In this document: piece after piece, positions 1 to 41,318 of the stretch | How the letters are laid out: every line of letters starts with the position of its first letter | Position numbering within the stretch: position 1 is the stretch's first letter | Virus record (IMG/VR): IMGVR_UViG_3300024429_000020 | Coordinates: 1 to 41,318 of that record | Length of the DNA stretch: 41,318 nucleotides | DNA from: a virus | Reading direction: 5' to 3' (one strand) | The notes under the pieces: generated by a model | Databases searched by the model: none | What the model saw: only the letters and a program-made list of their open reading frames with translations | Told to the model about the DNA's origin: nothing | Position numbers and translations under genes: made by a program

Positions 1-92
1 TGAGACTGAACGGTTAATATCTCACTACCACTAGGCATTTCTATTTCTTGGTGATGCCTTATGTCTAGGGGATACTTATAGATTACTTTCAT
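1..92 (-). CDS. N-terminal fragment of small phage protein (DUF7352-like)
   Basis: Only the first 30 codons are inside the window; the gene runs off the left edge. The start ATG at 92 overlaps the stop of the nuclease gene (ATGA) and has the Shine-Dalgarno GGAGG 8 nt upstream. The visible N-terminus reads MKVIYKYPLDI followed by an EMPSGSEIL segment. Small phage proteins with a K-x-I-Y-K-Y-P-L start and an MP-x-G-x-x-I-L segment are common and have no assigned function; from memory they match the DUF7352 type. Family call is by recall of the motif. Confidence 0.7.
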   Translation of the reverse strand, partial: MKVIYKYPLDIRHHQEIEMPSGSEILTVQS

Positions 93-751
93 CCTTTCCC
101 TCCTTTAATCTCCCTCTTCAGATTATAAATCGCCAAACAATGTAAGAATAACTCCTTCTCTTTCGATAGATCCCCCACCCTCCTATCCTGAAATGCCTCG
201 TCCTCTGTTCTACCGATATTCAGTATGCGAGCATTATCTACCTCGTAGCCATTCTCTCGCAACAGAATTGATTGGGCAGCCAATTGGTAGATGTATTCTG
301 GGTAGACATTTGCACCAGTCTTCACTTCCACTAGCGAGTTGTCTCCGTTCATTTTAGCCAGAATATCCAGGGTTCCCCCAAACCCATACTTCTCAGATAC
401 CAGTGGAGTTTCTACTAGGATAGGAGAGAGGGGATGTGACTTTTCCCACTCCAAAAATGAGAGCATACTATTTTCGGCTTGGTCTATCTGGTTCGCTGTA
501 TAATCTGAAGTATCAGCCTTCTCTCGCTTCAAATATTGCATGATAAGATAGTGGACAAGAGTACCAATGTCAGCTTTATCGTCTCTGAATTTCCTAAAAT
601 CTATGCCTTGAGTGCCAAGTTTCCACGCCCACGGAATCAAAGCTGGCTTGGCAAGTATCCCAGTTATGGTTGTAACACCCGGTACTCTTCGCCCACTCTT
701 TAATTTGTAGATAGTATGTACTTTACTCTTCTCACTTTGTTTTTCGGTCAT
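89..751 (-). CDS. PD-(D/E)XK nuclease (RecB/Cas4-like exonuclease fold)
   Basis: This 220-residue protein has the signature of the PD-(D/E)XK nuclease superfamily. H67 is in a helix ahead of the core. GFGGTLD supplies the metal-binding aspartate D129, VEVK supplies E142 and K144, and QLAAQ (156-160) is the typical motif-IV helix with Q156. Phage proteins of this type usually act as exonucleases in recombination or replication, but the exact substrate cannot be read from the sequence. The start ATG at 751 overlaps the upstream stop (ATGA), and the stop overlaps the next ATG, so it is translationally coupled on both sides. No annealing protein or SSB is seen next to it, though one could lie beyond the left edge. 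Confidence 0.85.
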   Translation of the reverse strand: MTEKQSEKSKVHTIYKLKSGRRVPGVTTITGILAKPALIPWAWKLGTQGIDFRKFRDDKADIGTLVHYLIMQYLKREKADTSDYTANQIDQAENSMLSFLEWEKSHPLSPILVETPLVSEKYGFGGTLDILAKMNGDNSLVEVKTGANVYPEYIYQLAAQSILLRENGYEVDNARILNIGRTEDEAFQDRRVGDLSKEKELFLHCLAIYNLKREIKGGKG

Positions 752-999
752 TTTATTTCACCCTTAACCCATCTAGCCACAACCATAACTTTCCAAGGTT
801 CTATTCTTAAACGCTTGGCTACTTCATTCACTTTTGGTCCCATTTGAGTTCCTCGACTAAAATTAGAGCCATCAGAACAGGAGTCACAACGTTTCTTTGA
901 AAATGCTCGGACTCCCCTACCCCAAGGTTGTATGCCATCACACACAGTACATGCTCGTTCTTTTATCTGCCTCTTTGTAATGCTTGCGTTAGGTATCAT
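748..999 (-). CDS. small Cys-rich (zinc-ribbon-like) protein
   Basis: An 83-residue basic protein with paired cysteines CTVC near residue 17 and CDSCSD near residue 38, spaced as in a small treble-clef or zinc ribbon, followed by a helical segment (NEVAKRLRIEPWKV) that could be a helix-turn-helix. It is coupled to the nuclease gene by an ATGA overlap and to the upstream membrane-protein gene by another. A DNA-binding accessory role is inferred. I do not recognise a named family. Confidence 0.65.
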   Translation of the reverse strand: MIPNASITKRQIKERACTVCDGIQPWGRGVRAFSKKRCDSCSDGSNFSRGTQMGPKVNEVAKRLRIEPWKVMVVARWVKGEIK

Positions 1000-1142
1000 T
1001 CCACTCCTCCAAACATCTCCTCAAATTTACTTTGTACTTCCTTCGATAACAGACTCAGTATTGCAAGAACAATGAAGGATGGTAGTGCTAGGAGAATAAG
1101 GAGACTGCCAACTGGAATTGCTCTTAGATATAAGGGACGCAT
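996..1142 (-). CDS. 48-residue single-span membrane protein
   Basis: A short gene with GAGG 5 nt before its ATG at 1142 and a TGA stop overlapping the next gene's start (ATGA). Residues 9-34 form one hydrophobic segment (AIPVGSLLILLALPSF and onward), followed by a charged C-terminal tail KEVQSKFEEMF. This is the layout of a small single-pass membrane protein. Function is not known. The coupled overlaps on both sides support translation. Confidence 0.65.
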   Translation of the reverse strand: MRPLYLRAIPVGSLLILLALPSFIVLAILSLLSKEVQSKFEEMFGGVE

Positions 1143-1342
1143 AATAGCCTCGTTGGGTTATTAGTGAATGTATTAACTTTCTGGTTAAAAGGTATTACTT
1201 TTTGAAAATGAGATGGGCTATTGGTAGGAGTCTTTGGGGAAGAAGGTACGATAATAGATATTATGTCACCCAAATTTTCTGGTGTTAAATCAGCGGTAGA
1301 GCTTTCTGGACGTGGAAAGCGTGGAACTGAGAGCGTGAGCAT
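1124..1342 (-). CDS. hypothetical protein, first gene after promoter
   Basis: A 72-residue Ser/Thr/Pro-rich protein with no recognisable domain. It is the first open frame downstream of the promoter at 1397-1424, has GAAAGG about 9 nt before its ATG, and overlaps the next gene by 19 bp. It could be a genuine short gene or a leader peptide of this operon. Amino-acid composition is unremarkable, so confidence is moderate. Confidence 0.5.
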   Translation of the reverse strand: MLTLSVPRFPRPESSTADLTPENLGDIISIIVPSSPKTPTNSPSHFQKVIPFNQKVNTFTNNPTRLLCVPYI

Positions 1343-1396
1343 TTTACTTTACCTTTCGGTTCAGATTTTCTCTCTCACACTTTAAGTTTCAAAATG

Positions 1397-1424
1397 AGTA
1401 TAGTTTATTCCTAGAATTTGTCAA
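1397..1424 (-). promoter_or_regulatory. sigma70-type promoter, leftward
   Basis: On the minus strand TTGACA (1424-1419) is followed after 16 bp by TATACT (1402-1397). It would start transcription near 1390, about 45 nt before the ATG at 1342. The region 1425-1550 upstream holds no gene that I can support; it contains a perfect 10-bp palindrome CCGAGCTCGG at 1494-1503. Confidence 0.75.
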
Positions 1425-1550
1425 GGTTGCCCCACCAACTCTGATGAGCTAGAAGTTAGTATAATGCTCCGTCAGCAAAGTGACTAGTATTCGCCGAGCT
1501 CGGGAGTTATACGGATGCTCAGGCTATCACGCCACAGGACAACCAAATTG

Positions 1551-1802
1551 TCAAAGGTCTGTCAAGCCCATGAGTTTTCCAAATCTACGGAAAACCTCTC
1601 TGTGATTGACTGTTCTTGGAAAATGACGACCAGAACCAACATAAGTACAGATAATCATTCTAGTTAAATAGCCACTAATACTGAGCTTATCCCTCTTGGC
1701 ATCTCTTTCAATCCACTGCTTGAGGAAACCAAGTTTCTTGGGAATATAGAACGTAATAACAATTCTATCATTCTTCTTTCCTCCGCTTGATTTCTCCACC
1801 AT
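1551..1802 (-). CDS. ribbon-helix-helix (CopG/Arc-like) DNA-binding protein
   Basis: An 83-residue protein. The segment IVITFYIPKKLGFLKQW gives the beta strand and first helix, and DKLSISGYLTRMIICTYV the second helix with the usual S-x-S-x-L-x-R pattern of ribbon-helix-helix repressors. AAGGAG lies 6 nt before the ATG at 1802, so I prefer that start to the in-frame ATG at 1820, which abuts the upstream stop. It lies directly downstream of a second ribbon-helix-helix gene, and the two share the promoter at 1999-2026, so autoregulation or heterodimer formation is plausible. Confidence 0.7.
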   Translation of the reverse strand: MVEKSSGGKKNDRIVITFYIPKKLGFLKQWIERDAKRDKLSISGYLTRMIICTYVGSGRHFPRTVNHREVFRRFGKLMGLTDL

Positions 1803-1820
1803 CCATAGCTCCTTCCACAT

Positions 1821-1979
1821 CTATTTTCGATCAACATCATATCTCCACTTCAGTATCTTACGGATCAACTCACTCATAGTTAAGTCTTTTTGCTTGGCTT
1901 CCTTCTTGAGCAAATTGTAGACATAGTAATCCTCTGGTGTTATCCTGCAAGTCAGTATCTTATCAAGAGTTTTCTCCAT
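1821..1979 (-). CDS. ribbon-helix-helix DNA-binding protein
   Basis: A 52-residue protein with the full ribbon-helix-helix layout: strand LTCRITPED, helix A YYVYNLLKKEAKQ, turn KDLTM and helix B SELIRKILKWRYD. The frame extends upstream, but the strong promoter lies there and AAAGGA precedes the ATG at 1979 by 7 nt, so that ATG is the start. The transcript leader would be only about 13 nt. Proteins of this size usually repress their own promoter as dimers. Confidence 0.75.
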   Translation of the reverse strand: MEKTLDKILTCRITPEDYYVYNLLKKEAKQKDLTMSELIRKILKWRYDVDRK

Positions 1980-1998
1980 TTCAAATCCTTTCGTATTG

Positions 1999-2026
1999 AT
2001 TATACAACGCTTTGGTATTTTGTCAA
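1999..2026 (-). promoter_or_regulatory. consensus sigma70 promoter for the RHH pair
   Basis: TTGACA (2026-2021) and TATAAT (2004-1999) on the minus strand are separated by 16 bp: both hexamers are perfect. Expected start near 1992, immediately before the ribbon-helix-helix gene at 1979. It is one of the strongest-looking promoters in the window. Confidence 0.85.
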
Positions 2027-2034
2027 GGGCTAGT

Positions 2035-2265
2035 CTATTTTGGTGGGCCACAAACGGTTAGAATGACTTGGTGTAAGTGATTCCTGAGAGCTACTAACTC
2101 TCCTATGGGGATAGGAAAATTCTGTGTCCCGAGTAGAGGTTTCGGTGGAAGCCAGCACTCTACCCTACCCTCACACTCACAGGATAGAATATCTTGACCA
2201 TCTATGCGAGTCCTGAATTGTATCTGCTCTCCATTGGTTAGTATCAGTTTTTCGTTATTGCTCAT
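2035..2265 (-). CDS. hypothetical protein
   Basis: A 76-residue protein, mostly beta-type in composition (ILTNGEQIQFRTRID, ILSCECEGRVECWL). Two cysteines in CEC could bind metal, but there is no full zinc motif. Its start overlaps the preceding stop (ATGA) and its TAG lies just ahead of the strong promoter of the RHH pair. No function can be assigned. Confidence 0.6.
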   Translation of the reverse strand: MSNNEKLILTNGEQIQFRTRIDGQDILSCECEGRVECWLPPKPLLGTQNFPIPIGELVALRNHLHQVILTVCGPPK

Positions 2266-2567
2266 ACCTCCCCTTTCTCCACCGGAGGTATAACCAATGT
2301 GCCTTCCTTCAGCATCAAAGTAACATCCTTTGTCAGAGTATATGCTTTTGACAGCAGTGCTTGATAGTATTGCAGAGCTTCAACATAGTTCTTGTTTAAC
2401 TCCTTCAGCGTCTTATTCTCACCCGCAGTCCAATTACGCTGAATCCTACTACTTCTCATCTCCCATTCATGTCCCCCTATTCTATAACCCATATACATGA
2501 TAGATGCCAGTAAGAGGCCAATGATGATGTAAGGGGCTAGATGGAAAGGGGAGTTATGTTCTAACAT
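2262..2567 (-). CDS. membrane-anchored small protein with helical tail
   Basis: A 101-residue protein. Residues 11-29 (APYIIIGLLLASIMYMGY) are a single membrane span near the N-terminus; the rest is charged and helical, likely coiled coil. The start region repeats that of the upstream gene (MLEHNSP here, MLNHNSP there), and the upstream stop lies 14 nt inside this gene. Function unknown; spanin-like or membrane-tethering roles are possible but unsupported. Confidence 0.65.
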   Translation of the reverse strand: MLEHNSPFHLAPYIIIGLLLASIMYMGYRIGGHEWEMRSSRIQRNWTAGENKTLKELNKNYVEALQYYQALLSKAYTLTKDVTLMLKEGTLVIPPVEKGEV

Positions 2568-2868
2568 TTTCTTCTACTTGAACTAAATCAGTTTGTGTTT
2601 CATTTAGCTTCCAACAAAGGCATAATCCATGTGCATAGTCTCCGTTCACACTTAGATAATGGTCTTTGGGGAGCTTTTTTACATCTATAAACAGCTTGTT
2701 ATTCTTTGTGTGATAAAGATAGTCAACATATTCTTCTGATGCCAGTAGTGCAAGGTATAACTCTGGCTTCAAATAAATTGTGTCCATTTCTTTTATACTT
2801 TTTCCATTTGGTTCTAGGTGGTACTTACTCCAATGTATTACATAAGAAGGGGAGTTATGATTCAACAT
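2554..2868 (-). CDS. hypothetical protein (MLNHNSP start)
   Basis: A 104-residue protein without a recognised domain. I take the ATG at 2868, preceded by AAGGA, over an in-frame codon at 2913 because the upstream gene ends at 2855 and the same junction layout recurs next door. The middle (KSIKEMDTIYLKPELYLALL) looks like a small alpha/beta fold. It sits in a run of four genes joined by identical 14-bp overlaps. Confidence 0.6.
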   Translation of the reverse strand: MLNHNSPSYVIHWSKYHLEPNGKSIKEMDTIYLKPELYLALLASEEYVDYLYHTKNNKLFIDVKKLPKDHYLSVNGDYAHGLCLCWKLNETQTDLVQVEENVRT

Positions 2869-3022
2869 ATTGTTCTTCCTTATTCGAAGTTTCAACAAGC
2901 CTACAAAACTCATTGAAACATTTTTCGCAAAGTTGAATGCTATGCCCTGGGTGATACCATTCCTTGTTTCCTACTACCTTTTTGTTGCATCTAATACAAC
3001 GAAAAGGTTTATGACTCAACAT
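2855..3022 (-). CDS. 55-residue zinc-finger protein
   Basis: Cysteine pairs C9-x2-C12 and C32-x2-C35 (FRCIRC and LCEKC) form a four-cysteine zinc-ribbon knuckle set in a 55-residue protein. The ATG at 3022 follows the Shine-Dalgarno region GGAGGAG and the preceding gene's stop is 14 nt inside it. Small zinc ribbons like this in phages often bind nucleic acid or host polymerase; that role is inference. Confidence 0.65.
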   Translation of the reverse strand: MLSHKPFRCIRCNKKVVGNKEWYHPGHSIQLCEKCFNEFCRLVETSNKEEQYVES

Positions 3023-3110
3023 CTTTCTGCATCTCCTCCCACTCTGTCAATATCATTTCATTCCCATTCAACCCATCCCTGTTCACGATTAGCTTCACGA
3101 TACGATTCAT
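3009..3110 (-). CDS. 33-residue hypothetical peptide
   Basis: A very short frame starting at ATG 3110 with AGGGG upstream, ending with a TAA 14 nt inside the next gene. The sequence begins MNRIVKLIVNRDG and ends with an acidic/basic helix. The regular junction with its downstream neighbour is the main support. Confidence 0.45.
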   Translation of the reverse strand: MNRIVKLIVNRDGLNGNEMILTEWEEMQKDVES

Positions 3111-3118
3111 GATTCCCC

Positions 3119-3304
3119 TTATGGAAAAGTAATGCTGCTCTTGGAATAGCGTTTCTCAAGTTGCTCTTTGCGGAGTAAGTATTTCTTTAAGTCTCGGAGA
3201 TGACAAGTAGATTGTTTCTTCACAGAAGTAGAACGAAGAGGAAAGTTGGCTGGTTTTAGTTCATGTAAACATTCCTTACAAAAACAATAAACAGGATGTT
3301 TCAT
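3119..3304 (-). CDS. small Cys/His-rich basic protein
   Basis: A 61-residue basic protein with CFCKEC at the N-terminus and a later C-x-L-R segment, possibly an incomplete zinc site. It is coupled to the upstream gene by an ATGA overlap at 3301-3304. No named family is recognised. Confidence 0.55.
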   Translation of the reverse strand: MKHPVYCFCKECLHELKPANFPLRSTSVKKQSTCHLRDLKKYLLRKEQLEKRYSKSSITFP

Positions 3305-3516
3305 TTTATCTCCTCCCCGTCCTCCAGCGAGTAAACATTCTCCTTGGGGTCACAGAGGAAATACAAACTACCATAGAAGTAACAGTCATCAATGTTTGTA
3401 TCTTCCCCATTCCACCCACTAGGAATAGTAGTTATTTCACTCTTAGGGACATAAACATTGTTTTTAGGGACATTTGATTTGTTTAGTTTATCAGACATCT
3501 GTTTAGTTTTCTCCAC
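3301..3516 (-). CDS. hypothetical acidic protein, GTG start
   Basis: A 71-residue protein with Tyr-rich centre (DDCYFYGSLYF) and acidic C-terminus. GTG at 3516 follows an AAAAGGGG stretch; an alternative ATG at 3498 gives MSDKLNKSN and would be nearly leaderless if the TTGACA-16-TATGTG element at 3514-3541 were used. The stop overlaps the next ATG (ATGA). Function unknown. Confidence 0.55.
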   Translation of the reverse strand: MEKTKQMSDKLNKSNVPKNNVYVPKSEITTIPSGWNGEDTNIDDCYFYGSLYFLCDPKENVYSLEDGEEIK

Positions 3517-3577
3517 ATACCCCTTTTCGGTGCTATGTCAACGAGACTTGGTATCACCAACCGAGTGTACCCTGACC

Positions 3578-3641
3578 GTGTGGAGCCACCACCATTGCCT
3601 ACAGCATTACCCAGGAATAGCTGTAAGATTGGGTGGCACAC
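3578..3641. other. nested stem-loop in non-coding stretch 3519-3784
   Basis: The 266 bases between 3518 and 3785 hold no gene I can support. They contain a nested inverted repeat: outer arms GTGT plus GCCACC (3578-3581, 3585-3590, with a 3-nt bulge) pair with GGTGGC plus ACAC (3632-3641), and inner arms TACAGC plus ATT (3600-3608) pair with AAT plus GCTGTA (3616-3618, 3620-3625) around a 7-nt loop with one bulged base. This is a plausible structured RNA or leader for the 3516 gene. A 39-codon frame overlaps it but has no ribosome site. Confidence 0.45.
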
Positions 3642-3784
3642 TTACATATCGTACAATTTATTGTAGTTATGTTCAATCTATCCCTATGTTCAGCTACCAT
3701 TGAACATTTTATTTCCATACAGTAATATTTATTTCCTCAAAATGCCCTCAATAGGGTGTAGTGAAGTAGTTAAAATAAGTGTAG

Positions 3785-3973
3785 TCACTCTTTCTTTGCG
3801 TCAATAAACAGATCATTCTTGAGAAACGAATAGCTGTCTCTCATCTGGTTAATTCTATGAGTAATTAACTGATAATTGCGTTCTCGGTCAGCCAGGAGAC
3901 ATTGAAGGTCAAAGATGTCTTTGTCAAATTCCTCCAACTGTGCCAGTTTTTCACATACACCCAGTTCGTTCAT
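3785..3973 (-). CDS. small coiled-coil protein
   Basis: A 62-residue protein that is almost entirely charged helix (CEKLAQLEEFDKDIFDLQCL and onward), predicted coiled coil. ATGA overlap with the upstream gene at 3970-3973 shows coupled translation. No domain recognised. Confidence 0.6.
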   Translation of the reverse strand: MNELGVCEKLAQLEEFDKDIFDLQCLLADRERNYQLITHRINQMRDSYSFLKNDLFIDAKKE

Positions 3974-4236
3974 TCCGATGTTCCCTCTATCATACCATTG
4001 ACTTTCATTTTCTTATACTTCTTTCTCTTTACATTTATAGCTTGGTCTGGCTCATACAAAACATCAACCAAACCCTCTTCAGCTTCCATCTCATCCTGAA
4101 GCTCCCTTGCAATATCCCATTTATAGATAAAGAGGACTGGAAGGTCAGGATCATCAGTTTCTTTGCAGACTCTCCCACCCTCTTTGAGTACCTTTATCTC
4201 ATCAGAGTCTAGTTCAAGTTCGATTGGGTCGTCCAT
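3970..4236 (-). CDS. hypothetical acidic protein
   Basis: An 88-residue protein with a strongly acidic N-terminal two thirds (MDDPIELELDSDEIKVL) and a lysine-rich end (VKRKKYKKMK). GAGG sits 5 nt before the ATG at 4236. Charge pattern would suit a DNA-mimic or protein-binding role, which is speculation. Coupled to the next gene by ATGA. Confidence 0.55.
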   Translation of the reverse strand: MDDPIELELDSDEIKVLKEGGRVCKETDDPDLPVLFIYKWDIARELQDEMEAEEGLVDVLYEPDQAINVKRKKYKKMKVNGMIEGTSE

Positions 4237-4314
4237 TGTAACCTCGACAAATTAGGTTAGTGAGGTAGTTTGCTTCGTTAATGATTAGGAATTTCATATT
4301 ATTTTCTCTGTTGA

Positions 4315-4809
4315 TTACTGATTAGTTCTATAAGCATTTCTCAACATGGACATTATAAATCCCTCTGGTAGTGGACTAGCATCTTTCAATGGAGCTTTTT
4401 TCGTAACCTTCAGTTGCCATTCACCATCACACTGGTTCCTTATTACTTCTATCAATCCACAGCCCCACGGAATGTCACGCCAGTCAAGTACCTCTTTGGG
4501 CACTACAAAATAAAATTCATTTGAATACATCATAGCAAGCCAGCGTTTTTCTGGCTTCTTTAGCTCATTTATGAAGTCGTTTTTAGTCAACTTAATCTCG
4601 AAAGCAATTTTCAAATAACCTTTCGATGGCCAGCAGTTAAGCACCATTATATCAATATACTTTTCAGTAAACGGATAGCCATCCGTATACTTTGATTTGT
4701 AGCCAGTGTTAGTTCTCACTTCCTTCAAAACCACCCATTCATCAGTATTATACTGCTGACAAATAATTTCCTTTATTTTATCTGCATCAAGTATCTGTCC
4801 TAGACTCAC
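4315..4809 (-). CDS. PD-(D/E)XK-like nuclease domain protein
   Basis: A 164-residue protein with the pattern YIDIMVL (D53), AFEIK (E71, K73) and then a helix with KNDFINELKKPEKRW, which matches small phage/MmcB-like PD-(D/E)XK proteins in which F-E-I-K is followed by a D-F-x-x-E-L-x-x-P-x-K-R segment and a strand ending FYFVVP. GTG at 4809 has GGAGG 5 nt upstream. A role as an endonuclease or repair accessory protein is inferred from the fold only. Confidence 0.65.
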   Translation of the reverse strand: MSLGQILDADKIKEIICQQYNTDEWVVLKEVRTNTGYKSKYTDGYPFTEKYIDIMVLNCWPSKGYLKIAFEIKLTKNDFINELKKPEKRWLAMMYSNEFYFVVPKEVLDWRDIPWGCGLIEVIRNQCDGEWQLKVTKKAPLKDASPLPEGFIMSMLRNAYRTNQ

Positions 4810-4878
4810 TCATCCCTCCATATTCGTTACTGGTGATTCTATGCACTGAACAATTTTCCTTGAAATAAGAATTCATGG

Positions 4879-5361
4879 TCAACTTGTCGCTGGTGCAAAT
4901 AGTTTTATTCGCTTTAACTGTCGTAATGCCATCCACATATTATCTTCATGCCTGTAAATAACCCAGGGTCTGGGATGTCCCGACTGATACTTTCGACGGA
5001 GTTTCTTTTCAGTTTGAAATTTAATTGCTAGTTCTGCTTGTTCTTTTTTTAACAGTAAGTAGGGCAAAATATTCTGCAAAAACTGATTGGCTTGGTTAGC
5101 CTGTATACACCATTGATATTTTGGGTAATGTCCACATGGTGGTGGCTTGCATTTACAAGTATGTCCTCCAAATTGCTCGTGAAGCCAATGCGTCAACAAT
5201 TGGTCTGAGCTACTAACGAAAATATGAAGATCGTAAATGTGGGGCCAAAAGGAGTTATGTTTCTTACATCGGCGGATATGAACACATCCCTCACCATCTA
5301 TGATTCCGGCCGCATAAGCTAGCGTAATTTCATCCAATAAACATCTTTCCTTCAAATTCAA
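4879..5361 (-). CDS. LAGLIDADG homing endonuclease (single-motif)
   Basis: A 160-residue protein with one LAGLIDADG motif, LAYAAGIIDGEGCV at residues 14-27, in which the acidic residues D22 and E24 sit at the helix end as in the active site. Single-motif enzymes act as homodimers to cut long asymmetric sites. The gene starts 32 bp inside the 3' end of the metallophosphoesterase gene, has no promoter of its own that I can see, and is free-standing: the phosphoesterase frame is intact, so no intron or intein is implied. Confidence 0.85.
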   Translation of the reverse strand: MNLKERCLLDEITLAYAAGIIDGEGCVHIRRCKKHNSFWPHIYDLHIFVSSSDQLLTHWLHEQFGGHTCKCKPPPCGHYPKYQWCIQANQANQFLQNILPYLLLKKEQAELAIKFQTEKKLRRKYQSGHPRPWVIYRHEDNMWMALRQLKRIKLFAPATS

Positions 5362-6244
5362 ACTTGTAATCTACAACACAGACTGGTTGTATTTGAAAGT
5401 ACTTTGTCTTAGGATCAAGGTAAATACACACCCAACCCTGCTGCCAGTTCGGTCTTTGCTTGAGATATTCAGCCTTCAATTGACACATACAAAATGACTC
5501 AACGGCAATATATTGCTTCGGTATTCCCGCTTTCCATGTTGTTTTATAATGCACTCCGCCACGATGGGAATGTCCACGGATAAGATTGCAAGTATGGTCT
5601 CGCATACTCAGACGAGCAGAATAAGCAGATTCCGGTGATAAAGCAGTACCGTGATGGATGTAGATGCCATGATAGTCAATACCATGTGGTGCGTATTTAA
5701 TATTGTAGTCCTTGAGTTTTAGCAGGTTAGAAATATTGATGAATTCTTCTTTGAGTGAAGCTATCTCTGGATGTCTCCACAGGTATCGCTCAATCCAGCC
5801 TTCGTGATTTCCAGGAATCAAGGTAATATCGCTATCGGGTGATGTTTTTCTTAATCGAGCAAAAATATCCCGTGTCTGTTTTAGTTCGTTCTTAAAGTCC
5901 CCTATTCTGTTGGGGTTGCGAAGGAAATCAGAAAATCCATGCCAGTCATTTATGTCGCCATCTATGAAATGTTTATCGGGTTTGAAGTGCGGGATGAATT
6001 GGTCAATAAAGAGGTCCAATAGCCTATCGTCCTGAAATGGTGTATGTAAATCCCCATATACGATAGACTTCTCAAAACCTTCCTTACCTCCCGAGTTTTT
6101 CTCCCATCCATGTCTCTTGCAATATTTACGAATTGCGTCATCGCTCATGTAGACATTATGCTCTTCACGAAGGATCTGAGAAAGTTGAGGGTAAGTGTAC
6201 TTGTTTATATTGTCCTTGAGGAACTCTTCTATTTTCTCTGTCAT
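5330..6244 (-). CDS. calcineurin-like metallophosphoesterase with N-terminal HTH
   Basis: A 304-residue protein. Residues 1-50 resemble a helix-turn-helix (YPQLSQILREEHN, SDDAIRKYCKRHGW). The rest carries the metallophosphoesterase motifs in order: GDLH (64-67), DGD (95-97), GNHE (145-148), HHG (197-199) and GHSH (224-227), so the two-metal active site looks complete. Such phage enzymes hydrolyse phosphodiesters; the substrate is unknown and the fused HTH suggests a DNA-associated or regulatory use. GGAGG precedes the ATG and partly lies in a hairpin (6247-6262). Confidence 0.85.
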   Translation of the reverse strand: MTEKIEEFLKDNINKYTYPQLSQILREEHNVYMSDDAIRKYCKRHGWEKNSGGKEGFEKSIVYGDLHTPFQDDRLLDLFIDQFIPHFKPDKHFIDGDINDWHGFSDFLRNPNRIGDFKNELKQTRDIFARLRKTSPDSDITLIPGNHEGWIERYLWRHPEIASLKEEFINISNLLKLKDYNIKYAPHGIDYHGIYIHHGTALSPESAYSARLSMRDHTCNLIRGHSHRGGVHYKTTWKAGIPKQYIAVESFCMCQLKAEYLKQRPNWQQGWVCIYLDPKTKYFQIQPVCVVDYKFEFEGKMFIG

Positions 6245-6246
6245 GT

Positions 6247-6262
6247 GGCCTCCATATAGGCC
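6247..6262 (-). promoter_or_regulatory. hairpin over the ribosome site of the phosphoesterase
   Basis: Minus-strand GGCCT (6262-6258), a 6-nt loop and AGGCC (6251-6247) form a 5-bp stem ending 2 nt before the ATG. The GGAGG Shine-Dalgarno bases lie in the loop and stem, so folding would hide the ribosome site. The stretch 6263-6415 behind it contains no gene. Confidence 0.4.
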
Positions 6263-6415
6263 GTTTTTAGCCCCTATCTTTTCTGAGATGGTAAATAGTA
6301 TGGCTCACAGATAACAAAGCTCAAATCACATAACTAATTATGGGAATTGTAAAACTAGGTAGGCTTGGAGGAACCTTGCATCTAAGTGTACTCGCTTTCG
6401 AACTAAGTCAAGCCC

Positions 6416-6583
6416 CTAGAAAATCCTACCCGCCACTATACCGGCAATGATAATCCCGATGATCCACCACAGTCTATTATCTAATCTCTCAAGTTTAGAA
6501 TAAACATGATTTTTCAATTCATCTTTAAGGAATTGTAGCTCTTGCCAAATAAGTTTGTGCTCTGGATCTTGTGGTTCTTGCAT
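6416..6583 (-). CDS. 55-residue coiled-coil plus membrane-span protein (XhlA/holin-like)
   Basis: Residues 9-38 form a charged amphipathic helix (IWQELQFLKDELKNHVYSKL) and residues 39-52 a short hydrophobic span (WWIIGIIIAGIVAG) at the C-terminus. This matches the layout of XhlA-type haemolysin/holin-associated proteins of phages. AAGGA lies 8 nt before the ATG at 6583. No endolysin gene is seen nearby, so a lysis role is only a suggestion. Confidence 0.6.
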   Translation of the reverse strand: MQEPQDPEHKLIWQELQFLKDELKNHVYSKLERLDNRLWWIIGIIIAGIVAGRIF

Positions 6584-6598
6584 TGTAGTAGTCCTTAT

Positions 6599-6817
6599 TT
6601 ATCCAAATTCCGCATCATTTACAGCAGTTAATATTTCATCACTTGCTTTTTTACAATTTTGACAGATCAACTTATGATGGTAGTTCCCCTTTGTTTTGTG
6701 TCCACTATAAAACCGTACCTGGATTAGATAGCTCATGGGAATAATCCGCAGACAGTGGAAACATTCCCCGTAGTCAAGATTTACCTTTTCCTGTGAGATG
6801 CCTTCCTGCTCTTCCAC
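6599..6817 (-). CDS. zinc-ribbon protein, GTG start
   Basis: A 72-residue protein with two C-x2-C knuckles, CFHC (about residue 19) and CQNC (about residue 52), plus HH in between: a small zinc ribbon. AGGAG lies 9 nt before the GTG at 6817. It is the first gene of the leftward group 6817-6416. A role in binding nucleic acid is inferred from the fold. Confidence 0.65.
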   Translation of the reverse strand: MEEQEGISQEKVNLDYGECFHCLRIIPMSYLIQVRFYSGHKTKGNYHHKLICQNCKKASDEILTAVNDAEFG

Positions 6818-6869
6818 CGATACTTTCTCCTGTTTTTTTGTCTGTTTCTGTTTGCCATTGTTAGTTTAT

Positions 6870-6898
6870 TTGACAAAACTTCCATTTTGTGCTAGTAT
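6870..6898 (+). promoter_or_regulatory. rightward extended -10 promoter
   Basis: TTGACA at 6870-6875, a 17-bp spacer and TAGTAT at 6893-6898 with TGC directly before it (extended -10). The -10 surroundings TGTGCTA-NN-ATCCT are repeated at the only other rightward promoter (36546-36574). It drives the two small genes at 6928 and 7017. Confidence 0.8.
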
Positions 6899-6927
6899 CC
6901 TACGAGCAAGACTAGGAGGTAAAAGAG

Positions 6928-7020
6928 GTGAAGTATGGCTTTATCTTGTTGTATTTCTCAGTACTTTTCTTTTTAGTAGTACTGCTTATATGCTTGCCTA
7001 GTCAAGCTACGGTTATATGA
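6928..7020 (+). CDS. 30-residue membrane peptide
   Basis: GTG start at 6928, 8 nt after AGGAGG. The peptide begins MKYGF and residues 4-24 are nearly all hydrophobic (ILLYFSVLFFLVVLLICL), then a short polar end SQATVI. Its TGA overlaps the ATG of the next gene (ATGA). Tiny single-span peptides like this may be toxins, antiholins or inner-membrane modulators; nothing in the sequence decides. It is oriented against all its neighbours and has its own promoter. Confidence 0.65.
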   Translation: MKYGFILLYFSVLFFLVVLLICLPSQATVI

Positions 7021-7181
7021 AGATTACGAGGTACTTTCAAACACTCGATTGGGATAAATTGGTTCCCAAGATCATCGCTCTGAGTCTAGTAGTAATTGCA
7101 ATCGTCCTAATCATTATGGCTGTTAGAATGCCCACAAGACGAATAGAGCGGGTACCAAAAGCACGTTGGTACGAATATTAG
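7017..7181 (+). CDS. 54-residue single-span membrane protein ending WYEY
   Basis: Coupled to the preceding peptide by ATGA. Residues 18-36 (KIIALSLVVIAIVLIIMAV) form one membrane span, flanked by KITRYFQ at the N-terminus and a basic tail RMPTRRIERVPKARWYEY. The TAG stop overlaps the TAA stop of the opposite 1048-residue virion protein in the 4 bp TTAG. Both proteins end in WYEY, because the gene ends form an inverted repeat (7158-7198). Function unknown; position and promoter suggest an accessory (moron-like) gene pair. Confidence 0.7.
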   Translation: MKITRYFQTLDWDKLVPKIIALSLVVIAIVLIIMAVRMPTRRIERVPKARWYEY

Positions 7182-7198
7182 TATTCATACCATGCTTT
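7158..7198. repeat. inverted repeat at convergent gene ends
   Basis: Arms TGGTACGAATA (7167-7177) and TATTCATACCA (7182-7192) pair with one mismatch around TTAG. After a one-codon insertion (CGT, 7164-7166) on the left, AAAGCA and TGCTTT extend the pairing by 6 bp. Each arm encodes the last residues, A-(R)-W-Y-E-Y, and stop codon of the gene entering it. It may also act as a bidirectional RNA hairpin; there is no long U tract. Confidence 0.8.
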
Positions 7199-10100
7199 CT
7201 TAGGTTTCTTTTTTCTAGATTTCCAGGTCTGAACGCCTACTCCAAAAAATGCCGGGATACCAGCTCCGACTGCTTTCCCTAAACCACCATCCCTATAGGC
7301 ATCAGTTATGTCCTGTATATACATTGGCACAAGTTTCTGTTCTGCAATGTTCTCAATCGTCATATCTTCTCCACTGAAAGTTTTTGCTCCAGTCATTAAC
7401 TCCCTGGCCAACTGTGGAATGGGGGCAAACTTTCCTTCACTAAATCTCAGGATAGTTTCATAACGAGTAGTAAACGGATACTCGTCTTTATTCAAGGAAA
7501 TTATCTCACCTGTTGCGGTATTTTTTCTTTCCCCCATAATTACTTGAGCAAATACCCTTGCCCATTGTTGAAATCCTCCCCAAATATCAAACCGGGTATC
7601 TCCAATTCTTATTTTTCCAAAATCAGAACTTCTCGGATCTGTCTCAACGGAAACCTTATCACCAGCACTCAACTTAATCAAAGCCAACGTGGTTAATCCT
7701 GCTACGACAAATTTAGCAAAATCACCAAGTGCTTTTTTTCGTATTTCTTTTGGTTGTTTAGCATACCAAACTGGATTCAAGGCATTGAAACGAGCACTAA
7801 TTAAACGAGGGGAAAAGAAAACTGTGTTCAATTCTGGGCCTATTTTGTCTAGTGCTCCCAAGCCACCTCTCCCAGTAAAAGTATTAACTACACTAGCGGC
7901 AGCCTTGAAGTGTTTTATATCTTTAACGGGACTCATACCTTTCGATAAGAGTTCATCAGCCCAGACCTTAAAAATGTCAATTCTTAATTTATTCAAGAAT
8001 CCAACATAAGACCTTTCAGCGAATGTTACTGGAATCTCAAGGATCGGAACTTTTTGAAGAAATCTTGAAATAAATGGCTCTTCCCTTCCACCCATTCCCA
8101 CTCTTGCGGGGTCAGTGATAGCCAACCCACTCTTTCTCATTAGGGAATAAAGTTTGTCTTTAGGTAAATCTTTGAAATATTGTTGGAAGGATTCTGGACT
8201 AAAGGCAAACTGGAACGTCTTACCAATTGCTTTTGCTGAAAGTACAGGATGAGCAGGAATTTCAATAATACCTTGTCTTAGGAATGCTGACATATCAGCA
8301 GTTGCCAACAGTGCTCTCGGTACATTAGCAGCTTCTACCAAAAGGTCTTTGGCTTTAGTTCCCCAGAGTCTTTTGGAAAGAATATGTTTAACTAATTCAG
8401 ACCCATAGATTTCTTCTAATAAAACTAATTTTTTCGCTTGGGGAATCTCACCCATCAGTAAATTGGTCAAACCATCAGCGGCAGATATTTTCTCCCAGTT
8501 GTCTAAATAAGGATGCTTCCAAGTTCTAACATAGAGAGACTTAAGTTGTTCCTGGGTTAATTTTTCCTTGATTGGTTCAAACACAATCTTAGCTTCCGGC
8601 GGTACTAACTCACCCTTTAACTTAGATAGTATCATCCTGTAACCTTCTTCTCCACCAACCGTATCAATGGTGTCCTCAATAAATTTCTCTACTTCCCCTA
8701 TTCGTTTTGCCCTTTCTGCGGTATATGCTTTCTCAATTGCCTTCCTTGCAGGTTTTGCCTGCTTAATCAGCTCGGTCAGTCTTACTACTGGGTCAATGTC
8801 TGGTTCTGGAGCAAATTGAGGCATTTCGGATGGAGGTGGAGTTGGGGGAATGGGTGGAATGGGTTGAAAGCCTACCAATGTTCTACGACCAGAGACCACA
8901 TCGTAAAATTTGCCCTCTGGGTCTACCCAACCAGGCTCCATCTCTTTATATCGTTCTCCCAGTCGTGCCATCATATCCGTATGTATAACCTCGCCTTCCA
9001 TGGCTTTAACTATCTCGCCAGTTTTAGTATCTCTCATAACAAGAGTAAACTCTTCTGGCATTTCTCCGGGTGGAACTTTTGCTTCTGGGAATAAAATTGT
9101 TTTAACCTCTGTTCGTAAAAGTTTGTAGTGTTCTTTTTCTGCTATCCTAATGTATTCCGATGAAACTGCCTTTCCAGGAAGCTTTTGTTCAGCTAATGAA
9201 TGTGCTTTACTCATTAACTCTGATACTCTAAACTTATCCTTAGCTGCCCGAATTATTTCTTCCAGTTTAACACCATCATCTTTAGCATAATCATATAATT
9301 CTTGTCCTGTCTTGTCTTTCATGCTAAATAGTTCTTTTTGAACGTAGGCTCCTTGACCACTTGTTGTTGCTGGTTGGATAAAATCTTTCTCTGTTAGACG
9401 GGATAATGGACCAGCCTTTGGTACTACTTCCTCCCCAGGTGGAGCTTCTGCTAGTGGCTTTGCTATCTCTTCTTCGACAATCTTTTCTTCGGCAGTTATT
9501 CGTTCAAATGGTATAACCGCAGTACCCGTTTGCTTCACTTGGTCTATCATAATTGGAATGAATTTGTTTAATATAGGTACTACTGCTTTAGCAAATTCTT
9601 GACTTATCTCACCCGTTACTGGTGAACCAATGTAATGGTCAATGGTTTCGGTAAATGGTTTGAGTATTTCGGGTGTGAGTTTGACACCGGCTTGACTCAG
9701 GCCAACTTTTACTTGGGACAATAGACTAGTTTTGACCTGTCCGGTAAGACCAGAAACAGGTTTGAGTAGAGATTTCTCAACCTTACCCAACCAACTCATA
9801 GTTTCAGGGAAGTATGTAGCTTCCAGTTTGGTAGTAGTGGGTAATCTGAGGGTGATCTGTGCTTTCCTTATGGCATCTTCTAAAGTTTTTACACGGCTAG
9901 GATCTCGTGCTTGTATCTTTGCAAAATTGTCTCTGGCAAATGCTTCGGCAATTCTATCAGACTTACCATGAGCTAAATACCTACCGAGTCCCGTTATCGC
10001 AGTAGCGGTAGTGTAGCCTGCCATAGCTCCAAGAGCGATAAGACTCCCGGCTTGGGCTAAAGTAAGAGCTTGCCTTGGTATATCCTGTTCTAGCCAATCC

Positions 10101-10324
10101 GGTAAATCTTTCTGTTCGGGTGCAAATGTCCTCGCAAGCCATGTAGCAGCTTCACCGATACCAATTCCAGCTCTAGTTAGACCCTCTCCCCATAGAGCTG
10201 GAATTGCCTGTGGCCCTTCTGGATATAACCATTCATATCCAGCCTTAGCATCCTCCCACCAAGGCTTGTCTTCCCTTTCCGTTGGTGATGCTGTCTTGAA
10301 CCATTGCTCTAGTTCTATTGCCAT
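7178..10324 (-). CDS. large virion protein, probable DNA-ejection (internal) protein
   Basis: A 1048-residue protein. Residues about 84-112 are hydrophobic (AGSLIALGAMAGYTTATAI), a second hydrophobic stretch lies in the last quarter (FAKFVVAGLTTLALIKLSAG), and a Pro-rich linker (IPPIPPTPPPSEM) is near residue 500. The C-terminal region with VNTFTGRGGLG, FFSPRL and a following LNP is shared by very large polyvalent or internal proteins of many podovirus-like phages (LPD38-like, from memory). Position as the last gene after the tail hub fits a protein carried in the head and ejected with DNA. It ends KKAWYEY, matching the opposite gene. Confidence 0.65.
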   Translation of the reverse strand: MAIELEQWFKTASPTEREDKPWWEDAKAGYEWLYPEGPQAIPALWGEGLTRAGIGIGEAATWLARTFAPEQKDLPDWLEQDIPRQALTLAQAGSLIALGAMAGYTTATAITGLGRYLAHGKSDRIAEAFARDNFAKIQARDPSRVKTLEDAIRKAQITLRLPTTTKLEATYFPETMSWLGKVEKSLLKPVSGLTGQVKTSLLSQVKVGLSQAGVKLTPEILKPFTETIDHYIGSPVTGEISQEFAKAVVPILNKFIPIMIDQVKQTGTAVIPFERITAEEKIVEEEIAKPLAEAPPGEEVVPKAGPLSRLTEKDFIQPATTSGQGAYVQKELFSMKDKTGQELYDYAKDDGVKLEEIIRAAKDKFRVSELMSKAHSLAEQKLPGKAVSSEYIRIAEKEHYKLLRTEVKTILFPEAKVPPGEMPEEFTLVMRDTKTGEIVKAMEGEVIHTDMMARLGERYKEMEPGWVDPEGKFYDVVSGRRTLVGFQPIPPIPPTPPPSEMPQFAPEPDIDPVVRLTELIKQAKPARKAIEKAYTAERAKRIGEVEKFIEDTIDTVGGEEGYRMILSKLKGELVPPEAKIVFEPIKEKLTQEQLKSLYVRTWKHPYLDNWEKISAADGLTNLLMGEIPQAKKLVLLEEIYGSELVKHILSKRLWGTKAKDLLVEAANVPRALLATADMSAFLRQGIIEIPAHPVLSAKAIGKTFQFAFSPESFQQYFKDLPKDKLYSLMRKSGLAITDPARVGMGGREEPFISRFLQKVPILEIPVTFAERSYVGFLNKLRIDIFKVWADELLSKGMSPVKDIKHFKAAASVVNTFTGRGGLGALDKIGPELNTVFFSPRLISARFNALNPVWYAKQPKEIRKKALGDFAKFVVAGLTTLALIKLSAGDKVSVETDPRSSDFGKIRIGDTRFDIWGGFQQWARVFAQVIMGERKNTATGEIISLNKDEYPFTTRYETILRFSEGKFAPIPQLARELMTGAKTFSGEDMTIENIAEQKLVPMYIQDITDAYRDGGLGKAVGAGIPAFFGVGVQTWKSRKKKPKKAWYEY

Positions 10325-10325
10325 C

Positions 10326-12887
10326 TTATTGTCCTAATTCTGCGTATAGTGCATCTATCTCTCGGTCTGATAAGCCAGCCTGTCTCATAAATCTACGTGC
10401 CCCATCAAGACTTATTCCTTCGTTCTTCTCCAGTATTCCAGCTAGAGTTTCACGGGGATCTGGAAGTAGAATTTGCTCTCCAGGACCAGCAGTGGGTGTC
10501 TCTTCTTCTCGACCAAAAGGCCACCAGTCTTTTCCAAGTTCTACAAATGTCTCTAGCCCTCCTCTCATAAATCCCCCAAATCGTTGAAGGACTCCTTCGG
10601 ACTCTTCAATATCCTGCTCAGGCAAAATAAAGTTCTCACGAGCACAAGCAGTTTGTACAATTCCAGACCAAAGTATTGGAGTAAATCGTCTCCAAAGGAG
10701 CCAACCCTTTTCCTTGGTTGTAAGTTCTGGTTTCTTGAGAATGGTTGTTATATACTCAGCATCAGTCATATTTACTGGTAAAGTCTTTTTATATTCATTG
10801 GTTTTATGTTCGGATTCCTTCTCTTCGGGTATTCTACCACAAATCCCTGCCATTAAATCCACTACCCTACCCTTACTACCAGGCTCCCAAATATCTCCAG
10901 TCTTTCGATTAAAGATGCTACCATAACAATCTAATGCCATATCCTTTTCGTCATTGCTTATTCCAGTTATGGCAGATTGTAGGGCGCCAGGAATCTCAAT
11001 TGGAACTTCCTCATCTTTCTTTGCGGCTGCCTTGCGTGCTTCCCCTCGAATTGACTCACTTTGTTTTATCATTTTATCCACAATAACTTTCTCAGCTATA
11101 CCAGTAACACTAAGTCCCGTAGCTTCATGTGCAAATTTTCTTATTGTTTCCCTAAAGAGAGTTTGTGCTTCGGGTTTAGTGAATGGTACTTCTCCTGGCC
11201 CAAACCACCATTGGTCAGGCTTATCCCACTTCTCAATTGCTTTCTTTAGACCCAGTTGTGCTATATCTTTGGTAAGTTCAGTAAGTGCAATTGCCTCGAC
11301 CCGGGCTTTTAGCTCATCAGTTAATCCTTCCTTGGTTATCTTCTTTTCTGTTTCCCTCACCTGAGTTTTGAGAGCAGTACTATAAACTTCAAGGTTTTCC
11401 TTATCCTGTTTCTGTTTTGCCTCTACTGTAACCCCTAGCATATCCGCAACATTCTCAGCCGTCTCCTCGCTCTCACCTGCCATTTGTAGCATTTTTGCAC
11501 TAGCATCCACAAGGTCATCATCGTCAATTCCCATTTCCCTAAGCATCTTTACATATTCAAACTTCTTATCTATTCTTTCATCTTTGTACTCACGCTCTGC
11601 ATCTGCTGTTTCTCTGGCTTTCTCCTCGAGAGCCTCCTTATGTTCTCTCTCAGCTTTCCGTTTATCATCCCAATACGTCTGAACATCCTTAGCATGTTGT
11701 ATTGTCTTTGTCTCAGCTCGCTCAAGTTCTGCCTTTTTCTCTTTCTTTCTATCCCAGTCATCCGGTAACTGTCCTGTTAGAGAAACAACATCTTGGGGAG
11801 TCCAACCATCTGCTGCTAGTGCTGAAACAAGTTCTGATTTATTCCAATCTTTGGTTTCATACAAATCAAAGTAGTTCATAATACGTTTTTGCATTCCACG
11901 TTGCTTTACTTTAAGGTCTTCTGCTTTACTTTTTACATCCTCTCTTTCTCTTTTCTCTTTCTGTGCCTCCCTACCTATTACCCCTATTGCTGTAACCTTC
12001 TCTTCTCTTTTTGCTTCTATTGCAGCCCTCGATGGAAGATGAGCTGTAGCTGTTGCTGCCTCTGACGCACTCATACCTTCATTAATAAGCTGTGCTATTA
12101 CCTCTCCCTGCGTCCACTCCCCACTTGCACCCATTTCAAGATAGCGAGCCATTCGTCTCCTCGAGTGTATCTGTCTCTCTCTTTCCTCTCGCTCCTTTTC
12201 CGCAGTCAATTTCCTTGCTCTAGAGACCTCTTCCTCAGTTCTAATAGCAGCAAGTTTCTCCTCGGTAGGATATGGTATCCATTCACCACCCACCTTTCGC
12301 ATTCTTTCTTCCGTAGGTTTCAATGCTCCCAAGAGTTCTTCCTGTGTAGGCCCTCGTCTTGCAGGTTCTCTCTCAACCTCTCTTTCTTCTGGTAGCTCAC
12401 CCCAAATCATTTCTCTTGCTTGAGTTAGGGGTATTCCTACCACGGTAAGTGCAGTTACCTTTTGAGCTGGTGTTCGTCCACTCCGTAAAATACCTTGTAT
12501 TTCTTCTATTCTTTCTTGTTCTGCTTTTTTCGTCCTCTCTTCCGTTGCATGTTCCTCTCGTTCCCTTATCTCTTTCGCTTTAATATTTTTAAGTTGCTCT
12601 ATTTGCTGTTGTACCTGTAATTTCTCAAGAGGAGACATCTTCATATATTCTTTACTTCTCAGTATGTCAGCAAACTGACCTCCAGTAAGTCCCTGTATAC
12701 CCGTCCTTGCGGTTGGTTTTTCCCCATACCATTCCTCAAGTCGTCTTGGCAAATCTCTCTTGTAAAGTTCGGGATGTTCTTCATATAATTTCCCCTCTGG
12801 ACTGTACATACCAAGTCCACCTTCTTCCCAGAGATAACCACCAGGAGACCAACCACCTAAAATATCAGCAAATTCATTTCCATTCAT
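10326..12887 (-). CDS. 853-residue coiled-coil virion protein with helical repeats
   Basis: Very charged, Glu/Lys/Arg-rich and mostly helical. Two clear copies of a roughly 40-residue unit lie near residues 245-285 (RMARYLEMGASGEWTQGEV) and 335-375 (RIMNYFDLYETKDWNKSEL), each ending in a helix-turn-helix and LP; weaker copies occur near residues 140-170 and at the C-terminus (LDGARRFMRQAGLSDREI). Between them are long coiled coils. GGAGG lies 7 nt before ATG. Sited between the two other large virion proteins, it is best seen as an internal or ejection protein; an enzymatic domain is not visible. Confidence 0.6.
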   Translation of the reverse strand: MNGNEFADILGGWSPGGYLWEEGGLGMYSPEGKLYEEHPELYKRDLPRRLEEWYGEKPTARTGIQGLTGGQFADILRSKEYMKMSPLEKLQVQQQIEQLKNIKAKEIREREEHATEERTKKAEQERIEEIQGILRSGRTPAQKVTALTVVGIPLTQAREMIWGELPEEREVEREPARRGPTQEELLGALKPTEERMRKVGGEWIPYPTEEKLAAIRTEEEVSRARKLTAEKEREERERQIHSRRRMARYLEMGASGEWTQGEVIAQLINEGMSASEAATATAHLPSRAAIEAKREEKVTAIGVIGREAQKEKREREDVKSKAEDLKVKQRGMQKRIMNYFDLYETKDWNKSELVSALAADGWTPQDVVSLTGQLPDDWDRKKEKKAELERAETKTIQHAKDVQTYWDDKRKAEREHKEALEEKARETADAEREYKDERIDKKFEYVKMLREMGIDDDDLVDASAKMLQMAGESEETAENVADMLGVTVEAKQKQDKENLEVYSTALKTQVRETEKKITKEGLTDELKARVEAIALTELTKDIAQLGLKKAIEKWDKPDQWWFGPGEVPFTKPEAQTLFRETIRKFAHEATGLSVTGIAEKVIVDKMIKQSESIRGEARKAAAKKDEEVPIEIPGALQSAITGISNDEKDMALDCYGSIFNRKTGDIWEPGSKGRVVDLMAGICGRIPEEKESEHKTNEYKKTLPVNMTDAEYITTILKKPELTTKEKGWLLWRRFTPILWSGIVQTACARENFILPEQDIEESEGVLQRFGGFMRGGLETFVELGKDWWPFGREEETPTAGPGEQILLPDPRETLAGILEKNEGISLDGARRFMRQAGLSDREIDALYAELGQ

Positions 12888-12900
12888 TTATTGACCTCCC

Positions 12901-14025
12901 CTACCACTGGAAGGGATACAATCGTGCTGCTTCCTGAAGTTCCTGTCTTTGACCTGCCAGTGTCTTACTCCAACGCTCTATTCTAACTTGTTGTCTTTCC
13001 CACTCTTCCCTAGCCTTTCTTTCAGCAACTTCTCGTGCATATCGTTCGGCTTCAGCTCTATCCCTTGAAGCCTGATACCGGGATTGATAGGCTTTCGTAT
13101 ATTCCTCTCTTCCAATCTCGTAAGCCTGCATTTTTGCCTGCTGAAGCATCTGCGCCTTTTGAAGTTCCATCTGATATTTTTTCATACTAAGTTCGGCTTG
13201 TGTCTGCCACTTCTGCATTGAGGAAACATTCTTAGCCTGGGCTGCCCTTGCCTGGGATTCATAAGCTCTCAGTCTCTCGGCTATTGCTGTTTGATAAGCA
13301 GCCTGCTCCGATGCTCCCTTGGCCTGAGCTGCCCTTGCTTCAGACTCATAGCCTCTTATCCTCTCCTGAGTTCTTCCAGCCCAACCCCTCTCTCCTACAG
13401 CTACTTCCCTTGCAGCCTCAGCAGCCTGGTATTCCACATATTGCTGTCCTCTTCCCATAGCAGACTCGATTGCCTCTTGTCCATAAATAGTGATCTGCCT
13501 TGAAAGGTCAGCTAAGGATTTCTGTCTTTCCTCTTCCAACTTTCTTATTGATTCCCCATGTATTCCAGAGCCAGTCAGTCCCCTTGCAGACATCTCCTCA
13601 TCTATCCTGGTTAGACCTTCTTCATATTGTGTCCGCACTCTCTCCTCGCCTCTCTGGTAAATAGCTGATTCTGCTCCAGCGGTTCCCGCTCCCCTCATTC
13701 TCTCTGATATAGTCTGTTGAAGCTGAGTTGTTATCCCTCCAGTTTCCGGTCTCCTATATTCAGGATAAGCCTCTCTCGTAGGCTGATATGTAGGAAGTTG
13801 AGTTATGGGATATGCCCCGCCTACTGGCTGATAAGTTGAAATATCCATTAATTCGGGTGCTACTCCAATTCCCGGAGCCTGGGGAAAACGACCCATCTCG
13901 GGTGCTGCTTTATATGCTCCATAAGTAGGGTATTGACCATAATCTCCCGCTGTTCCCCTCCTTGTCATTGCTGGATAAACTACCTGTCCCCATTCTCTAC
14001 CAACATAGCGTCTCTCGGGATCCAT
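12901..14025 (-). CDS. coiled-coil virion protein, probable ejection/internal protein
   Basis: A 374-residue protein. The N-terminal third is Tyr/Pro/Gly-rich (YPTYGAYKAAPEMG, PITQLPTYQPTREAY). Then the segment EMSARGLTGSGIHGESI, a motif of podovirus internal and tail proteins with small N-terminal helix caps, precedes a long Ala/Gln/Glu coiled coil. The coiled coil contains a duplicated unit, RGYESEARAAQAKGAS and RAYESQARAAQAKNVS, near residues 225-275. GAGGAGG precedes the ATG. Role as internal virion protein is inferred from composition and place. Confidence 0.6.
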   Translation of the reverse strand: MDPERRYVGREWGQVVYPAMTRRGTAGDYGQYPTYGAYKAAPEMGRFPQAPGIGVAPELMDISTYQPVGGAYPITQLPTYQPTREAYPEYRRPETGGITTQLQQTISERMRGAGTAGAESAIYQRGEERVRTQYEEGLTRIDEEMSARGLTGSGIHGESIRKLEEERQKSLADLSRQITIYGQEAIESAMGRGQQYVEYQAAEAAREVAVGERGWAGRTQERIRGYESEARAAQAKGASEQAAYQTAIAERLRAYESQARAAQAKNVSSMQKWQTQAELSMKKYQMELQKAQMLQQAKMQAYEIGREEYTKAYQSRYQASRDRAEAERYAREVAERKAREEWERQQVRIERWSKTLAGQRQELQEAARLYPFQW

Positions 14026-14040
14026 AAAAATCGCCTCCTC

Positions 14041-15045
14041 TTAATTAATCACTAATTTGAGCGTAGTACAGGTAACAGTATGGTCTGCCTGACCTGGCAC
14101 TCCAGGGTCAGTCCAATAATCAAGATTAACTATTTTTTCAAGAGAAAACATAAATTTTGAATAACCACCCCTGGTAACATCGCTCGGATTAATACTTATT
14201 TCAATTTCGTCTGAGTCATCTTCTTCTTCTGTAAATTCTCTCTGTTTTATTAATTCTCCCCCCGTCCAATCTTCACTATCTACTGCATCTCCATAATCAA
14301 ACTTGTAAATATACAAAACTGGATTCTCTGTTACATCCTGCAACGTTACATACACATATTCCATCACGAATTTAACAGAGTTGACAGACATTGTGTTTCT
14401 AGTATCAAAGGCAGCATAACTCTGATATGCCCGTATGAGATAATCTTCTGTTATCGCTATTGCATCCACCCTCCAAGTTACAACGACATCTTTGTATGTT
14501 GAAGGCCCTGAATATGAGGGATCATCCTCGTAATCAGATTTAGCTATGGTGTAGTTAGTCCCCTCACCTCTGCGTATATAATAACCCCCTCCGGGTAATG
14601 GACTATACTCGGCGGTGACTGAACCATATAGATTATTCACGTAGTCATTGAGCATTGCTGCACTAGCTGGTGACAGGTCTGGTAATGTCAATCTCGGTAA
14701 ATCAGCCATATCGTGGAGAAGCCCCAGTAATTCATTGAACCAAGATAACCAATACCCCCAAGGCCCCCAGTCGAGATTAAAATTGAATCCCGTACCCTCA
14801 AACCAGTTGGGCCATTGATTAATAAAAGTCGGCCAGTAGTTTTCCCACTCTGGCAAATACCAATCGGGTGGAGAGTATGTCACCCAATCGGGACGTTGGG
14901 AATAATCGGGAAAATCGAAATCCAGAAGAAAGTAGGGCATGGATACGCCGTACTTACAAAATAAATCTTCCATCATCCAGTTTATTTGAGGAAAAACTTC
15001 TTTGCTGAATTCTGTAATTTGAATATGGCCTGCTTCGACTGGCAC
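14041..15045 (-). CDS. structural protein with Trp/Pro-rich segment
   Basis: A 334-residue protein, GTG start sharing one base with the upstream stop. Residues about 40-110 hold ten tryptophans with many Pro, Tyr and Phe (PDWYLPEWENYWP, NWFEGTGFNFNLDWG), followed by a beta-rich C-terminal half ending TTLKLVIN. It lies between the tail hub gene and the large internal proteins, so it is probably a tail or receptor-contact component. I do not recognise the family. Confidence 0.55.
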   Translation of the reverse strand: MPVEAGHIQITEFSKEVFPQINWMMEDLFCKYGVSMPYFLLDFDFPDYSQRPDWVTYSPPDWYLPEWENYWPTFINQWPNWFEGTGFNFNLDWGPWGYWLSWFNELLGLLHDMADLPRLTLPDLSPASAAMLNDYVNNLYGSVTAEYSPLPGGGYYIRRGEGTNYTIAKSDYEDDPSYSGPSTYKDVVVTWRVDAIAITEDYLIRAYQSYAAFDTRNTMSVNSVKFVMEYVYVTLQDVTENPVLYIYKFDYGDAVDSEDWTGGELIKQREFTEEEDDSDEIEISINPSDVTRGGYSKFMFSLEKIVNLDYWTDPGVPGQADHTVTCTTLKLVIN

Positions 15046-16490
15046 TAGATTGTTCCCCTTCTATCAATTGTCTCATATCTAAAGATTATCTGCCAGACTT
15101 TGAATTCCTCAACACCTGTATGGGAAATTTTAAGTCTGAATCTTTTCCCTACGAGTTCCTTGCCACAAGAAAATCTACACTCCTTCATAGTCGCTAATAC
15201 CGGGGTTATAGTCTTAGACCAGTTTCGTCTTTCCTGGTCAACATCGAACCTGAAAGTTAAATCCTCACTAGCTAAAGCACAGTAGACAACACATTCCTTT
15301 ATTCTTTTTGTTACATTTGGCAGTCCGAAATCAAAGTATTTCGACTGCCAGTAGCTTACTATATTAGAACCATCGTCATCGGTTCCAGTATCAAGTTGTC
15401 TTACAAAGCCACTATTGCACGCACCGTAGAGATTATTAGCAAGGTCAAGATAGAAAGCATTGACTCCATATTCATATTCCGTACAAGCTCCAGAGATTGT
15501 ATCCAGAACTAGGGTTTTATCCTGAGTTGTACTGCTATTCGGTGTATAAGAAAGCCAGTATCTTTTGTTGTAATGGATACCACACGCATTCTGAATATAA
15601 TCTGAATTAATGCCATCTATCTTGGTCTTGAAATTGACTGACAAATCCTGTATGGTTGTTCCGTTGAAATTAAGAATACCGCTATCGTGAACCATAATTA
15701 TGGTGTTGCCAGTGTTGGCTAGACTACGATTAGCAAAAGACCCTTTTCCTGAGACAATCTGTCGTCTCACAAAGTCTGCTACTGAACATCCCGATATATG
15801 ATGAATCTGATGCTTTTTGAAAATTATTAAGTTAAAGCCTAATTTAGAAAGACCAGTTATCTTTTGACCGTCTCCTTCGAGTATTCTAATTCCCGTAAGT
15901 CCCGTAGCGTCAATGTCAGGTGGGTCTTCCTCATCGGTATACATCACCCTAGAAGCCTTACTCGTTCCGTTACCAGCAAGTTCACCACCAGCCATAAAAA
16001 TTCTATCTCTGTGTTCAATTATAAAGGGAGCCTTAATTGCTGGATCGTAGACAGAAGCAACGCTCCAGTCTGTAGCAGATAGCGTGCTATTTGATGCAGT
16101 TATTATTTGGGGGGTATCTGTATCATTGGCTGCGTAACAACTATTTTTATGACTGATAAAGTTCCAACGAGCTCCTGCATACCCAGTTGCCCCAGAAATA
16201 TCCTGCCAGACATCACTTCCATCTAAACAATAAAGTTTACTTCCTGCCCCACAGATGAATAAGGGATCATCTAGTGCATCTTTATAGAATTTATATAAGC
16301 CCAATACACTAGGACTACTTGTTATAGCAGTATCATTGACTTTATCTATGCCGGGCCTGTTTCTAAGATAACCCCTGTAATCTACATCTACATTAGCGAG
16401 GTCAGAAGCCTCATTGTCTTTCAAAAGAAAGTTTGACGTTTCAGTATTCAGTCCTAAGAAAGAAGTAAGAACATACTCTCGCATTGCCAT
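15045..16490 (-). CDS. tail hub / DNA stabilisation protein (beta-propeller-like)
   Basis: A 481-residue protein. The N-terminus FLGLNTETSNFLLKDNEASD followed by NVDVD-x-x-G-x-LRNRPG is the hallmark of podovirus tail proteins related to P22 gp10 and T7-like nozzle proteins: G-L-N, L-x-D-N-E-A, D and R-x-R-P-G. The remainder has repeated beta blades (LGLYKFYKD, FNLIIFKKHQIHHISG, RYWLSYTPNSS). It likely closes the portal channel and joins the head to the short tail. Start ATG overlaps the upstream stop (TAATG). Confidence 0.75.
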   Translation of the reverse strand: MAMREYVLTSFLGLNTETSNFLLKDNEASDLANVDVDYRGYLRNRPGIDKVNDTAITSSPSVLGLYKFYKDALDDPLFICGAGSKLYCLDGSDVWQDISGATGYAGARWNFISHKNSCYAANDTDTPQIITASNSTLSATDWSVASVYDPAIKAPFIIEHRDRIFMAGGELAGNGTSKASRVMYTDEEDPPDIDATGLTGIRILEGDGQKITGLSKLGFNLIIFKKHQIHHISGCSVADFVRRQIVSGKGSFANRSLANTGNTIIMVHDSGILNFNGTTIQDLSVNFKTKIDGINSDYIQNACGIHYNKRYWLSYTPNSSTTQDKTLVLDTISGACTEYEYGVNAFYLDLANNLYGACNSGFVRQLDTGTDDDGSNIVSYWQSKYFDFGLPNVTKRIKECVVYCALASEDLTFRFDVDQERRNWSKTITPVLATMKECRFSCGKELVGKRFRLKISHTGVEEFKVWQIIFRYETIDRRGTI

Positions 16491-17620
16491 TATCCAGACT
16501 CCTTGTTTTCCCTTTCATCCCAAGTATCGGTTTCCTTCTCTCTCTCATCCCAATCATCCTCATCGTCCTCTTTTGTTCTCTCTACCCAAGTATCAGTTTC
16601 CTTGTCTCTCTCTATCCAGAGTTCCATCCACAACTTTTCTATGACCGTAATAGCATCTGAAACACTAATTCCAGCTATACTCGTTAGCCCTGAGACTAAT
16701 TCACTTAACGTTATACCATCATTTACTGAAATAAGATTAACGAGACGGGCAACCATACTTTCCGTAACTGTAAGATTGTCAGAGACATCAATATCTCCAA
16801 GACTCGTCATAGTCTCAACTAGTTCTGTCAATGTAAGAGAGTCGTATACAGAAATATTAGATGTAAGACGTCGAGCTAGACTTTCTGTTACTGTAACCGA
16901 ATCATAAACTGCTAGTGCAAAAAGAGTAAGTACATGGACAGCTTCTACATCAGTAACAATTACATTATCAGAAACACTAACGTAAGAGCCTCCTGCCATT
17001 GATACTGACTCAGTAACGGAAACTGAGTCATGTAGAGTATCTGCAGTGTAAGTGGCATAGATAGATATGTGGTAGTCAGTATAGCCACCAGGAACAGCTG
17101 GGTCAGGAAAAGTATTATAACTCTTGTCGTCCCAAAATGCCTGATTATCGTCACCCGCATCCTTCCAAAAACCAATCGCCCAGTTAGCCCAAAGACATAA
17201 ATAATATTCTGTATTTGCTAAAACGGTTGGGGGAGTTGGAAAAACAAAATCTAGCCATCCAGCACCATGTTCTTCATGTTCTTCTGTTACTCCATTAGTC
17301 ACAAGGCTGAGGTCAAGATTATAAATAGCGCACTTAACTTTCCAGTTTGTCTCCGCTGCCTCAGTATAGAACGTAAGTTTTTCAAGAGTACCAGCACTGC
17401 CCGATGTAAATTTACATCCAAATACTCGATGTTTAGCACTAATACGAGTACCACCTATTGTTGTTCTTCCAAAAGGTGCGCCAACAGCAGATTTAATATT
17501 GCAGATGAGTTTTGGTACAAGGCTTTCAGTAACGGTTGCACTGTCGTAGACATCTATTTGTGGCAACCAAGGACTTAGAACAACAGTTACATCCTCAGTC
17601 ACAGTTACAGTGGCACTCAT
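16490..17620 (-). CDS. virion protein with VSDSVTVTE repeats, beta-sandwich insert and charged tail
   Basis: A 376-residue protein in three parts. One 20-22-residue repeat unit of the type I-x-V-x-D-S-x-T-V-T-E-S-L occurs near residue 22, and about six more occupy residues 195-325 (ALAVYDSVTVTESL, NISVYDSLTLTELV, DIDVSDNLTVTESM). Between lies a beta-sandwich domain (RVFGCKFTSGSAGTLEKLTF) like sugar-binding modules. The last 40 residues are D/E/K/R with tryptophan every 10-12 residues (ERDKETDTW, DEREKETDTW). Likely a tail fibre or surface adhesin; ATGA-coupled to the glycosyltransferase upstream. Confidence 0.55.
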   Translation of the reverse strand: MSATVTVTEDVTVVLSPWLPQIDVYDSATVTESLVPKLICNIKSAVGAPFGRTTIGGTRISAKHRVFGCKFTSGSAGTLEKLTFYTEAAETNWKVKCAIYNLDLSLVTNGVTEEHEEHGAGWLDFVFPTPPTVLANTEYYLCLWANWAIGFWKDAGDDNQAFWDDKSYNTFPDPAVPGGYTDYHISIYATYTADTLHDSVSVTESVSMAGGSYVSVSDNVIVTDVEAVHVLTLFALAVYDSVTVTESLARRLTSNISVYDSLTLTELVETMTSLGDIDVSDNLTVTESMVARLVNLISVNDGITLSELVSGLTSIAGISVSDAITVIEKLWMELWIERDKETDTWVERTKEDDEDDWDEREKETDTWDERENKESG

Positions 17621-18393
17621 CTAATAAACTCCTGTTCCTCACCCTTTGATGGATATTGCATTCCATTAAAATCAATATGTCTACAAAATATGTTCGTATC
17701 AACCATGAATGGATACTTCTTCCTCTGATACTTAGGCCAACCTGCCTTTTTGAAGATGTTATCTTTCATAACTCTGGTACACCAATGTAAGTCCTCAGTT
17801 CCAACAGCCTTATGCCAAGCTCGTTTTTCAGGATCGTACCACTCATTACAAGGAGTCTCAAACACTTTTCTAACTTTAATCCCTACCATTGGCTCATACT
17901 CCTCACTTTCATCATAGACAGTCTTGAGGATAGACTTGTGTATCATAGTACAGCCCATCGGTATGCCATCACACCAAACTTCATCACCGATCTTCCACTT
18001 GTCATAGAACGAATTACCTCTACCTCGATAGATGAGAGGTTCAGCGGGAACTGACTTAGAGAAGTAGAGACCACACCATACTGGCACATCAACCTTCCTC
18101 ATCCTCTCATTCCACCTCAGTACCGTACCTGGAGGCAGAACTACATCGTGGTCAATGAAAAAGAGCCATTCATAGTCTCGTTCTATAAATCTCTGAGCTA
18201 TGATGTTACGAGCATCTGCCACTAGGTGCTTGTAGGGAGCCTCCGTCTTAATCCACTCAATACAGTCAACCTGAGACCAGTTACAGGGAACAGTTTGGTT
18301 GTATCTTCCCATTACCCACTCAAAGCGTACTAAGCCAGTTACAGGAATGCCTACCATGATGCGTTTTGCCACAGCCTGTTCAGGTATCTCCAT
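17617..18393 (-). CDS. GT-A fold glycosyltransferase
   Basis: A 258-residue protein with a GT-A Rossmann-like start (IMVGIPVTGLV), a segment ADARNIIAQRFIERDYEWLFFI leading to the metal-binding D-H-D at 81-83, and a later acceptor region (GIPMGCTMIHKSI). The pattern D-x-D then VVLPPGTVLR is that of GT2-like enzymes found in phage structural operons. It probably adds sugar to a virion protein or host surface polymer. ATG has GGAG upstream, and the HNH gene ends 14 bp inside it. Confidence 0.75.
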   Translation of the reverse strand: MEIPEQAVAKRIMVGIPVTGLVRFEWVMGRYNQTVPCNWSQVDCIEWIKTEAPYKHLVADARNIIAQRFIERDYEWLFFIDHDVVLPPGTVLRWNERMRKVDVPVWCGLYFSKSVPAEPLIYRGRGNSFYDKWKIGDEVWCDGIPMGCTMIHKSILKTVYDESEEYEPMVGIKVRKVFETPCNEWYDPEKRAWHKAVGTEDLHWCTRVMKDNIFKKAGWPKYQRKKYPFMVDTNIFCRHIDFNGMQYPSKGEEQEFIR

Positions 18394-19045
18394 CTTTCAT
18401 CTTCTCCAGTACAATTACTGAGTTTCTAGAATTTTTTAAATGACACTTTTTGCAAAAAGTTATGCCGTTATTGATATTCCAGAGTTCTTCGCAATTTACA
18501 GCTTGATTAAAAGTTTTAATATCATTCAATTCTAGTATCAAAGCAAAAGACTCTATATGATGAGCATTTAATTCAATACCTCTACGATTACATTCTTGGC
18601 AGGTAAAATCATCTCTAGTAAATACATCCGACCTCCATTGGCGATATTTAAAACTGTGTCTTATTTTTAGTTCTAATGGAGTAATTCCACCTTTCCAGTT
18701 AGGATTTTTCTTGCCACTAAATGCTCTACTCATTTTTAATTTCTGTTGAAGTGAATTAATCCTTCTATGATTTTTACTAAGTGTTTTTTTATGCTCCTCT
18801 GAGAGTTTTCTACCTGTCAGTACCTTACTTATTTTTTCTCTAACTTCTTTTCTTTTAGATGGATTAGCATCACCATATTGTGGCAGTGGTTTTAATCCTA
18901 ATCTTTTATGAGTTTCACTAATTTTCTTTCTCTGTTCTACGGTATTTCGAATGCCCAATCTACTTGGTGGTTTTATACCACGTCTACGAGCAGACTGACT
19001 CATTTTTTGCTTACTTTCTTCTCTGTGTTTTGAATTTTTTCGCAT
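18380..19045 (-). CDS. HNH homing endonuclease with NUMOD3 repeats
   Basis: A 221-residue basic protein. Residues 8-110 hold repeated NUMOD3-type DNA-binding helices (KQKMSQSARRRGI, RKKISETHKRLG, REKISKVLTGRKLSEEHKK). Then GKKNPNWKGG, and an HNH nuclease: zinc pairs C149/C152 and C198/C201, and AHH at 161-163. It overlaps the methyltransferase end by 35 bp and the glycosyltransferase start by 14 bp, so it inserted between two intact cargo genes. It would cut a phage target near this junction and spread by homing. Confidence 0.8.
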   Translation of the reverse strand: MRKNSKHREESKQKMSQSARRRGIKPPSRLGIRNTVEQRKKISETHKRLGLKPLPQYGDANPSKRKEVREKISKVLTGRKLSEEHKKTLSKNHRRINSLQQKLKMSRAFSGKKNPNWKGGITPLELKIRHSFKYRQWRSDVFTRDDFTCQECNRRGIELNAHHIESFALILELNDIKTFNQAVNCEELWNINNGITFCKKCHLKNSRNSVIVLEKMKDGDT

Positions 19046-19523
19046 TTTTTATTTTTCTTAAAACAACTTCAATGTTTCCGGTGGTTTGCCAGCAAGGGAA
19101 ACCCTTCTCAATAGCCCAAGGAGAAGGACGATAGCCACTATAGAGAGGGTACTTGGGGTCAAAATACATAAATGTTGCCTCTATAATTTGAGCACAATGA
19201 GTTACATCTTGTTTATAACCAGGTGAACCAGCATAGGGAGCTGAGATAGCAAGATTTCCATCAACCTTTGTAATCCTCCACAACTCATTCATTACCTCAT
19301 AGAAGAGCCAAGGCTTTATATGCTCCAAGATGTGAGAGGCTATTATTGTCAAACAGCACTCATCAGGTAGGGGATAAGGGAATACTTCAAGGTCGTGTAC
19401 TATGTCAATGCCTGGAAGTTTACGCTTATCCAATCTGATGAAATTAGGTCTTACAATTTCTCCACAGCCGATGTCGAGTAAGATGCCCCGATTACTTTCT
19501 AAGAGCTTTTTTAAGTTCTGCAA
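19011..19523 (-). CDS. class I SAM-dependent methyltransferase
   Basis: A 170-residue protein with motif I LLDIGCGE at 15-22, an acidic strand-2 region (LDKRKLPGIDIVHDLE) and motif IV/post-IV IIASHILEHI at 60-69, as in Methyltransf_11-like enzymes. No DPPY/NPPY motif of an N6-adenine enzyme and no Pro-Cys motif of a C5 enzyme is seen, so a small-molecule, sugar or protein substrate is more likely. Its position beside a glycosyltransferase fits methylation of a sugar. Confidence 0.75.
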   Translation of the reverse strand: MQNLKKLLESNRGILLDIGCGEIVRPNFIRLDKRKLPGIDIVHDLEVFPYPLPDECCLTIIASHILEHIKPWLFYEVMNELWRITKVDGNLAISAPYAGSPGYKQDVTHCAQIIEATFMYFDPKYPLYSGYRPSPWAIEKGFPCWQTTGNIEVVLRKIKNAKKFKTQRRK

Positions 19524-20187
19524 TCTCTTTTCTCAGTTCAGCATTTTCCAAAATTAGTTTCTTGTGGCTTTTCTTATGCTCTATATGCTTGTCATACATA
19601 AGTAAATTCTCAAGGCGATTGTCTGACTTATCACCATTAATATGGTGAACCACTTCTGATTGTTTCAAATAACGCCCAAGATGTTTTTCCATAACCAAAC
19701 GATGCTCCAATACATATGGTAGCATTCTACTGTGGGGATGGTCTGGATTGTATATAAGAATGTAACCAAATGAAGTTTTCCATCTACCACCCTTCCAATT
19801 AGCAGCATTCGGCCCTTTTCTATCTACTAAATCTCTGATTCTAGTTGCCTCATCATAACTTCTAGTCTGAATATTATGCTTAACCAACGCATAATGTACT
19901 GCGCCCTTTGAACATCCAGCCAACTTTGCAATTTCGATAGTTGAAAGAGATTTAGTTAAATACAAGTCTTCTAGCCATTGTTTATCATCAAGAGGCTTAT
20001 ACTTAGTTTTCCTACCACCAAAACATTCAGAACGCTTTCTTGCTGGTATTCCCCAAGCTATTGCCCATCTCCTAACTGTATGAGAGCACACACCAACCTC
20101 TTTTCCAATCTGCCCATCGCTCTTGCTCTTTCGTTCAGAGAGCAACCATTCCTTTGAGTAATCTCTATTTCTCTTTAGTTGTACCAT
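19492..20187 (-). CDS. HNH endonuclease with N-terminal HTH domains
   Basis: A 231-residue protein. Two helix-turn-helix segments (SDGQIGKEVGVCSHTVRRW near 23-41; LSTIEIAKLAGCSKGAVHYA near 81-100) precede the motif NAANWKGGR and an HNH domain with LEHRLVMEKHLGR, catalytic HH at 181-182 and N190/N194 in DNRLENL, followed by a coiled coil. This is the HNH_3-type homing nuclease common in phages. AAAGGAGG precedes the ATG, and a private promoter lies at 20212-20239. Confidence 0.8.
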   Translation of the reverse strand: MVQLKRNRDYSKEWLLSERKSKSDGQIGKEVGVCSHTVRRWAIAWGIPARKRSECFGGRKTKYKPLDDKQWLEDLYLTKSLSTIEIAKLAGCSKGAVHYALVKHNIQTRSYDEATRIRDLVDRKGPNAANWKGGRWKTSFGYILIYNPDHPHSRMLPYVLEHRLVMEKHLGRYLKQSEVVHHINGDKSDNRLENLLMYDKHIEHKKSHKKLILENAELRKEIAELKKALRK

Positions 20188-20211
20188 GCTTTTCCTCCTT
20201 TATTTACAAGG

Positions 20212-20239
20212 AGTATAGCATAAATGTTCGTCAAGTCAA
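20212..20239 (-). promoter_or_regulatory. sigma70-type promoter of the HNH gene
   Basis: TTGACT (20239-20234), 16 bp, TATACT (20217-20212) with TGC before it. It lies in the 54-bp gap between the structural gene at 20242 and the HNH start at 20187, with the transcript starting about 18 nt before the ATG. This lets the endonuclease be expressed outside the late operon. Confidence 0.7.
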
Positions 20240-20241
20240 GA

Positions 20242-20742
20242 CTATGAAGTAGCAAATCGTATTTGGTACGTAGCATTCACATCCTGATTACTTGCACAGC
20301 TACTAGACGTATAAGCATTTCCTGCAAACAACGTCCCCACCGTGTCACTATGATAGGTTACTGCCCACAGACCAATATTACTAATACTTTCTGTCGCTGT
20401 AACGAAGCTATCACTGGAACCAAAGGTGACTGTAAACTCCTCTGTGGTTGAACCGCTAGAGGCAGCACTTACAGCCTTCCTAATAGGTACAGTTCCAGTA
20501 CCACTACATTCACTCAGCAATACTGTATTAGCAGCAGCCGGTGCACTTCCCTCTCCCAACGAGGCATAACCCACTTGCTTAGAGTTAGTGGTCTTGCCTA
20601 AGTTGGCACAGAGGAAGTGTGCGACACCAAGGTTAGTGATTTGGTTAGGCCCAGTCCATCCACTATCACCTGCTATCGTACCATCCTGATTTCTGATTCT
20701 CACCCTAGAGAACCCCTCGATTTTTACATTACTATGACTCAT
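20242..20742 (-). CDS. tail/virion surface beta protein
   Basis: A 166-residue protein rich in Ser, Thr and Gly. DGTIAGDSGWTGPNQITNLG near residues 20-40, then an alternating beta pattern (TTEEFTVTFGSSDSFVTATE), match small structural proteins often found among phage tail or fibre genes, but no precise family is recognised. I choose the ATG at 20742 because GGAGG lies 5 nt before it; a TTG at 20754 is in frame. Confidence 0.55.
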   Translation of the reverse strand: MSHSNVKIEGFSRVRIRNQDGTIAGDSGWTGPNQITNLGVAHFLCANLGKTTNSKQVGYASLGEGSAPAAANTVLLSECSGTGTVPIRKAVSAASSGSTTEEFTVTFGSSDSFVTATESISNIGLWAVTYHSDTVGTLFAGNAYTSSSCASNQDVNATYQIRFATS

Positions 20743-20743
20743 A

Positions 20744-21484
20744 TTAACCTCCAATAACTTTATCTACTAAATCAGTGCAGTCATGTACGTCTATTTCTAA
20801 GTCTCTTGCATAAGATGACGGTGGAACTGTTATCGTGTCATCAGGTGTATCATTTGGAGCAGCCCCAAAATAATTGCTATGCTGTATTCTTATCTCTTCT
20901 AAGTAGCCATCGAAATACTGTCCGAAATCAGGATGATAACCTATATAGAGAGAACCTGCAAATGTATCTACGTCAGCAACATCAACATAGTTGACTTGAG
21001 TTCCATCTTTATATATCGCATACTCACTTCCTACTTTGCACGCAGCAATATGATGCCAATTAGTGTCTATTATTTCCCCTCCATAGCCTGTATTAATCAG
21101 GCTAGCACCTACTGACTGAACATAAAAAAGAAGTCCACTACCACTAACATGGAGAACTGACCAAAAGTTAGCATTATCTTCTCGTTGGACGATATACCGC
21201 TCAGTATTTGCATGGTCAGTATGTTTAACCCAAAAATCTATTATCCAATCGTCGGAATTACTTGCAAAAACATCCCAGTCAGCACTATCATCTATGTCTA
21301 GGTAATCACTATCTCCATCCAGTTGAAGTGATGTCGTCCCCCACTTCTTCTCAGTGTCCTCTAAGTGAGCAGTTGCATTGAAGTTGATGGTATGGTTAGA
21401 ATCCGACTCATCAGTGGTGGAGGTATCTCCATCAGTTCCATCCAAAGAGAGCATCAATTTTGTATTACTATCTATTCCTGGCAT
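20744..21484 (-). CDS. LamG/concanavalin A-like virion protein
   Basis: A 246-residue protein with LamG-like beta-sandwich signatures: LMLSLDGTDGDTSTTD, TSLQLDGDSDYLDIDDS, WIIDFWVKHTD, NWHHIAACKVGSEYAIYKDG and GYLEEIRI. Such domains bind sugars or proteins and are frequent in tail fibres and adhesins. GAGGAG precedes the ATG. A second LamG protein is at 22169-22861, suggesting two different surface-binding units or a fibre and its partner. Confidence 0.75.
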   Translation of the reverse strand: MPGIDSNTKLMLSLDGTDGDTSTTDESDSNHTINFNATAHLEDTEKKWGTTSLQLDGDSDYLDIDDSADWDVFASNSDDWIIDFWVKHTDHANTERYIVQREDNANFWSVLHVSGSGLLFYVQSVGASLINTGYGGEIIDTNWHHIAACKVGSEYAIYKDGTQVNYVDVADVDTFAGSLYIGYHPDFGQYFDGYLEEIRIQHSNYFGAAPNDTPDDTITVPPSSYARDLEIDVHDCTDLVDKVIGG

Positions 21485-21493
21485 CTCTACTCC

Positions 21494-22159
21494 TCAATAA
21501 GTATACATCCGCCATCTTGCAGGCATCTTCTCTTTTCTCTCTTTCACCTGCTTTTTAGCAAAGAAAACCTCTTCCTTGTACCATTTCTCAAAGCTAGGTG
21601 CTCTCTCATCATTGTCAGACCTAAGTAACATCCTGGCTGCATAAATACACGGAATATGACGAAACTCATCCGGTATTTTCGGTTCGCTTGCATCGCTAGA
21701 GAGGTCTGTATGTCTCCTCCGACCATAAAGATAAAGAGTATCACCCTGAGTATCGCAGGCAGGCCATATTCCTATGACATCTCGCTCCCTCGGAATCCAC
21801 ACTACTGGATCACCTGTAGTCTGATGCCAGTCTACATCCGCATCGTAATTGTCAGCATAAGGATACTCCTCGTCCATTTCCTCCATAGTCTTTTTGACGA
21901 GTGTATGTCTCTTTGTAGCACTCAGGTCATACCACTCAATTCTAGTAATTTCCTTCGCCTTCAGTGCAAGTTTATACCAAAGTTGGTTAGCAACGGTTAC
22001 ACGGGTAAAGTGAGTATCCTCAACTTCGGTTTTATCGAGGAAGTCAACACATCCGAGGTTGATTGTTCGCTCTACAAATGTTTCAACAAATCTATCGTAA
22101 TTTCCTTCAAAAATTAAATTTAGAGTAAGCGTTTTCATATTGTCGAAAGTCATAGCCAT
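21494..22159 (-). CDS. probable head-tail adaptor protein
   Basis: A 221-residue protein. The beta part VVWIPRERDVIGIWPACD, then LYLYGRRRH, then PKIPDEFRHIPCIYAARMLL and a long charged helix (EKWYKEEVFFAKKQVKERKEK) match the layout of podovirus adaptors that dock under the portal ring (gp4/gp11-like). Size and helix arrangement fit; the motifs are loose, so this is a fold-level call. AGGAG precedes the ATG. Confidence 0.55.
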   Translation of the reverse strand: MAMTFDNMKTLTLNLIFEGNYDRFVETFVERTINLGCVDFLDKTEVEDTHFTRVTVANQLWYKLALKAKEITRIEWYDLSATKRHTLVKKTMEEMDEEYPYADNYDADVDWHQTTGDPVVWIPRERDVIGIWPACDTQGDTLYLYGRRRHTDLSSDASEPKIPDEFRHIPCIYAARMLLRSDNDERAPSFEKWYKEEVFFAKKQVKERKEKMPARWRMYTY

Positions 22160-22168
22160 TTGAGTCTC

Positions 22169-22861
22169 CTACTTAAAGAAATATGGCTGAATTATCTTTA
22201 TCTTTCCCGGTGAACTTACTCCCTCGGTATCTCTGTCACTAAAATCTGTTTTACAGACGTTGTAGGTTTTAAGATTGTCAATTATACAGCTACCGTCATA
22301 ACTCTGGTCGTAATTGGTTCCGATGTAAATATCACTAAGAATATTGGTATCTGCATTCCAACCAGTACTCGTACTGACTTCTTCAGTACCATTCCAATAG
22401 ATAATTCCCGTCTTGCTATCTGGTAAGTCTGTGCCGGTTCTATCCCAAGTTACTGCTATATGTATTAAATCATTCAGACTCCAATCAAGACCAGTAGTTG
22501 TAAGGGTAACTGACGCACTCTCGGCACAAAAGGCGACTACAAAGTCATCAACGGCTCTATCAAACATCATAGAAATGCCAGCAGCTTCTCCCCCAACGAA
22601 ATCGAACATACATGAATCAACGTTAGTAGTTTCCACATAGACAGTCATCTTAACCCAAAATTCTATGGTTCCCTTGGTGACGTTTATGTTATTTGTGCCA
22701 GTGGGAAACTGAGCAAAGTTACTTCTGTCAACGGTTATGCCATTTCCAAATTTACAAGTTGCATAGGTAGGCGATCCTGTCTCTACTCCCGCTGCGCCGA
22801 GTGAAGGCGAAGTAATATCACTCCCACTCTCGAATTTGCACCAAAGCTGTGGGGTAGCCAT
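22169..22861 (-). CDS. LamG/concanavalin A-like virion protein
   Basis: A 230-residue beta-sandwich protein: LWCKFESGSD at the start, GTIEFWVKMTVYVETT, LNDLIHIAVTWDRTGTDLP, TGIIYWNGTEEVS and a closing strand CIIDNLKTY. These are the typical LamG/Laminin_G_3 strand motifs. The ATG shares one base with the upstream stop (TAATG). Likely a carbohydrate-binding decoration or fibre protein. Confidence 0.75.
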   Translation of the reverse strand: MATPQLWCKFESGSDITSPSLGAAGVETGSPTYATCKFGNGITVDRSNFAQFPTGTNNINVTKGTIEFWVKMTVYVETTNVDSCMFDFVGGEAAGISMMFDRAVDDFVVAFCAESASVTLTTTGLDWSLNDLIHIAVTWDRTGTDLPDSKTGIIYWNGTEEVSTSTGWNADTNILSDIYIGTNYDQSYDGSCIIDNLKTYNVCKTDFSDRDTEGVSSPGKIKIIQPYFFK

Positions 22862-23163
22862 TAGGGCATATCCGTATAGTAGACCACATAACCATTGCCA
22901 GTTCCGCTTGCCTCTACTCTAAGAGCCGTAACAAAGGGAATTGGCTTTGGGAATATCACTCCACCATAGTGGTCAGAACCAGTAACAGTTATCTGTGGAA
23001 TAAGTTGCGTACCACTCGTATCAGTACTATCATAGATATTAACTACAACATCAGTACTACCGTCTGTTTCTATAATTATCCCACCGAAATAACCTGGATT
23101 GGTAGTTATATTTGTGTTGTCGCTCTGTCTATCAGATGATTTGTAAACTTGTGTCAAAGCCAT
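22861..23163 (-). CDS. small beta-rich virion protein
   Basis: A 100-residue protein of alternating strands: YFGGIIIETDGSTDVVVNIY, HYGGVIFPKPIPFVT, ALRVEASGTGNGYVVYYT. Proteins of this size and pattern, with a G-G-I-x-I/V-x-T-D-G start, are common in phage head or tail modules, perhaps as head completion or decoration units. GGGAGG precedes the ATG. Confidence 0.6.
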   Translation of the reverse strand: MALTQVYKSSDRQSDNTNITTNPGYFGGIIIETDGSTDVVVNIYDSTDTSGTQLIPQITVTGSDHYGGVIFPKPIPFVTALRVEASGTGNGYVVYYTDMP

Positions 23164-23164
23164 A

Positions 23165-23350
23165 TCATTCCTCCCTTACCTTTATCCTCCGTCTCGCAAA
23201 AGCTATTTTTTGTAAATTCAAGTAGCCTAATTCCTTGAGACAATTATATTCTTCCTCTTGCGTGAGTGGATGTTTCTTAAAATCTATTCCACCCATCTTC
23301 TTATTTAACTTCCTCAGAAATTTTTGCTCGCTTCTTTCCTTGTCGTTCAT
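23165..23350 (-). CDS. small basic helical protein
   Basis: A 61-residue Lys/Arg/Glu-rich protein (ERSEQKFLRKLNKKMGG, then HPLTQEEEYNCLKELGYL). It overlaps the end of the upstream glycosyltransferase by 50 bp; AGGAAGGA lies 11 nt before the ATG at 23350. An alternative ATG at 23296 would avoid the overlap but has a poorer ribosome site. No domain is recognised. Confidence 0.5.
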   Translation of the reverse strand: MNDKERSEQKFLRKLNKKMGGIDFKKHPLTQEEEYNCLKELGYLNLQKIAFARRRIKVREE

Positions 23351-24044
23351 TAGCTTTACAGTCCTTCCTGCTAAATCCGTATGGTTTCCAGTGTACTATC
23401 TCATCCCCAAAACTAGGGTCAACCCAGACTTCGATTCCTGCTGCAAGACACTTCATACAAAAGCCTAGATCCTCTCCCATAATTCGAGTGTCTTTCTTGT
23501 CTTTGTAAACAAAGAAAGGAAACCAAGGCTTTTCGAGTTTCCTAAAAACCTCTGTCTTGATGAGCATTATCCCCGTACCAACCGCATCCACCCTGAAGGG
23601 TTCAGTCTCCTCACAGTAAGGCCACTCACCCCATCCACCTCTTTCTTTGTCATAGTCATAGACAATCGGCCCTACCCTATCAGACTTCTTTTCCTTCGGA
23701 TTCCATCTAGGCGTATAGTAAACAACCCCCATCACATCCTTATCTCTGGATACCAAGACTTTGAGAATACTGGGAGGATAGGACATATCTGAGTCTATCA
23801 TTAGAAGATAGTCGCTATCGCTGTCGAGAGCATACTTAGCTAGGTTATCCCGATTCAAGTCAAGATAAGCGGTCTTAGTGTATTTTTCTAAGATTAGGAA
23901 CTCGGAGTCATTTACCGCATGGATAGTCAAATCAACCCAAGCACGATGACAGGGCAAATCTATCGGTCGTCCCCAGGGCATTCCGATAGTGATTCTCTTT
24001 GGTCTTTGAAGAACCCGATGTCCAGGAATTAGAATCTTACCCAT
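23301..24044 (-). CDS. GT-A fold glycosyltransferase
   Basis: A 247-residue protein with nucleotide-binding start ITIGMPWGRPIDLPCH, a segment NLAKYALDSDSDYLLMI ending in the metal-binding D-S-D at 84-86, then MSYPPSIL, and an acceptor region VDAVGTGIMLIKTEVF with MGEDLGFCMK. It is related in layout to the enzyme at 17617-18393. ATG overlaps the stop of the gene upstream by 8 bp. Lying among head and tail genes, it probably modifies virion proteins or a host surface polymer. Confidence 0.75.
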   Translation of the reverse strand: MGKILIPGHRVLQRPKRITIGMPWGRPIDLPCHRAWVDLTIHAVNDSEFLILEKYTKTAYLDLNRDNLAKYALDSDSDYLLMIDSDMSYPPSILKVLVSRDKDVMGVVYYTPRWNPKEKKSDRVGPIVYDYDKERGGWGEWPYCEETEPFRVDAVGTGIMLIKTEVFRKLEKPWFPFFVYKDKKDTRIMGEDLGFCMKCLAAGIEVWVDPSFGDEIVHWKPYGFSRKDCKANERQGKKRAKISEEVK

Positions 24045-24357
24045 CTTCTTTTACAAACTTCTCGTAAATCGTAAAGCAATCATCAGGAACCTTATCCTGT
24101 CCGTTTAATTCTTTCAGCTTCTTCACAATCATCTGATTGGCTACCTCTCCTACCACCACTTCCTTGGTTGCATTAGCTATTTCTGGCTTCCATCTGAGTC
24201 CACCGTTTGGTGCTTCCTCAAAACCATATTCCCTCCATTCCTTTTCTGAGAAACTTAAATCCTCTTTGAGTTTCCTCAGAATCTTCAGGTTTGCAAAACT
24301 AGCCTCCCTAGGAAGAAGGTTGAGTATCGCAAACCTTTCTCCAATATTGAGCTTCAT
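24037..24357 (-). CDS. conserved phage protein, function unknown
   Basis: A 106-residue protein beginning MKLNIGERFAILNLLPREA, with LKILRKLKEDLSFSEKEW and a closing FTIYEKFV. I recall this I-G-E-R-x-x-x-L-N-L-L-P-x-E-x-x-F start from small phage and mobile-element proteins without a known role. AAGGAG precedes the ATG and a perfect 8-bp stem-loop (24378-24401) lies just upstream. Confidence 0.6.
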   Translation of the reverse strand: MKLNIGERFAILNLLPREASFANLKILRKLKEDLSFSEKEWREYGFEEAPNGGLRWKPEIANATKEVVVGEVANQMIVKKLKELNGQDKVPDDCFTIYEKFVKEDG

Positions 24358-24377
24358 TCAGCTCTCCTTTCTTTTGT

Positions 24378-24401
24378 GGGGCTGAATTAAGGCTCAGCCC
24401 C
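24378..24401 (-). other. intergenic stem-loop without U tract
   Basis: GGGGCTGA (24378-24385) and TCAGCCCC (24394-24401) are a perfect 8-bp inverted repeat with an 8-nt loop, in the gap between the 287-residue virion protein and the gene at 24357. No run of T follows on either strand, so it is more likely an mRNA-stabilising or processing hairpin than a terminator. Confidence 0.55.
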
Positions 24402-24434
24402 CAGCCCTCATAAATCACAGTTCATTTCTATTTA

Positions 24435-25298
24435 CTAAGCTACCGTCACAGCATTGTATAGCGGTATGTATAGAGTCGTTTCGTTAATGAGAACTTTCAA
24501 GCTACTATCACAGGTTGCTGTCTGATTTGGAGTTCCTCTCGTTGTACCAACTGGGGCTTGGTCATAAGCAGTTTCGTCAAAGTGGAATAGACATGCCCAA
24601 CCACTCGAACTTGTCTCAAAGGATGCCCACGCATGTGGTACACTACATCCAGTTGTGGAGAAAATTGTATATTCTTCCGCATTTGCATGTCGATTGACAG
24701 GATCAATCTGGTTATCCAGCCATATTGCGGCCGCTTTTGACCCGGAAGCCATAGTCGCATTAACTTCAGCATAAACCTTCGCCCAAACACCATACATATT
24801 TCCAGCGAGTTTAGCACCTGCCGTGTGTAGACCTGCTATAAACTCCGCAGCTTTAACATTGGTAGGGCCATCGCCAGCTGTGGTACGAACTTCAGCTAAA
24901 CCAGCAATAGGTATGATGCCCTTGCTTTTGGCTGTCATTAGGCATTGAAACAAGCCACGGTCATAACTTGAACCATCATCATCGGTTGTGCCATAGAACC
25001 TTAGCATACCACTCTGATGTTCATCTGTGTTTGATACTGGGTCGGCATAAGTACCAGCTCGTAAAAAGCAAGGCCCGCCAGAACCAGTATGGTCTATCGT
25101 AACATCTGAAAAATCAATAACGTCATCCGTGAATGTGCCACTGAAACTTTGAGTATTTGTAAATGTGTTAGCCTTATCCAATAGAGGAGCGGCATAGTAA
25201 ATCATATCCGCACATTTATCGAAGATATGACTTACTCCTTGTTTTATGTACTCATTACGAGCATAGGAAAGTCTCGTAGTTGTCGCTGTAAGTCCCAT
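24435..25298 (-). CDS. probable abundant virion (decoration-type) protein
   Basis: A 287-residue protein. Its C-terminus SSLKVLINETTLYIPLYN is a phrase seen in many phage structural proteins next to capsid genes (S-x-K-V-L-I-N/G-x-x-x-Y-I-P-L-Y). The N-terminal part is helical (YARNEYIKQGVSHIFDKCAD), the middle beta-rich with Gly/Thr. AAGGAGG precedes the ATG. Stem-loop downstream and placement 800 bp after the capsid gene suggest high expression; the decoration or fibre role is inference. Confidence 0.55.
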   Translation of the reverse strand: MGLTATTTRLSYARNEYIKQGVSHIFDKCADMIYYAAPLLDKANTFTNTQSFSGTFTDDVIDFSDVTIDHTGSGGPCFLRAGTYADPVSNTDEHQSGMLRFYGTTDDDGSSYDRGLFQCLMTAKSKGIIPIAGLAEVRTTAGDGPTNVKAAEFIAGLHTAGAKLAGNMYGVWAKVYAEVNATMASGSKAAAIWLDNQIDPVNRHANAEEYTIFSTTGCSVPHAWASFETSSSGWACLFHFDETAYDQAPVGTTRGTPNQTATCDSSLKVLINETTLYIPLYNAVTVA

Positions 25299-25299
25299 T

Positions 25300-25554
25300 T
25301 TATTCCTCCTTGTCCTTTAATTGAGACTCCCCCGGAGTCCCCGTATTATTTTTTACTTCTCTAATCTCATCTTTTGGATGTTTTTGCATCCACTGTCTCA
25401 TCTGCTCGATTTCCCAAGGGTCTTCTGTCGTGAATTTATAATCCCGAAACGCAATAACTGGATTCAGATTTATCACACGACCATTCTTAAATCTCCCAAT
25501 GGAAAGATTCAAGTGTAACCTCTTGGATCGAGAAGTAATAAAAGTGACTTTCAT
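25300..25554 (-). CDS. capsid-linked small protein, paralogue of the upstream gene
   Basis: An 84-residue protein whose core VIAFRDYKFTTEDPWEIEQM followed by RQWMQKHPKDEI parallels the upstream 164-residue protein (IRFRKHRYVTSDPEEIKII and RDHIENRPRNRI). The shared pattern is F-R-x-x-x-Y/F-x-T-x-D-P-x-E-I then a helix and H/R-P-x-x-x-I. It starts in an ATGA overlap. This fold is frequent beside phage capsid genes, but I know no assigned function. Confidence 0.6.
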   Translation of the reverse strand: MKVTFITSRSKRLHLNLSIGRFKNGRVINLNPVIAFRDYKFTTEDPWEIEQMRQWMQKHPKDEIREVKNNTGTPGESQLKDKEE

Positions 25555-26045
25555 TTCACACTTTTATGTTTTGTTGCTCTGTGACCCCTGAGCTTTGATT
25601 TCGCCTGCGCTTGAGAAGTAGACGATTCAGCTATCCAGTCACAGTCAGGCTCAGGACACTTCTCAATGTAAACCATCTTTTCCACTTGAGGTTCAAGGGT
25701 TGCTTCGGAAATTCTCAACTCTGGTTCTCCAACAACTTTCCTTGCTTCCTCGAGTTCCCTCGTAGCTTCAAGAGCTTTAGCTTCCTTTTCCCTCAAAATA
25801 TCCTGTGGGGTTTTAGAAACTATCTCTTTGATTCGATTGCGAGGACGGTTCTCGATATGATCCCTGATAATCTTTATTTCTTCGGGGTCGCTAGTAACGT
25901 ATCTATGCTTACGAAACCTTATCCAGCTCGTAGGCGTTACCTCACTTACCGAACCCCCAGGAACGGCTCTCTGAATAGTCGCTCCTTTTTTCTTGACAAT
26001 ATTCAGGTTGCTTGAACCTGATGTGAAGATCACTTGTTTTGACAT
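25551..26045 (-). CDS. capsid-linked protein with C-terminal zinc-finger-like motif
   Basis: A 164-residue protein. Residues 1-80 carry the same F-R-x-x-x-Y-x-T-x-D-P-x-E-I unit as its downstream paralogue. A helical linker follows, and the last 35 residues, CPEPDCDW then a helix and HRATKH, form a C2H2-type zinc finger pattern. GGAG lies before the ATG, and a perfect 8-bp stem-loop (26066-26090) separates it from the capsid gene. A head-completion or DNA-contact role is possible. Confidence 0.6.
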   Translation of the reverse strand: MSKQVIFTSGSSNLNIVKKKGATIQRAVPGGSVSEVTPTSWIRFRKHRYVTSDPEEIKIIRDHIENRPRNRIKEIVSKTPQDILREKEAKALEATRELEEARKVVGEPELRISEATLEPQVEKMVYIEKCPEPDCDWIAESSTSQAQAKSKLRGHRATKHKSVK

Positions 26046-26065
26046 GTCATCTCCTCTTTGTTATT

Positions 26066-26090
26066 GGGGGAGGATAAATAAGCCTCCCCC
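26066..26090 (-). other. stem-loop after the capsid gene
   Basis: GGGGGAGG (26066-26073) and CCTCCCCC (26083-26090) form a perfect 8-bp stem with a 9-nt loop immediately after the capsid stop codon. AATAAC follows on the minus strand, so there is no U tract; stabilisation or partial attenuation after the most highly expressed gene is more likely than full termination. Confidence 0.6.
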
Positions 26091-26102
26091 ATGTTGTTAT
26101 TC

Positions 26103-27305
26103 TTATCCAACTCCAGTAATTCCATCTGCTATCGAGTGTCTCTTTGCATTACCCATCTCAATGGTAAACTGACACTGGAACCCATCTTCTCGCTGGTTCA
26201 AAGCCTGCTTTGCAGTCTCAAGGTTAGTGTACAGTTTTACAGTCTGATCCACATACCAGAAGAATTTAATATCAGCTAAGTCCAGTGCTACAATAGTACC
26301 CTCATAGTCAGTCTCACCCGAAGGAGAGGCTTCCAGTACTCTAGTGGCATCCACGATATAAGCCATTCGACCAGCTAGAGGATACTCTGTGATGTTAAGT
26401 CCATAGCTCTTATCGCTAGGAACCATCTTCAGTTTTCCTCTTGCCCAGTTGTCAATTGCTTGAAGTCCATATTTCCCACAGAAGAGATAGAGTGTATCCG
26501 TATACTTGAAAGCATCGAACAGCCAGCTCTGGAATGCACTCTCAGTCAAAGCTCCATTAATGTCGGTATCCGTTGATTCTCCATCGGGAGAGGTTGCATT
26601 TCCGATGTCCTTCATGTAGTACAGAAGCCCGCCATTAAAACGATGAGCTTGAGCTGAATCTGCGCTTATTGGGCCAGTACTCTTTAAGAGACGTATCCCA
26701 TGCCACAGATGATACTCCAAATCTCTGGCAAATTCTCTTCCCTTCTTATTGTGGAGTCTTTCCAGTTCTTTTCCGCCGTGCATGGCATTAACCATAGTCT
26801 CACGAGTTACCTTGAAAGTCCTCTGTAGGGTAGTAGTCAAATTATACTGAGGAGTGACATTCCCCTGATAGGGAGTTACTCCACCAGAACCTTCACCAAT
26901 GGAAGGACCCATGATGAGAACATTTTCACCAGCCGTTGCCTCACCACTTCCATCATTGATAACAGAACAGTCAAGACTTGCATCATCTACAGCTCCAGAG
27001 ATAATTCCAACCCATCCGGTCTCAGGAATCTTTACCACATCCCACTGATGGAAACGGGCATAGCTACTAGAAACGGTAACAGTTGCTCCATCACTAGCAA
27101 GGGTAGCTCCCAAAGTATCCCATCTATTGTCCAGCTCCTCCTGATACCAATAGTGAACAACACTATTTACAGTTCCCCTTTTTGATATTTGATTCGTGAG
27201 AACAGTGAGTGGATTTATCTTGGCATCGAGCTTGTTTATCTCTTCGGTAAAATCATATTGTAAACGCTCTTCGGTTGTTATATCAGCTAAATCTTTCATA
27301 GCCAT
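26103..27305 (-). CDS. major capsid protein (SU10/HK97-fold type)
   Basis: A 400-residue protein placed after the scaffold gene. INPLTVLTNQISKRGTVNS near residues 31-49 and VHYWYQEEL near 50-58 form the N-terminal arm pattern of the SU10-like capsid family (DUF5309-type): an N-P-x-x-x-L-x-x-x-x-x-K-x-x-x-x x-x-x W-x-x-D/E-E-L layout. The central TTTLQRTFKVTRETMVNAMH and later TDTLYLFCGKYGLQAIDNW and DIKFFWYVDQTVKLYTN fit the P and A domains. GGAGG lies before the ATG. Confidence 0.8.
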   Translation of the reverse strand: MAMKDLADITTEERLQYDFTEEINKLDAKINPLTVLTNQISKRGTVNSVVHYWYQEELDNRWDTLGATLASDGATVTVSSSYARFHQWDVVKIPETGWVGIISGAVDDASLDCSVINDGSGEATAGENVLIMGPSIGEGSGGVTPYQGNVTPQYNLTTTLQRTFKVTRETMVNAMHGGKELERLHNKKGREFARDLEYHLWHGIRLLKSTGPISADSAQAHRFNGGLLYYMKDIGNATSPDGESTDTDINGALTESAFQSWLFDAFKYTDTLYLFCGKYGLQAIDNWARGKLKMVPSDKSYGLNITEYPLAGRMAYIVDATRVLEASPSGETDYEGTIVALDLADIKFFWYVDQTVKLYTNLETAKQALNQREDGFQCQFTIEMGNAKRHSIADGITGVG

Positions 27306-27320
27306 CTTGATTTACCTCCG

Positions 27321-28061
27321 TTAAAGTCTTGTATTATCACCAGCACCTAGTACTTTTTGTACGTATGCCTTTTGCTTGTCTGTCTTTGGAGGTTCTACAG
27401 ATGATCCCTCTACATGGGATTCTCTGTCAGCATCGGTAGTTTTAGCAAGATTTTTATATGACTTTCCCAGTACCTTATACTTCGCAGCGATATAGGGATT
27501 ATCATAATTAGCCAAGTTCTTATCCTCTCTAAGCTCTTTTTCAATGTCAGGTTCGATTTTGTCAAAGAGTTCAGGATCTTCCCGTCTTGCAACTTCGGCT
27601 AGGAATCTAGCTTCTTGCCCACCCTGCGTTTTCTTCATTCGTTTGTTCTCCTCTTTGAGCGTAGTAATCTCCTCTCTTGCGAGACGAGCATCTTCGCTGT
27701 AGGGACTAACAAAGTTATGAAGCGCAACGAGTGGATCTTTGTTGAAGTCCTCTTTGAATTTCTCTGCCATTGCTTTTCTTTCATCAGCAGTTAGCGGTAG
27801 AGGTACATCTGGTTTCTTTTGTGCCTCAGCTATGCCTTCGAGCTTTGCGAGTCGCTCTTTTGTATCAGAAAATTCTTGGCTTCTCTTTGTATCTCTCACC
27901 TCTAATTCCTGATACGCCCTGAGCAAATCATCCTGAGATTTGAACTTTCCTGCTATAAGTTCCTTTCCTCCCTCGTCTTTCTTGTCTCCCTCAGTCTTGT
28001 CTTTGGTTGTTCCTTCTTCGGAGCCAGGATCAAGATTGTTGAGTTTCTTGTCTTCAGCCAT
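27321..28061 (-). CDS. head scaffold-like protein
   Basis: A 246-residue very charged helical protein directly upstream of the capsid gene. An N-terminal acidic part (LNNLDPGSEEGTTKDKTEGD), a segment KFKSQDDLLRAYQELE as in many phage scaffold proteins, long coiled coils, and a C-terminus with QKAYVQKVLG fit a scaffolding protein. No serine-protease motif is visible, so a separate prohead protease is not evident. AAGGAG precedes the ATG. Confidence 0.7.
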   Translation of the reverse strand: MAEDKKLNNLDPGSEEGTTKDKTEGDKKDEGGKELIAGKFKSQDDLLRAYQELEVRDTKRSQEFSDTKERLAKLEGIAEAQKKPDVPLPLTADERKAMAEKFKEDFNKDPLVALHNFVSPYSEDARLAREEITTLKEENKRMKKTQGGQEARFLAEVARREDPELFDKIEPDIEKELREDKNLANYDNPYIAAKYKVLGKSYKNLAKTTDADRESHVEGSSVEPPKTDKQKAYVQKVLGAGDNTRL

Positions 28062-28353
28062 TTTTATTTTTCTCCTTATTCTTCTTTTCTTCTCTCACAG
28101 CCTCTTCAATCTTCTCAGATTCGGCTATGACATTATTCACTCTATTAATAACGCTGTTTAGACCTTTAATTAGTCCCTGCTTTTCACAGGCTTTACCGGC
28201 TTCCTTGATAAGATCCATATTTGCCAATTCGTTTTTCAAACCCTGCTTGCGAACTGCGATATAACCCATAATGTCCTGCCAGCCTTTCGTGGCGACAGTA
28301 ACTTTAAGTCGTCTGGCAGTATCCAGAATTCTTTTATCTTGTTCTGTTATCAT
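28054..28353 (-). CDS. small helical protein between portal and scaffold
   Basis: A 99-residue basic helical protein (DKRILDTARRLKVTVATKGW near the start, LNSVINRVNNVIAESEKIEE near residue 64). The position between portal and scaffold genes, ATGA overlap with the portal stop and 8-bp overlap with the scaffold gene suggest a role in head assembly. Similar small helical proteins sit here in related phages; function is unknown. Confidence 0.6.
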   Translation of the reverse strand: MITEQDKRILDTARRLKVTVATKGWQDIMGYIAVRKQGLKNELANMDLIKEAGKACEKQGLIKGLNSVINRVNNVIAESEKIEEAVREEKKNKEKNKNG

Positions 28354-30080
28354 TTTGGCCCAGGTGGAGTTACCCCCATACCCTCTCCCATAGTAGCTGC
28401 TATCGCTTGGGATAATTCTCTTGGTGCTTGTCTCTGAGCACCCGTAGCACCCCCAGGAGGCACACCAGGAAGTTCGCCTGTCTCTGGCAGGATTTTATCA
28501 ATATCCGATTGAGGAATATTGAATCTTTCGAGAAGTAATTTCCCCAATTCCTGAACTTTTACCTCTGCCTGCATAGAAAGAAGAGTCTGAATAGCTTGGA
28601 CGAATTGCCCCCTCTCAACATCCGCAATAACTTCTGGATTTATGGGAGAAGGCTTAAACTCAAAGATAAATTCTCCAGCAATATCGCTTTTCGATATATC
28701 AAAGTATTCACCCCTTGCTCTTGCGTCAGCATCGTAGACAAAGGGAGCTGCTATTGACTCTTTCAAGAATTGCTGGTCAATTGCTGAAATCCAAGCAGCA
28801 AGTTCTTGCATACCAAGCCAGATAGAAAGAAGATTATGAGCTTGAAAAATAGTATTCCCCGCTGCTTGCAGACGAGCTATTCCAGTAGCAGTTTCTCTTT
28901 GCTCTGGTGCTCTACCCATCCAGTATTCGTGTAAGCCCAACCTATTCTGAATTTCCTTCTCAATCTCAGCAGCTTCCCTGTAAACATGTTCGGTAACAAA
29001 GGGAACACCCTTGTCCCATAGTTGCCTTACAGCATCGAGATCATCCATTCCAATCATTGCATTTGGCTTAACAGGAAGTGATTTGATGTCTATATCCACT
29101 CCCTTGAGATATTTCATAGGAGGATTCAGAATAAGGTTGACGTTATCAAATCTTTGGTTCTTAATGTGAGCCAGCTCCCTTATCATAAGCTCAACGCTCT
29201 CTATCCTTCCGGTTCCCCAGAATGACTTGGGATGAGGCCAGTCAATCATCACCATGAACGGTAAATCCTTCTTCTTCTCATAGGGAAAATCAGTATCTCT
29301 AAGAACTATCTTTCTCTCACCTATGGTAACGACTCGTTTGTTGATGCGATCCCAATATTCCAGAATCTCGTAAATGTTTTCTTTCTCTTTGGTAGTCCAG
29401 GTACTACCCGCACTCTCCTCTGTGTGTTCTGCGATATGAGTTCCACCTGGCTTTTTAAGGAGTTCAACAGTATTTTTGTAGGTAGACTTCCTCGATCCTT
29501 TCCAGGGTTTTCCCATTTCTTCTATATACTCACGAGTCCGAAGAGACCTCTGCATGGCCCAAGGTATTTCGTAAATAGTGTATCCTCCAGTGGGGTCAGG
29601 AGAAGGATAAAAATTCTTAGGATTTATATACTCACACTTAAAACATTTCTCCTGTCTATCCCACATAGGCTTTCTGATAGCACTACCGTAGATGAGTTTA
29701 TGTTGAATCCAGCGTACTATATTGAGAAGCATCTTGGGTTGGTCTACCCGGAGCATCAAGAGTTCTTGCTGAAGTTTCGCTGCATTTTCATACTTCTTTC
29801 TACGACCTCTCACTCCCCAATAGGGTTTCTGACCAAATATGACAGCCATTTCTTTAGCAAGAACATAATCAACTCCAGCCTGCGCCCAAGCTGGCATAAT
29901 AGCGGAAAGACCCTTAGCGTCTCTCTTTTCCAATTCAGCAGAAGTACCATTGTAATAATTCTCCCATTTATCAAACGAAGAATGTAATTTAGCTTCGTCC
30001 TTTTTATCTCTGGCTAGTGCAAATTTCTCTTCTACTTCCTTGACTAGATTTTTTTCTTTCAATGTTACTTTCTCAGTCAC
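28350..30080 (-). CDS. portal protein
   Basis: A 576-residue protein right after the terminase block. The region WIQHKLIYGSAIRKPMWD near residues 124-141, NPKNFYPSPDPTGGY near 153-167, long helices and a C-terminal disordered tail (TGELPGVPPGGATGAQRQAP) match dodecameric portal proteins of short-tailed and SU10-like phages. GTG start at 30080 lies in a GTGA overlap with the preceding small gene. It forms the packaging channel at the head vertex. Confidence 0.75.
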   Translation of the reverse strand: MTEKVTLKEKNLVKEVEEKFALARDKKDEAKLHSSFDKWENYYNGTSAELEKRDAKGLSAIMPAWAQAGVDYVLAKEMAVIFGQKPYWGVRGRRKKYENAAKLQQELLMLRVDQPKMLLNIVRWIQHKLIYGSAIRKPMWDRQEKCFKCEYINPKNFYPSPDPTGGYTIYEIPWAMQRSLRTREYIEEMGKPWKGSRKSTYKNTVELLKKPGGTHIAEHTEESAGSTWTTKEKENIYEILEYWDRINKRVVTIGERKIVLRDTDFPYEKKKDLPFMVMIDWPHPKSFWGTGRIESVELMIRELAHIKNQRFDNVNLILNPPMKYLKGVDIDIKSLPVKPNAMIGMDDLDAVRQLWDKGVPFVTEHVYREAAEIEKEIQNRLGLHEYWMGRAPEQRETATGIARLQAAGNTIFQAHNLLSIWLGMQELAAWISAIDQQFLKESIAAPFVYDADARARGEYFDISKSDIAGEFIFEFKPSPINPEVIADVERGQFVQAIQTLLSMQAEVKVQELGKLLLERFNIPQSDIDKILPETGELPGVPPGGATGAQRQAPRELSQAIAATMGEGMGVTPPGPK

Positions 30081-30256
30081 TTTCGCTTACCCCGCTTTTT
30101 CTTCTTGGTCGTCTTTTTCCTTGGCAATCCCTTTGGACTTTGATGATTAATAAACTCACAAGCAACTCTTTTCGATATTCCACGATACCCACTGGGATAA
30201 TTCCCTTCGCAGATGCCTTTCATTAACTTAAATTGTGCTTTTGACTTTGCTGGCAA
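30077..30256 (-). CDS. small basic DUF3008-like protein, TTG start
   Basis: A 59-residue very basic protein. The N-terminus PAKSKAQFKLMKGI and the middle SKRVACEFI then SPKGLP follow the DUF3008 type (P-A-K-S-K-A-Q-x-x-x-M, then S-K-x-V-A-x-E-F), and the C-terminus is a Lys/Arg tail. A TTG codon at 30256, 7 nt after GGAG and directly after the upstream stop, is the only sensible start. The stop overlaps the portal GTG. Likely nucleic-acid binding. Confidence 0.7.
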   Translation of the reverse strand: MPAKSKAQFKLMKGICEGNYPSGYRGISKRVACEFINHQSPKGLPRKKTTKKKKRGKRK

Positions 30257-30361
30257 TTACTTTCTCCGTTTTCCCGTACTTCTTGCCTGTCTACCAAATA
30301 AATATTGCTTTTTAGCACAGGGTGAGCATGGACGCTTTGCGTGTTTCTTGTGTTTTGGCAT
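30257..30361 (-). CDS. 34-residue basic peptide with CxxC
   Basis: Starts at ATG 30361 with AGGAG 5 nt upstream and ends directly before the TTG of the next gene. The peptide (MPKHKKHAKRPCSPC and a basic end) has one C-x2-C pair and 15 Lys/Arg/His. Tightly spaced between terminase and portal genes; function unknown. Confidence 0.6.
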   Translation of the reverse strand: MPKHKKHAKRPCSPCAKKQYLFGRQARSTGKRRK

Positions 30362-30369
30362 AAAATCTC

Positions 30370-31848
30370 CTAATAACCAAATAATGCATCTACGGGTTTT
30401 TCAACCTTAATTTTGGATATATCCAAACCACCAGAAGGTTTAATAATTTCAAGGTGCATCGCTAGTGCATCAATCAAATCGTCACTCATTTTTGCGTGGG
30501 GGTAAGAAATTATCTGTTGGTACATCGCTTTCATATATGGCCCTTCTGGAACCCACTGTTCCTTCCCACCAATGGTGATTTTCTTACCCTTGAGAAAAAT
30601 CTTGCCATCGGCAAACCAGGGTTGAAGAGCAGAGATTCTGTCCTCTTTTTTCTGAGTTCTACCATAGTGCTTCAGTTCCTCGACTCTTACCTTCGTTCCC
30701 CACTCTCTACCCTTTCTCTCAAAGTTCTTGGCGAGTGCTCCACGAAAATAGTTCTGCTCAATACCCAGTCGCCTAATTTTCAGAAAGATGTAAGCATTGA
30801 AAGCTACATTTACTATGTCTTCTGGCTTATAACGTTCGTAATAGCCTTCGAGACAATAGATATTCTGAGTCTTGTCTACCCTGACTGGTACAACTGCGGT
30901 TTTGTCGCCTCCTGCTCCACCTGAACCGGCGGGGTCTATGGTCATGTAGTTAGTGCCTTCAGGAAGATCCTCATTCTTCTCGTACCACTCAATGTCATCT
31001 CGCCCAAACATAGTGGCAGAAGGATTAATGGGATCGTTGTAATATTGGCAACTGCAAAAATAAGGATCTTTCGCTTCGAGTCTCTTCAGGAAGTCTAGGG
31101 AAATCATCTCTGGATAATAAGGTCTACCGTCTTCGTTTATGGCAGAGTGAATGAGAACATCGTACTCGTCAGCCTCATTCTCAAGGATGTACGAGTAAAG
31201 ATCGTCCATATCCTGTCGAGTGCCGATGACCAACTTTCTCCCCTGTTCTCCCACCATAGGCTCAAGCTCCTTGTAGTGCTTGATAGCCTTGGATAAGGAT
31301 TCGATACTTGCTACGCTATCAGGGTCAACCAAGTCATCCAGAATCATAAGTTTCGGGTGATAGGATACTCTGGTAGAATCAACCCCAGAAGTTCCAATAG
31401 AAGGGTTAATTTCCTTTCCCCTGGGAGCCTCACGAATAGTGAGAGAATAGTCAGTCCATCCCCTCTCAGACTTCCAGTCACCAAAGGTCTGCTTAAAGAG
31501 ATTATTACTTTCGCATATACCACGAATTTGAGAGAGCATCTTGATAGATAAAGACCTCTCTACCGAGTCAATGAGTACAGTCATGCCCGGATCGAGAGCT
31601 AATTCAAAGAGCGTATAGCCGATGGTAACGCAACTGGTCTTTAAGCATTTTCGGGGAATGAGAATAAGTTTATTTCTTTTCCCACTAGACCAGTCCATTA
31701 CGAACTTACAGAGTTCTATATGCGGCTTATCCTCCATTCCAATATGAGGATCATAATTTGCCGAGTTAAAACCGAGAATGAACTTGTCGAAGAAATAGAG
31801 AGAACCTAGAGCCTTGTCCCTCAATTCTTCGATTGTATAGGATTCCAT
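30370..31848 (-). CDS. terL: terminase large subunit (packaging ATPase/nuclease)
   Basis: A 492-residue protein. The N-terminal ATPase has a Walker A-like PRKCLKTS at 65-72 (deviant form usual in terminases), Walker B LMILDD at 167-172 and a coupling motif VIGTRQD at 208-214. The C-terminal RNase H-fold nuclease begins with MTIDPAGSG (D305) and GGDKTAVV and ends with SDDLIDALAMH holding the last metal-binding aspartates. It pumps DNA into the prohead and cuts it. ATG has AGGGG upstream. No small-subunit gene lies directly beside it. Confidence 0.9.
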   Translation of the reverse strand: MESYTIEELRDKALGSLYFFDKFILGFNSANYDPHIGMEDKPHIELCKFVMDWSSGKRNKLILIPRKCLKTSCVTIGYTLFELALDPGMTVLIDSVERSLSIKMLSQIRGICESNNLFKQTFGDWKSERGWTDYSLTIREAPRGKEINPSIGTSGVDSTRVSYHPKLMILDDLVDPDSVASIESLSKAIKHYKELEPMVGEQGRKLVIGTRQDMDDLYSYILENEADEYDVLIHSAINEDGRPYYPEMISLDFLKRLEAKDPYFCSCQYYNDPINPSATMFGRDDIEWYEKNEDLPEGTNYMTIDPAGSGGAGGDKTAVVPVRVDKTQNIYCLEGYYERYKPEDIVNVAFNAYIFLKIRRLGIEQNYFRGALAKNFERKGREWGTKVRVEELKHYGRTQKKEDRISALQPWFADGKIFLKGKKITIGGKEQWVPEGPYMKAMYQQIISYPHAKMSDDLIDALAMHLEIIKPSGGLDISKIKVEKPVDALFGY

Positions 31849-32060
31849 ACATCCCCTCGGCTACTTAACTCGCCGTCACGAGCTACCTGCTCATCACCAA
31901 GCCATAGACCGGCTAGCTTGATAGTCACCTAGAGCAGAGGCGAAAATCCCTTAACCTACCCCTAACCTCCCTGACCGAGAGAGAGCAAATTCCCACTTTA
32001 TAGTTTTTTCCCCTTCCGAAGTACTTCGAGGCGGTCACATCCCACGCCTAAAATTCCAAT
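31849..32060. other. non-coding stretch upstream of the terminase
   Basis: The whole gene-free gap is 31849-32210. The part nearest the terminase has no supported gene. It contains a perfect 12-bp palindrome CGAAGTACTTCG near 32018-32029 and several short stems close to the terminase start (for example CTCG-6-CGAG, GAGC-5-GCTC). No sigma70 promoter for the late operon is visible. A packaging start site, a late-promoter region or a structured leader are all possible. Confidence 0.4.
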
Positions 32061-32085
32061 AAAAAAAGCGGCCAACTTAGCCGCT
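32061..32085 (-). terminator. rho-independent terminator, leftward
   Basis: Minus strand: stem AGCGGC (32085-32080), 7-nt loop, GCCGCT (32072-32067), followed by a run of seven T. This is the classic intrinsic terminator form. It would stop leftward transcription from the small-gene block before the terminase operon, so the late operon should have its own promoter or an antiterminator. Confidence 0.85.
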
Positions 32086-32092
32086 CGTGCAC

Positions 32093-32163
32093 TAGTCTAT
32101 TTTTCTCCCTACGAATAGACTAAAAATTTTCTTAGTCTAATGGGATAGACTTTAGCGACTAAA
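32093..32163. repeat. cluster of AGTCTA/TAGACT inverted repeats
   Basis: TAGTCTATT (32093-32101) and AATAGACTA (32114-32122) are perfect 9-bp arms 12 bp apart. AGTCTA (32134-32139) and TAGACT (32146-32151) form a second pair 6 bp apart, and TTTAG/CTAAA a third (32151-32163). They lie just upstream of the terminator in the leftward transcript. They may be operator sites or RNA stems. Confidence 0.55.
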
Positions 32164-32210
32164 TTGACCGCTCCGTTAAATCCGAGAAGGTCAAACCTGA
32201 ATGTCAAATA

Positions 32211-32456
32211 CTACTTTTTGGTCTTATAAAAAACTTCTGGTTCTCTTTTGCGTGCTCTGTTTATGAGAATAGTAATCTCGGCAAAACCATTCCGCCATCC
32301 GTCTATGACGGCAGCTCTTACTTTATCGAGACAATCTTTGAGTATCCGCTTATCAATATCCTCAGACTTACAATTACTATTATATACGGATTTTTTAATT
32401 GTCAACCCCTTAGTTTTTGCCAATTTGGTATATAAAATAATGTGGTCTAAAGCCAT
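32211..32456 (-). CDS. hypothetical protein overlapping a promoter
   Basis: An 81-residue basic protein (RILKDCLDKVRAAVIDGW, ITILINRARKREPEVFY) with no recognised domain. ATG at 32456 lies inside the upstream gene and has no ribosome site. A promoter (32379-32405) lies inside the frame, and the part after it remains open but lacks a normal start codon. So either the whole frame is translated, or the region is mainly an untranslated RNA. Confidence 0.4.
   Translation of the reverse strand: MALDHIILYTKLAKTKGLTIKKSVYNSNCKSEDIDKRILKDCLDKVRAAVIDGWRNGFAEITILINRARKREPEVFYKTKK
32379..32405 (-). promoter_or_regulatory. sigma70-type promoter, leftward
   Basis: TTGACA (32405-32400), 15 bp, TATAAT (32384-32379). 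Both hexamers are perfect, although the spacer is one or two bases short. It starts 4 nt after the stop of the gene at 32410. The transcript would start near 32372 and meet the terminator about 310 nt later. Confidence 0.65.
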
Positions 32457-32658
32457 TCAGATTTACAAGATGATTTATCAAATTCTGCTCCATCATAAAT
32501 GCCATACCAGAACCATCAATTCCTCGTTGCCTATTCTGTTCAACTAATCCCACAAAGACCTGCTGACATTGTACCTGGCCTATGGGAGCAGTATCGGAAA
32601 AAAGCTCAGGAACCCAGCGATAAGGCCAATAGCGACCAGTGGCTTCAAGAAGATTCAT
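32410..32658 (-). CDS. hypothetical protein
   Basis: An 82-residue protein (MNLLEATGRYWPYRWVPEL at the start, NLINHLVNLNGFRPHYF near the end). I choose the ATG at 32658, 9 nt after AAGGA; an in-frame GTG at 32694 would overlap the upstream gene by 50 bp instead of 14. No domain recognised. Confidence 0.5.
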   Translation of the reverse strand: MNLLEATGRYWPYRWVPELFSDTAPIGQVQCQQVFVGLVEQNRQRGIDGSGMAFMMEQNLINHLVNLNGFRPHYFIYQIGKN

Positions 32659-32980
32659 TGATTTCATTCCTTGCTTTACCATTGGAAAATGCACGGTAGT
32701 AACCTATCCGTCCATCTGCAAATTGAAGAATAGACCTCCAATCTTGAACCCAAAATAGAGCGTAAATCACATCATGGACAACATGAAATAACCAGGGCAC
32801 GCTACATTCATCCATGATGACATGAATAAATTCGTGTACCAAGGTAAGTGGTTTACTTAGCCATGCACCCATGGAAAGATTCACTACAATATGCCATTCA
32901 CCGTCTATTACTTCAGCTACGCCACTATAACGCAATCCAGTCTCCTCTTCGACAATATCCTTCGCCCATATTAGTTTCAT
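32645..32980 (-). CDS. HExxH zinc metallopeptidase-like protein
   Basis: A 111-residue protein with the zinc-binding motif HEFIH at 49-53 in the helix LTLVHEFIHVIMDE, preceded by two strands (VAEVIDGEWHIVVNLS) as in small metallopeptidases of the ImmA/SprT-like kind. The third metal ligand is not obvious. In phages such proteins may cleave repressors or host regulators. Coupled to the upstream gene by ATGA. Confidence 0.6.
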   Translation of the reverse strand: MKLIWAKDIVEEETGLRYSGVAEVIDGEWHIVVNLSMGAWLSKPLTLVHEFIHVIMDECSVPWLFHVVHDVIYALFWVQDWRSILQFADGRIGYYRAFSNGKARNEINESS

Positions 32981-33153
32981 TTCTTCAAATGCTCCTTCCT
33001 GTGCATTTTATCATAAAACTCTAACTTCTTTACTCTTTTGGGGAGTTTGTCGAGAAGGATGAGGTGGTCAATGATTTCGTTGATTTTAAGAACAATATCA
33101 AGCTCCACCAAGGTTCCAGCTCCGGTTCTTATGCTCTTATCAAGTTTTTCCAT
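32977..33153 (-). CDS. small helical protein
   Basis: A 58-residue protein starting MEKLDKSIRTGAGTL with a leucine-rich amphipathic centre (IVLKINEIIDHLILLDKL) and a basic end. GGAAG lies 10 nt before the ATG at 33153, its stop overlaps the next ATG (ATGA), and it follows its neighbour by 3 nt. Possible helical dimer; function unknown. Confidence 0.55.
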   Translation of the reverse strand: MEKLDKSIRTGAGTLVELDIVLKINEIIDHLILLDKLPKRVKKLEFYDKMHRKEHLKK

Positions 33154-33156
33154 GAG

Positions 33157-33354
33157 TTACTCACTTCCTGGGAAATAGCCCACAGGAAGACTTGCTTTGA
33201 GGTGAGGATTTTCAAGCTCATCATAAGTCCTCGGACCCCCAGACCAGTCTAGCCATATATGATTACAAGCTCTTTCCAAGCATTCAAATCGCTTGCCATT
33301 CCATTGAATAAATATACTCTTACATTTAGGACACTTTTCATCTGTTTTGCTCAT
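33157..33354 (-). CDS. zinc-ribbon protein
   Basis: A 65-residue protein with CPKC near residue 8 and C-x4-C-x-H (CLERACNH) near residues 25-32: a zinc-ribbon pattern. AAGGAG lies 9 nt before the ATG at 33354. Likely a small nucleic-acid or protein-binding module, function unknown. Confidence 0.65.
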   Translation of the reverse strand: MSKTDEKCPKCKSIFIQWNGKRFECLERACNHIWLDWSGGPRTYDELENPHLKASLPVGYFPGSE

Positions 33355-33369
33355 ATCATCAGCTCCTTT

Positions 33370-33567
33370 CTAATTTAAGACAAACCCCCACTTCCAGATG
33401 GGATAGACTGCTAAAGAAAGATAAGAGACATATTCTCCATTTCTCCAAAGACTCATAGCTCTTTCGTGATACCAGAGACGAGGGGGAAAGAGTCTGTCGT
33501 TGTAGAATAGCTTACGATTGGAGACTGTGAAAGTAGACAAGGGATATTGGAAATGAGAAGGATCTAT
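33370..33567 (-). CDS. 65-residue protein with apparent ATA start
   Basis: An open frame rich in Tyr, Trp, Phe and Arg (KLFYNDRLFPPRLWYHERAM, then SLAVYPIWKWGF). AAGGAG (33579-33574) sits 6 nt before an ATA codon at 33567, with an in-frame TAA just before it, so the only start in good register is ATA. An internal ATG gives 28 residues. Composition looks coding and its stop fits the gap before the next gene. ATA starts are rare, so either this is a special low-efficiency start or the short form is used. Confidence 0.45.
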   Translation of the reverse strand: MDPSHFQYPLSTFTVSNRKLFYNDRLFPPRLWYHERAMSLWRNGEYVSYLSLAVYPIWKWGFVLN

Positions 33568-33588
33568 GGGTTACTCCTTGTCGAAACT

Positions 33589-33644
33589 TGGAGGTGGGGG
33601 GAGTCGAACCCCCGTCTGGGACAGCCCATCGAACCATCACCCCC
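33589..33644 (-). ncRNA. miniature tmRNA-like (tRNA-like domain) RNA element
   Basis: Minus strand, 55 nt plus a discriminator A. GGGGGTG (33644-33638) pairs with CACCTCC (33596-33590) as a 7-bp acceptor stem with a single G.U wobble at position 3-70, the alanine identity pair. GGGGG-TTCGACT-CCCCC is a perfect T arm. Between them are GGTTCGATGGG, like the tmRNA 5' D-loop region, and a short stem TGGG-CTGT-CCCA where tmRNA has its helix P2. The mRNA-like domain and pseudoknots of tmRNA are absent; CCA is not encoded. It cannot be drawn as a normal tRNA because there is no room for an anticodon arm. It sits 9 nt before the ribosome site of the ATA-start gene. Confidence 0.6.
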
Positions 33645-33661
33645 ACTTCATGCGCCCCCAG

Positions 33662-33805
33662 TTATAATGCTTTAATTTCGGTATTGATACAATTACCTAT
33701 TTTTTCTGCCCAAGTCTCAGCTTCTTCATTTGGTAGTCCAGCAACAATACTCCTAAGCTCAATAAGTTCTTTGATATACACTACATGTTCAATAGCATCT
33801 GTCAT
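33662..33805 (-). CDS. 47-residue helical protein
   Basis: ATG at 33805 with AAGGAGG 6 nt upstream, one of the best ribosome sites here. The protein (MTDAIEHVVYIKELIELRS and a Glu-rich second helix) is an acidic two-helix peptide. Ends 17 nt before the tRNA-like element. No family recognised. Confidence 0.6.
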   Translation of the reverse strand: MTDAIEHVVYIKELIELRSIVAGLPNEEAETWAEKIGNCINTEIKAL

Positions 33806-33840
33806 TGAAACCTCCTTGAGTTTCAGAAAATTACTAGGTC

Positions 33841-34293
33841 TTAACCTTCGTTGTCAGCTAGAATGTCCTCTATACATATATCGGTATCCCATTGTGCAAT
33901 GTAAAACTTCGTAGTGCAACCATTCACAACTCCAAACAGAATCGGGTCTTCGACTTTAGCGATGTAGCCAATTTCAAACTCATCGAAACAGTTCAATTCC
34001 TTAGCTTTCTCAAGTTCCGTCAGTACGTCTACCGGCGGAACTTTGCTAGTTGTGCAAATTGATTCAAAGGTGAGTACATCATAGCTACCATCCTTGGAAT
34101 GCGTTTTCTTAAAGAGTTTCTGATTGAAAGCAGCAATTTTCTCTTGCCTCACATACCTAAAATGCTCATAGGCAATTGCCAACTTCCTCTGTAAGTTCTT
34201 TACTTCCTCATCCTTCTCAACTACCCTTTTGAAGCCTAACTTTTTTAGCCTTCCTTGTTCTTCCTCTTTTAGACCTCTTAGTGCTGTCTTCAC
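33841..34293 (-). CDS. hypothetical protein, GTG start
   Basis: A 150-residue protein: a charged helical N-terminal half (LKEEEQGRLKKLGFKRVVEK) with coiled coil, and a C-terminal half with strands (IGYIAKVEDPILFGVV, KFYIAQWDTDICIED). AGGAGG precedes the GTG at 34293, which lies inside the upstream gene (77-bp overlap). Unknown function. Confidence 0.55.
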   Translation of the reverse strand: MKTALRGLKEEEQGRLKKLGFKRVVEKDEEVKNLQRKLAIAYEHFRYVRQEKIAAFNQKLFKKTHSKDGSYDVLTFESICTTSKVPPVDVLTELEKAKELNCFDEFEIGYIAKVEDPILFGVVNGCTTKFYIAQWDTDICIEDILADNEG

Positions 34294-34519
34294 TCTTCTC
34301 CTCCTTGTTTTTTGCTACCCTCTCATAATAGAGGACATTATTTTTGTTTATCACATACTCAACACCAACTGCATCTACTATATGAACCATCTCCTTTTCC
34401 CAAATGTACGTAACATTCTGGATAAGTAGCTTCTCACCTCCCATAAAGTGAATAATCTGGTGGTGGCTAACTTCTCCTTTGGGGTGATTACATTGTCGTT
34501 GTTTGTTTATGTCAATCAT
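34217..34519 (-). CDS. hypothetical protein with basic tail
   Basis: A 100-residue protein. CNHPKGEVSHHQIIHF near residues 10-25 is Cys/His-rich and might bind metal; a beta section (KLLIQNVTYIWEKEMVHIV) follows; the last 30 residues are Lys/Arg-rich. Coupled to the upstream gene by ATGA. Unknown function. Confidence 0.55.
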   Translation of the reverse strand: MIDINKQRQCNHPKGEVSHHQIIHFMGGEKLLIQNVTYIWEKEMVHIVDAVGVEYVINKNNVLYYERVAKNKEEKSEDSTKRSKRGRTRKAKKVRLQKGS

Positions 34520-34743
34520 GGTGATGTAGTTCCATTAATCATATCATCTTCAATAACCCAGGGACTAAGAGTAGATGCAACTACGCTTGTAGCGGTAAGG
34601 GGTGCAGTAGAAGCAAACATCCAGTCGCCCATACCCGAAGTGGTAAATGTTCGTCCAGTAAGAAACTTCTTCAAATCTTCATCTATCCTTTCACCTTGCT
34701 CAAGTTCGTGAAGTAGGTCTGAGGGTTTTAATTTTTTCTTCAT
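34516..34743 (-). CDS. hypothetical protein
   Basis: A 75-residue protein with a charged helical N-terminus (KPSDLLHELEQGERIDEDLK) and a Thr/Ser/Ala-rich second half. ATGA overlaps at both ends show coupled translation in this operon. No domain recognised. Confidence 0.55.
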   Translation of the reverse strand: MKKKLKPSDLLHELEQGERIDEDLKKFLTGRTFTTSGMGDWMFASTAPLTATSVVASTLSPWVIEDDMINGTTSP

Positions 34744-34955
34744 AATTTTTTACAATGGTCTGCTATGAGTTCTCCGAGAAAGGTAACGCTAATTCCCCAT
34801 TTCTCGGCGAGCCACTTAAAAGTCTCTCCATTTTTATGAATCTCATAGCAGAGAATCTCTCCGAAGCTACCACCGCAACCAGTAGGATGATGAGTATATA
34901 GTTCTTCTATGGTGTTACGAAAAGACTCAATCCGAGCTTTCAAATCTTTGTTCAT
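34740..34955 (-). CDS. small helix-turn-helix protein
   Basis: A 71-residue protein whose second half FKWLAEKWGISVTFLGELI has the spacing of a helix-turn-helix (helix WLAEKWG, turn, recognition helix VTFLGELIADH). The first half is a helix (LKARIESFRNTIEELY). The ribosome site before the ATG is poor. Probably a small regulator or a relative of the terminase-type HTH. Confidence 0.55.
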   Translation of the reverse strand: MNKDLKARIESFRNTIEELYTHHPTGCGGSFGEILCYEIHKNGETFKWLAEKWGISVTFLGELIADHCKKL

Positions 34956-34981
34956 AGTATGTGTGTAGTACCTTATTTATT

Positions 34982-35158
34982 TCACTTTTCACTTGGGGTT
35001 GGCTCCCCCCTCTTCTTCTCCCTCGCAATGATCCAGTCCACCACAGCAGATAGCCTATCCTCAATCCTACACAATCTTGTCTCACTTAACTCAGCCTCGT
35101 CAAACTCTACCTGTTCCTGACGTTCTTTACTGCCATACCAGGGTTCCAGCTTCTTCAT
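34982..35158 (-). CDS. 58-residue protein, tandem paralogue
   Basis: ATG at 35158, 10 nt after AAGGAG; a longer frame to 35206 is not used because the upstream gene ends there. The core RLSAVVDWIIAREKK parallels ILNAVVDWLDEHDKE of the next gene upstream, and both proteins are 58 residues, so they look like tandem duplicates. Helical; function unknown. Confidence 0.6.
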   Translation of the reverse strand: MKKLEPWYGSKERQEQVEFDEAELSETRLCRIEDRLSAVVDWIIAREKKRGEPTPSEK

Positions 35159-35162
35159 AGTC

Positions 35163-35339
35163 TTATCTCTCCTTTGATTTACTCTGTTCTTTATCATGCT
35201 CATCAAGCCAGTCCACTACAGCATTTAGTATCGTACTCATTTGTAGCAGGAAATTAGCTAACTCTGGTTCGTCCTTCAGTATCCGTATCTTCCTTGCATC
35301 AAGATAGTACTCATCACTTACTTTGGCGATATTTGCCAT
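35163..35339 (-). CDS. 58-residue protein, tandem paralogue
   Basis: Starts at ATG 35339 with AAGGAG 7 nt upstream. MANIAKVSDEYYLDARKI at the start, then ILNAVVDWLDEHDKE shared in pattern with its downstream neighbour. Likely a small helical protein; the pair may form a heterodimer. Function unknown. Confidence 0.6.
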   Translation of the reverse strand: MANIAKVSDEYYLDARKIRILKDEPELANFLLQMSTILNAVVDWLDEHDKEQSKSKER

Positions 35340-35353
35340 TTATTCTCTCCTTT

Positions 35354-35379
35354 CATTATGTTCCGATAATGGACATTAT
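35354..35379. repeat. alternating CATTAT/ATAATG repeats
   Basis: CATTAT (35354-35359), ATAATG (35366-35371) and CATTAT (35374-35379) form two overlapping inverted repeats just upstream of the gene at 35339, within the gap 35340-35400. They could be an operator or leader hairpin. No promoter hexamers are clear. Confidence 0.4.
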
Positions 35380-35400
35380 GTAAGCCAAACTGAAATCGCT

Positions 35401-35556
35401 CTAACCCTCATGAACATTGACACTTCGATACCAAACTACGGTCAGACAACCACATACAGGACAAGTCGGACTAATAACTTTCGTTTGGGTCGAACCACTA
35501 ATGTTTATTGTAGTCTTACAGTTACCACAAACTCCAACTGCTATCAAAACCATCAT
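35401..35556 (-). CDS. 51-residue zinc-ribbon protein
   Basis: C10-x2-C13 (VCGNC) and CPVCGC near 32-37 give a four-cysteine zinc ribbon. GGAGG precedes ATG 35556, and the ATG overlaps the preceding stop (ATGA). The fold resembles small transcription or Com-like zinc knuckles of phages; specific function unknown. Confidence 0.65.
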   Translation of the reverse strand: MMVLIAVGVCGNCKTTINISGSTQTKVISPTCPVCGCLTVVWYRSVNVHEG

Positions 35557-36026
35557 TGTTCCCCTCCTTTCTCATATTCCCTCTTCATAATGTCCATCTC
35601 ATACCCACATTTAGGACACTTACTCAGTGGGATGGTGACATTAACGACCATCTCTCGCTTTTCAATCACAGTTTTGAGGATACCAGCAGCTTTAAGCAAT
35701 AACTCGATATGTTTGAGCATAACAGAGTAATCCTTTGCAGATATAGTGTCACTCTTGGCTAATAGCTCCAATTTCTTCTTGGTAAGCTCACATAATTGGG
35801 GGAGATCAGCAATTAAGGGTTCCAGTTTGACCAACTGCCTGTCAGTGAAATTACCTTCTGACACTATCTCACCGGCGTGGTGCTTCGCCATACTCTCACT
35901 ATATCCAGCCTCCAGGATACTCTTCACCTTACTCCCAAAGGTGCTACTCTTCGGATCAATATATTTAGCAACAGCTATCTTCTTCTTCAAACTAACTCTC
36001 TTCTTCTTAGCTTTCTCTTTCTTCAT
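35553..36026 (-). CDS. probable terminase small subunit with zinc knuckle
   Basis: A 157-residue protein. After a Lys-rich start, AVAKYIDPKSSTFGSKVKSI then LEAGYSESMAKHHAGEI (about residues 18-55) matches the N-terminal HTH of small terminases and related phage proteins (Y-x-D-P-x-S-x-T-F-x-x-K-x-x-S-x-x-x-A-G-Y-S). Helices follow, and the C-terminus has CPKCGYEMD, a zinc knuckle that ordinary small terminases lack. It lies about 3.7 kb upstream of the large subunit. I take ATG 36026; a TTG at 36047 is possible. Confidence 0.6.
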   Translation of the reverse strand: MKKEKAKKKRVSLKKKIAVAKYIDPKSSTFGSKVKSILEAGYSESMAKHHAGEIVSEGNFTDRQLVKLEPLIADLPQLCELTKKKLELLAKSDTISAKDYSVMLKHIELLLKAAGILKTVIEKREMVVNVTIPLSKCPKCGYEMDIMKREYEKGGEQ

Positions 36027-36097
36027 TATCCTTTCTTCTCTCCCCAAGATTAAGACTCTTATCTCCCCCTATAGTCCCCCTCTTTTCTCGGGGCAAC

Positions 36098-36292
36098 CTA
36101 GAAATAATCAAACCGTAATTGTCTATATTCTTTTTCCATTCTTTGTTGTTGTTCTTTCCTATATTCTTCTATCCATTTCTCTAAATCCCGATAATACCTA
36201 TCATGTTCCTCTTGGTTCTTAAATATAAGTCTCCCAACATAGCTCACTCTATCATCTTCAATGTATATCATTATTCTGTCCACCCAGCCCAT
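36098..36292 (-). CDS. small coiled-coil protein
   Basis: A 64-residue protein: a short beta start (IMIYIEDDRVSYVGRLIF) followed by a strongly charged helix (RDLEKWIEEYRKEQQQRMEK). AAGGA lies upstream at longer than usual distance. Start overlaps the end of the upstream gene by 22 bp. Function unknown. Confidence 0.5.
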   Translation of the reverse strand: MGWVDRIMIYIEDDRVSYVGRLIFKNQEEHDRYYRDLEKWIEEYRKEQQQRMEKEYRQLRFDYF

Positions 36293-36432
36293 TTTAGTAG
36301 TCTTTTCCTTAAACCCCTCATTCTAGCTTCCCATAATCTACGATAATACTTAGCTCTCTTAAAATACCCAGTTATCTCTCTCAAGATGTTCTCTTCTTCC
36401 TTCTTCATCTTACCCCTAATTCTATTATCCAT
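36271..36432 (-). CDS. 53-residue basic helical protein
   Basis: Arg/Lys-rich (KRAKYYRRLWEARMRGLRKR), first gene of the leftward block after the divergent region. Start at ATG 36432 has GGAAG very close; an ATG at 36408 with AGGGG is an equal alternative (45 residues). A TTGACT-16-TAGAAT element (36446-36419) overlaps the start and, if real, would favour the shorter form. Probable nucleic-acid binding by charge only. Confidence 0.5.
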   Translation of the reverse strand: MDNRIRGKMKKEEENILREITGYFKRAKYYRRLWEARMRGLRKRLLKWAGWTE

Positions 36433-36448
36433 CTCTTCCAAGTCAAGA

Positions 36449-36505
36449 GGTCTTATCTTCTTCTCTTGGTCTTATCTTAAACTCTTAGTCTTATCTTATC
36501 TTAAT
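36449..36505. repeat. three 19-bp iterons in the divergent region
   Basis: GGTCTTATCTTCTTCTCTT, GGTCTTATCTTAAACTCTT and AGTCTTATCTTATCTTAAT follow each other without a gap at 36449, 36468 and 36487. The core GTCTTATCTT is identical in all three. They fill the space between the leftward gene at 36432 and the rightward promoter at 36546, beside an AT-rich stretch. Typical of repressor operators or origin iterons. Confidence 0.7.
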
Positions 36506-36545
36506 TAATTAGTTTCTATATATTAATATGGGTGGATATGGCAAC

Positions 36546-36574
36546 TTGACATATTGGATGATCTGTGCTATGAT
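36546..36574 (+). promoter_or_regulatory. rightward extended -10 promoter
   Basis: TTGACA (36546-36551), 17 bp, TATGAT (36569-36574) with TGC before it. The surroundings TGTGCTA-NN-ATCCT are the same as at 6888-6901. Transcription should start near 36581, about 22 nt before the first ATG at 36603. Confidence 0.85.
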
Positions 36575-36602
36575 CCTTTCAGTCAAAATGAAAGGAGTCA
36601 CC

Positions 36603-36749
36603 ATGACCTGTCCTAAGTGTGGCAAGCGAATGACCAAGACGGAAGGTGGTTGGGCTCATGTTTACGATCTCTCCCATTACATGCAAGAGGGGGAGGAGCT
36701 ATGCACTCACTTTGTCAGAGAGAAACAGCATCACGATAAAGGAGGCTAG
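36603..36749 (+). CDS. 48-residue zinc-finger protein
   Basis: ATG at 36603 with AAGGAG 5 nt upstream, right behind the promoter. CPKC at residues 3-6 plus later H/C residues (HVYDLSH, ELCTHF) give a zinc-binding site of CC...C/H type. First of eight small genes of this operon. Function unknown; likely early regulator. Confidence 0.65.
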   Translation: MTCPKCGKRMTKTEGGWAHVYDLSHYMQEGEELCTHFVREKQHHDKGG

Positions 36750-36752
36750 ACA

Positions 36753-36950
36753 ATGACCAAGAAAGAAGATGAAGTCTATGTTTTGCCCTGTCCTAAGTGT
36801 AAGGGACTTGGTAAAGTGACAGTAACTCATTTTGGCACATACAATATATCGTTTTCAGTTAGACTTCTTCCATGTCCTAAATGTAATGGTACTGGTAAAG
36901 TAAGGCGGGCTAAGGCAGATCGCCTTCGGTTGAAGGAGGCAAAAGGATGA
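36753..36950 (+). CDS. DnaJ-type zinc-finger mini-protein
   Basis: A 65-residue protein made mainly of two C-P-x-C-x-G-x-G-K units, CPKCKGLGKV (near 13-22) and CPKCNGTGKV (near 41-50): a single DnaJ-type CxxCxGxG zinc module without a J domain. Such modules bind unfolded protein or nucleic acid. GGAGG precedes ATG 36753; the stop overlaps the next gene (ATGA). Confidence 0.75.
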   Translation: MTKKEDEVYVLPCPKCKGLGKVTVTHFGTYNISFSVRLLPCPKCNGTGKVRRAKADRLRLKEAKG

Positions 36951-37051
36951 GAGAACTACTAGGCGCACTGATACTAGGAGGTCTATTCGCCCTCGTGATC
37001 TTGGGAGGCTTCCTGGTACTGTTCCACTTCTACTTGACTACTGTGTACTAG
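36947..37051 (+). CDS. 34-residue membrane peptide
   Basis: ATGA overlap with the preceding gene. Residues 4-28 are hydrophobic (LGALILGGLFALVILGGFL), giving one membrane span with a short polar end FYLTTVY. Function unknown; resembles small holin or inhibitor peptides in size only. Confidence 0.6.
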   Translation: MRELLGALILGGLFALVILGGFLVLFHFYLTTVY

Positions 37052-37082
37052 AGGATGTCACGATAAGGGGAGGTGAGGAAGG

Positions 37083-37256
37083 ATGACAGCAAAGAGACAG
37101 TATCTAGTCAATGAAGATGTCTTGGCGAACTGGCGAAATAGATTGTCAACAGCAAGTCGCTATCCCAAGGTGCTGGAAGGAACAGAAGAAGCGTTGAGTG
37201 ATGTAATAAGATCAATAGACTCAATACTGGCTAGTGGGAATTATCAAGAGGAGTAG
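37083..37256 (+). CDS. 57-residue helical protein
   Basis: ATG at 37083 preceded by GGAGG and AGGAAGG. MTAKRQYLVNEDVLANWRNR and a second helix EGTEEALSDVIRSIDSIL. Two-helix layout without a recognised domain. Function unknown. Confidence 0.55.
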   Translation: MTAKRQYLVNEDVLANWRNRLSTASRYPKVLEGTEEALSDVIRSIDSILASGNYQEE

Positions 37257-37319
37257 AAATTGTGGGTAGAGAGAGGGAGGGGGAACAAAGTGACACACAC
37301 TAAAATAATGGAGGCTACA

Positions 37320-37550
37320 ATGAAAAAGACAGGAGTCGTCTGTCCTCAATGCGGGAGAAAAACTGATGAAAGTCCTTGCTGGAATTGTAATTATGAGTTT
37401 CCCGATCAAGAAGAGAAACAAACCAATGTCTCAAATCAAAAGAAGTGTCCTGAGTGTAATGGACAGGGAAAGCGTAGAAATTATGCCCGTGTTAGTGTAG
37501 GTTGGGATTCTTGTCTCAACTGCCACGGCACTGGAAAGGTTGAAAAGTAG
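37320..37550 (+). CDS. double zinc-finger mini-protein (zinc ribbon + DnaJ-type)
   Basis: A 76-residue protein with a CPQCGRK/CWNCNYE zinc ribbon at residues 8-25 and a DnaJ-type pair CPECNGQGK / CLNCHGTGK at about 43-73. GGAGG precedes ATG 37320; a GTG at 37290 with GGGG upstream is a possible longer start. Related to the 36753 protein by its second half. Function unknown. Confidence 0.65.
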   Translation: MKKTGVVCPQCGRKTDESPCWNCNYEFPDQEEKQTNVSNQKKCPECNGQGKRRNYARVSVGWDSCLNCHGTGKVEK

Positions 37551-37576
37551 CAAATAAACCAAAGGAGGACAAAGAC

Positions 37577-37720
37577 ATGAGTAAATCATATTATTGTCCT
37601 AACTGTGGAGCTAAATTAGTGCAAGAAAGGTTGGGTAGGCAATGGTGTCCATATTGTGACATATTATATGATGTGCCTAGTGATGAAGACCGGCCTAGAT
37701 CTATATCATGGGGACACTAG
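37577..37720 (+). CDS. 47-residue zinc-ribbon protein
   Basis: Cysteine pairs C7-P-N-C10 and C24-P-Y-C27 form a compact zinc ribbon (YYCPNCGAKL, QWCPYCDILY), followed by an acidic tail. AAAGGAGG precedes ATG 37577. No further domain. Confidence 0.7.
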   Translation: MSKSYYCPNCGAKLVQERLGRQWCPYCDILYDVPSDEDRPRSISWGH

Positions 37721-37743
37721 CAAATACAATCAAGGAGGGGGAG

Positions 37744-37890
37744 ATGACTTGTCGGATATGTCATAAACAAAAAACACTATCAAAATGTGATATGTGTTGT
37801 ACTTGTTACGAGGCTTTCATACAAGGATTGAGTCGAATGTTTTATAGAAAGGAGCAAACCAATGACAACCAAAACGCCAACTCACACTAG
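37744..37890 (+). CDS. 48-residue Cys-rich zinc protein
   Basis: CRIC, C-D-M-C and CTC (residues 3-6 and 15-21) give five or six cysteines in a tight zinc-binding knuckle, then a helix AFIQGLSRMFYRK. GGAGG precedes ATG 37744, which I prefer to the in-frame ATG at 37708 lying inside the upstream gene. Confidence 0.6.
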   Translation: MTCRICHKQKTLSKCDMCCTCYEAFIQGLSRMFYRKEQTNDNQNANSH

Positions 37891-38011
37891 ATACCTCAAG
37901 ATCCATGATGATGTCTGGGAGGCATTAAAAAGGGAGGCTGAGGGGGATCATAGAACAGTCACTAACCTGGTGCAGAAGATATTGGGGGAGTGGGTGAGGG
38001 GGAGAGGCTAG
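37862..38011 (+). CDS. ribbon-helix-helix (Arc/CopG-like) protein
   Basis: A 49-residue protein: strand TRYLKIHDD, helix A VWEALKREAEGD, helix B VTNLVQKILGEWV, as in Arc/CopG repressors. It is the last gene of the rightward operon and a natural candidate to bind the iterons at 36449-36505. Its TAG overlaps the TAG of the opposite resolvase gene in the 4 bp CTAG. Confidence 0.7.
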   Translation: MTTKTPTHTRYLKIHDDVWEALKREAEGDHRTVTNLVQKILGEWVRGRG

Positions 38012-38379
38012 TCAGTCTCCTCCACTTCTATATCAGTCCTCGGCTTGTTCTTATCCGTCAGCAATTCCCACTTCACCTTAACCCAGTCATCTCTATCATC
38101 TGCTATTACTCTACCCACAAGGCCATCCATTAAAAATTTAGGTGAATAGTTATCGTAATCACGCTTGAGTCTTTCTACTCTGAAATAATATTTGATCTTG
38201 ATATTGGCTTTTTTGATAAGCCGGGGCAGTTTCGTCACTCCACATTCCTCAATCAGAGCCAGCATTACCTCACCATCCCAATCTTGCTTGTAACGAGCTT
38301 TAATAGCCCAATGTCCATGTATCCACTCATTAAGAGACGGGTGAGTGAGTTTAGAGATAATGAGCTTAATTTTTCTCAT
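38008..38379 (-). CDS. rusA: RusA-type Holliday junction resolvase
   Basis: A 123-residue protein. RDYDN (D74, D76), FLMDGL (D85) and IADDRDD (D94, D95) reproduce the RusA active site; the spacing D74-D76-D95 equals that of the catalytic D70, D72 and D91 in E. coli RusA. The basic N-terminus and the strands around residues 55-70 fit the family, and the length is normal. It resolves four-way junctions before packaging. Start lies 14 bp inside the upstream gene with AAGGA 8 nt before the ATG. Confidence 0.85.
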   Translation of the reverse strand: MRKIKLIISKLTHPSLNEWIHGHWAIKARYKQDWDGEVMLALIEECGVTKLPRLIKKANIKIKYYFRVERLKRDYDNYSPKFLMDGLVGRVIADDRDDWVKVKWELLTDKNKPRTDIEVEETD

Positions 38380-38872
38380 GTACCCATTCCTTACCGTTCC
38401 AGACTTTGTTGTATTTTTCCCACATTACAAATATTAACCATAACTGTTCTTGGCTATTAAATTTTTGTTCTGCAATATACCTTGTTGTATTATTTTCCCT
38501 CAACCACTCTGCAAAAACCCAAGTAAGACCATAACCTTTTGAAATTGAACCATATATCTCCTGCAACTGGTCTTGATGAGGAAGAGCTATCCAAAACTTG
38601 TCTGAACTACGGCGACAGTCATCTTTGTCATATCTACGCTGATTCTCTGCTTGATTCCAACCTCCCTTGTGTGGAGCTTCTCTAATCTTCCGCCACCTAG
38701 GACACTCTACATCACCCTCATATCCCTCAGTAAGCAAGCATTTATGTTCTACACAGTATCCCTGAAAACGCCAGTCAGCAATACTTCGGTAATTATTATC
38801 TACCTCGTGCATTATCTTCTGTATCTCCCCTGCCTTCTCACACTGCAAAATATATTTAGGTGTGGTGTCCAT
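38366..38872 (-). CDS. hypothetical protein
   Basis: A 168-residue protein rich in Trp, Tyr and Asn (HEVDNNYRSIADWRFQGY, LTWVFAEWLRENNTTR). Several Cys and His residues (YCVEHKCLL, VECPRW) could bind metal but not in a clear zinc motif. I choose ATG 38872, with a G-rich site GGGGGG upstream, over a codon at 38908. Function unknown. Confidence 0.55.
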   Translation of the reverse strand: MDTTPKYILQCEKAGEIQKIMHEVDNNYRSIADWRFQGYCVEHKCLLTEGYEGDVECPRWRKIREAPHKGGWNQAENQRRYDKDDCRRSSDKFWIALPHQDQLQEIYGSISKGYGLTWVFAEWLRENNTTRYIAEQKFNSQEQLWLIFVMWEKYNKVWNGKEWVHEKN

Positions 38873-39230
38873 TTTTACCCCCCGTCTCCAATACTTTCGG
38901 ATTCTCATGGATGTTGCCGATTACTTCAATTTCCCTCAACTCATTTTTCATTAGTGGATACTTTAAGCCATAATCTCCACACCAAGCGGCTTGATCCAAA
39001 TCAAATACAACAAGATGTGGTCTCGCTCCATTGCGACTATGGTGAATTATCAGATTGGATTCCCAAATCTCCTCCCCATTCTTATCCTTGAGACCAGCAT
39101 ATTCTCCCAATGTCTCGCCATCCAATTGTCCATCTTCAATACCATAAAAAAAATTATGAAGTCCGTTGTCTGATGAGTAAACCCAACATTTATCCATAGG
39201 GTCTATTGCTCTAAACTTTATTTCTCTCAT
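38856..39230 (-). CDS. YopX-like phage protein
   Basis: A 124-residue protein starting MREIKFRAIDPMDKCWVY, the YopX family hallmark (M-R-E-I-K-F-R-A-x-D). The centre LGEYAGLKDKNGEEIWESN and LDQAAWCGDYGLK follow the usual G-L-x-D-x-x-G-x-x-I-Y/W-E-x-D/N block and the C-terminus ends IEVIGNIHENPKVL. Common in phages of Firmicutes and others; biochemical role is not established. AAGGAGG precedes the ATG. Confidence 0.85.
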   Translation of the reverse strand: MREIKFRAIDPMDKCWVYSSDNGLHNFFYGIEDGQLDGETLGEYAGLKDKNGEEIWESNLIIHHSRNGARPHLVVFDLDQAAWCGDYGLKYPLMKNELREIEVIGNIHENPKVLETGGKNGHHT

Positions 39231-39909
39231 CTTTTCCCTCCTTTACCATTTTTTCCCACTCCTTAGCATACGCTTTACTTTTCTTATCATCAAGAGTTAT
39301 TATCTTCCAGGGCTGAGATATTTCAGCTTTCTCGATAGCCCCAAGAATATCGTTGTAAGTCCAGCCTATGTCGTGACAGCCATCAAAGTATTCTCTAGCT
39401 CTGATGATACCGGCAAGACCAAAGAGCTTTCTAACCTCTGGAAATTTCTTTTGATACTTAACCATAAGTTTATCAATGTTTGTAGTATTATTCTTAATCT
39501 CCTTCTCCTTCTCCTTCTCTACTGTAACTTTTGGTTGTAACTTTCCGTTGTAACCTTTGGTTGTAACCTTTTTTCTGTAAGGCTTTTGTCTAGCATAGTC
39601 CGACTGATATTTTTTCCAGTTAATAATTGTAATTTCATTGTCTTTTCCAATTGAAATACGGTCAGTTTTGACCAACCTACCCTTGGTAGCTACCCATAAT
39701 TGACGGGGTAGGTTAAGCATTTTTGCTATCTGATTGTCCGAAAAGCCCATGGTTGGGGTTATTGCGATCAGTCCAAAATCACCATAAGCGGAATCGGCAG
39801 CCAAGGCCAACAGATCCATCCATATTCCTCTTAGCTCTGGCTTCTCTTGTCTAATACTACCCCTCAACCATTTCTCGGAGAATATCTTTATCCATGTTCT
39901 ACGTCCCAT
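39211..39909 (-). CDS. phage replisome organiser-like (DnaD/N-terminal HTH) protein
   Basis: A 232-residue protein. TWIKIFSEKWLRGSIRQEKP at the start, then LLALAADSAYGDFGLI and MGFSDNQIAKMLNLPR with a winged-helix layout (about residues 5-110), is the replisome organiser/DnaD-like N-terminal domain of phage replication proteins. The Lys-rich linker after it and a C-terminal helical domain (WTYNDILGAIEKAEISQPW) resemble DnaD-like tails. It probably loads host helicase at a phage origin. GGAG precedes the ATG. Confidence 0.75.
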   Translation of the reverse strand: MGRRTWIKIFSEKWLRGSIRQEKPELRGIWMDLLALAADSAYGDFGLIAITPTMGFSDNQIAKMLNLPRQLWVATKGRLVKTDRISIGKDNEITIINWKKYQSDYARQKPYRKKVTTKGYNGKLQPKVTVEKEKEKEIKNNTTNIDKLMVKYQKKFPEVRKLFGLAGIIRAREYFDGCHDIGWTYNDILGAIEKAEISQPWKIITLDDKKSKAYAKEWEKMVKEGKDERNKV

Positions 39910-39911
39910 AA

Positions 39912-40310
39912 CTACTCCACTTCCGTATGTCCAAGAAAAAATTTATGTCTTCTATTCCATACCTTGTCTATCTTTTCCTTCCACCATTGATGAGCAAACT
40001 CAGTATCTATGAGCTTACCTGCTTTCATTACCGATAAGAGGATTCCACTTTCTTGATGTCTCACCCAAGTATCTGCTCCCTTAGCTTCGCTTTTCTTACT
40101 ATAATTCCGTTTTACTCTTGCCTCAAAGAGCTTCCTCGTCAGCCTTCTCCTGAAAACCTGTGTAGGATTTTTCTTTTGATAAGGAATTTGAAATTGTTTT
40201 ATCAGCTCATACACTTTAGATTTACTCAAACCCAAACGATCTCCCACCTCTCCAATAGTTAGTCTCTTACCTAGCCTCTCAATTTCAGTGCAAACATCCT
40301 TTGTTACCAT
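39912..40310 (-). CDS. helix-turn-helix DNA-binding protein
   Basis: A 132-residue basic protein. RLTIGEVGDRLGLSKSKVYE (about residues 16-35) is a clear helix-turn-helix. The rest is basic and rich in Arg/Lys/Trp (VFRRRLTRKLFEARVKRN). GAGG lies before the ATG, and the gene follows the small membrane gene by 3 nt. Possibly a transcription regulator or origin-binding partner of the replisome protein. Confidence 0.65.
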   Translation of the reverse strand: MVTKDVCTEIERLGKRLTIGEVGDRLGLSKSKVYELIKQFQIPYQKKNPTQVFRRRLTRKLFEARVKRNYSKKSEAKGADTWVRHQESGILLSVMKAGKLIDTEFAHQWWKEKIDKVWNRRHKFFLGHTEVE

Positions 40311-40313
40311 AAT

Positions 40314-40421
40314 TCACCTCGTAAAGAAATATAGAACACCAAGACCAATTACCGCAACGACTACACCTTCGACAGCATGAGTAAGTTCATTGATTGCAGT
40401 AACTATTTCTGCTATTTCCAT
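40314..40421 (-). CDS. 35-residue membrane peptide
   Basis: Start at ATG 40421, 4 nt after AAGGAAGG. The N-terminal half is amphipathic (EIAEIVTAINELTHAVEG), the C-terminal half hydrophobic (VVVAVIGLGVLYFF) ending TR: a single span in a tail-anchored layout. Function unknown. Confidence 0.6.
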   Translation of the reverse strand: MEIAEIVTAINELTHAVEGVVVAVIGLGVLYFFTR

Positions 40422-40431
40422 TTTTCCTTCC

Positions 40432-40788
40432 TTACCATAATTCCTCCATGTTTATTATGACATTGCCATTCTGTATTACAGGCCGGGTGAGCTTTCCCTG
40501 TCCCCTCTTCAGCCACTTCCCCAATATGTCCTTTCCGGCTATATATACACAGGCAATTTTCTTGTGGTGGACTTTCCTGTACCCTGGATATGGTGGATCT
40601 TGTGTAAATGCAACCATCATTTTGGAGCCATTTGTGTGGACATAGCAATAATCATATTGGGAAATCTGTAAGTCTTTGGCTATTTGATGCCTGAAATATA
40701 TTATTCCGTCCCCCCTAGCGTTTCTGACGATACTCAGGCACTTCCCATCCTTTCCCGGGTCACAGAGTTCCCAATCAGTATTTGTCAT
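40432..40788 (-). CDS. hypothetical protein
   Basis: A 118-residue protein with Tyr/His/Lys-rich middle (KVHHKKIACVYIAGKDILGK) and beta character (CLSIVRNARGDGIIYFRHQI). ATG at 40788 follows the upstream TGA directly with GAGG 9 nt before. I do not recognise the family. Confidence 0.55.
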   Translation of the reverse strand: MTNTDWELCDPGKDGKCLSIVRNARGDGIIYFRHQIAKDLQISQYDYCYVHTNGSKMMVAFTQDPPYPGYRKVHHKKIACVYIAGKDILGKWLKRGQGKLTRPVIQNGNVIINMEELW

Positions 40789-41049
40789 TCATCTATACCT
40801 CGTCTTTATCCCCATCACATTATTTCTCGGCAATATCTCGGCAGTATCTGTTCCAGGCACAATAATCACTTTCTGCTTCTCCTTCACCTCAATACTCCAA
40901 CCTTTCTTCATATACACATCTCTAATAGTCTGATATGCCTTCTCAGCAATAATAGGACGAGGAAAGTAGGTTGAGTCCACTACTTTCCTACCAGTCAGAT
41001 GTAGAATCTTACGCAGTGGGCCTTTACGGAGGACTATTTTGGCTTCCAT
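40789..41049 (-). CDS. hypothetical protein
   Basis: An 86-residue basic protein (IVLRKGPLRKILHLTGRKVV, MKKGWSIEVKEKQKVIIV). Likely a small alpha/beta fold. Ends directly before the next gene's ATG. No domain recognised. Confidence 0.55.
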   Translation of the reverse strand: MEAKIVLRKGPLRKILHLTGRKVVDSTYFPRPIIAEKAYQTIRDVYMKKGWSIEVKEKQKVIIVPGTDTAEILPRNNVMGIKTRYR

Positions 41050-41050
41050 T

Positions 41051-41194
41051 TCAACGAGCTAATGTAATCATAACACCACTAGCATAGGCAATAACACCTA
41101 TAGCTATCCGAATTATAAATGATTTCCCATCCCTATTTCCCCACCCAATCATTACACCCGCTATAACACAAAACAAAATACCCAATGTATACAT
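41051..41194 (-). CDS. 47-residue two-span membrane protein
   Basis: ATG at 41194 with GGAGG 6 nt upstream, chosen over an in-frame ATG at 41245 that lies inside the upstream gene. Two hydrophobic segments (LGILFCVIAGVMIGW and IIRIAIGVIAYASGVMI) separated by a short Arg/Asp/Lys turn: a hairpin membrane protein, holin-like in topology. Function is not proven. Confidence 0.6.
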   Translation of the reverse strand: MYTLGILFCVIAGVMIGWGNRDGKSFIIRIAIGVIAYASGVMITLAR

Positions 41195-41195
41195 C

Positions 41196-41318
41196 TCACA
41201 CCTCCGGCTTCTCTTTCCCTGCCTCCGTACCGAAGTAGAAGGCAATCACTGCAGCAGCCAGCGTAATCAACTCAGTAGGTACACTTATCTCAGTCCCATA
41301 AGCAATCTTACCAAACAG
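41196..41318 (-). CDS. C-terminal part of a small membrane protein
   Basis: Forty codons are visible, read into the right edge in frame from the first base. The segment VPTELITLAAAVIAFYFGTE with FYFG after a hydrophobic stretch is frequent in phage small membrane proteins and holins. The TGA precedes the next ATG by 1 nt. The N-terminus lies outside the window. Confidence 0.6.
   Translation of the reverse strand: MFGKIAYGTEISVPTELITLAAAVIAFYFGTEAGKEKPEV

Follow-up and report, generated by a model that had tools for sequence, protein, structure and literature searches.

How much of a tmRNA can be removed before nothing useful is left, and what would a phage do with the remainder? These questions are raised by a 56-nt element on the minus strand of IMG/VR record IMGVR_UViG_3300024429_000020, a tailed-phage contig that was analyzed over its whole length of 41,318 nucleotides and is called the window here. 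The minus strand also holds nearly all of the larger genes of the window. The original prediction described a miniature tmRNA-like domain, with a 7-bp acceptor stem that includes the alanine identity pair G3·U70, a T arm with the loop TTCGACT, a tmRNA-type 5' motif on the D-side, and a tetraloop-capped P2-like stem, all within 55 nt and without an mRNA part. All of these components are present in the minus-strand sequence.

Read from 33644 to 33589 on the minus strand, the element opens with the 5' acceptor strand GGGGGTG (33638 to 33644; G3 at 33642). At the other end, this strand is matched by the 3' acceptor strand CACCTCC (33590 to 33596; U70 at 33592), giving 7/7 pairs including G3·U70. 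The D-side (33628 to 33637) consists of the spacer ATGG and the motif TTCGAT, so it reads GG-TTCGAT where the tmRNA motif is GG-N-TTCGAC, one base changed and shorter. It is followed by a P2-like stem of 3 bp, GGG/CCC, capped by the tetraloop CTGT (33618 to 33627), at the site of the mRNA-like domain of a full tmRNA; four nucleotides stand in place of that domain. An AGAC linker (33614 to 33617; class norm, GGAN) leads into the T arm, GGGGG-TTCGACT-CCCCC (33597 to 33613). The discriminator A73 is at 33589, and the next bases are AGT, so CCA is not encoded. Both halves of the tRNA-like domain (TLD) are in standard order, 20 nt separate TTCGA from the T stem, and the P2 loop is 4 nt long; a tag cannot fit. 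Compared with the other viral elements described below, which span 61 to 80 nt, the window copy is the most compact (55 nt plus A73), and it departs from their norm in its TTCGAT (TTCGAC in the other elements) and in its D-side spacer of 4 nt (5 to 9 nt in the others). The analysis confirms that positions 33644 to 33589 of the minus strand are a complete tmRNA TLD minus the mRNA part.

Covariance models bear out the assignment as a miniature tmRNA. With all families run on the whole window, the tmRNA model RF00023 scores the element at 47.9 bits (gathering cutoff, 47; E = 4.8e-16), aligning it from model position 1 to 374 and skipping 318 positions of the mRNA-like domain. Those missing positions rule out a full standard tmRNA, as does ARAGORN, which looks for tRNAs or a tag and reported no tRNA and no tmRNA in the window. 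A tRNA is likewise ruled out, as 20 nt leave no room for D and anticodon arms. The mascRNA-menRNA model (RF01684) was rejected at 25.1 bits against a gathering cutoff of 42.5. We also built a covariance model, R1, from 21 other elements, all from other viruses and with the window element excluded; because MAFFT misaligned the 5' half when given all 69 elements, only elements with D-sides of the same length went into R1. R1 scores the window element at 47.0 bits (E = 6e-8 over 626 kb) and the plus strand of the locus at 6 bits. On the R1 scale, intact elements reach 47 to 85 bits, with the window copy the lowest among them, and tRNAs and partial tmRNA ends reach about 34 or less; two uncertain or damaged copies lie in between, a second copy in viral stretch L100 (43.2 bits) and the copy in a contig nearly identical to the window (39.4 bits). 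The folding energy of the element is ordinary for its G+C-rich composition (z of −0.46 against shuffles) and does not separate it from shuffles, so we relied on covariance and covariation instead. Neither a promoter nor a terminator was conspicuous at the element.

The surroundings of the element point to an accessory gene. It lies between two small minus-strand open reading frames (ORFs) that have no family match, one of 47 amino acids that ends 17 nt upstream (33662 to 33805) and one of 56 amino acids downstream (33370 to 33540). BLASTN of the locus against annotated and cultured phages gave no relative, and a search for relatives with structural proteins found nothing. A terminase search returned only the near-identical contig, IMGVR_UViG_3300009528_000041, and a portal search returned two diverged relatives with portals 60% and 67% identical. 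The mini-tmRNA is absent from both diverged relatives, and one of them has other small ORFs upstream of the large-terminase gene instead. Many small ORFs of unknown function lie in the interval at 31849 to 35552, which runs from the ORF at 35553 to 36047 up to the large terminase and is not the same in the relative; the ORF at 35553 to 36047 is itself homologous to an ORF at the same place in L235. This interval is a variable accessory region and, as both diverged relatives lack the element, the mini-tmRNA is an accessory gene within it. The near-identical contig is 99.99% identical to the window, and the single difference in 12,984 bp is an indel inside the mini-tmRNA, one base missing from the plus-strand G6 run at 33596 to 33601, which upsets the acceptor. 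No other G6 occurs where the two contigs overlap, so assembly error, slippage, and true variation are all possible.

Is the element a peculiarity of one phage? A first pattern, consisting of two TLD half-motifs with a short gap and the acceptor unspecified, found ten viral stretches; besides the near-identical contig, most of the others have a complete mini-tmRNA of their own, different in sequence. A tighter pattern, with the acceptor still open, was run on the IMG/VR viral stretches and found 98 of them with 68 distinct sequences. The acceptor closes in all 98 (7/7 pairs in 94), and in every one G3·U70 is kept while the adjoining pairs covary. The four that scored 6/7 are taken to be L210 to L213, whose bulged T stem was misread by fixed offsets; read correctly, these have seven acceptor pairs and G3·U70. 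One contig of this group, L211, carries two different mini-tmRNAs on its minus strand (1565 to 1638 and 5111 to 5183), one of them with the bulged T stem common to L210, L212, and L213. The same pattern found 31 stretches in 84,980 species genomes, 12 of which are mini-tmRNAs, so the form is mainly viral; the other 19 form no mini-tmRNA, and several resemble the 3' ends of ordinary tmRNAs. In many viral carriers the mini-tmRNA lies beside tRNA genes. SmpB was found in none of 22 carrier virus records, some of which are fragments, and the mini-tmRNA would thus use the SmpB of the host. TLD-only tmRNA is not a one-off but occurs in dozens of unrelated viruses. What had been a single oddity, in phage DS6A, becomes a broad phage RNA class, with at least 68 distinct IMG/VR sequences from one narrow pattern, and the existence of such a class implies that host trans-translation has been a target of phages, or a resource for them, time and again.

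The original prediction had looked to related phages for conserved pairing. That expectation failed in the two diverged relatives, neither of which has the element, and it is unrelated viruses that provide the evidence for selection. Closure of the acceptor in the 98 stretches is the cleaner evidence, because the acceptor was not selected for there. Among 61 distinct viral-type elements, acceptor pairs 4 to 7, T-stem pairs 49 and 50, and P2 switch pair types freely. Pair 3-70, in contrast, is always G·U (61/61); at pairs 4 to 7, G·U occurs at most once per position. In an alignment that was fitted to the structure and counts related sequences, covariation is 0.657; shuffles give 0.166, and sliding the partners gives no more than 0.117. 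Both sides change in 12 of 18 pairs. A73, the TTCGA motif, and G3·U70 are kept across the class.

Mini-tmRNAs are also found in a cultured phage and in bacterial chromosomes. Streptomyces phage pSt2308 has one, unannotated, in a tRNA cluster (PV588686.1, 33356 to 33433; 1501 to 1578 of our stretch L224), which scores 63.5 bits with R1 and 61.0 bits with the Rfam model. The isolate genome of Terracoccus sp. 273MFTsu3.1 has one mini-tmRNA besides a full tmRNA. In Poribacteria, 11 of the 85 genomes searched have a match, and in 10 of these the score is at least 60 bits. Nine Poribacteria metagenome-assembled genomes were examined (L136, L137, L142, L143, L147, L150, L151, L159, and L160); G3·U70 is present, and a full-length tmRNA and SmpB were also found in seven of the nine. 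In eight, the mini-tmRNA is convergent to a homologous gene and near its end, an arrangement that would be expected if the mini-tmRNA gene is fixed in the chromosome; in L137, the one neighbor tested, this gene encodes a pyridoxal-dependent decarboxylase. A limited literature search found no mention of a Poribacteria mini-tmRNA. Short BLAST matches in nine other cultured phages turned out to belong to full or permuted tmRNAs and not to mini-tmRNAs. Permuted tmRNAs above the Rfam cutoff, unannotated there, are found in Ruegeria phage RpAliso (L191), Pseudomonas phage PA_L9 (L192), Alcaligenes phage QDWS595 (L194), Synechococcus phage S-CRM01 (L225), and Xanthomonas phage Rb1 (L229). Standard tmRNAs above the cutoff, where no tmRNA is annotated, are found in Gordonia phages GodonK, Sixama, and GMA2 and in Cellulophaga phage phi40:1 (L226, L227, L228, and L230); in GMA2, a Pistol ribozyme match also lies among the tRNAs.

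What, then, is the function of the window element? It is probably an alanine-charged decoy that damps host trans-translation. The mini-tmRNA would be transcribed with its neighbors, host tRNA-processing enzymes would trim its 5' and 3' ends, and a host enzyme would add CCA. G3·U70 and A73 would then allow charging with alanine, and the charged RNA, which is predicted to bind SmpB, could compete with the tmRNA of the host for SmpB, for EF-Tu, and for ribosomes that have stalled on non-stop mRNA. Having neither a resume codon nor a tag, it cannot complete trans-translation, and the net effect would be a damping of host trans-translation during infection, presumably to the benefit of the phage. 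Several lines of evidence favor this reading: the complete TLD, the covariation across the class, the invariance of G3·U70, the carriers without SmpB, the DS6A precedent, and the tRNA-gene neighbors. Against it stand the two relatives without the element, the indel in the near-identical contig, and TTCGAT together with the short D-side. An alanine-accepting decoy or tmRNA competitor had been among the functions first proposed and is the best supported of them, while the proposal of a self-processed mRNA 5' end found no support.

A decoy of this kind has a precedent in the literature. A molecule similar to that of DS6A is reported to strongly inhibit tmRNA whether or not it can be charged, perhaps by titrating SmpB (PMC4131195), and inhibition by a DS6A-like molecule is also described in E. 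coli (PMC11915505). However, if inhibition does not need alanine charging, titration alone leaves the invariant G3·U70 and A73 unexplained, and their conservation points to a step at which the charged RNA matters. The invariant identity pair therefore offers a sharp test between SmpB titration and action on the ribosome.

One such action would be productive rescue without a tag, as has been suggested for mitochondrial tmRNAs: Ala-mini-tmRNA·SmpB would go into stalled ribosomes, take the nascent chain, and help release it untagged, so that ribosomes keep moving to the benefit of the phage. We regard this as rather unlikely for the window phage. The invariance of G3·U70 and A73 fits a charging function that has been kept, and Poribacteria retain the mini-tmRNA besides a full tmRNA and SmpB. 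However, we know of no way of releasing a ribosome without a template. Tag-less mitochondrial tmRNAs are described as persisting together with SmpB (PMC11915505), which favors rescue, and the reported inhibition of tmRNA by a similar molecule (PMC4131195) argues against it. It is also possible, if unlikely, that phage mini-tmRNAs are charged rescue effectors and not passive sinks for SmpB. Ala-mini-tmRNA·SmpB would then enter the stalled ribosome, take the nascent chain and, lacking a template, either trap the ribosome or add alanines over several rounds; in one Poribacteria clade such a device would regulate trans-translation permanently from the chromosome.

Could the element instead be a functionless remnant in the window phage, left by a deletion that removed the mRNA part of a tmRNA gene or produced incidentally during integration at ssrA? 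Its R1 score and its departures from the norm would fit decay, as would its absence from two relatives and the one-base indel. Yet all stems are intact, a neat tetraloop closes P2, and the same form recurs, covarying, in dozens of other viruses. The original prediction had argued against an ssrA attachment site on the grounds that both halves of the acceptor are there, and this argument held up: an attachment site needs one end only, both TLD halves are present, and the window proteins tested include no integrase family and gave only weak excisionase-like HTH matches (39912 to 40310), although the contig may be a fragment. We therefore consider a remnant quite unlikely. Finally, at the MALAT1/mascRNA locus a tRNA-like structure is a transcript processing signal, and the window element, set between same-strand small ORFs, might likewise direct RNase P and 3' enzymes to cut the phage transcript without having an RNA role of its own. 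This is highly improbable: the weak mascRNA-menRNA match is far under the cutoff, such punctuation needs neither G3·U70, A73, nor the TTCGA motif, yet the class keeps all three, and many class members lie among ordinary phage tRNAs.

How does the favored reading, an alanine-charged decoy, sit among known systems? The window element shares with the standard one-piece tmRNA (ssrA, RF00023) the acceptor with G3·U70, the T arm, the TTCGA motif, and the start of P2, but it has no mRNA-like domain, resume codon, tag, or pseudoknots. The mascRNA-menRNA family (RF01684) is also made up of small tRNA-like RNAs but is a processing product of animal lncRNAs. Closer are the tag-less tmRNAs of mitochondria and Mallomonadaceae plastids (∼65 bp), described as having retained the TLD and lost the reading frame, like the window element; they descend from the organelle's own tmRNA, and the mitochondrial genes are usually permuted (PMC11915505). 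The phage mini-tmRNA, in contrast, is an addition to a host that already has a tmRNA. Standard-form tmRNAs without a reading frame are rare, with nine reported among 97,179 sequences (PMC11915505). A mini-tmRNA without an mRNA part is not unprecedented: Mycobacterium phage DS6A has a TLD-only tmRNA (Mao et al. 2009, as cited in PMC4131195 and PMC11915505), the sequence of which is described as little more than a TLD (PMC4131195). The window element has the same TLD-only makeup, a likeness that rests on the published descriptions of DS6A, but it belongs to a different phage, and its P2 is cut to 3 bp and a tetraloop. It is thus another TLD-only tmRNA, of a kind known but hardly studied; what is new is the breadth of the form in viruses, the invariance of G3·U70, and the chromosomal copy in one Poribacteria clade.
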